A stretch of 34,560 bases of DNA from a virus. The DNA is taken from positions 1-34,560 of the IMG/VR virus record IMGVR_UViG_3300022871_001197; one strand, 5' to 3'. Positions within the stretch are counted from its first letter, which is position 1; each line of letters starts with the position of its first letter. This document shows, one piece after another, positions 1-34,560 of this stretch. A program made the translations under genes and the position numbers. Below the pieces are notes generated by a model. It was not told where the DNA came from and ran no database searches. It was given only the letters and a program-made list of their open reading frames with translations.

Positions 1-2
1 AA

Positions 3-167
3 ACTATAACTGAAGAACTTAAGATTTACAATCCAAATACAAAAAAAGTAATAGGTAATTTTTGTAATTTTAGTTGTTTTAAAAAGTGGAAATTAAAGGA
101 AGTGGTTGTGAATCATAATCATTTTGTGGAAGACGATGTTGCAGTAAGAAAAGCAAAGGTGAAATAA
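3..167 (+). CDS. C-terminal fragment of unknown protein, cut by window edge
   Basis: The reading frame is open from the left edge and ends at TAA 165-167, giving 54 residues. It contains a short Cys cluster (FCNFSCFKKW), which resembles one half of a small zinc-binding module in which a Cys pair is followed by aromatic and basic residues. The stop sits directly before the next ATG, so it belongs to the same + strand operon. No function can be assigned from the fragment. Confidence 0.6.
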   Translation, partial: TITEELKIYNPNTKKVIGNFCNFSCFKKWKLKEVVVNHNHFVEDDVAVRKAKVK

Positions 168-668
168 ATGAAAATATTTTTAGATCAAGACATACAAAAC
201 AAAGCAATAAAACTATCCAAACTCGTAATGGCTAAAGCAGAAAAACATAATTGGAACGACAAATTTGTTTTAAACCAAGTTCATGGCAAAGCAGAATTCG
301 ATGCAGATGTTATAGGATTTCTTGGAGAATTTGCTTTTGCAGAAATGTTTAATTTAGAAGGACCCATATTTTTTGAAACAAGTAATGATGTATATGATTT
401 CAAAATTGCAAATAAAAGAATAGATTTGAAAACAAGATTAACAGGAAAAAATATTTATATTAATGCTAATCAATTTGAAAGAAAGAAAAATATTATTGAC
501 TTATTTGTTTTTGGAAATATTGGAAACAATAAATTTACTTTAGATGGTTTTATTGAATACGATAAAGTCAAAGAAATAAATAATATAATTTGTTTCAATA
601 ATGGAAGTTCAGCATATCTTATTGAACAAAAAGATTTAACTGACATTGAATTATTGAGGAAGATTTAA
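168..668 (+). CDS. Putative PD-(D/E)XK nuclease-superfamily protein
   Basis: 166 residues with a good GGTGA ribosome site 5-9 nt before the ATG. The centre carries the usual order of PD-(D/E)XK core residues: Glu54 in an alpha helix (GFLGEFAFAEMF), Asp77 in VYDF, and Asp86-x-Lys88 in RIDLKTR, with strand-helix-strand spacing that fits the fold. Small phage proteins of this type are often nucleases of unknown target. It stands directly before the methyltransferase and resolvase genes, so a DNA-processing role is possible. The fold call rests on motif reading only; metal-dependent nuclease activity is inferred. The C-terminal half (90-166) has no recognised motif. Confidence 0.6.
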   Translation: MKIFLDQDIQNKAIKLSKLVMAKAEKHNWNDKFVLNQVHGKAEFDADVIGFLGEFAFAEMFNLEGPIFFETSNDVYDFKIANKRIDLKTRLTGKNIYINANQFERKKNIIDLFVFGNIGNNKFTLDGFIEYDKVKEINNIICFNNGSSAYLIEQKDLTDIELLRKI

Positions 669-705
669 TTAGTTTAAAAACATAAACAACATGGGGGAAA
701 TTATT

Positions 706-1431
706 ATGGAAGAAAAAATATGCAGACACAAAAATTTAGTTGAACTAACACACAGACACAAACAATGTTCTGATTGTGGAGTTTGGAAAGGAACAAGAGA
801 AGATGCACATCATTATTCAATGGAGTATTATACAAATAAAGTGTTTGGATTGTTTGATGCTTGTATTCCTAAAAGAACAATTAATAGTGAATATTACAAA
901 TTTACTCATTTTAAAAATCTTGAAATAGACACAACACAAATGAGAAAGATTTTAGAGATTGGTGGTGGAGTTTGTCAAACATCTTACTCTCTTGCTCTTG
1001 AAGGCAAAGATGTTATTGTTGTAGAATCAAGTCAATGGGCTACAAAATGGATGAAAGAATCTTATGGTGAAAGAAATGGTTTCAAAATAATTGATGCTAA
1101 CTTTGAAAATGTAGATAAATCTTTAATTGGAAAAGACTTTGATTTCATTTTTGCTAATCATGTATTTGAACATTTAGTTGATCCAATGACTGCAATAGAA
1201 TATTGTTATGATATTCTTGTTGATAATGGAAAATTCTTTTTGATTGTTCCTAATCAAGAAAGAGAAAAGAACATGCATCATACTCATGAATGGGCTTTTA
1301 GTATTGATGTTCTAAAAAAGTGGTTTGAACAGGTTGGATTTAAAGATATTAAAATTCAAGAGTTCCCGGGGAGTGTTGAGGAAGTTAAACAGCTTGGTGG
1401 AGCTCACATTAGGATTGTTGGGACTAAATAA
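706..1431 (+). CDS. Class I SAM-dependent methyltransferase with N-terminal Cys cluster
   Basis: About 241 residues. I chose the ATG at 706 because a GGGGG ribosome-site-like run (693-697) lies just before it; an in-frame ATG at 691 would put that run inside the gene. The N-terminus has Cys6, Cys21 and Cys24 (C-x14-C-x2-C, with His residues nearby), a probable zinc knuckle. The Rossmann core follows: motif I ILEIGGGVCQ near 82-91, acidic strand end VVVESSQW, then FDFIFANHVFEHLVDP, typical of the Methyltransf_11/23 group that often modifies sugars or small molecules. The gene at 2793 has the same architecture. With the glycosyltransferases and radical SAM enzyme downstream, glycan or nucleotide-sugar O-methylation is the likeliest role; the substrate is unknown. 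Confidence 0.85.
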   Translation: MEEKICRHKNLVELTHRHKQCSDCGVWKGTREDAHHYSMEYYTNKVFGLFDACIPKRTINSEYYKFTHFKNLEIDTTQMRKILEIGGGVCQTSYSLALEGKDVIVVESSQWATKWMKESYGERNGFKIIDANFENVDKSLIGKDFDFIFANHVFEHLVDPMTAIEYCYDILVDNGKFFLIVPNQEREKNMHHTHEWAFSIDVLKKWFEQVGFKDIKIQEFPGSVEEVKQLGGAHIRIVGTK

Positions 1432-1445
1432 TTTGGTGATTTGAA

Positions 1446-1778
1446 ATGACACATTATAGGAAAGGATATTCACTTGAAAGAAATGTAAAACTACATTTAG
1501 AATCACAAGGATATTATGTCATTAGAAGTGCAGGAAGTCATGGCATTGCAGACTTAATGGCTAAAAAACCAGATGAACTTTGCTACTTCATTCAACTAAA
1601 AAGTGGAACAAAAATAACTAAATATGAGAAAAAAAGAATTGAAGACTTTTTTAAACTCCACAAGTTTTGTAGTGTAATAATTATTACAAAAATAAAAAAA
1701 CAATTTATTATAGAAAACTTTTGTGGCAAGTGGAAACAAAATATTTATAAACACATTAAAGAGATTGTTTTAGTATGA
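1446..1778 (+). CDS. Archaeal Hjc-type Holliday junction resolvase-like protein
   Basis: 110 residues, close to the length of a minimal archaeal Hjc. The N-terminal signature is clear: RKGYSLERNVKLHLESQGYY, then VIRSAGSHGIADLMA, giving Glu11, the SAGSH loop and Asp36. Known Hjc enzymes next carry E-x-K as the second half of the metal site; here the strand reads YFIQLKSG, so the acidic residue is Gln50 while Lys52 is kept. The family resolves four-way DNA junctions, and in a virus would clear branched DNA before packaging. The Glu-to-Gln change may lower or remove cleavage. The last four bases overlap the next gene start (ATGA). Confidence 0.8.
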   Translation: MTHYRKGYSLERNVKLHLESQGYYVIRSAGSHGIADLMAKKPDELCYFIQLKSGTKITKYEKKRIEDFFKLHKFCSVIIITKIKKQFIIENFCGKWKQNIYKHIKEIVLV

Positions 1779-2068
1779 GTGATATTCCAAAAGAAGCAAA
1801 AGACAAATTATTAAATAAAATTAAAAATACTTTAAACTCAAAAAATAATAAAAAATTCTTATTACTTTTTATAGCACAAGAAAAAAAAGGAACATCAATT
1901 GGATTTCTTTCTGGATTTAATGATATGGAAACACTTGGACATATTGAAAAAGCAAAGTTATTTACTTATGAAAGAATTGCAACTTGTGAGCATGATAGAA
2001 CAAGTAATAAAAGATTAGTTGATGTTGAAGAAAAAGTAGTTGAAGGAAAATTATCTTATGTGAGTTGA
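1775..2068 (+). CDS. Small hypothetical protein
   Basis: 97 residues, beginning inside the stop of the resolvase gene (ATGA overlap), so probably translated by coupling. The N-terminus is lysine-rich and helical. A central part (FLLLFIAQEKKGTSIGFLSGF) looks like a beta-hairpin core rather than a membrane segment, and the C-terminus is charged. I do not recognise the family. Position suggests it is co-expressed with the resolvase. Confidence 0.7.
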   Translation: MSDIPKEAKDKLLNKIKNTLNSKNNKKFLLLFIAQEKKGTSIGFLSGFNDMETLGHIEKAKLFTYERIATCEHDRTSNKRLVDVEEKVVEGKLSYVS

Positions 2069-2070
2069 TT

Positions 2071-2784
2071 ATGGAAAAAATTGCTATACTGACACCATGT
2101 TACAATGGAAAGCGAGATGAGAAAACAGAAGAATGTATTTTAAAATGTAAAAGTTATTTCAAAAATTTTGAGTTTTATAGTTTCACAACAGAAGAAGTTT
2201 ATATTCATAGGGGAAGAACAACTTTGTTAAATGATTTAATTGAGAGAGATGCACTTGAACATTTCTCTTATGTTTTATGGTTAGACAGTGATGTTTATTT
2301 TGAACCAAAAGATTTATCAAAATTAATTGAATCTGTTTCTGGAAAAAATCTTGGTTGTGTTAGTGGAGTTTATTTTAATAGACATAGGAATCATCACCCA
2401 ATGTATTGTTATGGTGATGGATATTATGGTTTAGAATGGGATAAACTTTCAAATATCCCAAATAAAATATTTGAAGTTGATGGACTTGGATTTGGATTTC
2501 TATTAATGAAAATTGGGTTAATTCATAGATATGTAAAAGAATATCCTTATCAAAAATGGTTTGATTCTAGTAATTGGTATCCAACAAGATTAGAAGAAAA
2601 AGCAATATTTACTATTGGTGAAGATGTTGACTTTTGTAAAAAACTTAGAAAACTTGGTTACAAAATTTGGGTTGATGGAACAATAAAATTATCTCATAAA
2701 GGAATTGTTTATGATGATTATGTTAAATGGAAAAAAGAAAACTTTTGGCACCCACATTGTGCGTCAAAGGTATTAAAGTATTAG
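2071..2784 (+). CDS. GT-A fold glycosyltransferase
   Basis: 237 residues from ATG 2071; an in-frame TTG at 2065 overlapping the previous stop is the alternative. It starts IAILTPCYNG, the first Rossmann strand of GT2-like enzymes, has RGRTTLLNDL (a donor-binding helix), and the metal-binding D-x-D as Asp72-Ser-Asp74 in LWLDSDVYF. A later GEDVDFCKKL element fits the catalytic-base region of GT-A enzymes, followed by GYKIWVDGTIKLSHKG. No membrane segment is seen, so it should act in the cytoplasm. The gene at 5232 shares the same landmarks (D-x-D, GED-x-x-FCKKL, SH near the end), so the two are paralogues. Donor and acceptor are unknown. Confidence 0.85.
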   Translation: MEKIAILTPCYNGKRDEKTEECILKCKSYFKNFEFYSFTTEEVYIHRGRTTLLNDLIERDALEHFSYVLWLDSDVYFEPKDLSKLIESVSGKNLGCVSGVYFNRHRNHHPMYCYGDGYYGLEWDKLSNIPNKIFEVDGLGFGFLLMKIGLIHRYVKEYPYQKWFDSSNWYPTRLEEKAIFTIGEDVDFCKKLRKLGYKIWVDGTIKLSHKGIVYDDYVKWKKENFWHPHCASKVLKY

Positions 2785-2792
2785 GCGATGTT

Positions 2793-3506
2793 ATGAGTAT
2801 ATGCAAACATAAATGGGAAAGATTACAAGACACAATTTGTTGTGAGCATTACAAGTGTGAACTTTGTGATGCAATAAAGAAAACTTCTATTTGTGATTTT
2901 CATACAAAGATTTCGCATACTTATATTGGGAAAGAATATTTTGTTAGTTCAAAGATTGGTAATTTTAAAGATGATATTCCTTTGAATAAACAATATATTA
3001 ATGAACTTGAATTTGCTTTAAACGAATTTAATTTTAACAGGGATTCTAAATATCTTAGAACAGTTATTGAAATTGGTGCTGGAATTGGAAGATTAATTCC
3101 AATGTTTTTAAAAAATGGTTTTGATTATACTGGTCTTGAGTATAATGAATGGGCAGTAAGATATATGGAAAATGCTTATGATGTTAAAGTTATTAAAGAA
3201 GATTTTATGAAACTGAATTTAGATAAAAAATATAATTTGGTTGTTTGTATTCATACTCTTGAACATTTTAAAGATGCTGATGTTGCTTTTGAAAAACTTT
3301 GTAATCTTGTAACACCATATGGTTATTTGCTTATTGAAGTTCCACATAGAAAAGATTTGTATAATCCAGATCACTATTGGTTTTTTGATAAGGCTGTTCT
3401 TTATAATTGGGCTGACTTAAATGATTTTGAGGTTATTGGTTATTTACAAAAAAAGGTTATTGAGAGAGAAGATTATATTTATTGTTTAATGAAAAGGGGA
3501 AAGTAA
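2793..3506 (+). CDS. Class I SAM-dependent methyltransferase with N-terminal Cys cluster
   Basis: 237 residues from ATG 2793 (GGCGAT upstream); a longer frame runs back to 2727 but overlaps the glycosyltransferase without a ribosome site. Cys4, Cys16, Cys17, Cys22 and Cys25 make a likely zinc-binding N-terminal module. Motif I is VIEIGAGIGR near 91-100, followed by GLEYNEWAVRYM and LVVCIHTLEHFKDADVAF. The layout matches the 706 gene, although the sequences have diverged. A role in modifying a sugar or sugar-linked intermediate fits its place between a glycosyltransferase and a radical SAM enzyme; that role is inferred. Confidence 0.85.
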   Translation: MSICKHKWERLQDTICCEHYKCELCDAIKKTSICDFHTKISHTYIGKEYFVSSKIGNFKDDIPLNKQYINELEFALNEFNFNRDSKYLRTVIEIGAGIGRLIPMFLKNGFDYTGLEYNEWAVRYMENAYDVKVIKEDFMKLNLDKKYNLVVCIHTLEHFKDADVAFEKLCNLVTPYGYLLIEVPHRKDLYNPDHYWFFDKAVLYNWADLNDFEVIGYLQKKVIEREDYIYCLMKRGK

Positions 3507-3508
3507 TA

Positions 3509-4612
3509 ATGTATTTTATAGAAAAAAATAATAAAAGAGAAATAACAAAATGTTTTATTCTTTATGTTGATAAAGAATGTAGTCCTCAAGAAAAAGAAAA
3601 GGTATGTAATTTTAGTTGTGACTTTTGTTATTATCGTTTCTCTAATCAAAAATGGAAAACATTACAAGAAATGAAGAATGAAATTAATGAAATGATTTCT
3701 CGTGGTTCTAATCATATTCAAATTACTGGTGCTGAACCAACAATGCACAAAGACTTTTTTGAATTACTTGATTTTGTTAAATCTAAAAATGTTTTGTGTT
3801 CTGTTATTACAAATGGTTATTTGTTATCAGTTGAAAGTCTTGTTGAAAAACTTGTTGGCAAAGTTGATTATTTATTAATGTCTATTCATGGATATAAAAA
3901 GAAATGGAATAAAATTTCTCATGTGCCATTGTCTTGGGAAAAAACAGTTATGGCTTTGGGTAATTGTAGAAAGCATGGGATTGAAGTTCATTTTAATACA
4001 ACATTAATTAAACAAAATTATAAGGACTTAGATAAAATTCTTTTGTTAGCAAAAGAGTTTAATGTAAAGAGATGTAATTTTATTTGTTTTAATCCTTTTT
4101 GTAGTTTTAAAACTGCAGCTGGACAAGAACAAGTTGATAAGTTAATGGTTAGTTATGATGATATGATGCCTTATCTTGAAGATGCATTTGATTTGTGTAT
4201 GGCTAATAATATTGATTTTGCTATGAGGTATTTTCCTTTTTGTAAAGTTCCTGTTCATATGAGGAAATATGTATTTAATTATTCTAATTTACAATTTGAT
4301 TTGAATGAGTGGAATTATGCTTATTGGTTTCCTAAAGAATTTGGATCTAGTTTAAGTATAATGGATAAAGTTATTCATGCTCGTGGTCTTGAAGGTTCTG
4401 GTGAACAGAAATTGTTACATGCGTTTGGAAGGTTTTATCCACCATTTAGAATTAATTTTAAAGAAGATGATGAGTGCAAGTTTTGTAATGATTACTTGAT
4501 TTGTGATACTCCTCATGCTGAACAGAAACTTAAATTTACAAATCAAAAGTTTTGTAGAACTGGTTCGCCAGTTAAAAGAAATGCTAAATATTATGTCAAT
4601 GGGGGTAATTGA
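3509..4612 (+). CDS. Radical SAM enzyme with C-terminal Cys cluster
   Basis: 367 residues from ATG 3509, preceded by GGGGAAAG. The radical SAM 4Fe-4S motif C-x3-C-x2-C is CNFSCDFC (Cys33, 37, 40), followed by ITGAEPTMHKDFFEL, the GE/GA-P SAM-binding motif, and VITNGYLL. The C-terminus has Cys323, Cys326, Cys332 and Cys349 (CKFCNDYLIC then FC), like the auxiliary-cluster region of SPASM/twitch enzymes, though shorter. The family generates a 5'-deoxyadenosyl radical for methylation, epimerisation, peptide or sugar chemistry. Its neighbours suggest sugar or surface modification. The substrate is not visible in the sequence. Confidence 0.88.
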   Translation: MYFIEKNNKREITKCFILYVDKECSPQEKEKVCNFSCDFCYYRFSNQKWKTLQEMKNEINEMISRGSNHIQITGAEPTMHKDFFELLDFVKSKNVLCSVITNGYLLSVESLVEKLVGKVDYLLMSIHGYKKKWNKISHVPLSWEKTVMALGNCRKHGIEVHFNTTLIKQNYKDLDKILLLAKEFNVKRCNFICFNPFCSFKTAAGQEQVDKLMVSYDDMMPYLEDAFDLCMANNIDFAMRYFPFCKVPVHMRKYVFNYSNLQFDLNEWNYAYWFPKEFGSSLSIMDKVIHARGLEGSGEQKLLHAFGRFYPPFRINFKEDDECKFCNDYLICDTPHAEQKLKFTNQKFCRTGSPVKRNAKYYVNGGN

Positions 4613-4613
4613 T

Positions 4614-4808
4614 ATGTTTGAAGGAATAATAGGAATGTTTGGTTATATCAAACCAACTAATAGAGAAATACAATTAATAGATATTGTTGATAATGCTAGA
4701 ATTGAAGGACACGATATTTTTATTGATTTCTTGAAAACCACTAAAAGACAAAAAATATATGTTAAAGGTGGAAAAAAAATAATTTATAAAACTAACTTGG
4801 AGGACTAA
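4614..4808 (+). CDS. Small hypothetical protein
   Basis: 64 residues. The start at 4614 is supported by GGGGGTAATT directly upstream; the frame is open further back inside the radical SAM gene but without a ribosome site there. The protein has a hydrophobic glycine-containing N-terminus (FEGIIGMFGYI) and a basic C-terminal beta-rich part. No family recognised. Confidence 0.6.
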   Translation: MFEGIIGMFGYIKPTNREIQLIDIVDNARIEGHDIFIDFLKTTKRQKIYVKGGKKIIYKTNLED

Positions 4809-4810
4809 AA

Positions 4811-5050
4811 ATGAATGTATGGAGTGAAGTAAGAGATATGGCAATTGTAGTTTTAATATTACAATACTTAATTGGATTGTATTATACTACAATAATATTT
4901 GTTGTCTTGTTCATTGTTTTAATTGTTGGATATAAAGCAAATAAAATTAAAGAAGAAGAATCAAAGAAAAAAGTAATAAAAACAACAATGGAATTATTTA
5001 ACAAAATGGTTGAAAAAGATAATTCTACTAAAAAAGGAAAGGTGAAATAA
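4811..5050 (+). CDS. Small membrane protein with charged cytoplasmic tail
   Basis: 79 residues with GGAGG eight nt before the ATG. Residues about 9-44 are strongly hydrophobic (AIVVLILQYLIGLYY, TTIIFVVLFIVLIVGY), enough for two short or one long membrane segment; the rest is a lysine/glutamate-rich helix. It could anchor the modification enzymes encoded around it to the membrane, but this is speculation. Confidence 0.7.
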   Translation: MNVWSEVRDMAIVVLILQYLIGLYYTTIIFVVLFIVLIVGYKANKIKEEESKKKVIKTTMELFNKMVEKDNSTKKGKVK

Positions 5051-5052
5051 TT

Positions 5053-5229
5053 ATGGGGGATGTAACTGACATTGGGCCTATGATTCAATTGGCTAAATTG
5101 AGAATGAAAGATAAAAAAGAATATGATAAACTATTAAATGAAATAGTATTTGTTACAAGGGACATGATAAAAATATCTACTTCTCTTGTTAAAGAACAAA
5201 TGGAAAAAATGGAAAAAGAAGGTAAGTAA
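5053..5229 (+). CDS. Small helical hypothetical protein
   Basis: 58 residues, ending three nt before the next gene. GGTGA stands at the right distance before ATG 5053. Sequence begins MGDVTDIGPMIQLAKLRMKD and continues as a charged helix likely to form a coiled coil. The gene lies in a tight + strand row with gaps of two nt on both sides, which supports it as real. Function unknown. Confidence 0.6.
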   Translation: MGDVTDIGPMIQLAKLRMKDKKEYDKLLNEIVFVTRDMIKISTSLVKEQMEKMEKEGK

Positions 5230-5231
5230 AA

Positions 5232-5936
5232 ATGGTTGATGAAAGAAAGTCTGTTGCGATTTGTGTTTCCGCAAGTCATACTATTCCAGCAGCTTTCTTG
5301 AAACATTTCATGAATTTTTATTTATCTAATCAAGAGAAATATGATTTGTATTTTTTGTGTGAAGTAAATTATTTAATTGACTATGCAAGAAATACTATGG
5401 TTAAGAAACTTTTGGGTTGTGATAGGCAACCAGATTATTTTTTCTTTGTTGATGCTGATATGGTGTTTGCTCATAATACTTTAGATAGATTAATTGAGGA
5501 AGATAAAGATGTTATTACTGGTCTTTATTTTCAAAGGTTAAGACCACATTATCCTTTGGCTTGGAAATCTGATGGGAACAAATATTGTTGGCATACTGAT
5601 TTTAAAGAAAATGTTGTTGAGGAAATTGATGCTTGTGGAGCTGGAGCTTTGTTAGTTAAGTCTGATGTTTTTAAGAAAATTGGTTCTCTTTGGTTTTATG
5701 ATTTGATTGATGTTAATGGTTGTCCTGTTGGGGAAGATATTTATTTTTGTAAGAAGTTACAGGAGAATGGTTTTAGGATTTGGTTGCATGGTGGAACTAT
5801 TATTTCTCACATCGGGGATTCTTCAATAAATATTACTGATTTTGTTTTGTGTAAAAATAGTCCGGAGTATATTCCGAGGAAAGAAACTGGTTTGCATAAT
5901 GATTCTTTTGAAACAAAAGATATTTTCATGCAATAA
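5232..5936 (+). CDS. GT-A fold glycosyltransferase
   Basis: 234 residues. D-x-D is Asp74-Ala-Asp76 in FFFVDADMVF, preceded by NYLIDYARNTMVKKL, and followed by VITGLYFQR and the GEDIYFCKKL element, then IWLHGGTIISHIGD. These match the 2071 enzyme element by element. It is the last gene of the + strand block, followed by a convergent boundary with the virion operon. Such small non-processive enzymes in viruses usually act on virion glycoproteins, host surface glycans or modified DNA bases; which of these applies here is open. Confidence 0.85.
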   Translation: MVDERKSVAICVSASHTIPAAFLKHFMNFYLSNQEKYDLYFLCEVNYLIDYARNTMVKKLLGCDRQPDYFFFVDADMVFAHNTLDRLIEEDKDVITGLYFQRLRPHYPLAWKSDGNKYCWHTDFKENVVEEIDACGAGALLVKSDVFKKIGSLWFYDLIDVNGCPVGEDIYFCKKLQENGFRIWLHGGTIISHIGDSSINITDFVLCKNSPEYIPRKETGLHNDSFETKDIFMQ

Positions 5937-5961
5937 TTTTGATAATTTAAAACATTTTATT

Positions 5962-5990
5962 GTTTGGACTAGCCATAACAATACATAAAC
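5962..5990. repeat. Left copy of 29-nt inverted repeat
   Basis: The reverse complement of this stretch matches 33271-33299 at 27 of 29 positions, including an uninterrupted 21-nt core (5962-5982 against 33279-33299). It contains GGACTAGCC. It lies in the gap between the convergent + and - blocks. Possible roles are recombination or attachment site, protein-binding site, or replication-related element. Confidence 0.8.
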
Positions 5991-6060
5991 ATTGTTCAAA
6001 CACAACACATACATAATTTCATGTTTATACACATTGTTTTTATTAACAACAAAGCATTTG

Positions 6061-6102
6061 TGTTATGAAAAACAATATGTCACACAGTGTTTTTCATTAA
6101 CA
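6061..6102. terminator. Hairpin at convergent gene boundary, possible bidirectional terminator
   Basis: Arms 6061-6074 and 6088-6102 pair with a single bulged base and a 13-nt loop. It sits between the end of the + strand block (5936) and the end of the - strand operon (6125), the right place for a terminator or transcript-end stabiliser on either strand. There is no long T tract, so termination is inferred from position. The rest of 5937-6124 holds only AT-rich sequence plus the inverted repeat copy. Confidence 0.45.
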
Positions 6103-6124
6103 AAAATGTTGTCAGTTTTGTAAA

Positions 6125-6421
6125 TCATTGTTTTTCAACATTTTCATCTTCAATCTGTTTTTTAGAAGTTGTGAAAGACAAAATCTTTTCCAAATAAGTA
6201 ATCCTAGCATTAGACAAATTAATATAATTCTCCAACTCAACTTTCATTTTTGATAACTCATCTTCATGAATCTTTTGTTTAATGATAGCACGATCCAAAA
6301 ACTCAGAAGTTCTATCCATATCATTTTTAGTAATAATATAAACTTCCATTCCAATCATGTTTTCTGGAACAGAAATCATTCCAGTATTATTGTAACGCTT
6401 AACAATTTTATTTAGAATCAT
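6125..6421 (-). CDS. AbrB/DUF2080-like N-terminus with helical tail
   Basis: 98 residues. The first 32 (ILNKIVKRYNNTGMISVPEN then MIGMEVYIITK) match the swapped-hairpin pattern of archaeal AbrB/SpoVT-like proteins and of the archaeal DUF2080 family: K-x-V-K-x-Y-x-N-x-G, then VP and IG-x-x-V. The rest is a long charged helix, probably a coiled coil. It is the last gene of the virion operon and overlaps its neighbour by 14 nt. The N-terminus suggests DNA binding, for example late-gene control; position would also allow a minor tail role. Confidence 0.6.
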   Translation of the reverse strand: MILNKIVKRYNNTGMISVPENMIGMEVYIITKNDMDRTSEFLDRAIIKQKIHEDELSKMKVELENYINLSNARITYLEKILSFTTSKKQIEDENVEKQ

Positions 6422-6662
6422 CTAATTCCTCCTTAAGTTGAGTATTTAGTAATAATTTTTCTTCTACCTTTTTTGTTAAAACAATATCATCTTTTACAAT
6501 ATTCATTATTACTTTTTCTACTGGTTCTAAAACTTCAACATTACATTTTATTTTACTAGAAACATTTGTATCTAAAATATTAATCATATCTTTTGTTGTA
6601 TATTTTATTAAATCAATTTTTTTATCTTTACTTAAATCTTCTATCTTCATAATTTTTGTCAT
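6408..6662 (-). CDS. Small hypothetical protein at end of tail operon
   Basis: 84 residues with AGGTGAT just before the ATG. The sequence is mostly helical and charged, with no membrane segment or recognised motif. It follows the large tail protein by 4 nt and overlaps the AbrB-like gene, so all three are one transcript. Role unknown. Confidence 0.6.
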   Translation of the reverse strand: MTKIMKIEDLSKDKKIDLIKYTTKDMINILDTNVSSKIKCNVEVLEPVEKVIMNIVKDDIVLTKKVEEKLLLNTQLKEELDDSK

Positions 6663-6666
6663 ACAA

Positions 6667-9405
6667 TCACCTACTATTCAAAAACATTTGAACATACAAA
6701 TTTGATGCAATCCTCATTCTACCACCAAAAGCATCATTATCAGAATCACTAGAATCAAATTTTAAATAATACCAATTACCAGGTTCCCATTCCCATGTTG
6801 CACTTGGAATTGTAATATCTAAATTAGATTCATCACCAGTGTAAGTATCAATTAATTGTTCTGAACCACCAGCTTTAGCAACATATAATTTTAATGTTCC
6901 TGGAGGAGTAAACTCACTTGTATTTTTTACTATACCATAAGCCAAATCATCAACTCTTTCATAATATGTTTTAACATCTAAAATTATTGATGACAAATCA
7001 GGACCTGTTGTTCTATTTGCATTATAACTTGCTGTACTCGCCATATATAATCTATAATAATATCCCCCATATGCTGCTCCATCTTCAACAAGTTTTATTG
7101 TAGTATCTCCTGCACTAGTTGTTCCACTTAAAGTTCCAATAGTTGTCCAAGAAGCACCATTTAAAGATCTTTGAATTGGAATACTAAATGAAGTTGTACT
7201 TGAAGTATATTGATTATTGAATGAAGCCATAACTACAATTTTGTCAATAGTTTTAGCACCAGCTGCTGAAGCAGCAGAAACTAATGTCATTGGATATGCC
7301 CAAGTTGCACTTGTATATCCAGCTAATACAGTTGCTTCACTAAATGTTCTATTTGATAATGCTGTAAATGTATTAAATGAATAACTGTTTAAAGCAGAAG
7401 CATTTGAACCAGTAAGAGCAGTAACTGTGCTTGTATTAGTTGGTGTAATATCTGTCATAGCAGTAGTTGATGTAAATCCACCAGTTGAAAAAGGTAAATA
7501 TTGAGCTGAAAAATAATCACTATTATATGAACCCCAATCATATTCAAAAGCACCAATTAAAAATTGTTTTTGAGAATAATTAATTGGTAATTTTGTAACA
7601 TAACCAGTCGTAAAATTACCACTATTATTTCTAACAAACTCAGAACTTTTGTATTCAGTAATTGCACTAATTCTATTACCTGTTGTAATTGAAGCATTAT
7701 AAAAATAATTATTTGATGAACCAATTAATAAATTATGAGTACAATTAGAAGTTTGAGTAAAAGATAAATCTCTAACAACCTTATCTGTTGTGGTAAAAGC
7801 ACCTTTATAATAAGCTAATCCGCTATTAAGAAATTGACTTGTTTGTGTAGTAAAATCAGGCGCAGAAGTAACAGATTTTGCATCAGCTCTATAATTTTCC
7901 ATATTAAAATTTAATTTCAATCTATTAATTGCAACAGTTTCATCTGGCAAATAAAAATTTAGGTAACCTGCATTAGCAGAATCAATATTTTCAGAAAAAT
8001 TCAAAGCATAAATATTAGTTGCACCTTGCATATAATTAGACAAAATAATACCTTTGTCAGCATCAGATTTAATATCATTTAACAAACTCAAAATATTATT
8101 ACTACATTCTAATTCAACATAAGGCAAATCCATTTCAGGATAAACAAGTTTTCTACCAACAATTTGATAACTGCCACTCAAATTAGCATCAGAATCGGTA
8201 ACAGTAACAATATCTCCAATATCAATATTTTCCATAACATACAAATAATCACTAGGATAAATAACAATTATTTCAGGTGGATCATAATTAGACCCAATTC
8301 CTTTTCTTTCTAATAAAATCTTTTCAGTTAAAATATCTAAAGTAGATTGGTCAATAATTTCTCTAACATCAATACTCATTTGTTTAACATCATTAGAATT
8401 TATTGAAGAACCATCACCAGTTGTTTGTGGAACATCAATAGTATATTGTGCATCATAAACTGGACTATTAATAGAATGAATATATGCTTTAGAAACATTA
8501 CCATTAAAATCAACACTACGCCCAAGCGTATTTAATGTATTTCCTGTCTTACTAGCATAACTACATTTTTCACAACCAATCCAAACATTACCTGAAGCAG
8601 GTAAAGAACTAGCATCTTCAACAACACAACTTGTTGCAATTGCAGATAACTCGCTTGTCAATTTTGTTCTAGAACTTGTAGCATGAAAACATTCAGATTG
8701 TAATTGATTAATTCCATCTCCATAACCATTTAAAAAAAGAATATTTGCTAACTCACTATAAGCAACTGTTTTTTTAGAATCATCAATATTTTGATTAACT
8801 CCACCAATATGCAAAATAACTGTTGCAGATTTATCAGAACCACGATCTCTAATATTAATACTAGATGTTGATAAATCACTTGAATAAGATGCAAAACAAT
8901 CAGTATTTGCAACGGTACCAATACCATAAAAAAAACTTGTCATCTTCTCATTTTCACCACGAACATTAACAACATCAGTAACCCCACTTAAACAAGTTCC
9001 TTTACTAATTCCAGTTGAATATAATCCTAATTGCCAACCAACAATTTCATCTGGTGTTTTAGCAGAATATTGTACTCTCATTTTTGAAGAACCAGTATCA
9101 TATGTTCCTGCTAAACCAGCATAAAAATTATCTAATTTTCTTTCAACCCAACCAACACCACTAAGATGTGTGTATAAATCAGTTTCTTTAGTTGGTTCAT
9201 CAATAAAGAATTTAGGACAAACATAATTACTATTATATTTTATTGAAAACCATTTACCATGTTGCACATGTGCATCTGAAGTAGAAACATCACAAAGTTT
9301 TACTTCAAAAAAAGGAACTTGATTTAATTTTTCTGTAATAGTATATGATAAAGAATTAGCATCATAACTAACACCATCACAATAAATTTCTAAATCATTA
9401 ACCAT
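6667..9405 (-). CDS. Large tail hub/baseplate-type protein with C-terminal binding domains
   Basis: 912 residues, GAGGAT ribosome site. The N-terminus (LSYTITEKLNQVPFFEVKLC, then FIDEPTKE and GVGWVERKL) has the feel of a tail hub or tail-associated protein, with a beta-rich insert containing WIGCEKCSYASKTGNTL, a motif common in phage hub proteins. The C-terminal third is Ser/Thr/Gly-rich and contains a lectin-like beta-sandwich region (SFSIPIQRSLNGASWTTIG). Position directly after the tape measure and a distal-tail-sized gene agrees with tail tip. It probably contacts the host surface together with the 1118-residue adhesin. Domain borders are estimates. Confidence 0.7.
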   Translation of the reverse strand: MVNDLEIYCDGVSYDANSLSYTITEKLNQVPFFEVKLCDVSTSDAHVQHGKWFSIKYNSNYVCPKFFIDEPTKETDLYTHLSGVGWVERKLDNFYAGLAGTYDTGSSKMRVQYSAKTPDEIVGWQLGLYSTGISKGTCLSGVTDVVNVRGENEKMTSFFYGIGTVANTDCFASYSSDLSTSSINIRDRGSDKSATVILHIGGVNQNIDDSKKTVAYSELANILFLNGYGDGINQLQSECFHATSSRTKLTSELSAIATSCVVEDASSLPASGNVWIGCEKCSYASKTGNTLNTLGRSVDFNGNVSKAYIHSINSPVYDAQYTIDVPQTTGDGSSINSNDVKQMSIDVREIIDQSTLDILTEKILLERKGIGSNYDPPEIIVIYPSDYLYVMENIDIGDIVTVTDSDANLSGSYQIVGRKLVYPEMDLPYVELECSNNILSLLNDIKSDADKGIILSNYMQGATNIYALNFSENIDSANAGYLNFYLPDETVAINRLKLNFNMENYRADAKSVTSAPDFTTQTSQFLNSGLAYYKGAFTTTDKVVRDLSFTQTSNCTHNLLIGSSNNYFYNASITTGNRISAITEYKSSEFVRNNSGNFTTGYVTKLPINYSQKQFLIGAFEYDWGSYNSDYFSAQYLPFSTGGFTSTTAMTDITPTNTSTVTALTGSNASALNSYSFNTFTALSNRTFSEATVLAGYTSATWAYPMTLVSAASAAGAKTIDKIVVMASFNNQYTSSTTSFSIPIQRSLNGASWTTIGTLSGTTSAGDTTIKLVEDGAAYGGYYYRLYMASTASYNANRTTGPDLSSIILDVKTYYERVDDLAYGIVKNTSEFTPPGTLKLYVAKAGGSEQLIDTYTGDESNLDITIPSATWEWEPGNWYYLKFDSSDSDNDAFGGRMRIASNLYVQMFLNSR

Positions 9406-9407
9406 AA

Positions 9408-9872
9408 TTAAATCCTCTTAGTTCCCTTTGTCAAAGACAAAGTACACTTCAAATAAGAAGGCGAATTAACTCCCCCATAAGTAGAAACATTCTTTCTCCA
9501 CTTTTGAGAAACTTGTGGTCTATCATCATAACCAAATGTAATAAAAACACAATCAAAAGAAACACCTTGATAAACAACAACAACAGGTGGAGCCTCTTTA
9601 TGGAATTTATCAATCATATCTTCAGCAACAGCAATAGGAGAACTAGTACCATTAGAATATACATTAAAAACAATAATAATAGAATTACTAATATTCTTTA
9701 AATCTTTATATAATGTTTCTGGCATATTAGTCCCATTTTGTTGTGTCATTGGTTTATTAATAACAATTGGTTTATTAGTACATTTTCTCCCAAAACTAAG
9801 AGCATCAATATTATATGTAGTACTCCCAACCGTAATCGTAACTGGGTATGTCGCACTAGAATTTAAGCCCAC
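9408..9872 (-). CDS. Tail protein, distal-tail position
   Basis: 154 residues from a GTG at 9872 preceded by GGAGG at good spacing; overlaps the tape measure end by 10 nt. Beta-rich: TYPVTITVGSTTYNIDALSF, then VVVVYQGVSFDCVFITFGYD and TLSLTKGTKRI. Length and place between the tape measure and hub genes fit a distal tail or tail-tube-capping protein. No enzymatic motif. Confidence 0.6.
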   Translation of the reverse strand: MGLNSSATYPVTITVGSTTYNIDALSFGRKCTNKPIVINKPMTQQNGTNMPETLYKDLKNISNSIIIVFNVYSNGTSSPIAVAEDMIDKFHKEAPPVVVVYQGVSFDCVFITFGYDDRPQVSQKWRKNVSTYGGVNSPSYLKCTLSLTKGTKRI

Positions 9873-11425
9873 GCCATATTCCTCCTCTTATAATTAATAT
9901 GTAAATGTCTATTTATTTCTTCTGCTAATTCAGCAACATCATAATCACTACTTATTGAAGCATTAATATTTATTTCCGGAGCAAATACTTCTTGTCCAAT
10001 CGAAAAATCGTTAAGTTTATTTAAAGGAATTATTGCTTCAGGCCCAGCTTCACCAACTAACCTTGTTTGTGGTCTAGTAGTAATTCCACCATTCGCAGTT
10101 GGCGGTATTAAATTACCATAACTATTATAATTTCTTTGTATTCCAATTGACCGAAGTACATTATTCATTATTGAATTTGGATCATTAAAAATAAAATCTT
10201 CAATAATATCTAAAAAATTTTTACCACTTGTTTTTTGTCTTTCACGATTAGATTCATAAATATCTGGGGCCATGCCCATACCTGCTAATGTAATAACAAC
10301 TGGTAACAACCAAGGATAACCCAATGCAGCAGCTCCAATACCAATTGGTGCTAATAAAGCAGCTAATTCATCAAACATATCATTTTTTGGCATTTTAGAT
10401 TGTATTTCCATTAATGTAACAGCGGCTGCAACAATAATTGCTTTTTTACCATTTTGAGTAATACCATAAGTAATTAATCCTGCACCAACTCCACCACCAA
10501 TTGCTGTTTGTATAACTTGTAATAATTTCTCATCATTAAAACCTTCAAGTGTTTCAATACTATTTAATTGAATTATTGAATTTATAATTAAATAAGTTCC
10601 ACCAACAACCATTAAACCTCTACCAATTTTACTATCAACAAAACCTTGTAGTGCATTCTTTAATCCACCAACGGTCCCATCTACTACAGCATTTATTGTC
10701 ATATCTCCAGTCAATAAAGCTTGTGCAGTAGCAACAATTTTTGTCACACCTTTAATAACTAAATCTTTTGCACCAGAAGCAATTTCAATACCAAAAGTAA
10801 GTGCCTTACCAGTCATTGATCCAAGTTTAGTAAATATTCCTGTTAGTTCTTTAAACAAACCTGCAAGTCCACCAATACTTTGTAATGAAGAAACAAATAA
10901 AATTGCTTGTCCAAGTCCAGCTAAAACTGTACCTAATGCTTGTCCTAATATCATTGTAGTTCCAATAACCATTCTTTCTTCTTCACCAAGACCCATTAAA
11001 TAATCAGCAATACCAAATATTGCTTCACCAAGAATATCCATTACAGGTAACATCATAACAGCATAAGTGGTATTTAGAATGTCACTAATTTGGTACAAAT
11101 CAAAACCAGCCTTAGTCATCTTACTAAAAGCTTTTTCAATAGCCATTCCACCAAACATTATTCCAAGAGCTTCCATTTTAAATCGCTTCATTTCTCCATT
11201 AAGTTTTTGTTGAGTTGGAACAAGTTTAGTACGAATAGAATGTTCTTGTTTATTCGTAGCTTTATTTAATTTTACACTTGATGTTTGAGATTCAATAGAA
11301 TAAGAATTTTGTTGTGCAACTACATCAGAAATTATTTTCATATCTTTTTCTACTTCTTTAACACCAGTACTTTTATAGTCAAAGATAATTGTTTGATATA
11401 CTTCATCAACCAAGGATACCACCAC
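9863..11425 (-). CDS. Tail tape measure protein
   Basis: 520 residues from GTG 11425; a TTG at 11413 with GGTGGT upstream is another possible start. The N-terminal third is helical, followed by alternating hydrophobic Gly/Ala-rich segments that could insert in membrane (MVIGTTMILGQALGTVLAGL, VTLMEIQ, GAAALGYPWLLPVVITL). Near the C-terminus is the common tape-measure signature GGITTRPQTRLVGEAGPEAI followed by IPLNKL. It sets tail length and passes through the tube during DNA entry. With about 1.5 angstrom per residue a tail of roughly 80 nm is expected, short for a siphovirus. Confidence 0.88.
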   Translation of the reverse strand: MVVSLVDEVYQTIIFDYKSTGVKEVEKDMKIISDVVAQQNSYSIESQTSSVKLNKATNKQEHSIRTKLVPTQQKLNGEMKRFKMEALGIMFGGMAIEKAFSKMTKAGFDLYQISDILNTTYAVMMLPVMDILGEAIFGIADYLMGLGEEERMVIGTTMILGQALGTVLAGLGQAILFVSSLQSIGGLAGLFKELTGIFTKLGSMTGKALTFGIEIASGAKDLVIKGVTKIVATAQALLTGDMTINAVVDGTVGGLKNALQGFVDSKIGRGLMVVGGTYLIINSIIQLNSIETLEGFNDEKLLQVIQTAIGGGVGAGLITYGITQNGKKAIIVAAAVTLMEIQSKMPKNDMFDELAALLAPIGIGAAALGYPWLLPVVITLAGMGMAPDIYESNRERQKTSGKNFLDIIEDFIFNDPNSIMNNVLRSIGIQRNYNSYGNLIPPTANGGITTRPQTRLVGEAGPEAIIPLNKLNDFSIGQEVFAPEININASISSDYDVAELAEEINRHLHINYKRRNMAWA

Positions 11426-11648
11426 TACTCTTAACAGAATTTAATAAATTAGAATCTCTATTATTTTGATTATTCACTTCAGCGATCTGAAGTATAATAT
11501 ATTCATATCTGCTTCTTGGCATACTCATTATTTCATCAAAACTAATTTTATTATGAACACTAAACAAAACCATGTTTTTTATTTCACTTGAAAAAGCATC
11601 ATGAAACTCAAATTCAGAAAGAACTTGAGAATATTGAAAATCATTCAT
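11406..11648 (-). CDS. Second tail assembly chaperone (gpT-like position)
   Basis: 80 residues, immediately before the tape measure and overlapping the preceding gene by 8 nt (ATGAATGA). Contains ISFDEIMSMPRSRYEYIILQ, like the short helical C-terminal chaperone segments of siphoviruses. In many phages this part is made by frameshift from the preceding gene. Here its frame is closed by a TGA two codons before the ATG, so separate, coupled translation is more likely. Confidence 0.7.
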   Translation of the reverse strand: MNDFQYSQVLSEFEFHDAFSSEIKNMVLFSVHNKISFDEIMSMPRSRYEYIILQIAEVNNQNNRDSNLLNSVKSSGGILG

Positions 11649-12018
11649 TATTCAAAACTACTCCTTCAATTTCACTATTTTCTTTTGGAGCTTTCATCCA
11701 ACCACAAGCAATACTAACCCCAGAAATTATATCAAGAAATCTTGATTCAATAAGACTATCAACTACCTTTTCATCAATCCCCGGATAACTTCTAACGAAT
11801 ACTTTCTTCATAGTACTATGAACTAAGTCAACTGATTTTTGTGACACTGGATTTTCGCTTATAGTATTTTTATAAAATATAGAATAGAATTGTAACACTG
11901 TCAAAGACTCAGCATTAGTAATATCAATTTCAAATTCTTTATCATCTATCTTTATTTTCTTTACTCCTTTAATCACACTATTAAATAATTCTTCACTACT
12001 AATTTCACTCATTTCCAT
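11641..12018 (-). CDS. Tail assembly chaperone (gpG-like position)
   Basis: 125 residues with GGGGTG upstream. It contains IKIDDKEFEIDITNAESLTV and a helical remainder, the usual plan of tail chaperones that coat the tape measure protein before tube polymerisation. Placement between the tube gene and the tape measure supports the call. The sequence itself is not diagnostic. Confidence 0.65.
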   Translation of the reverse strand: MEMSEISSEELFNSVIKGVKKIKIDDKEFEIDITNAESLTVLQFYSIFYKNTISENPVSQKSVDLVHSTMKKVFVRSYPGIDEKVVDSLIESRFLDIISGVSIACGWMKAPKENSEIEGVVLNNE

Positions 12019-12036
12019 TTTTCATACACCCCTGTA

Positions 12037-12360
12037 TTACATGTCTTTCGCAGTTCCACCAAGTGTTTGCACACCATTACTAGAATCGCTCCTCTTTATC
12101 TTTTCAATTTCTTTAACCAAGATATCCATTGATGCTCTTAGTTCGTCAATTTCATTGATTGCCCTTGAATAAAGATTTACAAAATCATCAAACTGTTTTG
12201 CTTTCTGATGATCTGAAAACATTTTTACCCAACGGCAATCTCCATAATTTTCAATGCAAGATTCATTCCAATCTGCAAATATCTTTTCTGGCATACCATT
12301 AACCGAAACATTCATTGTTTTTGGTTTCAATTCAATCTTTTCATCATTTCTTTTTTCCAT
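12037..12360 (-). CDS. Small coiled-coil protein in tail module
   Basis: 107 residues. The N-terminal half has MNVSVNGMPEKIFADWNESC, and the C-terminal half (about 60-92) is a heptad-like helix (INEIDELRASMDILVKEIEK). It lies between the tail tube and chaperone genes with no recognised family. It could be a tail chaperone partner or minor tail component. Confidence 0.6.
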   Translation of the reverse strand: MEKRNDEKIELKPKTMNVSVNGMPEKIFADWNESCIENYGDCRWVKMFSDHQKAKQFDDFVNLYSRAINEIDELRASMDILVKEIEKIKRSDSSNGVQTLGGTAKDM

Positions 12361-12374
12361 TTATATCAATTCCT

Positions 12375-12965
12375 TTATGCAGTCCCTGTTAATACTTGTA
12401 GATAGAAATCTCTAGTTAAACAAGTCGCAGTATAATCTACTTCAAAGTGAGAATCTGGACCTGAAATTCTTACATCTCCAAGCTTTGTTATTCTCGCATT
12501 GTTCAATAAGATATTAATTTTTTTCTTATTTGTTGTAGTTAACTCATTATCCAATGTCAATAATATTGCTACATCTGGTCTTCCAGCACTTGTTAGAATT
12601 CCCGGTCTATATGTTTTTCCTGTTACTCCTGTTCCTGTTGCTGCAGTTCCAGTTCCATAGTAAAATGCTTCAAGAACTTCTACACTATGTAGAACTAATG
12701 TTCCTGATATTCCACCATTGTCAAATGGTTTGTCCTCTAATTCTGCATTTTGAAACCCACCTGAATCAACACCTAAGAAATCAACTTTGTCAGCTGCTCC
12801 TTCTGGAATTGCTACTGTTACATTTTTTGCATACGCTTGAACATTTTCATATGTATTTGTTGTTCCAGTTATTTCAGTTGATAGATCACTTGTTGCATCT
12901 GGCGCTGTAATTGCTGCAGCTATTTTTATTGCACTAATTTTTCCTGGCTTCCATAGATATGCCAT
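12375..12965 (-). CDS. Major tail (tube) protein
   Basis: 196 residues. Starts MAYLWKPGKISAIKIA, is Ala/Thr/Gly-rich and all-beta in character, with VDSGGFQNAELEDKPFDNGG and FEVDYTATCLTRDFYLQVL near the end. Size, composition and position after the tail terminator and before the chaperones fit the tail tube subunit of siphoviruses. Its richer GC content compared with adjoining genes fits a highly expressed structural gene. Confidence 0.75.
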   Translation of the reverse strand: MAYLWKPGKISAIKIAAAITAPDATSDLSTEITGTTNTYENVQAYAKNVTVAIPEGAADKVDFLGVDSGGFQNAELEDKPFDNGGISGTLVLHSVEVLEAFYYGTGTAATGTGVTGKTYRPGILTSAGRPDVAILLTLDNELTTTNKKKINILLNNARITKLGDVRISGPDSHFEVDYTATCLTRDFYLQVLTGTA

Positions 12966-12967
12966 AT

Positions 12968-13456
12968 TTATCTTCCTCCCTTCATCTTACTTCTTAATTC
13001 AGATAAAAATTCATTTTCAAATTCTTTGTATCGTCTTGGAATACTATTTCTTTTTGTTTTCTTTATGAAATTTGTTGCATTTGTTCCTCTAATAAATATT
13101 GCAGTTGGTAAAGACCTAACTCCAACAGCTCGTTCCCAAGATCTAAACAAACCTTCTCTTCTCTTCCTAGATACTGGGTGAGGATATGTTCCTGTGTCAA
13201 CATGAACGGCATAATCTGGCATTAATATTTGATATGCTAAAAAACCATTATTCCTAATACGAACATTAGATTTTAATCCATTTGTTCTTTGATGTTGGAA
13301 ACTACTATCCATATTATTTTTTAAGTCTACTACAACATTGTTAACCATTTTTCTTGTTTTATTTGATATTATAACTGGAAAATTTTTACCCATACTTCTC
13401 ATCATTTGTCGTGCTTCGTCAGCACCTCTTACTCTCACATTTATTATTGTTGACAT
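12968..13456 (-). CDS. HK97 gp10-like tail completion protein
   Basis: 162 residues, GAGGTGG ribosome site, overlapping the preceding gene by 13 nt. Key element: YAVHVDTGTYPHP, the Y-A-x-x-V-x-x-G-T motif of the HK97 gp10 family, with a basic helical N-terminus (RGADEARQMMRSMGKNFPVI). The C-terminus is also highly basic. Members join the tail to the head side of the connector. Confidence 0.78.
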   Translation of the reverse strand: MSTIINVRVRGADEARQMMRSMGKNFPVIISNKTRKMVNNVVVDLKNNMDSSFQHQRTNGLKSNVRIRNNGFLAYQILMPDYAVHVDTGTYPHPVSRKRREGLFRSWERAVGVRSLPTAIFIRGTNATNFIKKTKRNSIPRRYKEFENEFLSELRSKMKGGR

Positions 13457-13953
13457 GTTGCCACCTCAAATGTAAATGAAAATAATCTATGAAATATTTT
13501 TAATCCACTTCTTGTTTCCGGATTAACATTATCATTATTAATTTTAATATTATTTATTCCAACACTAGTTAAAAATGATTCATTGTCAAGTATTATTTGA
13601 TGTATGTTTTCAGTTATATCATCTAAGTAATCATTTCTATCAGAATAAATTTCCATAGCAATTTGTGGCATATATTGTTTTGCACTATAATCCATTGTAA
13701 AATTTTCTTGACTAGGAACAACAATATTTGGGATTATTACGATAGGATAACTTTCAGCTAAATCTGCTTCTTCTGTTCCTTCAATAATCCATTTTGGTTG
13801 AGAACCATGAACCCAAAGTGTGCTTCTGTCTTTTGGATCAATTACATTATCTTTGATTAATTTAAAAAAAATAGTGAATGGTGTTGTGTAAAGTTTCCTA
13901 TGGCTAACTTGAGTAAATATTCTTGCATTTCCAATCTTTGTTTTTTCAACCAT
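13444..13953 (-). CDS. Tail terminator-like protein
   Basis: 169 residues with a GGCGG ribosome site. Pattern: PFTIFFKLIKDNV at the N-terminus, the central MDYSAKQYMPQIAMEIYSDR (typical beta strand before a helix), then YLDDITENIHQIILDNESFL and IFHRLFSFTFEVATC. This beta-alpha-beta arrangement with the L-x-x-I-x-x-x-I helix matches tail terminator and minor capsid proteins (gpU / gp17 type). The location right before the HK97 gp10-like gene agrees. Confidence 0.68.
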   Translation of the reverse strand: MVEKTKIGNARIFTQVSHRKLYTTPFTIFFKLIKDNVIDPKDRSTLWVHGSQPKWIIEGTEEADLAESYPIVIIPNIVVPSQENFTMDYSAKQYMPQIAMEIYSDRNDYLDDITENIHQIILDNESFLTSVGINNIKINNDNVNPETRSGLKIFHRLFSFTFEVATCQQ

Positions 13954-14057
13954 AACTTTTCCGCCTACATGGCAATTATTGAGAACAGCGTGTCCTCATT
14001 ATATTATTACTCGTTCAAATATAAAAACCTATTCAAAAAAAAGTAGTTTATAAAAAT

Positions 14058-14080
14058 TACTAATTTGTACTAAATTAGTA
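14058..14080. other. Perfect 9-bp hairpin in the head/tail gap
   Basis: Arms TACTAATTT and AAATTAGTA enclose a 5-nt loop. On the - strand it is followed by ATTTTTATAAA, so it could end or slow transcription between the connector and tail genes. It lies inside the 230-nt non-coding gap 13954-14183, the longest gap in the virion operon. Confidence 0.5.
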
Positions 14081-14096
14081 GAAAAAGAATTTTTTT

Positions 14097-14145
14097 CCAA
14101 CTCAGGCTACTGGAACTGCCAAAGCAGTGATTTCACCCAAGTTGG
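14097..14145 (-). ncRNA. Possible structured RNA element between head and tail modules
   Basis: Outer arms 14097-14106 and 14136-14145 pair over 10 positions (two G-U wobbles on the - strand transcript). Inside, 14115-14119 and 14124-14128 pair over 5 bp around a 4-nt loop. The segment has higher GC than its surroundings, and no credible ORF covers it. It does not fit a tRNA. Might be an mRNA stability or regulatory element; no family recognised. Confidence 0.35.
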
Positions 14146-14183
14146 TGTAGTAACTATATATAGGTAATAAGTTATATTTAATA

Positions 14184-14531
14184 CTATACTTTTTTAGCTA
14201 ATACTTCATAATGACCAATTTCATGAATAACTTGGACAATTTTATAATATTTATCCCTATATTTTATTTGATTATAATTAGTTAAATAAGTAGAATTAGA
14301 TTCATCTTCATCAAAAAAACAAATCAAATCTTCAGGCCTCAAAATACCTTCTCGAACTTCATCATCTTCAGCAGAAACAATCTGAACAACACCATTAATC
14401 ATATGGTCTGTTCTTGTTTTTACAGTTTCATCTCCACGCTCATTTAATTCAGTATCTAATTCAGTAACATAAATTTTATAACCAACAGCATTATTTCCAA
14501 TTTGACCAACAATACCAGATATATTAAACAC
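14184..14531 (-). CDS. Head-tail joining / head closure protein
   Basis: 115 residues from a GTG at 14531, overlapping the adaptor gene by 8 nt. Beta-rich with KIYVTELDTELNERGDETVK, GVVQIVSAEDDEVREGIL, PEDLICFFDE and NQIKYRDKYYKIVQVIH, the SPP1 gp16-like plan of a small barrel with repeated strands. It sits between the adaptor and tail terminator, the expected order. Confidence 0.68.
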   Translation of the reverse strand: MFNISGIVGQIGNNAVGYKIYVTELDTELNERGDETVKTRTDHMINGVVQIVSAEDDEVREGILRPEDLICFFDEDESNSTYLTNYNQIKYRDKYYKIVQVIHEIGHYEVLAKKV

Positions 14532-15405
14532 AATACTCAGCCTTTTTCATTTTAACTAATTTAGAATTAATCTTAGATATTAAATTATTATAACTCGTCA
14601 TATATGCTTTAGATGAAGATGAATCCCCTGTTACAGAAATCTTGTTTATTTTGAAAGACCTCATTTGTCCTGGATCCAATCTCATGTGTGCTAATGCAAG
14701 AACATAGTTTATGGCAGCTTTTCTTACATTCATATTAACTGTTGGGTACAATAATACTGGAGAATCACGATAAGTAATATACATTGATTCAATTGAACTT
14801 GGAGCATCATCTAAAATAAATTTTCCAAACCTGGCATCATCAATAGATGCAACACCATATTCTGTTCTTGTTCCATCTGCTTTTATAGTATAAACAAAAA
14901 TATCATCTTCATCAATTATGCCATCATCATTATAGTCGGCTAAATAAACATTTCTTGTATAAAATGTTTTATTAGAACCATCAATCTTATTTTCTTTACT
15001 GTTTGAAATAAAAGACACTTGTTCATCTCTATGTTCAATTAAAATATCTTGATTAATTTGTGCTGTTGCGAATTTAATTAAATCAAATATTATTGAATCT
15101 ATAACAGATGAATCTGTAATCTTTGAAGAAAAAGTTCTAATATCATCAACAGTACAATACCCAAAAAACTTTCCACCTTGTACTGGATTTGAATAAGAAC
15201 TATATACTTCAGATAAAGTATAATAAAACCTAATTTTGTACCATTGATTAGTTGAACCTGCATTATCAAAATAACTATTATCTTCAATATTCTGTGATCT
15301 AATTAAAACATAATCCCCTGTTTTTGAAGAAGCCCTATGTACTTCAGTAACATCATATGGAACTTCACTTAAATCTGGTATTGCCCATTTTAATATATTT
15401 CCCAT
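14524..15405 (-). CDS. Head-tail connector (adaptor) with N-terminal FnIII-like domain and Ca-binding loop
   Basis: 293 residues. The N-terminal 70 residues (EVHRASSKTGDYVLIRSQNI, then WYKIRFYYTLSEVYSSYSNP) look like a fibronectin-III fold. Then the adaptor signature VDDIRTFSSKITDSSVIDSI and FDLIKFATAQINQD, as in gp6/gp15 head-tail adaptors. An insert carries DYNDDGIIDEDD, an EF-hand/dockerin-type calcium loop with acidic residues at positions 1, 3, 5 and 12. The C-terminus is helical and basic. Adaptors usually have 100-200 residues, so both the extra N-terminal domain and the insert are additions that may project from the connector. Confidence 0.7.
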   Translation of the reverse strand: MGNILKWAIPDLSEVPYDVTEVHRASSKTGDYVLIRSQNIEDNSYFDNAGSTNQWYKIRFYYTLSEVYSSYSNPVQGGKFFGYCTVDDIRTFSSKITDSSVIDSIIFDLIKFATAQINQDILIEHRDEQVSFISNSKENKIDGSNKTFYTRNVYLADYNDDGIIDEDDIFVYTIKADGTRTEYGVASIDDARFGKFILDDAPSSIESMYITYRDSPVLLYPTVNMNVRKAAINYVLALAHMRLDPGQMRSFKINKISVTGDSSSSKAYMTSYNNLISKINSKLVKMKKAEYCV

Positions 15406-15410
15406 TTAAA

Positions 15411-18400
15411 TCATTCTCCCAATGAATATAGGTTCATATTACTAATTACATTTTTAGAGTTTAAATAATTATGTATTTTTGGTATTGTTTGGAATGGAAT
15501 TATAATTGCATTTATATAAAACGATTTTTTAATAATTCTTATCAATCTAGCATTACCAACAAATGTTTTTTCTCTTACATTAACAAGTATGCTATCAACA
15601 CTAAATGTTTTTTCACTAATTAATTTTAGTAAAGCATCAACAATAAATGTTTTTGTTTTTTCTTTTTCAATACTTCCATCAATAGTAAATGTTTTTGTAG
15701 CAGTTTTTCTTAACATTCCATCTGCAATAAATTCTTTTGTTTGTGTTGTTCTAATTAAAGAATCTATATAAAATGTTTTTTTAGTTTCTTTTTGTAACAT
15801 TGCATCTATAATAAATTCTTTTGTAAAAACATCTAATATATTTATATCAATAGTAAATATTTTTGTATTATTTTTCTTTTGTAATTCAGAATCTATTGTG
15901 AATTCTTTTGTATTATTTTGTTTTTGGATTAGAGCATCTGTTTTAAATGTTTTTGTAAATGTATTTAATAAATTTGCATCAACTATAAACTCTTTTTCTA
16001 ATGTTCCTTTAAGTATAGTATGAGAAATAAATTCTTTTGTTTGTTCTTTTAGAATTATTCCATTTACAATGAATGTTTTTATAAAAGTAGTGTTAATTAA
16101 TCCGTCTATATTAAATTCTTTTGTATTATTATTTTTCTTTAATAAAGCATCTATTGAAAATATTTTTGTTTGTGTTCCTTTTAACCTTGCATTAGTTGTA
16201 AATGTTTTTATAAATTCATCGCTTATCATTCCACTTATAATAAATGTTTTTGGAACTCCAAAATCTTTTAATATTGCATTTACAACAAATACATTTTCTC
16301 CTTCAGCAGTAAGCAAAGCATCAATAGTAAAAGTTTTAACACTTGTATCTAACAGATTACTGTCAACTATAAAAGTTTTTGTATTTTTGTTTACAAGCAC
16401 AGAATCTATAGAAAATGTTTTTGTGAATGTATCTTGCAAATTTGCATTTATAGTAAATTCTTTTAAAACTTTGTTTAATAAAATAGAATCTGTAATAAAT
16501 GTTTTAGTAAATACTTTTAATAGATTTACATCTATTGTGAATGTTTTTAATTGTTCTTTTAATAATGTTCCATCTATAATAAATGTTTTATTAATTCTAC
16601 TTACTAATACAGAATCTACAACAAATGTTTTTGTTGATGTATCTTGTAAAAAAGCATTTATATTAAATGTCTTTGTATAAGTATCTTGTAAAAAAACATC
16701 TGTCGTGAATGTCTTTGTTAATGTTTTTAGTAAGAAAGCATCTGTTGTAAAAGTTTTTGTTTCAGTAATATAACTTTCAACAAGTATTGAATCTATAATT
16801 AATGTTTTTGTGAAAGTGTCTTGTAAGAACGCATCTCCAATAAATGTTTTTGTTTCTCTATTAATCAAAATTGAATCAATAGTAAATGTTTTAGTATTAT
16901 GATTAACTAATATTGAATCAACACTAAATTCTTTTAATAATCTATTTATTAATATTACATCAGAAGTAAAAGTTTTTGTTTGTTCTTTTTCTAAATTTGT
17001 GTCTATTGTAAAAATCTTGGTAAAAGTATCTTGAAGTATTCCATCAACAATGACTGTTTTTGTAGGTCTATTTACTAAAATCGAATCTAAAGTAAGTTCT
17101 TTTGTTGAAGTTTTTTCTAATATTGCATTAACAACAAATTGGTTATCATATGCTTTTTGTAATAAACCATCTATTGTGAATGTTTTTATAAGAGTCTTTC
17201 TTAAATAAGCGTCAACAGTGAATGTTTTGGTAATAAGTGCTTTAACTGTAAAAGTTCCATCACTAGTAAAAGTGTGAACAGTATTAGCTCCATCAGTGGT
17301 TATATTACCACCAGTTACGGTATAATCAGAATAATCTGCTGTAACATAACTAATAATTACTATTCCACTTCCACCAGCTCCAGAAGTTGGACCTCCGCCA
17401 CCACCTCCACCACCAGTATTAGCAGTTCCTGCAGTTCCGTTAGTGCCATCGTTTCCACCAGCTCCACCGCCACCGTTACCACCAGCTCCACCATCATCTC
17501 CACCGATACCACCAGCTCCACCGCCTCCACCACCAGAGTAATAAACAGAAGAACCTGAAATAGTATTTGCTGTACCTACTCCACCAGCTCCGGCAATAGT
17601 ACCATTACCTGCAGTTCCTACAGCACTAGCACCTCCACCACCTCCACCATTTCGTGGACTTGAAGAATTATAACCAACACCACCTGTACTTCCTTGGCTT
17701 GGATTTGTAGATGGAGTGTTTCCTGCACCAGCAGTATAACCAGATGTATAACCTGCTCCTCCACCACCAGAACCACCAGTTCGACCACCAGAGCCAACAG
17801 CATACCCACCACCACCTCCACCAGTAGAAGTAATTGTTTCAAAAACAGAATCTTCACCATCATTTCCAGAGCTAACACTAGTAGTGCTAGCACCACCAGC
17901 TCCAACAGTAACAGTTTTTGCTCCAGTAGTAATTATTAAAGCAGAATTAGTTCTATAACCACCTGCTCCCCCACCACCATTACCATTATTAGTGTCATAA
18001 GAACCACCACTAGCCCCACCAGCAACAACAAGTACTTTAACTGTAAGAGTCTTTCTTAAATAAGCGTCAACAGTGAATGTTTTTGTAAGTCTATTCACTA
18101 AAATACTATCTGAAGTAAATGTTTTGGTTTTTGTATTTGTAAAAGGATAAGCAAGACCATCCCCACTATTATACAATGCAGTAACTTCTGCCTGTGTTAA
18201 AGCAGAACTAAAAAAACCAAGTTCGTCTATACTACCAGTAAAACGATTTGAACCATCCCAACCAACAAACTTATTTGTAGTGCCTAAATTTAATCCACTT
18301 TGAGCAGTGTTAGTAATTGCTTTTTGAACTCCATTAATATAAATTTGCACAAGTGAACCATTATAAGTCCAAACAACATGCACCCACTCATCATAAGGAA

Positions 18401-18767
18401 AATCTGAAGCACCAGTAACAGCAGTGGTTGAACCCCAAATACCTAAACCAACTGTTTGATTTGAAATCACTGGACCAATAACTTGCTTAGTAGTATTGTT
18501 CCCAAACCAACCCATTCTTCCAGCATTAACACCATCGGCTACTTTAAACCAACCACCAATACTCCAATCCCCGCTTCCAGCAACTGGATTAGCAGTTAAT
18601 GTTGTTTGTGAAGTACTTCCATTATAAGAAAAAGCATCATTAATTATGCCAGTAGAACCATAAGTAACATTTGAATTTGTCCCGTCATTAGAACCAAATT
18701 GGTCTATTAAATTTCCACTTGCTTCATCAAAATTATAATAAGCTACTAAATTATCTATCAATGCCAT
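15411..18767 (-). CDS. Adhesin: LamG domain, glycine-rich domain and about 41 tandem 14-residue repeats
   Basis: 1118 residues, AGGTGAT ribosome site. Residues about 7-205 form a LamG/concanavalin domain (LVAYYNFDEASGNLIDQFGS ... WTYNGSLVQIYINGVQ ... FTGSIDELGFFSSALTQAEV). After two short repeats comes a glycine-rich domain (about 243-500) beginning VKVLVVAGGASGG and ending AGGSGIVIISY, the family seen in phage fibres and likely a polyglycine helix bundle. From about 513 to 1095 a 14-residue unit, consensus KTFTIDSILVNRNT, repeats about 41 times and should form a beta-solenoid or beta-rod. It probably binds sugars on the host cell. It stands in the middle of the virion operon, between capsid and connector genes, not after the tail genes. 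Confidence 0.8.
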   Translation of the reverse strand: MALIDNLVAYYNFDEASGNLIDQFGSNDGTNSNVTYGSTGIINDAFSYNGSTSQTTLTANPVAGSGDWSIGGWFKVADGVNAGRMGWFGNNTTKQVIGPVISNQTVGLGIWGSTTAVTGASDFPYDEWVHVVWTYNGSLVQIYINGVQKAITNTAQSGLNLGTTNKFVGWDGSNRFTGSIDELGFFSSALTQAEVTALYNSGDGLAYPFTNTKTKTFTSDSILVNRLTKTFTVDAYLRKTLTVKVLVVAGGASGGSYDTNNGNGGGGAGGYRTNSALIITTGAKTVTVGAGGASTTSVSSGNDGEDSVFETITSTGGGGGGYAVGSGGRTGGSGGGGAGYTSGYTAGAGNTPSTNPSQGSTGGVGYNSSSPRNGGGGGGASAVGTAGNGTIAGAGGVGTANTISGSSVYYSGGGGGGAGGIGGDDGGAGGNGGGGAGGNDGTNGTAGTANTGGGGGGGGPTSGAGGSGIVIISYVTADYSDYTVTGGNITTDGANTVHTFTSDGTFTVKALITKTFTVDAYLRKTLIKTFTIDGLLQKAYDNQFVVNAILEKTSTKELTLDSILVNRPTKTVIVDGILQDTFTKIFTIDTNLEKEQTKTFTSDVILINRLLKEFSVDSILVNHNTKTFTIDSILINRETKTFIGDAFLQDTFTKTLIIDSILVESYITETKTFTTDAFLLKTLTKTFTTDVFLQDTYTKTFNINAFLQDTSTKTFVVDSVLVSRINKTFIIDGTLLKEQLKTFTIDVNLLKVFTKTFITDSILLNKVLKEFTINANLQDTFTKTFSIDSVLVNKNTKTFIVDSNLLDTSVKTFTIDALLTAEGENVFVVNAILKDFGVPKTFIISGMISDEFIKTFTTNARLKGTQTKIFSIDALLKKNNNTKEFNIDGLINTTFIKTFIVNGIILKEQTKEFISHTILKGTLEKEFIVDANLLNTFTKTFKTDALIQKQNNTKEFTIDSELQKKNNTKIFTIDINILDVFTKEFIIDAMLQKETKKTFYIDSLIRTTQTKEFIADGMLRKTATKTFTIDGSIEKEKTKTFIVDALLKLISEKTFSVDSILVNVREKTFVGNARLIRIIKKSFYINAIIIPFQTIPKIHNYLNSKNVISNMNLYSLGE
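15480..17228 (-). repeat. Tandem 42-bp coding repeats (14 residues), about 41 copies
   Basis: Counting units that begin K-T/E-F-x-x-D gives about 41 in a row. A few units gain one to three residues (for example after VESYITET and KKNNNT), so phase shifts slightly but frame is kept. DNA copies are diverged, with identical short stretches among some units, indicating old duplication plus some recent exchange. These are coding repeats and not a CRISPR array. Confidence 0.85.
17189..17228. repeat. 40-bp direct repeat, distal side of glycine-rich domain
   Basis: Identical over 40 positions to 18044-18083, in the same orientation. Encodes the repeat unit KTFTVDAYLRKTL. The two copies bound the segment 17229-18043 that encodes the glycine-rich domain. 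Confidence 0.9.
18044..18083. repeat. 40-bp direct repeat, proximal side of glycine-rich domain
   Basis: Partner of 17189-17228. Recombination between the two copies would delete the glycine-rich domain, 855 bp, a multiple of three (285 codons), leaving the reading frame intact. Confidence 0.9.
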
Positions 18768-18898
18768 TTTAAATCACCTATGCTGGTACAGCAAATGCAA
18801 GACTTACCACTCCTCAATTTTTCTCTATTAGAAGACAAAACAGTATTAGTATCAAAAATAAGTTTTTGTCGGTACTTCCAACCACTCAACCAAGCCAT
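18758..18898 (-). CDS. Small ORF resembling the start of a DUF2341 domain, possible remnant
   Basis: 46 residues, GAGAGGT ribosome site, overlapping the adhesin start by 10 nt. The first half, MAWLSGWKYRQKLIFDTN, looks like the opening of DUF2341 (W-x-Y-R-x-x-I-x-I-D), a domain commonly found before LamG domains in archaeal and bacterial surface proteins. The second half (SGKSCICCTSIGDLKWH) does not continue the domain. It may be the leftover of a DUF2341-LamG protein whose middle was lost, or a working small protein. The next gene starts directly with the LamG domain, as expected after such a loss. Confidence 0.5.
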   Translation of the reverse strand: MAWLSGWKYRQKLIFDTNTVLSSNREKLRSGKSCICCTSIGDLKWH

Positions 18899-18904
18899 GA
18901 TTTA

Positions 18905-19285
18905 TTACCTCTCTTCAGGTCGTAAAACAGGTTCTGAATACATTGCTTTTGAATTATCCCATTTACCAGAAGTTTCAATTTTTCCATCAGGATAAACATA
19001 AGTTATTTCTTGAATATTCTTTCCATCAACAGTTTTTTGCCAACCAATCATAAAAACATAAGTTGATTTTGCTGGATTGTTTAAGTCTTGTTGAACTCGG
19101 TAACGCATAATAAGTCGTTTGTTACCATTTATTTCTTGTGTAAAAATTAGTTTATCTTCTAAATATACTTCAATAGCTTCTAGGTCAGACCTATCTAAGT
19201 CAGTATATTTATCTTTATTCTTGCTCGAATGTTCTTTCTTTTTTTTATCCTTGTATTTTGCTTTCCAAATAATATTAAAGTCCAT
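18905..19285 (-). CDS. Accessory virion-operon protein of unknown function
   Basis: 126 residues, strong AGGAGG ribosome site. The N-terminus is lysine-rich (KYKDKKKKEHSSKNKDKYTD). The middle is a beta-rich domain (EVYLEDKLIFTQEINGNKRL, STYVFMIGWQKTVDGK, YVYPDGKIETSGKW). It may be a small fibre chaperone or decoration component judged by location before the adhesin. Not recognised. Confidence 0.6.
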   Translation of the reverse strand: MDFNIIWKAKYKDKKKKEHSSKNKDKYTDLDRSDLEAIEVYLEDKLIFTQEINGNKRLIMRYRVQQDLNNPAKSTYVFMIGWQKTVDGKNIQEITYVYPDGKIETSGKWDNSKAMYSEPVLRPEER

Positions 19286-19308
19286 TGTATTAGACCTCCT
19301 TTAATTAA

Positions 19309-19890
19309 TTATATCTCGTCATACTGGTAAGTAAATGTTTCGTTTGCTAAATCTCCTGGACTAGCTGTTGTTCCTACTGCCATTTGTAAAACAATATAAT
19401 TTGTTGTTTCACCAATTGCATCAATTACACTTCCTGCTTCCGAAGTTGTTATTGATTTAGGACTTCCACTAGTAAATGAAAATGCATCTGTTACTGCTGT
19501 TATATCTGTGTGGTCTGTCATTACATCCCCAGTTGTTCCGATTGTTCCTGTTGCTACATCATATCCTGTGTCTGCTGTACTGCTTTTTACTGGTAATTCA
19601 TCACCAATATTTGTAACAATACCTGTTCCAAAAGCTCCACCATCAGTGTAAAACTTTACATTGTCAACTTGTGTATCTGGTGCTGTTGCACAATACAGAT
19701 AAATTTGTTTCCAAAAACTATAATTTGTTCCTGCTGCTGGAATTGGTATAGGACTGTTTGTATCAATAGTAGCATCGTCTGCTGTTTTGAACCTTACATT
19801 TGGTGGTCCAAGACCATCTGTGTTCTGTTCTGTTCCTGGAGTATTATCTGTTCCTCCAAAATCATAATTTACATTGAATACTGCTGCCAT
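19309..19890 (-). CDS. Accessory virion protein, paralogue of the 20974 gene
   Basis: 193 residues, GGGTGAT ribosome site. All-beta and Gly/Thr/Ala-rich. It shares with the 170-residue protein the start MAA, the element GTNYSFWKQIYL, DNVKFY near the middle, NYIVLQMAV, then TASPGD and the terminal TFTYQYDEI. The pair look like decoration or fibre proteins exposed on the virion. No enzyme motif. Confidence 0.65.
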   Translation of the reverse strand: MAAVFNVNYDFGGTDNTPGTEQNTDGLGPPNVRFKTADDATIDTNSPIPIPAAGTNYSFWKQIYLYCATAPDTQVDNVKFYTDGGAFGTGIVTNIGDELPVKSSTADTGYDVATGTIGTTGDVMTDHTDITAVTDAFSFTSGSPKSITTSEAGSVIDAIGETTNYIVLQMAVGTTASPGDLANETFTYQYDEI

Positions 19891-19950
19891 TTATATCACC
19901 CATAATTATATGTTGATTTTTCAACTTTAAAAAGGTTTTTGTTAAAATAA

Positions 19951-19981
19951 GAAAAAAGAGTTTAGAATTCCTCTAAACTCT
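19951..19981 (-). terminator. Hairpin plus T run after holin-like gene
   Basis: Perfect 10-bp stem (19957-19966 with 19972-19981) and 5-nt loop; on the - strand it is followed directly by TTTTTTC. This is a complete intrinsic-terminator shape between the holin-like gene and the 193-residue protein gene, so the operon may be partly terminated or attenuated here. Confidence 0.7.
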
Positions 19982-20001
19982 AGTTTTACTACACCAACAA
20001 A

Positions 20002-20214
20002 TTATTTTATTTTAACTTCGCTTGTGAAATAATCTAATAAATCAAAAGCACTTTTTGATATTATTATGGCTAATCCAGCTTCAATATATCCACCTGTAAC
20101 CAAATATCCTGATGCTCCTAACCCAAGAGCAATTATTGTTTTTATAAATTCTTTGTTTCCTTTTAAGAATTTAATTGGGTCCCATCCTTTCAAACTAAAT
20201 CTTTTACTTATCAT
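20002..20214 (-). CDS. Holin-like small membrane protein
   Basis: 70 residues from ATG 20214, chosen for the GGAGG 8 nt upstream. It has a basic amphipathic N-terminus (KRFSLKGWDPIKFLKGNKEF) and two hydrophobic spans separated by a short turn (IIALGLGASGYLVTGG and IEAGLAIIISKSAFDLL), ending in a charged tail. Size and layout fit phage holins. An archaeal target membrane is assumed. Two other small membrane-protein genes precede it. Confidence 0.6.
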   Translation of the reverse strand: MISKRFSLKGWDPIKFLKGNKEFIKTIIALGLGASGYLVTGGYIEAGLAIIISKSAFDLLDYFTSEVKIK

Positions 20215-20309
20215 TTTATTGCCTCCAATATAAAATATATTAAAAAACAAATTATCCCACCAAGAACAAATATTGTTTTCCAATACCATTTATAAAAATA
20301 AATATACAT
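20211..20309 (-). CDS. 32-residue single-span membrane protein
   Basis: Begins ATG 20309 and ends in the ATGA overlap with the holin-like gene. Sequence: aromatic/basic head MYIYFYKWYWK, then a hydrophobic stretch TIFVLGGIICFLIYFI. Hydrophobic length is enough for one membrane pass. The overlapping arrangement on both sides favours a real gene. It may be a pinholin-like or regulatory partner of the next protein. Confidence 0.55.
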   Translation of the reverse strand: MYIYFYKWYWKTIFVLGGIICFLIYFILEAIK

Positions 20310-20322
20310 AATCGAATCCCAA

Positions 20323-20643
20323 TCACCACAGGCCTATTGTTTTTGTTGTAACTAATAAACTAAAAATTATACTAGCACCAAATGCTATCCAACTAAATTT
20401 CATTATGTTTCCTTTATTGTTTAAAGCTATTTGATTGACTTTATCAAATTTAATATCATTACTTTTTTCTGTTATTTTACATTGTTTTTGAAAATCTTCA
20501 TATACTTTAGTAAATCGTTTTTCATTTTCAATTAATTTTAGTTCATGTCTTTTTATAGTTCCATTCATTGTTTCAAAATGTTGGTCAGTTGAACCCATGA
20601 AATACAAAATTTTATCTAATTTTTTACTATCATCCATTTTCAT
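20323..20643 (-). CDS. XhlA-like coiled-coil protein with C-terminal membrane anchor
   Basis: 106 residues. Residues 1-80 are a charged helix with heptads (IKRHELKLIENEKRFTKVYE), and the end carries one membrane span (FSWIAFGASIIFSLLVTTKT). This plan matches XhlA/hemolysin-type proteins that work with holins, and also small coiled-coil membrane proteins common in archaeal viruses. Start overlaps the previous stop (TGATG). Confidence 0.6.
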   Translation of the reverse strand: MKMDDSKKLDKILYFMGSTDQHFETMNGTIKRHELKLIENEKRFTKVYEDFQKQCKITEKSNDIKFDKVNQIALNNKGNIMKFSWIAFGASIIFSLLVTTKTIGLW

Positions 20644-20987
20644 CAGTTCTCACAGTTTCTATTATTTATATAATTTATGTATTGTTTTGAAATAAGGTCT
20701 AATTGTTTTTCAAGTTGTAATATTCTATTTTTACAAGTAATTAATTCTGTTCTACATTTATTTTCATGTTCGTTTTTATGACACAATTTTGTCAATAAAA
20801 AACATGGTGTCGCACATGTTTTTTTTAACTTTGAAACAATTTTGTTTAAAAAAAAGTGGGTTTCATGATAATATAAATATTGAATGTTGTTTTGTTTACA
20901 AAAATGCTTTGATAAGGATAGACCAAATTGTTTTTGTTTTAATTTTACACCCACATAAATCACTTTAAACCCATTATATTTCATCAT
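20643..20987 (-). CDS. Hypothetical Cys-rich protein
   Basis: 114 residues beginning within the end of the 170-residue gene (14-nt overlap). No clear ribosome site; the tandem ATGATG follows a T-rich tract. It has seven cysteines, several in pairs (TCATPC, LCHKNEHENKC), and a C-terminal coiled coil (ITCKNRILQLEKQLDLISKQ). Tight overlaps on both sides suggest it is translated by coupling. Function unknown. Confidence 0.5.
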   Translation of the reverse strand: MMKYNGFKVIYVGVKLKQKQFGLSLSKHFCKQNNIQYLYYHETHFFLNKIVSKLKKTCATPCFLLTKLCHKNEHENKCRTELITCKNRILQLEKQLDLISKQYINYINNRNCEN

Positions 20988-21486
20988 AAAAAAATGTTAT
21001 TGATTGAGAACCAATGTCCCCGGGAGTTGTAACTGTACTTGGAACTTCAAGTTGAATTACTAAGAAATCTGTTTTCTCACCACTCGTATCAATTGGATTT
21101 GTTGGAGTAATATTGATTGCCTCGCCCTCAGAATCCCAACTTGTCAAGATTGTTGTAGCAATATTTGAAACAGTATTAATTGGAGTTACCCCAGTATCAG
21201 TTTCTCCTGCTGTCAAACCAATATTGCTATCACTTAATGATCCAGAACTATGCCATGCCTTAATATTGTCTATTAAAGTAAATGTTCCAGTGAATTCAAG
21301 TCTTAACCATTTTTCATAAGAATAATTTGTGCCTGAATCAGGCACACTAATAGTATTTGTTTGATAACTTGTTTCAGTAGAATCGTATGCATCTGTGCTT
21401 AATAAATTAAAATTAGTTGCATCGCCAGAATTTTCTGTTCCTGCATCTGTGCTAGTACAAACTTTCAAGTTACATATCGCAGCCAT
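20974..21486 (-). CDS. Accessory virion protein, paralogue of the 19309 gene
   Basis: 170 residues. Shares with the 193-residue protein MAA at the start, GTNYSYEKWLRLEF, DNIKAWH, DFLVIQLEV, TTPGDIGSQ and the terminal TFFYDEI. Thr/Ser/Asp-rich beta protein without cysteine pairs, probably exposed on the particle. The two copies bracket the membrane-protein cassette. Confidence 0.65.
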   Translation of the reverse strand: MAAICNLKVCTSTDAGTENSGDATNFNLLSTDAYDSTETSYQTNTISVPDSGTNYSYEKWLRLEFTGTFTLIDNIKAWHSSGSLSDSNIGLTAGETDTGVTPINTVSNIATTILTSWDSEGEAINITPTNPIDTSGEKTDFLVIQLEVPSTVTTPGDIGSQSITFFYDEI

Positions 21487-21550
21487 AATATACTACCTAT
21501 TTAATTTTATGTATATCCTACTATAAAAATATGTTGATTTATTCTAAAAA

Positions 21551-21646
21551 CTAACATTTAATCCTTGATTTTATAATAGTGCTCGATAATTTAGATTTAA
21601 TAACTTCGCTTTTTAAACAACCTTTAATACAATCTTCATCAGCCAT
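21551..21646 (-). CDS. Possible 31-residue protein
   Basis: ATG 21646 lies 7 nt after the previous stop. The product starts MADEDCIKGCLKSEVIKSKL, with a C-x3-C pair and a basic helix. The ribosome site is weak, so this may be chance, but the gap 21487-21653 otherwise holds no gene. Confidence 0.35.
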   Translation of the reverse strand: MADEDCIKGCLKSEVIKSKLSSTIIKSRIKC

Positions 21647-21653
21647 GATAAGA

Positions 21654-21968
21654 CTATAAATCTTCTAGTATTTTAATTTTGCCTAATTTTGAAGTTCTTA
21701 TCTTGCCTGAACTAAAAGTTATTTGTAATTCAGCATCATAAATTCCTGCTGTAGAAAAATCTCCATCAACAACATCATATTTACATAACCCAGATGTAGC
21801 ATTAACAATAGTACATTCACCACCGCTACCCATCAAAGAATCACCAGTAACAGTATTCTTCATTTTAAACAAAATAGTTGAATCAGTTAAATCATAAGCA
21901 TTATTTTTTTCGTTAGTTAACACAAAATTTATTGGAAATTGAGTATCATTTCTAACAAATTTATCCAT
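21654..21968 (-). CDS. Ig-like BppU-N-type domain protein
   Basis: 104 residues. The whole protein fits the N-terminal domain of baseplate upper protein (BppU/DUF2479): RNDTQFPINFVLTNEKNNAY, DLTDSTILFKMKN, a variable loop, CKYDVVDGDFSTAGIYDAEL, QITFSSGKIRTS. In other phages this domain anchors receptor-binding modules to the virion. Here it is a stand-alone protein directly after the major capsid gene and before the two beta-rich accessory proteins, so it may anchor those or decorate the capsid. Confidence 0.7.
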   Translation of the reverse strand: MDKFVRNDTQFPINFVLTNEKNNAYDLTDSTILFKMKNTVTGDSLMGSGGECTIVNATSGLCKYDVVDGDFSTAGIYDAELQITFSSGKIRTSKLGKIKILEDL

Positions 21969-22010
21969 ATATAATCACAATTTTAATTCTTAATTAATAT
22001 TAATCAATAC

Positions 22011-22037
22011 ACAAAGGGGGTTTGGGTCCCCCTTTGT
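22011..22037 (-). terminator. Strong GC-rich hairpin after the major capsid gene
   Basis: Perfect 10-bp stem with five consecutive G-C pairs (22011-22020 with 22028-22037) and a 7-nt loop, 14 nt after the capsid gene stop. No T run follows on the - strand, so transcript stabilisation, processing or partial attenuation is more likely than full termination. It would raise capsid mRNA relative to downstream genes. Confidence 0.65.
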
Positions 22038-22051
22038 CTAATTAATTAATT

Positions 22052-23140
22052 TTATGCATCAGTAACATCGATGAACACGATTGCATCTGGGTGTACTACT
22101 CCAATACCATATGCCAGTTCAAGGATTATGTCCTTTGACAACTGTCTTTTATAGTCATCAACACTTATGTTTGGCGAAATTGCATCTGCATAAGCATATG
22201 CTGCTTTTGGTTTGCACATAATACATCTGTGTCCTGTTGCACCTGGAGCTGAACCACCATCTAATGCTGTTCCACCAGAAGTGAACTTTACAACATTGTC
22301 TGTACTAATGATTTTGATTCCAAGGTATCTTCCTATTTCTCCTTCCATTACTATTTCATTATCACCGTATGTTGCGGCATTAATGAATTGGTCGTCTTTT
22401 AGGAAAACATTTTCTTGTTCAGGGGCTATGAATAAAACGAATGGATCTTCCTTTACGTTTTTCCACGGATTCTTTTCAGCACTTGAAATTGCTTCTACTG
22501 CTGGTGATGCTGGTGTCCAATACTTGCATGTAGATGTTACAAGTTTTGTTTTAGCATCTGCAACAATTTCTGTTGTTATTTTATCTAATGCTGCTAGTTC
22601 AGATTCTGCTTTTGCATCTCCACCATAAATTGTTTGAGCTCCTCTTGCAGTTGAAGTTGAAGCTGTTGCTGTTGCTACTGCATAGGCAACATCTTGATCT
22701 ACCATATCTCCTGCATGATAAATTAAGTCATCTTTTGCTGCTTTCAACAAGTCAATTGCATTTGTTTGAATTGCCCAATTTGAAATTGTTACTCCTGCAT
22801 TTTTTGGAGTTGGTGTGATTTGTAACCCGTCTAAGTTATTAAGCTTAGTGAAAGTTACATCTGCTCCTTCAGATGCGCTATCTGCCCAGTCACCTGTTGT
22901 TAATCCAGTTCTTACTGACTTTAAGTAACTTGTTCTAAAAGGAATAATAACATCTTTGTTTCCCTTAGCAACTTTTGTTTGATATGCGAACTGTTTGAAA
23001 AAGTGTGCCTTTTGAGCTGCATCACTAATTTCTTTTAACCAATTTGTTGGTTCTAAATTATATGCTGTTCTGGAAGTACCTGCAACATCAGTTGTAGTTG
23101 TATCTCCAGAGGTTAATTCTCTTACCGTTTGAAGTGACAT
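22052..23140 (-). CDS. Major capsid protein, HK97 fold
   Basis: 362 residues with GGAGG upstream. N-terminal arm MSLQTVRELTSGDTTTTDVA, then the E-loop region (KDVIIPFRTSYLKSVRTGLT), the long spine helix region (AIQTNAIDLLKAAKDDLIYH) and A-domain elements (DPFVLFIAPEQENVFLKDDQ, IVMEGEIGRYLGIKIISTDN, a typical beta-hinge). Ends VVHPDAIVFIDVTDA. Size and position after the protease-scaffold gene are standard. Higher GC than nearby genes fits strong expression. Confidence 0.88.
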   Translation of the reverse strand: MSLQTVRELTSGDTTTTDVAGTSRTAYNLEPTNWLKEISDAAQKAHFFKQFAYQTKVAKGNKDVIIPFRTSYLKSVRTGLTTGDWADSASEGADVTFTKLNNLDGLQITPTPKNAGVTISNWAIQTNAIDLLKAAKDDLIYHAGDMVDQDVAYAVATATASTSTARGAQTIYGGDAKAESELAALDKITTEIVADAKTKLVTSTCKYWTPASPAVEAISSAEKNPWKNVKEDPFVLFIAPEQENVFLKDDQFINAATYGDNEIVMEGEIGRYLGIKIISTDNVVKFTSGGTALDGGSAPGATGHRCIMCKPKAAYAYADAISPNISVDDYKRQLSKDIILELAYGIGVVHPDAIVFIDVTDA

Positions 23141-23151
23141 GTCAATACCTC

Positions 23152-24402
23152 CTACATCCTCTTCAAGAAACCCATCATTTGTTCATCAGCACTTTGGTTC
23201 TGTTTCATTTCTGCAACATTTCCTGTTGATGTAACTCTTTCTGGAGTTTCTAATTTTATTACTAGCTCTTTCATTTCTTGAGCCATTGTTTTTACAACTG
23301 CTTTCAGTTCTTCCATTTCAGAAGCTTCTGTTTCTTTAGCTTTCATTTCAGCATCAGGAACTTTATCTTCTTTCTTGTCTTCAACTGGAGCATCTACTTT
23401 TGGTTCTTCAGGTACTTTCTTTTTCTTAAAAGCATTGAATACTTCCTCTAATGATGCACTTGAATTTTCTTTTACAAATTCGTTGTGGAAATTCGTAAAT
23501 TCCTCTAATTCGGATAACTTAGCATCTTCACTAGATTTAGTGGGTTGTGCTTCGTTACCTTCATCAGTTTCTTTTTCTTCTTCTTCATTACCCATAGATT
23601 TCACCTCACTATTTTTATTTTTATCTTTAGGTTCAATAACTGTAATATTAAATTTTTTTGCAGCAGTAAATATCTTATTTTTTGCTGTTGCTTTTTCTTC
23701 CGGAGTTAATCCTTCAACTTGATTAAAACGAGCAAGAGCATTTCTAACATGGGATGCATCAAATATTGGTAGCTTTGAAGCACTTGGTGGATCTCTTGGA
23801 ACTGCATAAAATTCTGATACACTCATTCCAAGTTCTTTTCTTTTTGTTTCCATATCTGTTACTTGCGCATTCCCATATTCATCATCTAAAAAGAATACTG
23901 GTCTAGTTCCATCTGAATTATTTATAAAAGCTTTTTTTATTGCTGGATTAATTACTACTGAAAAATTGTTAAATGTAAAGTTTTTCATTGATTTATCTTT
24001 CATCTCACCAGTAACTTTTGGAGATATTCCTGTTTTAGGTTTTCCATATTTTAATTTAACTGCTGATATTGGATCATAAACAAACATATCACCATATACA
24101 AATCCTGTTGGTTCATCTAATCTCCTATTTTTTATTTCCCCAATCCATTCACCAAACTTTTGGTCTTGGTGATCTAAAATTAAATTTGAGTTATATCTAT
24201 CTTCCCAGTTTGTTTGATTGTATGCTTTGATTATTTCTTCTTTGCTATAATAACAATCGTTCCAAACTCCGGGAGCCATTAAGACTTTATCCTTTTCTAT
24301 ATAAGGAATATCAGCTTTGCTATCAACCACATTTAATAGTTCTTGGAATAGTGGCGAATTTGCAATATTTTCTTCTGTGAGCGTGTAAATCTCTTTGTTC
24401 AT
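23152..24402 (-). CDS. Prohead protease fused to scaffold domain
   Basis: 416 residues. Part 1 (1-165) resembles HK97-like prohead proteases: His78 in NLILDHQDQKFGEWIG and Ser127 in TGISPKVTGE are the probable catalytic pair. Part 2 (about 200-253) is the short module FDASHVRNALARFNQ ... AKNKIFTAAKKFNI often attached to such proteases. Part 3 (254-416) is a charged Glu/Lys-rich coiled coil that should act as internal scaffold and be destroyed on maturation. The ATG has no ribosome site; a TTTAAATA box 22 nt upstream suggests a leaderless transcript. Confidence 0.82.
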   Translation of the reverse strand: MNKEIYTLTEENIANSPLFQELLNVVDSKADIPYIEKDKVLMAPGVWNDCYYSKEEIIKAYNQTNWEDRYNSNLILDHQDQKFGEWIGEIKNRRLDEPTGFVYGDMFVYDPISAVKLKYGKPKTGISPKVTGEMKDKSMKNFTFNNFSVVINPAIKKAFINNSDGTRPVFFLDDEYGNAQVTDMETKRKELGMSVSEFYAVPRDPPSASKLPIFDASHVRNALARFNQVEGLTPEEKATAKNKIFTAAKKFNITVIEPKDKNKNSEVKSMGNEEEEKETDEGNEAQPTKSSEDAKLSELEEFTNFHNEFVKENSSASLEEVFNAFKKKKVPEEPKVDAPVEDKKEDKVPDAEMKAKETEASEMEELKAVVKTMAQEMKELVIKLETPERVTSTGNVAEMKQNQSADEQMMGFLKRM

Positions 24403-24424
24403 ATTAATTAGTAGTTTTTACAAA

Positions 24425-24432
24425 TATTTAAA
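24425..24432 (-). promoter_or_regulatory. TATA box for leaderless capsid transcript
   Basis: TTTAAATA on the - strand, with 22 nt between it and the protease-scaffold ATG. Archaeal transcription begins about 22-27 nt from the box, so the mRNA would start at or next to the ATG. The gene has no Shine-Dalgarno sequence, which agrees. Confidence 0.6.
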
Positions 24433-24568
24433 TGTATGTCATCTTTTGTTCTTTTTGTAACTGAAAAATAGAAAATGAGGATATTTTTAACTCTTTTGAT
24501 ATTTTACAAATTGATTTACCTTTCTCAGATGAGTTAATTATTTTTATTTGATTTTCAACGCTCATCAT
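24428..24568 (-). CDS. Small helix-turn-helix protein (Psq/CENP-B type)
   Basis: 46 residues (45 from the second ATG), starting inside the end of the Dam fusion gene. Sequence element QIKIINSSEKGKSICKISKE followed by LKISSFSIFQLQK matches the pipsqueak-type HTH: helix, G-K-S turn, helix, I-S-S-F-S recognition helix. GTGAT precedes the start. It could control the promoter that lies over its own stop codon. Confidence 0.6.
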   Translation of the reverse strand: MMSVENQIKIINSSEKGKSICKISKELKISSFSIFQLQKEQKMTYI

Positions 24569-26210
24569 TTTTTATCACTTTGAATTCAGTTCCATTATAA
24601 TCTCTAATTATACTTCCAATTGAATTAAGTGATTTAGAAAATAACTTAGTTGCCTTTTCAAAATCTTTATTTTCAACAACTACAAATGGATTTAATCTAA
24701 ATTTTGTTGAAAAGAAAACTGTTTTAAGATACTTTTTTCTTTCAGATGAATTCATATTTGATATATCTTCATTCAAATAAAAAATATCAGTTGTATATAA
24801 TATTTGTTTGAAATCTTTTTGTAACATTATTCTTTCATCTTTTTCAGTAAATAAATATCCTTCTAAAACAAAATCTCTTGGATCAGAACAAATATCTCTT
24901 TTTATTTTTGAATTAAAAAAAACAGATTCTCCTTTTGAATTAACAATATATAATACATTATTGCTTTTGTTTATGATTACTCTTTCACCATCTGGTAATT
25001 TTTCAATAATATTTTTTTTAAATTCTTTATCAATTATAGCTGGTTTTAAAGCATAATTAGATTTATTGACTTTCTTTTTCAATATCAAATCATATTCATC
25101 TAAAGAACCCACTATTGCATCTAAGCTTTCAACTGTGCTTTCAGATTCTTTTCCAGTATAAATCATTTCTGAAAGCTTTTTTATTTCAGAATTCACAATT
25201 ATTTCATTATCAGCTTTTCTTAATTGGTCAATATCTTCGCATTCAATTTTATAATTTGTAACAAGCAATTCGTATTTTGCTTTCATTCCTGTCCTAAATG
25301 TTCTTGGAACAGGAGTTGTCATTACATACCAACCATTACCTTCAAACAATTTTCTAATCCATTCTAAATTATTTAATGACACCATGAACTTTGCTTCACA
25401 ATTAGTTAAGTATCCAACAAAGTCTTTTACTTCTTGTTCTCCCCAGAGTTTTGTTTTCTTTGATTCTGGTCCAGGCCATTCATCAGGATATGGTGGGTCT
25501 AAATAAAAGAAAGCATCTTTGTTATCATATTTTTTTAAAACTTCTAAATAATCTGAATTGTAAATGTGAGTGTCTTTTAATCGTTCTTTTAATGCTGGAA
25601 TTCTTTCCATAAAATGAGTGTTAATATTTTTGTAGCCAAATGAAGATCTGTTTCCACCATAACTTGCTTTTATTAAATACATATATCTATAAAATTTTTG
25701 TATGTCTTCTTTACCATCAAAATTTTGTTGTTTTAAATTATAAAAATATTCTTTATCAGCTTCCCATTTCATTGACTTTAATTTTTGTATATCTTCTTCT
25801 GAACAATCTCTAACGAACTTATAAGCTCCTGCAATATCTGGATCTAAATCATTTACAACTTCTACTTGAGATTTTTCTTTATTAAAATAACAAGCTAATC
25901 CACCTGCAAATGGTTCAACATATGTATTATGTTGTGGAAACCATGAAGCAAATCTTTTTGCAACTCTATATTTTCCCCCTGGGCTTGGGAATACTTGTTG
26001 CATTAGTTCTTCTATTACTTCTTCGTTATCTGCTTCTGTCCATTCCATATCTTGTAAAATAAATTCTGCATTATTTTTTTCTTTAAATGCTTTTATCTTT
26101 TTAAAAATTCCTGTTATTAGTTCATAATTATCTTCTTGTCCTTGGGCTTTTGCAATTTCTTTTGCCTTAGTCCAAATTTGTTCATCTTCTTTTGTCATTT
26201 TGCCTGGCAT
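24555..26210 (-). CDS. D12-class DNA adenine methylase fused to a degenerate DNA-ligase-like domain
   Basis: 551 residues from ATG 26210; a TTG at 26219 overlapping the portal stop is the alternative. N-terminus (1-45): KMTKEDEQIWTKAKEIAKAQ, a small helical module. Dam-like core (about 75-325): GGKYRVAKRFASWFPQH (SAM and DNA contact), PFAGG, DLDPDIAGAYKFVRD and the catalytic DPPY at 238-241. C-terminal region (about 400-510) follows the order of ATP-dependent ligase/nucleotidyltransferase motifs: LPDGERVIINKSNNVLYIVN, DFVLEGYLF, DIFYLNEDISN, SSERKKYL. The motif I lysine is displaced by one residue (K-L-P-D-G rather than K-x-D-G) and motif III has Tyr in place of Glu, so catalysis is unlikely. 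It lies between portal and protease genes, an odd place for a methylase. Confidence 0.78.
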   Translation of the reverse strand: MPGKMTKEDEQIWTKAKEIAKAQGQEDNYELITGIFKKIKAFKEKNNAEFILQDMEWTEADNEEVIEELMQQVFPSPGGKYRVAKRFASWFPQHNTYVEPFAGGLACYFNKEKSQVEVVNDLDPDIAGAYKFVRDCSEEDIQKLKSMKWEADKEYFYNLKQQNFDGKEDIQKFYRYMYLIKASYGGNRSSFGYKNINTHFMERIPALKERLKDTHIYNSDYLEVLKKYDNKDAFFYLDPPYPDEWPGPESKKTKLWGEQEVKDFVGYLTNCEAKFMVSLNNLEWIRKLFEGNGWYVMTTPVPRTFRTGMKAKYELLVTNYKIECEDIDQLRKADNEIIVNSEIKKLSEMIYTGKESESTVESLDAIVGSLDEYDLILKKKVNKSNYALKPAIIDKEFKKNIIEKLPDGERVIINKSNNVLYIVNSKGESVFFNSKIKRDICSDPRDFVLEGYLFTEKDERIMLQKDFKQILYTTDIFYLNEDISNMNSSERKKYLKTVFFSTKFRLNPFVVVENKDFEKATKLFSKSLNSIGSIIRDYNGTEFKVIKNDER

Positions 26211-26215
26211 AATAA

Positions 26216-27469
26216 TCAATCCGGTAAATTCTCCATTTTTCTAATGTAAGCATCAAGTGAATCTGTTGGTTTCAATAATCCTGCTTTTGCATACTCAACA
26301 ATTCTTCTAGCCTTGCTATCAAGTTCTTCTAAAGAAACTTCTCCCCATACAAGTCTTGGAACATCAGGCCAACCATATTGTTCTGCTAGAACTCTTAGTT
26401 GTTTTGCTTCAATTGTTCTTGTTGTTCTTTTTATTATATCTTTTAAAGAAAGTTTCATAATGTATTCTTGTCTTGCAAGAGTACTTCTATTTGTGGCTTC
26501 TCCACTTCCACTTGCAAATGCTTGTGGAACTCCTAATCCTGTTATTTGTTCCTTCTCAAAATAATCTAAGTGTTGTGAAAGTTTTTCTGGATTTCTTGAT
26601 TCAATTAAATCTAGTTTTACATAATGTGGAAATGCAAAACTTGATCTTGAATCAACATTTGTTATTTCATTTAAAACTTCAATTACTTGTTGTCCTGTTG
26701 GTTCATGTAATGAATCTCCAATACTAGCAGTAATAATTGGATATCCTAATCGTCTTGCTGCATTTGCATATCCTTGTTCAATATTTAGTTTTCGATTTCC
26801 TGCATTATAAATTGGTTCTACTAAACCAAGTCCATCTAATCCATCTCCAATCGTATATAATTTAAAATGTGTTATTCTTGATGGTGGTAAAAATAATTTT
26901 CCTGAAATATCTATTCCTTCTGGAACTTCAAATTTTTGTTCAATATTTATTTGTAAAGGAAGTGTTTGAGCATATCCAATTGGATTTGTGTTTGCATCTA
27001 AAACAGCTTTGCCTCCATTATCTCTTGCATAATCCATTGTTATTGGATTGATAACATCTAAATCAACGATTTTTGTTTTTGCTTTATTATAAATATTTTC
27101 TTGCCAAGCATTACCAATTACTAATTCGTGTTTGAATGTTTCTGCTAACAATAAATCTTTATCTGTTTCTGAACCATAACTTCCAATTTTATCATAAAAT
27201 TCTGTTACACCATTTACTGATTCTTCACTTCCTTCAAAGTGATAACCTGCTGCCATAATTATTTGGACATACTTGTTTATTGAATTAAAAACAATTGGAT
27301 CACTTAGATAGGATTGCATTAATTCTTCTTTTGGAATTCTTACAATTTCACTTTCAACTTTTTTAGATTTTTGGTCACCGCTAATTGTTTTTGCTGGGTC
27401 TTTATTTTCTCTTGTTTGATTTGACGAAAAATTACTTTTCCCAAATAGTACTTGCGATATGGTTTGCAT
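26216..27469 (-). CDS. Portal protein
   Basis: 417 residues. HK97-type portal features: SDPIVFNSINKYVQIIMAAG near 75-95, LLLAETFKHELVIGNAWQE, LDVINPITMDYARDNGGKAV, LPPSRITHFKLYTIGDGLDG, GLGLVEPIYN, then GLGVPQAFASGSGEATNRST at the crown side and a helical C-terminus. It forms the 12-subunit packaging and exit channel at one capsid vertex. Order terminase-portal is normal. Confidence 0.88.
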   Translation of the reverse strand: MQTISQVLFGKSNFSSNQTRENKDPAKTISGDQKSKKVESEIVRIPKEELMQSYLSDPIVFNSINKYVQIIMAAGYHFEGSEESVNGVTEFYDKIGSYGSETDKDLLLAETFKHELVIGNAWQENIYNKAKTKIVDLDVINPITMDYARDNGGKAVLDANTNPIGYAQTLPLQINIEQKFEVPEGIDISGKLFLPPSRITHFKLYTIGDGLDGLGLVEPIYNAGNRKLNIEQGYANAARRLGYPIITASIGDSLHEPTGQQVIEVLNEITNVDSRSSFAFPHYVKLDLIESRNPEKLSQHLDYFEKEQITGLGVPQAFASGSGEATNRSTLARQEYIMKLSLKDIIKRTTRTIEAKQLRVLAEQYGWPDVPRLVWGEVSLEELDSKARRIVEYAKAGLLKPTDSLDAYIRKMENLPD

Positions 27470-27471
27470 TT

Positions 27472-27732
27472 TTAACTCCTCCGAGTTTTATTTAATAGAA
27501 TTGGGAATTCATAAAACACAAAATACCATATTAATCCAAATGCAATAGTTAATTCAATTGCTAGTGGCGTTTTCAAAAAAACAACTGTTATAAAATTTAT
27601 TAAGGCTCCATGAATTATTAGTTCGATTGTAATCTTTAGTACATTTCCTATTTCAACTAAATTAGTTATTGGTTTAAATAATTGTTTTACTTTTTCAAGA
27701 AAACTTTTATTTATTTTTTGTGCCATATCCAT
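27472..27732 (-). CDS. Two-span membrane protein between terminase and portal
   Basis: 86 residues, GAGGAT ribosome site. After a basic helix there are two hydrophobic spans (ITIELIIHGALINFITVVFL and LAIELTIAFGLIWYFVFYEF), then a basic tail (NKTRRS). A membrane protein at this position is unusual. It could be an early membrane or superinfection factor, but nothing in the sequence says so. Confidence 0.65.
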   Translation of the reverse strand: MDMAQKINKSFLEKVKQLFKPITNLVEIGNVLKITIELIIHGALINFITVVFLKTPLAIELTIAFGLIWYFVFYEFPILLNKTRRS

Positions 27733-27764
27733 ATTTTATCCTCTTTCCAATATTTAATCCTTTC

Positions 27765-29342
27765 CTATAAACCTGGTACTTTTACCACTTTATTAGGAAT
27801 AATCTCATGTTTTATTATTTTTTCTTCATCTTTTCTTTTATAAAAATTATCTTGTCCTATTTTTCTTTCTGCTGAAAAAATAAGTTTTTGGTTTGATTTT
27901 ATCATTGAGTTAATTGTTTTTAGTGCCAAAGCAAGTGACATTACACAATCATCATGCTTTGTTGTTGATACAATATTTTGGGCTCCAAGTTTGGTTTGTC
28001 CAATTTGCATTCCTCTAAGTTCTCTTAATAATTCATCAACAACTTTCCTTGTTGATGGGTCTTTGTATGGGATTACAAGCCTGTCACCATCAATTATTTT
28101 TGCTAAGTTCAATAACATTGATTGTCTATTTGTGGAACCAAAGTCTTGTTCATCAATATTTAATCCTAAAGCTCTTAAGTCAGAACCAACAAGAACTCCA
28201 CCAGTTGATTTATCGATTACTAATCTTGTTGCACCAAGAGTATTATAGATTTGAACAACTTCGTTTATATCAACAGATTTTCTTCTAATTATTTTATTTA
28301 TAATTATTGGGTTTTGTATTGTTCTTTCCGAAGTTATTTTCCCAAGGCGTTGTATTATTGTGTGTGGTTCTTCTGACAAAGTTACTGCAATTAAAACTGT
28401 GAAGTCTGCGTTTGCAGATTTTGAGAAAGCAACATCCATTCCAATTAAAGTTATTCCAATTTTGGTTTCAAAAGAAAAATCAAGTTCATGGTCTACTGCT
28501 TGTGCAAGTTTGTCTTTGTCATAAACAGAACCTCCTGCTGCAACTGGATCACACATGTATTCTCTTGCGAATAACATTGGTGACATCATTGACTGTATTT
28601 TTTTTAATTCTTCTAGTGAATATCTTTCAGGCCAGAGTGGTGCTATCCAATTTCCAAGTGAATCTGTTTTTATACAGGCATAATGTATGTGTTTCCAGTC
28701 CCCAACTGTCGTTGCATTCTTTTCTATTTTATCAAATAAGTCTCCTTCAAATGCTGGAGTGCCGACAATAAAGTGTTTGCATCTATTTGTTTGTCCTGCA
28801 GGGAAAAACACACTCCAAAAGATTTCTTCTTTATCATCATTAGTAACACTGTTGTCTTCGATTCTAAGAATATCATCGTAGATGATGTATTGTGGTTGGA
28901 TTCCTCTTGCCGAATCATTAAATGGTTTTATGTATAAGTGGTTTCCATTAGAGGTTTCTATCTCAAATTTGTTCCAAGAGAATTCTTGGTTTTCTGGTAC
29001 GAGATGTTTTAGTAATGGGTTTGTTACAATCATTATTTTTATTTCATTCAAAACTTTTTTGGACTGTTGTATGCTGGAAGCTGTTAAACAGATTTCAACA
29101 CCCCTTTCTTTCCATAAAAGCCATGTTGCATATCCCTTGGATATCATTGTGGTTTTTGCGTGTCCTCTTGGAACTTCGATTAACACATATCTGTTCCTCA
29201 TTGCTGTGTCAACCATCTCTTTGTGGAAGCCACTTGGCTTGTAACCTAAAACATTTCCAATAAAAAAAGATGGGTCTGAACAATTAGATAAGAATTCGAT
29301 GTTATTCACTTTTTTTCCTAGATCAATATTTTCGTTAACCAA
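27765..29342 (-). CDS. Terminase large subunit
   Basis: 525 residues starting at TTG 29342, preceded by AAGGTG at 7 nt spacing; the frame stays open to 29402 but that part would lie deep in the small subunit gene. ATPase: Walker A VPRGHAKTT (57-65), Walker B YIIYDDI (Asp156-Asp157). Nuclease: Asp303 in GMDVAFSKSANAD, Asp377 in RLVIDKSTGG, and Asp464/465 in TKHDDCVMSLALAL, the three acidic positions of the RNase H-like domain. It drives DNA into the procapsid and cuts it. Both halves appear intact. Confidence 0.9.
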   Translation of the reverse strand: MVNENIDLGKKVNNIEFLSNCSDPSFFIGNVLGYKPSGFHKEMVDTAMRNRYVLIEVPRGHAKTTMISKGYATWLLWKERGVEICLTASSIQQSKKVLNEIKIMIVTNPLLKHLVPENQEFSWNKFEIETSNGNHLYIKPFNDSARGIQPQYIIYDDILRIEDNSVTNDDKEEIFWSVFFPAGQTNRCKHFIVGTPAFEGDLFDKIEKNATTVGDWKHIHYACIKTDSLGNWIAPLWPERYSLEELKKIQSMMSPMLFAREYMCDPVAAGGSVYDKDKLAQAVDHELDFSFETKIGITLIGMDVAFSKSANADFTVLIAVTLSEEPHTIIQRLGKITSERTIQNPIIINKIIRRKSVDINEVVQIYNTLGATRLVIDKSTGGVLVGSDLRALGLNIDEQDFGSTNRQSMLLNLAKIIDGDRLVIPYKDPSTRKVVDELLRELRGMQIGQTKLGAQNIVSTTKHDDCVMSLALALKTINSMIKSNQKLIFSAERKIGQDNFYKRKDEEKIIKHEIIPNKVVKVPGL

Positions 29343-29943
29343 TGTCAAACACCTTGGCTCTACTGAATTCTTTTGAGAACTTCCATTTCTTGAACAAATC
29401 AATCATTTCTCCAGTAGGTTCTTCAAAAACAATTTTGCCATCACTGTTCATTGTTGCCTTGCTAGTTTCAAGCCAACTAATTTTGACCTTTTCCATCTGT
29501 TCCATTAAGTCCGAAGTTGTAACAATATTGTTCTGGATATTCATCATTGTATTGTGAACTGATGATTGTAGTTGTCCTTGCTTTTTTAGTGCCAATTCTA
29601 CTTGGGCCCTAAGTTCTTTTATAACTTCGAGTTGTGTATTGATTGCGCCTTGCCCCTTTGCTGTTTCCAAAAGCTCTTTTGTGTAAGCCATGATGTCATT
29701 GAATTCTATTTTCATGCGCTCAGTAGATTCGAGAGCATAATCTGCTAGGTATTCTGCCCTGTCGGATTCGATTATTGTTTCCACAACCTTTCTTTTGAAA
29801 TTCGTGATTGAGTTCATGTCCTTGGCTATGCCCATCTTGGCTAATTCCCTTTGAGTTTCTGCTATCCCCTTGCCCTTGGAGAAGATTAGGTCGAACATTT
29901 CTTTTTCTCCAGGCCTTTCTATTTGATATTTCTCAACATTCAT
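29335..29943 (-). CDS. Terminase small subunit-like protein
   Basis: 202 residues. N-terminal DNA-binding-like helices (KEMFDLIFSKGKGIAETQRE, LAKMGIAKDMNSITNFKRKV) are followed by a long coiled coil (YTKELLETAKGQGAINTQLE, VIKELRAQVELALKKQGQLQ) and a C-terminal tail that may contact the large subunit. It directly precedes the large subunit with 8 nt overlap when the TTG start is used. The call combines helical pattern and position. Codons are noticeably less AT-rich than in the gene behind it. Confidence 0.75.
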   Translation of the reverse strand: MNVEKYQIERPGEKEMFDLIFSKGKGIAETQRELAKMGIAKDMNSITNFKRKVVETIIESDRAEYLADYALESTERMKIEFNDIMAYTKELLETAKGQGAINTQLEVIKELRAQVELALKKQGQLQSSVHNTMMNIQNNIVTTSDLMEQMEKVKISWLETSKATMNSDGKIVFEEPTGEMIDLFKKWKFSKEFSRAKVFDIG

Positions 29944-30080
29944 TTCCCAACGCCACCCAATAGATTCCTTAAAAGTTCCTCAACCAAACCAGATAATGAT
30001 TTCCCACGATCCACACAATAATGTTTCACTTGCCGAACCAAATCCGGATCCAATGTAATATCAACTCTCTTCCTAACCAT
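29940..30080 (-). CDS. 46-residue ribbon-helix-helix DNA-binding protein
   Basis: The protein reads MVRKRVDITLDPDLVRQVKH then YCVDRGKSLSGLVEELLRNL, a full RHH fold: strand RVDITL, helix A DPDLVRQVKHYCVD, turn RGKS, helix B LSGLVEELLRNLL. Its stop overlaps the small terminase start (ATGA). No ribosome site precedes ATG 30080, but TTTAAATA stands 21 nt upstream, so the transcript is likely leaderless. As the first gene of the whole virion operon it is well placed to repress that operon by binding in the divergent region, or to assist in DNA recognition by the terminase. Confidence 0.8.
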   Translation of the reverse strand: MVRKRVDITLDPDLVRQVKHYCVDRGKSLSGLVEELLRNLLGGVGK

Positions 30081-30101
30081 AACAACACTAATACACATAA
30101 C

Positions 30102-30109
30102 TATTTAAA
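30102..30109 (-). promoter_or_regulatory. TATA box of the virion operon
   Basis: TTTAAATA on the - strand, 21 nt before the RHH start codon. Identical in sequence and almost identical in spacing to the box at 24425-24432. Confidence 0.65.
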
Positions 30110-30181
30110 AACCTTATGTGAAATGTTAGACAGTGACTATACTCCTTTTTGTCATTTTGTTCCGTGAATGAGTTAATAATA

Positions 30182-30199
30182 ACATATATTTATATATGT
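30182..30199. repeat. Palindromic site 1 in divergent region
   Basis: ACATATAT-TT-ATATATGT, perfect arms of 8 nt. Nearly the same as 30255-30272 and 73 bp away, about seven helical turns, so both would face the same side of the helix. A dimeric RHH protein is a natural candidate ligand. Confidence 0.55.
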
Positions 30200-30254
30200 A
30201 TTGTATCATATATTATACATTATATTGTTTATATTTTATTGTTGTAAAAATAAA

Positions 30255-30272
30255 ACATATGTTTATATATGT
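30255..30272. repeat. Palindromic site 2 in divergent region
   Basis: ACATATGT-TT-ATATATGT, one mismatch from site 1 and from perfect symmetry. With the preceding A the match to site 1 is 18 of 19. Confidence 0.55.
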
Positions 30273-30521
30273 TTCATTGTATGATATTATTGTATATATG
30301 TTGTAAAATAATATAATAAAATTATGTTATTGTAATCAATATAATAAATATGTTGAAAAACAAAATAAAATATTTTCGGTCATGAATAGATCATGATTAA
30401 AATATTGAATTATATTGTTTTTGTATTATTATATAATAAAATATATTGTATTATAAAATAAGTTTTTACGATATATTATTTTATTGCATATATATTAATT
30501 AAAATAAAATGATGTGATTAA

Positions 30522-30707
30522 ATGAATTATGAAATATTCAAAAAATCAAATGATAATTCAAACAAAACAAAAAAATCGTATATTGTAATTGATGCAATAA
30601 ATGATGTTGAATTGTATGAATTATTCCAAAACGTCAATGTAAAATTTAATGCACAAAAAATGTGTAAAACAATTTTACACGATGAATTAATAAAAATAAA
30701 AATGTGA
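30522..30707 (+). CDS. Small RHH-like regulator
   Basis: 61 residues with GTGAT before the ATG. Aligns by eye with the 64-residue protein at 32632: MNYEIFKK versus MDFEKFKR at the start, KSYIVIDAINDVE versus RTYISFDSETDAE in the middle, then two helices. The strand-helix-helix order fits RHH proteins. First gene of the rightward block and next to the divergent region, so it is probably a regulator. Binding is inferred. Confidence 0.6.
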   Translation: MNYEIFKKSNDNSNKTKKSYIVIDAINDVELYELFQNVNVKFNAQKMCKTILHDELIKIKM

Positions 30708-30814
30708 TATCATTGAAAAATGATATTACATTAAAACAAATTGAAACAATATTTAAAAATAAAAATATTGTTTTTAAAATGAAAAATGAATTATTAATAT
30801 TTGTACGGAATTAA
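30704..30814 (+). CDS. Possible 36-residue protein
   Basis: GTG 30704 overlaps the preceding stop (GTGA). The frame runs for 37 codons, product MISLKNDITLKQIETIFKNK then NIVFKMKNELLIFVRN. Its end runs into the left arm of a terminator. The alternating helix/strand pattern is plausible, but support is limited to the overlap. Confidence 0.35.
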   Translation: MISLKNDITLKQIETIFKNKNIVFKMKNELLIFVRN

Positions 30815-30842
30815 TTTTTTTGTACAAATATTATTTTTTTTT
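30795..30842 (+). terminator. Intrinsic-type terminator
   Basis: Perfect 12-bp stem (30795-30806 with 30822-30833), 15-nt loop, then nine T. It separates the 30522 regulator unit from the next genes. Confidence 0.75.
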
Positions 30843-30871
30843 AATCTTAAATTTAAATGGGGGAATTTTAA

Positions 30872-31099
30872 ATGCAATTAAATGTTTTTTTAAATAATAT
30901 TGAAACAGAAAAATCTAATTTAAGAAAATTTAATCATTTGTTTTATGTCAAAAAACAAAAATACTTTAAAGAAAAAATATTTATGGAAACTTCTGTTAAA
31001 AATGTCTTAAAAGAATTACAATCATTAAATGCAGAAATTACTCGTTTAATATTCTATGATAATTGTACTTTTGTTCAATACAATGTGAGATGGTCTTGA
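30872..31099 (+). CDS. Small helical hypothetical protein
   Basis: 75 residues, start fixed by GGGGGAATT upstream. Lysine/asparagine-rich and helical, with TSVKNVLKELQSLNAEITRL as a possible coiled coil. Its stop is directly followed by the next ATG. No family recognised; probably an early protein. Confidence 0.6.
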   Translation: MQLNVFLNNIETEKSNLRKFNHLFYVKKQKYFKEKIFMETSVKNVLKELQSLNAEITRLIFYDNCTFVQYNVRWS

Positions 31100-31405
31100 A
31101 TGGATTATGATATTACTACATTAAATAAATTTAAAAGAAAACCTAAATTAGACAATACTAATAGTATTTCTAAAGGATTAAAGAAGAATAATCCTAAATT
31201 TAAACAAACATTAAATTTAGTTGCTAAGATTTCTAATAATGGTAAGTATCGTTATATTAATGATATTGTTTATGTTAGTAATAGTATTGAGAAATATATT
31301 GTTATTGATAGGTTTATTAGTAAAGTTCATTTTAATGTTGATTATAGAAATGATTTTGTTAATGTTATTTCTTGTAATGGTAGGATTTGTGCTAGGAATA
31401 GGTAA
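31100..31405 (+). CDS. Small basic hypothetical protein
   Basis: 101 residues, beginning at the base after the previous stop. Basic, with KFKRKPKLDNTNSISKGLKK at the N-terminus and a beta-rich second half (GKYRYINDIVYVSNSIEKYI, VNVISCNGRICARNR). Basic charge fits nucleic-acid binding, but no motif confirms it. Confidence 0.6.
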   Translation: MDYDITTLNKFKRKPKLDNTNSISKGLKKNNPKFKQTLNLVAKISNNGKYRYINDIVYVSNSIEKYIVIDRFISKVHFNVDYRNDFVNVISCNGRICARNR

Positions 31406-31487
31406 CTATTATTTGGGTTTGTTGTTTTGTCTCATTTTAGTGTTATGGTATTTAGTTTTTAGTTTGATATTTTCTTACTATATTTAG
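31389..31487 (+). CDS. Possible 32-residue membrane protein
   Basis: GTG 31389 inside the end of the previous gene. Product MLGIGNYYLGLLFCLILVLW followed by YLVFSLIFSYYI, almost entirely hydrophobic, one membrane span. GGTAGG lies upstream. Such T-rich sequence often gives hydrophobic frames by chance, so support is modest. Confidence 0.35.
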   Translation: MLGIGNYYLGLLFCLILVLWYLVFSLIFSYYI

Positions 31488-31530
31488 GATATATAGTATA
31501 TTATTATGGTATTGTTCTTGGTATTTAGAG

Positions 31531-31627
31531 GGCGGTTTGCCTTTTAGACGGATGCTTTTAAAGCAATTTGTCATTTAACAAAGTTTTATGACAATCTTTT
31601 TTGCAGGTCAATCTTTCAAAAGAAAGA
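31531..31627 (+). promoter_or_regulatory. Structured leader before small-gene operon
   Basis: Consecutive hairpins: GGC/GCC at 31531-31541, GCTTT/AAAGC at 31554-31564, a 7-bp stem at 31568-31594 with an inner AAC/GTT pair followed by TCTTTTTTG, and TCTTTC/GAAAGA at 31612-31627. The third has terminator shape and the fourth stands 14 nt before the ribosome site of the 31654 gene. The 31488-31653 gap has no gene. This could be an attenuator or an upstream terminator followed by a new leader. Confidence 0.4.
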
Positions 31628-31653
31628 CTTGAGAATAATGGAGGGAAATTTAA

Positions 31654-31830
31654 ATGGAAATTAATAAGGTTGATAGAATAGTAGTAAAAATTGAATTGAG
31701 TAGATTGGAATGTTCGGATCTTTCCAGGATATGTTGCGAAGCAATGAATTCATATCATAGGGAAGGATTTCTTACACTTTCTTTGGAAGCGAAAGATTAT
31801 GCTACAAAATTAATGAAGGTGCTTGAATGA
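31654..31830 (+). CDS. Small hypothetical protein
   Basis: 58 residues, GGAGGG ribosome site 8-13 nt upstream. Sequence begins MEINKVDRIVVKIELSRLEC and ends LEAKDYATKLMKVLE; it is an alpha/beta domain with three cysteines in the centre. ATGA overlap with the next gene. Not recognised. First of four tightly linked genes. Confidence 0.6.
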   Translation: MEINKVDRIVVKIELSRLECSDLSRICCEAMNSYHREGFLTLSLEAKDYATKLMKVLE

Positions 31831-31997
31831 AAGTTCAAATTAAAAGAGTTCCTTATGGGAAGAAAGATACTCCTGAAGAATTAAGGGAATATACAATAGT
31901 TGGAAGTGGTTCTTCTGCTGTTGGGACTGAGGAAGAAATAAAGAATCATTTTTTGGATTCTTTAAATGTTCATGTAGAATTAGAAGTGATAGAATGA
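31827..31997 (+). CDS. Small hypothetical protein
   Basis: 56 residues, joined to both neighbours by ATGA overlaps. Begins MKVQIKRVPYGKKDTPEELR and ends LNVHVELEVIE, probably a beta-alpha-beta fold with a glycine/serine loop (VGSGSSAVG). No known family. Confidence 0.6.
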   Translation: MKVQIKRVPYGKKDTPEELREYTIVGSGSSAVGTEEEIKNHFLDSLNVHVELEVIE

Positions 31998-32167
31998 AAA
32001 ATGAATGGATACTTTTTGGAAGAAACAGGAAGAAAGACAAATGGATTGAGATGCTTCGCTGTGATTCTTATGAGGAAACAGTTACTGCTGAAGGCATAGA
32101 GAGCACTCAATTCGATTGTCCTAAATATACTTCTATAAAACATATTTCTGTTTTAGTGGAGGATTAG
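31994..32167 (+). CDS. Small hypothetical protein
   Basis: 57 residues, starts in the ATGA overlap and ends 3 nt before the next ATG. Begins MKNEWILFGRNRKKDKWIEM and has CDSYEETVTAEGIESTQFDC then KHISVLVED; two cysteines, mixed alpha/beta. No known family. Confidence 0.6.
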   Translation: MKNEWILFGRNRKKDKWIEMLRCDSYEETVTAEGIESTQFDCPKYTSIKHISVLVED

Positions 32168-32170
32168 ATT

Positions 32171-32467
32171 ATGGCTTATTTTGAAACAGAATTTAGTTTG
32201 CTTAATATAGTTTTTAATGATGTTAAAGATAAGAGAATTATTTTATCTGATAATGGGAAGATGTTTACATCTGAAAGTCTGGTTGAGGGGAAGTGGTCTT
32301 GTATTGGAAAAGCTACTTCTTATGATAGGGCAATGTTTTTGTTGTTTCCACTTAGGAAAAGGAAGGCTTATCAGGAATTAGAGAAACCTAATCAGGTTAA
32401 AGCGGAAAAGTTAGATGTTTCTAAATGGATTGTTAGGGGTCCTATTAAAGAAGATAACAAATTATAA
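32171..32467 (+). CDS. Hypothetical protein
   Basis: 98 residues, with GGAGG 6-10 nt before the ATG (32160-32164, overlapping the previous stop). Elements: FETEFSLLNIVFNDVKDKRI, LSDNGKMFTSESLVEGKWSC, SYDRAMFLLFPLRKRKAYQE, KWIVRGPIKE. The helix with YDRAMFLLFPLRKR could be a binding surface. It closes the four-gene run and a terminator hairpin follows. Function unknown. Confidence 0.65.
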   Translation: MAYFETEFSLLNIVFNDVKDKRIILSDNGKMFTSESLVEGKWSCIGKATSYDRAMFLLFPLRKRKAYQELEKPNQVKAEKLDVSKWIVRGPIKEDNKL

Positions 32468-32491
32468 TGTTATATGTTATTAATGTTATGG

Positions 32492-32524
32492 TAAATATAG
32501 TTTAAACACTATATTTATTTTAAT
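32492..32524 (+). terminator. Terminator-like hairpin after small-gene operon
   Basis: 10-bp perfect stem (32492-32501 with 32508-32517), 6-nt loop, then TTTTAAT. It stands 25 nt after the stop at 32467. Confidence 0.6.
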
Positions 32525-32631
32525 ACACAATGTATTTTATATAATTTATATATATTATATACATTATATATATTATGTATATTATATATAGGATATTGTG
32601 TTATCCATAAACCAAAAACGGAGGTGTTTAT
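32525..32631 (+). promoter_or_regulatory. Promoter/operator region of RHH-like gene
   Basis: Nearly pure AT core of repeated TATATA/ATTATATA, flanked by ACACAAT (32525-32531) and its inverse ATTGTGT (32595-32601), with a small symmetric GGATA-ttgtgt-TATCC at 32591-32606. A strong GGAGGTG ribosome site follows. The symmetric sites would suit autoregulation by the encoded protein. Confidence 0.5.
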
Positions 32632-32826
32632 ATGGACTTTGAAAAATTCAAAAGAGGAGCAGAAGGAACAAGTGTAAAAAGAACATACATTAGTTTCGAT
32701 TCTGAAACTGATGCAGAAACAGTTGGAAAGATACAGGCTCTTAAAGGCCAGTATGATTTGAAAGCTGTAGTGGCTGCTACAATAGACCAATTGTATGATG
32801 CAGTTAGTAAGCCATCAAAAAAGTAA
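32632..32826 (+). CDS. RHH-like regulator, paralogue of the 30522 gene
   Basis: 64 residues. Basic head MDFEKFKRGAEGTSVK, strand RTYISFDSE, helix DAETVGKIQALKGQ, turn YDLK, helix AVVAATIDQLYDAV. This is the strand-helix-turn-helix order of ribbon-helix-helix proteins. The very strong ribosome site and less AT-rich codons indicate high expression. A small abundant DNA-binding protein, repressor or nucleoid-like, is the likely role. Confidence 0.65.
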   Translation: MDFEKFKRGAEGTSVKRTYISFDSETDAETVGKIQALKGQYDLKAVVAATIDQLYDAVSKPSKK

Positions 32827-32846
32827 GTAAGTATTGGGTTGTATTT

Positions 32847-32894
32847 AGGGAAATAAGCTTAAATCAAACATGTTTTGCTTGGGCTTTATCTCCT
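32847..32894 (+). other. Long imperfect hairpin after RHH-like gene
   Basis: AGG (32847) pairs with CCT (32894 end), ATAAGC with GCTTTAT with one bulge, and AAACATGTTT (32866-32875) forms the apex. It may end or protect the abundant RHH transcript. Pairing has several mismatches. Confidence 0.3.
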
Positions 32895-32944
32895 TAAATA
32901 TGTCCAACTAAAAGTGTTTATTTTTATAGGTGATAAAATTGAAG

Positions 32945-33115
32945 ATGAACAATAGAGATATTTTGGCACTCAAGATTTTGATACTTGATAAGATTGAAAG
33001 CGAGTCTAAAGATTTACATGAGAACTCAACTTATTTAGAACAAGATTTCAAACATTTGATTGCAAGAGATAGAGATTGGATTAACTTATTAGAGAAAGTT
33101 AATCTACTAAAATAA
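32945..33115 (+). CDS. Small helical hypothetical protein
   Basis: 56 residues from ATG 32945 with AGGTGAT 10 nt upstream; GTG 32930 and TTG 32939 are other in-frame starts. All-helical: MNNRDILALKILILDKIESE, SKDLHENSTYLEQDFKHL, RDWINLLEKVNLL. Likely a coiled-coil dimer. Function unknown. Confidence 0.55.
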   Translation: MNNRDILALKILILDKIESESKDLHENSTYLEQDFKHLIARDRDWINLLEKVNLLK

Positions 33116-33270
33116 AAAAAAGATAAAATAATCATGTTTTGAAAAACCAATTGATTTTTTTATCATGAAAAACGATACATAACATAACATTATTTTAATT
33201 GTTAATTGAAAATTGTTATTAAAATCAATATTCAATTAATGTTTTTATTATAGCGTTATGTTTTGTTTAT

Positions 33271-33299
33271 GTTTATTGATTGTTATGGCTAGTCCAAAC
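33271..33299. repeat. Right copy of 29-nt inverted repeat
   Basis: Inverted partner of 5962-5990. It lies in the 227-nt AT-rich gap 33116-33342, 43 nt before the ATG at 33343. The rest of the gap has several overlapping short inverted repeats (AATTGTTA and CATAAC/GTTATG elements) but no gene. Confidence 0.8.
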
Positions 33300-33342
33300 G
33301 AAATTATGAATTTTATTTAACACAAAATGGAGGTTTTGTCTT

Positions 33343-33702
33343 ATGAAAGAAAATAAACAATTAGAAAAAATTATTAGAGATGTTTTGCCATCAATTAATT
33401 CAAATAGCAAAACTACTAAATCTGACATCTATTTTAATTTAAAAAATTATTGTATTGAAAATCTAATTCTTTTAAATAAAGAAAGTAGAGAATTCTGTTT
33501 AAAAGAATTAAGTAAAAGAATAAAAGTAAAGAAAAATAATAAAAGCGTATTTGATTACAACAGTCCAGGAAAGATTAAAGGTCTTGTCCGTTCTGCTCAT
33601 TACAAAGATATGAACATTGATAGTAATGATGCTGAATATGTTTTGGAAACTAAAACAAAACTAATCTGTATTATTGTAAAAGAAAAAGAACAGGAGGAAT
33701 AA
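33343..33702 (+). CDS. Hypothetical protein
   Basis: 119 residues, GGAGG ribosome site 9 nt upstream. Helical first part (EKIIRDVLPSINSNSKTTKS, YFNLKNYCIENLILLNKESR), then basic SKRIKVKKNNKS and a small beta part (DAEYVLETKTKLICIIVKEK). Possibly a DNA-binding accessory protein. Not recognised. Confidence 0.6.
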   Translation: MKENKQLEKIIRDVLPSINSNSKTTKSDIYFNLKNYCIENLILLNKESREFCLKELSKRIKVKKNNKSVFDYNSPGKIKGLVRSAHYKDMNIDSNDAEYVLETKTKLICIIVKEKEQEE

Positions 33703-33703
33703 T

Positions 33704-34258
33704 ATGGAAGAAAATAAATTTGAAAGAATAGTAGAAATTAGTCCAGCATTTGATAAAAGGACAGAAAATTGTGGGATAGGTTCTTGTAACATAAAATTTG
33801 TTTTAAAGAAAAATGGGAAAGCAATACAATTCGTATTTGGAACAGATTGGTTTTTACCAGAAACAATTGTAGAATATAAAGCACAAGGTGTTCCAAAGAA
33901 TAATGTAGCCCCATTTAATTTAAGAGGAAGAGAAGAATGTGGAGTAGAAGGATGGGATGTTAGTTATCATTCTCCAAAACCAATGTATGAAGGACAAACT
34001 GAATCTAAAGTTAATTGTTGTTACATTGGAACAAAATGTTACTATGATGGCTCTGCATTATATGCTGATGAAAATAAAGAAATTATTATTAGAGAAGGAA
34101 GTAATGGTGTTTGGAAGTTTTTAGAAAAAGAATTCTATAAAGATTTTCCAGAAGAAAAAGAAGATGAATTAACATCTGAACAAGAAAATGAGAAAACACA
34201 TAAAGTTGAATTCGCAGAAGAACACATGAAAAATTTGAAAAGAGAAAAGGAGGAATAA
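33704..34258 (+). CDS. Conserved phage protein of unknown function (YHSPKPMYEGQ family)
   Basis: 184 residues, GGAGG upstream. Begins RIVEISPAFDKRTENCGIGS then IKFVLKKNGKAIQFVFGTDW, followed by YHSPKPMYEGQ, CCYIGTKCYYDGSALYADE and IIIREGSNGVWKFLEKEFYK. I recognise this order from a family found in many tailed phages, without known function. The C-terminal 40 residues are an acidic, low-complexity tail. Its presence in an apparent archaeal virus suggests exchange across virus lineages or a broad old family. Confidence 0.75.
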   Translation: MEENKFERIVEISPAFDKRTENCGIGSCNIKFVLKKNGKAIQFVFGTDWFLPETIVEYKAQGVPKNNVAPFNLRGREECGVEGWDVSYHSPKPMYEGQTESKVNCCYIGTKCYYDGSALYADENKEIIIREGSNGVWKFLEKEFYKDFPEEKEDELTSEQENEKTHKVEFAEEHMKNLKREKEE

Positions 34259-34262
34259 AATT

Positions 34263-34553
34263 ATGGAACCACCATTTGAACACAGCTACGACAATGACGG
34301 ACTAGCATCACTAAACGAAATAGATCCAGACGATAGCGACCATGACGCAGACGCATACGACAAAATGCGAGATGATACTTGTGAAGAATTAGTAGAACAA
34401 ATAAATGAAATGTTCAAGTACTTTGTAGAACACGAAGGCAACGGAGCACTAATTTACTACAAGGGAAGTCCAGAAAGATTTTGGGAACACCTAAAATCAG
34501 AATGTGATTTTCGTTTAGAACTATTAGAGAAAAATAAATCTCACAAAAAATAA
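34263..34553 (+). CDS. Acidic hypothetical protein with unusual codon use
   Basis: 96 residues, GGAGG 8 nt upstream. The N-terminal third is Asp-rich (NEIDPDDSDHDADAYDKMRD); the rest is helical (EELVEQINEMFKYFVEHEGN, PERFWEHLKSECDFRLELLE). The codons favour C at third positions (GAC, TAC, AAC, CAC), unlike the T-ending habit of its neighbours, which hints at recent arrival. Acidity could mimic DNA, but nothing proves that. Confidence 0.6.
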   Translation: MEPPFEHSYDNDGLASLNEIDPDDSDHDADAYDKMRDDTCEELVEQINEMFKYFVEHEGNGALIYYKGSPERFWEHLKSECDFRLELLEKNKSHKK

Positions 34554-34560
34554 TCTAAAA

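Follow-up and report, generated by a model that had tools for sequence, protein, structure and literature searches.

Phage methyltransferases of the Dam/D12 type (group alpha; PF02086, TIGR00571) have motif I, the ND motif and DPPY in common with the viral fusion protein described here, at about 30% identity over about 250 aa. They can also adjoin portal or terminase genes, as in vB_BpuM-ZY1, where the methylase gene lies beside portal. However, no ligase-like C-terminus was seen in them: of the 517 phage records matched, none covers 80% of the fusion protein, and among the matches listed none runs beyond its residue 332. The C-terminal tail alone gave no significant match against the phage records. 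The nucleotidyltransferase (NTase) domain of archaeal Lig1 (PF01068), in turn, carries motifs I-V colinear with this tail over 136-173 columns. Compared to Lig1, the tail lacks the catalytic Lys, the motif III Glu, the motif IIIa Phe and the motif IV Glu and Lys and shows two surface deletions, while the fusion protein as a whole lacks both the N-terminal DNA-binding domain and the OB domain. CcrM combines, like the fusion protein, a well-conserved methyltransferase with a poorly conserved C-terminal domain (PMC6787082). Its methylase domain is about 46% conserved and its C-terminal DNA-binding domain only about 14%, yet the latter is required for activity (PMC6787082). By analogy, CcrM is probably the closest functional parallel, although its C-terminal domain is SAND-like whereas that of the fusion protein is ligase-derived. 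In polyvalent phage proteins and DarB of P1, an adenine methylase is likewise one part of a multidomain protein encoded by portal-terminase viruses (PMC5512222), but their SWI2/SNF2 ATPase or other hallmark domains were absent from the fusion protein in a Pfam scan. In the open-access literature we found no paper on a chemistry-free DNA ligase domain fused to a DNA methylase.

The fusion gene is encoded on a virus record of 34,560 bases, which was analyzed at full length and is referred to as the window. It lies in an operon that reads, in the order of transcription, terS-like gene, terL, small protein, portal, fusion gene, protease by position and major capsid protein:

27765..29402, minus strand: terminase large subunit (phrog_38, E 4.6e-43)
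26216..27469, minus strand: portal protein (phrog_9232, E 2e-15)
24555..26210, minus strand: methyltransferase/pseudo-ligase fusion gene, 551 aa from the ATG at 26210
23152..24402, minus strand: protease by position, 416 aa, with a DUF6582 insertion (PF20223, E 9e-9)
22052..23140, minus strand: major capsid protein (phrog_1357, E 1.2e-17)

The span 24555-26210 of the first-pass annotation is exact, its end at 26210 being the ATG of a minus-strand gene. The open reading frame extends to 26219 if an upstream TTG start is used, giving a protein of 554 aa whose gene shares 4 bases with the portal gene; all residue numbers given here refer to this longer version. The gene had been placed between portal and protease. 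While the portal assignment holds, its other neighbor is a protease by position only, followed by the major capsid gene, and no peptidase family was recognized in it besides DUF6582. This DUF6582 module occupies residues 173-272 and is cleanly missing from the orthologue of this neighbor in a second virus (L002). In the head/tail region, two neighboring minus-strand proteins (19309-19890 and 20974-21486) resemble diverged copies of each other, with GTNYS and similar stretches common to both and the identical ending YDEI. On the plus strand, opposite to the virion genes, a cluster at 168-5936 comprises two methyltransferases, two glycosyltransferase-like genes, a radical SAM enzyme and an archaeal Hjc resolvase, and the GC skew flips at the strand change. 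The tblastn matches of the portal protein in phage records come nearly all from haloarchaeal viruses; an Altiarchaeum virus and a single Moorella phage make up the remainder. Since an archaeal Hjc resolvase is present and the portal matches are mostly archaeal viruses, the virus is archaeal. In the haloarchaeal virus HRTV-22, the slot between portal and protease is occupied by a small hypothetical gene only.

Within the fusion protein the following parts can be distinguished:

26070..26198, minus strand: N-terminal module, residues 8-50 (W..AKEIAKAQGQEDNY..ITGIFKKI), match to a Motura phage protein
25242..25994, minus strand: D12/Dam-family N6-adenine methyltransferase domain, residues 76-326 (PF02086, E 2.1e-24)
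25488..25499, minus strand: catalytic DPPY, residues 241-244 (sequence motif)
25095..25241, minus strand: acidic, fast-evolving linker, residues 327-375 (47% identity to L002)
24558..25094, minus strand: degenerate ligase NTase domain, residues 376-554, about 179 residues (PF01068, hhalign)

The methylase domain is complete and of the D12 type with DPPY, as the first-pass annotation had it. PF02086 matches residues 80-299 with 87.1 bits against a gathering score of 22, and motif I (EPFAGG at 102), NDLD at 123 and DPPY at 241 are all intact, EPFAGG and DPPY being identical in L002. Solved Dam and DpnM-type enzymes of the PDB match this domain with E values down to 4e-12. TIGR00571 delivered E 1.2e-26, but with 93.9 bits it stays below its cut-off of 114.85; thus the methylase appears to belong to the D12 family and not to the strict Dam subfamily.

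The tail had been described as following the motif order of ligase adenylation domains, and this was borne out. PF01068 (DNA_ligase_A_M) matches the tail alone with E 1e-4 and, independently, the L002 tail with E 5e-3, both below the gathering score. When a profile of the two tails was aligned by hhalign with an archaeal ligase NTase alignment, motifs I-V were colinear over 136 columns (Prob 92.8, P 3.9e-7, score 48.9), and each tail by itself still reached 47.3 and 38.5. In contrast, scores did not exceed 22.9 in 200 column shuffles, 18.2 for ten other pieces of the same virus used as decoys, and 20.9 for single RNA-ligase-like and short-ligase sequences. Searching the two-tail profile over about 1,350 archaeal genomes, which were reached through archaeal 16S loci, yielded six matches; the E value is 0.003 for one of them and 0.001 or lower for the rest. 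Five of the six are genuine ATP-dependent DNA ligases; the sixth (L126) is a PIN-like protein and was dismissed as a chance match. A terminase search of the genome contigs gave no matches, and a phrog_56 match of the fusion protein reaching residue 515 was rejected, as the tail alone does not match phrog_56.

One might object that the tail is an unrelated domain that resembles ligases by chance. A profile search of the PDB with the tail found no ligase, and AlphaFold2 gave pLDDT values of 37 and 40 for the full protein and the tail, from two-row alignments too shallow to model even the known Dam fold. Foldseek on the low-confidence tail model (pLDDT 40) returned unrelated matches at E 0.05 or worse and no ligases. 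However, the profile-profile P value, the far lower shuffles and decoys, the independent signal in both orthologues and the colinear motif order make such a coincidence extremely improbable. Since the hhalign score is far above shuffles and decoys and each tail alone matches, the resemblance between tail and ligases is best read as homology.

The ligase motifs are, however, degenerate at the following positions, assigned by alignment:

24981..25001, minus strand: motif I equivalent, KLPDGER 407-413, catalytic Lys replaced by Leu408
24855..24866, minus strand: motif III equivalent, LEGY 452-455, Glu replaced by Tyr455
24774..24794, minus strand: motif IIIa equivalent, TTDIFYL 476-482, adenine-stacking Phe replaced by Thr477
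24600..24620, minus strand: motif IV equivalent, IGSIIRD 534-540, Glu replaced by Ile534 and Lys by Arg539
24570..24584, minus strand: motif V equivalent, FKVIK 546-550, first Lys replaced by Val548, second Lys550 kept

The first-pass annotation had called the tail a dead nucleotidyltransferase with a displaced motif I lysine and a tyrosine for the motif III glutamate. Both substitutions are correct: Leu408 occupies the catalytic position, with Lys407 immediately upstream of it, and EGE/DGE reads E453-G454-Y455. The Asp/Ile core of motif IIIa is kept. Between motifs III and IIIa about 20 residues are missing, and a second gap of about 10 residues separates motif IV from motif V. Neither an OB domain nor motif VI was found, the protein ending at the motif V equivalent. 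In active ligases the adenine stacks on the motif IIIa Phe, and contacts to the adenylate come from the Arg of motif I and the Lys of motif V (PMC4220977). In the L002 tail the catalytic Lys of motif I is Leu as well, motif III has Phe, motif IIIa Thr and motif IV Ser and Gln, and its motif equivalents KLPKGEH, IEAF and SGCLIQ show further losses. Because the key residues of motifs I, III, IIIa and IV are replaced in both viruses and the OB domain is missing, the tail presumably cannot ligate. Taken together with the homology (P 3.9e-7), this gives good support to the view that a complete methylase is fused to a dead NTase derived from a ligase. Separately, a Methanosarcinales genome (G007) encodes a 433-aa chromosomal ligase paralogue (L156) with degenerate motifs, KYPG for KYDG, VDAN for DGE and KG for EG, which appears to be a second, independent dead archaeal ligase.

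The orthologue (L002:4708-6354) is 68% identical to the fusion protein, 48% in the tail, and has the same fusion, the same catalytic losses and the same gene order. In our scans of viral contigs it was the sole true relative of the gene; a solo bacterial-phage Dam (L004) and a weak capsid-protein match (L003) were discarded. In itself the methylase is an ordinary viral one; what is unusual is the domain fused to it, a combination seen in two viruses to date. Between the two viruses dS is about 1.2-1.4 and both frames are open, with neither stop nor frameshift. As synonymous sites are near saturation, the pN/pS ratios between the window virus and L002 are rough: 0.16 for the methylase, 0.62 for the linker (pI 4.2) and 0.51 (0.40-0.67) for the tail. 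Within the tail, the half from motif I to III is barely constrained (0.67; 0.46-0.96), while the half from motif IIIa to V reaches 0.37. The runs TDIFYLNED, NPFVVV and LFSKSLNS are invariant in both tails. The tail is therefore under relaxed but real purifying selection, concentrated in the half without the lysine motif.

These data bear on the possibility that an ancestral active methylase-ligase fusion, or a read-through into a ligase, has decayed to a folded tail or spacer without a task. Such a fading remnant would fit the loss of all catalytic motifs in both viruses and the nearly unconstrained first half. However, no stop or frameshift has accumulated at a dS of about 1.4, and the second half is constrained and keeps its invariant runs, so we consider this scenario unlikely.

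That the tail binds DNA is a plausible inference. As summarized in PMC6144786, a Lys-to-Leu mutant of T4 ligase retains binding to nicked DNA, and isolated domains of T7 ligase bind duplex DNA, which makes DNA binding by a ligase remnant credible. The tails are basic, with isoelectric points of 9.4 and 8.5, although the L002 tail is only mildly so (net +2). Since the half from motif I to III is barely constrained, the DNA-contacting surfaces of that half may be lost too. One might further speculate that the tail still binds a nucleotide or a modified end, such as an adenylated end or a nick, and couples methylation to repair or terminase cleavage. The retained NTase scaffold with its motif IIIa Asp/Ile core would be in line with this, as would the nick binding of the Lys-to-Leu ligase summarized in PMC6144786. 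However, both viruses carry substitutions at AMP-contacting residues, and L002 (KLPKGEH) does not preserve Asp410 and Arg413 of motif I, which renders such a role highly improbable. The related proposal that the pseudo-ligase recognizes nicks or ends and directs the methylase to replication nicks or packaging ends appears clearly improbable as well. If it were true, this module would couple methylation to terminase cutting or head filling, and a repurposed dead ligase would serve as targeting domain for a viral epigenetic enzyme.

The position of the gene had also been taken to imply a role in the virion or in packaging. This does not follow: solo Dam genes lie directly after portal in Bacillus phage vB_BpuM-ZY1 and beside terminase in others. 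Because such genes adjoin portal in ordinary phages, the position suggests late expression at most, and a tie of the fusion protein to packaging or the virion is unsupported. A packaged protein, injected like DarB of P1, with the ligase domain docking to capsid or portal or guarding entering DNA ends, could still be envisioned. In its favor, both viruses have the gene between those for portal and capsid, P1 DarB resides in the head and contains an adenine methylase (PMC5512222), and the fusion protein has an extra N-terminal module. Residues 8-50 match a protein of Achromobacter phage Motura (L157:1501-1593) with 61% identity over 31 aa (E 1e-3; i-Evalue of the profile match 5e-11). The Motura protein is Nudix-like, annotated as A/G-specific adenine glycosylase, and encoded a few genes away from a topoisomerase, outside any head operon. 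This stretch thus seems to be a small mobile phage module unnamed by Pfam. Its recurrence there, the solo Dam genes beside portal or terminase in ordinary phages, and a search that found no known virion-targeting domain make a packaged protein unlikely.

With regard to the target sequence, no 4-bp palindrome is more depleted than GATC in either virus, with 35 sites observed against 82 expected in the window and 7 against 27 in L002. However, the distantly related archaeal virus HRTV-22, which lacks the fusion gene in the stretch examined, shows a stronger depletion. Consequently, GATC depletion is uninformative on the specificity of the enzyme and we rejected it as evidence, while GATC avoidance suggests GATC-directed restriction in the host range. 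ACGT occurs twice in the window, against 18 expected sites.

We favor the reading of a late, self-protecting methylase with a non-catalytic, ligase-derived tail that grips duplex DNA, and give it as a whole a probability of roughly 0.5. According to this reading, a tailed archaeal virus would make a Dam-family N6-adenine methyltransferase late, together with its head genes, and methylate its own DNA, most likely as a means of evading host restriction; we infer activity, specificity, timing and purpose of the enzyme. Its C-terminal domain would descend from the NTase domain of an archaeal-type ATP-dependent DNA ligase, with ligation chemistry lost entirely before the lineages of the two known viruses diverged. 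It may have been kept as an accessory domain that grips duplex DNA, perhaps favoring nicks or ends, and thereby raises the affinity or processivity of the methylase, like the C-terminal DNA-binding domain of CcrM. If the tail does bind DNA, it would illustrate viral reuse of a ligase scaffold as a handle that holds DNA, and the fusion protein would provide a natural test of how much nick recognition by ligases persists once the lysine and the OB domain are gone.
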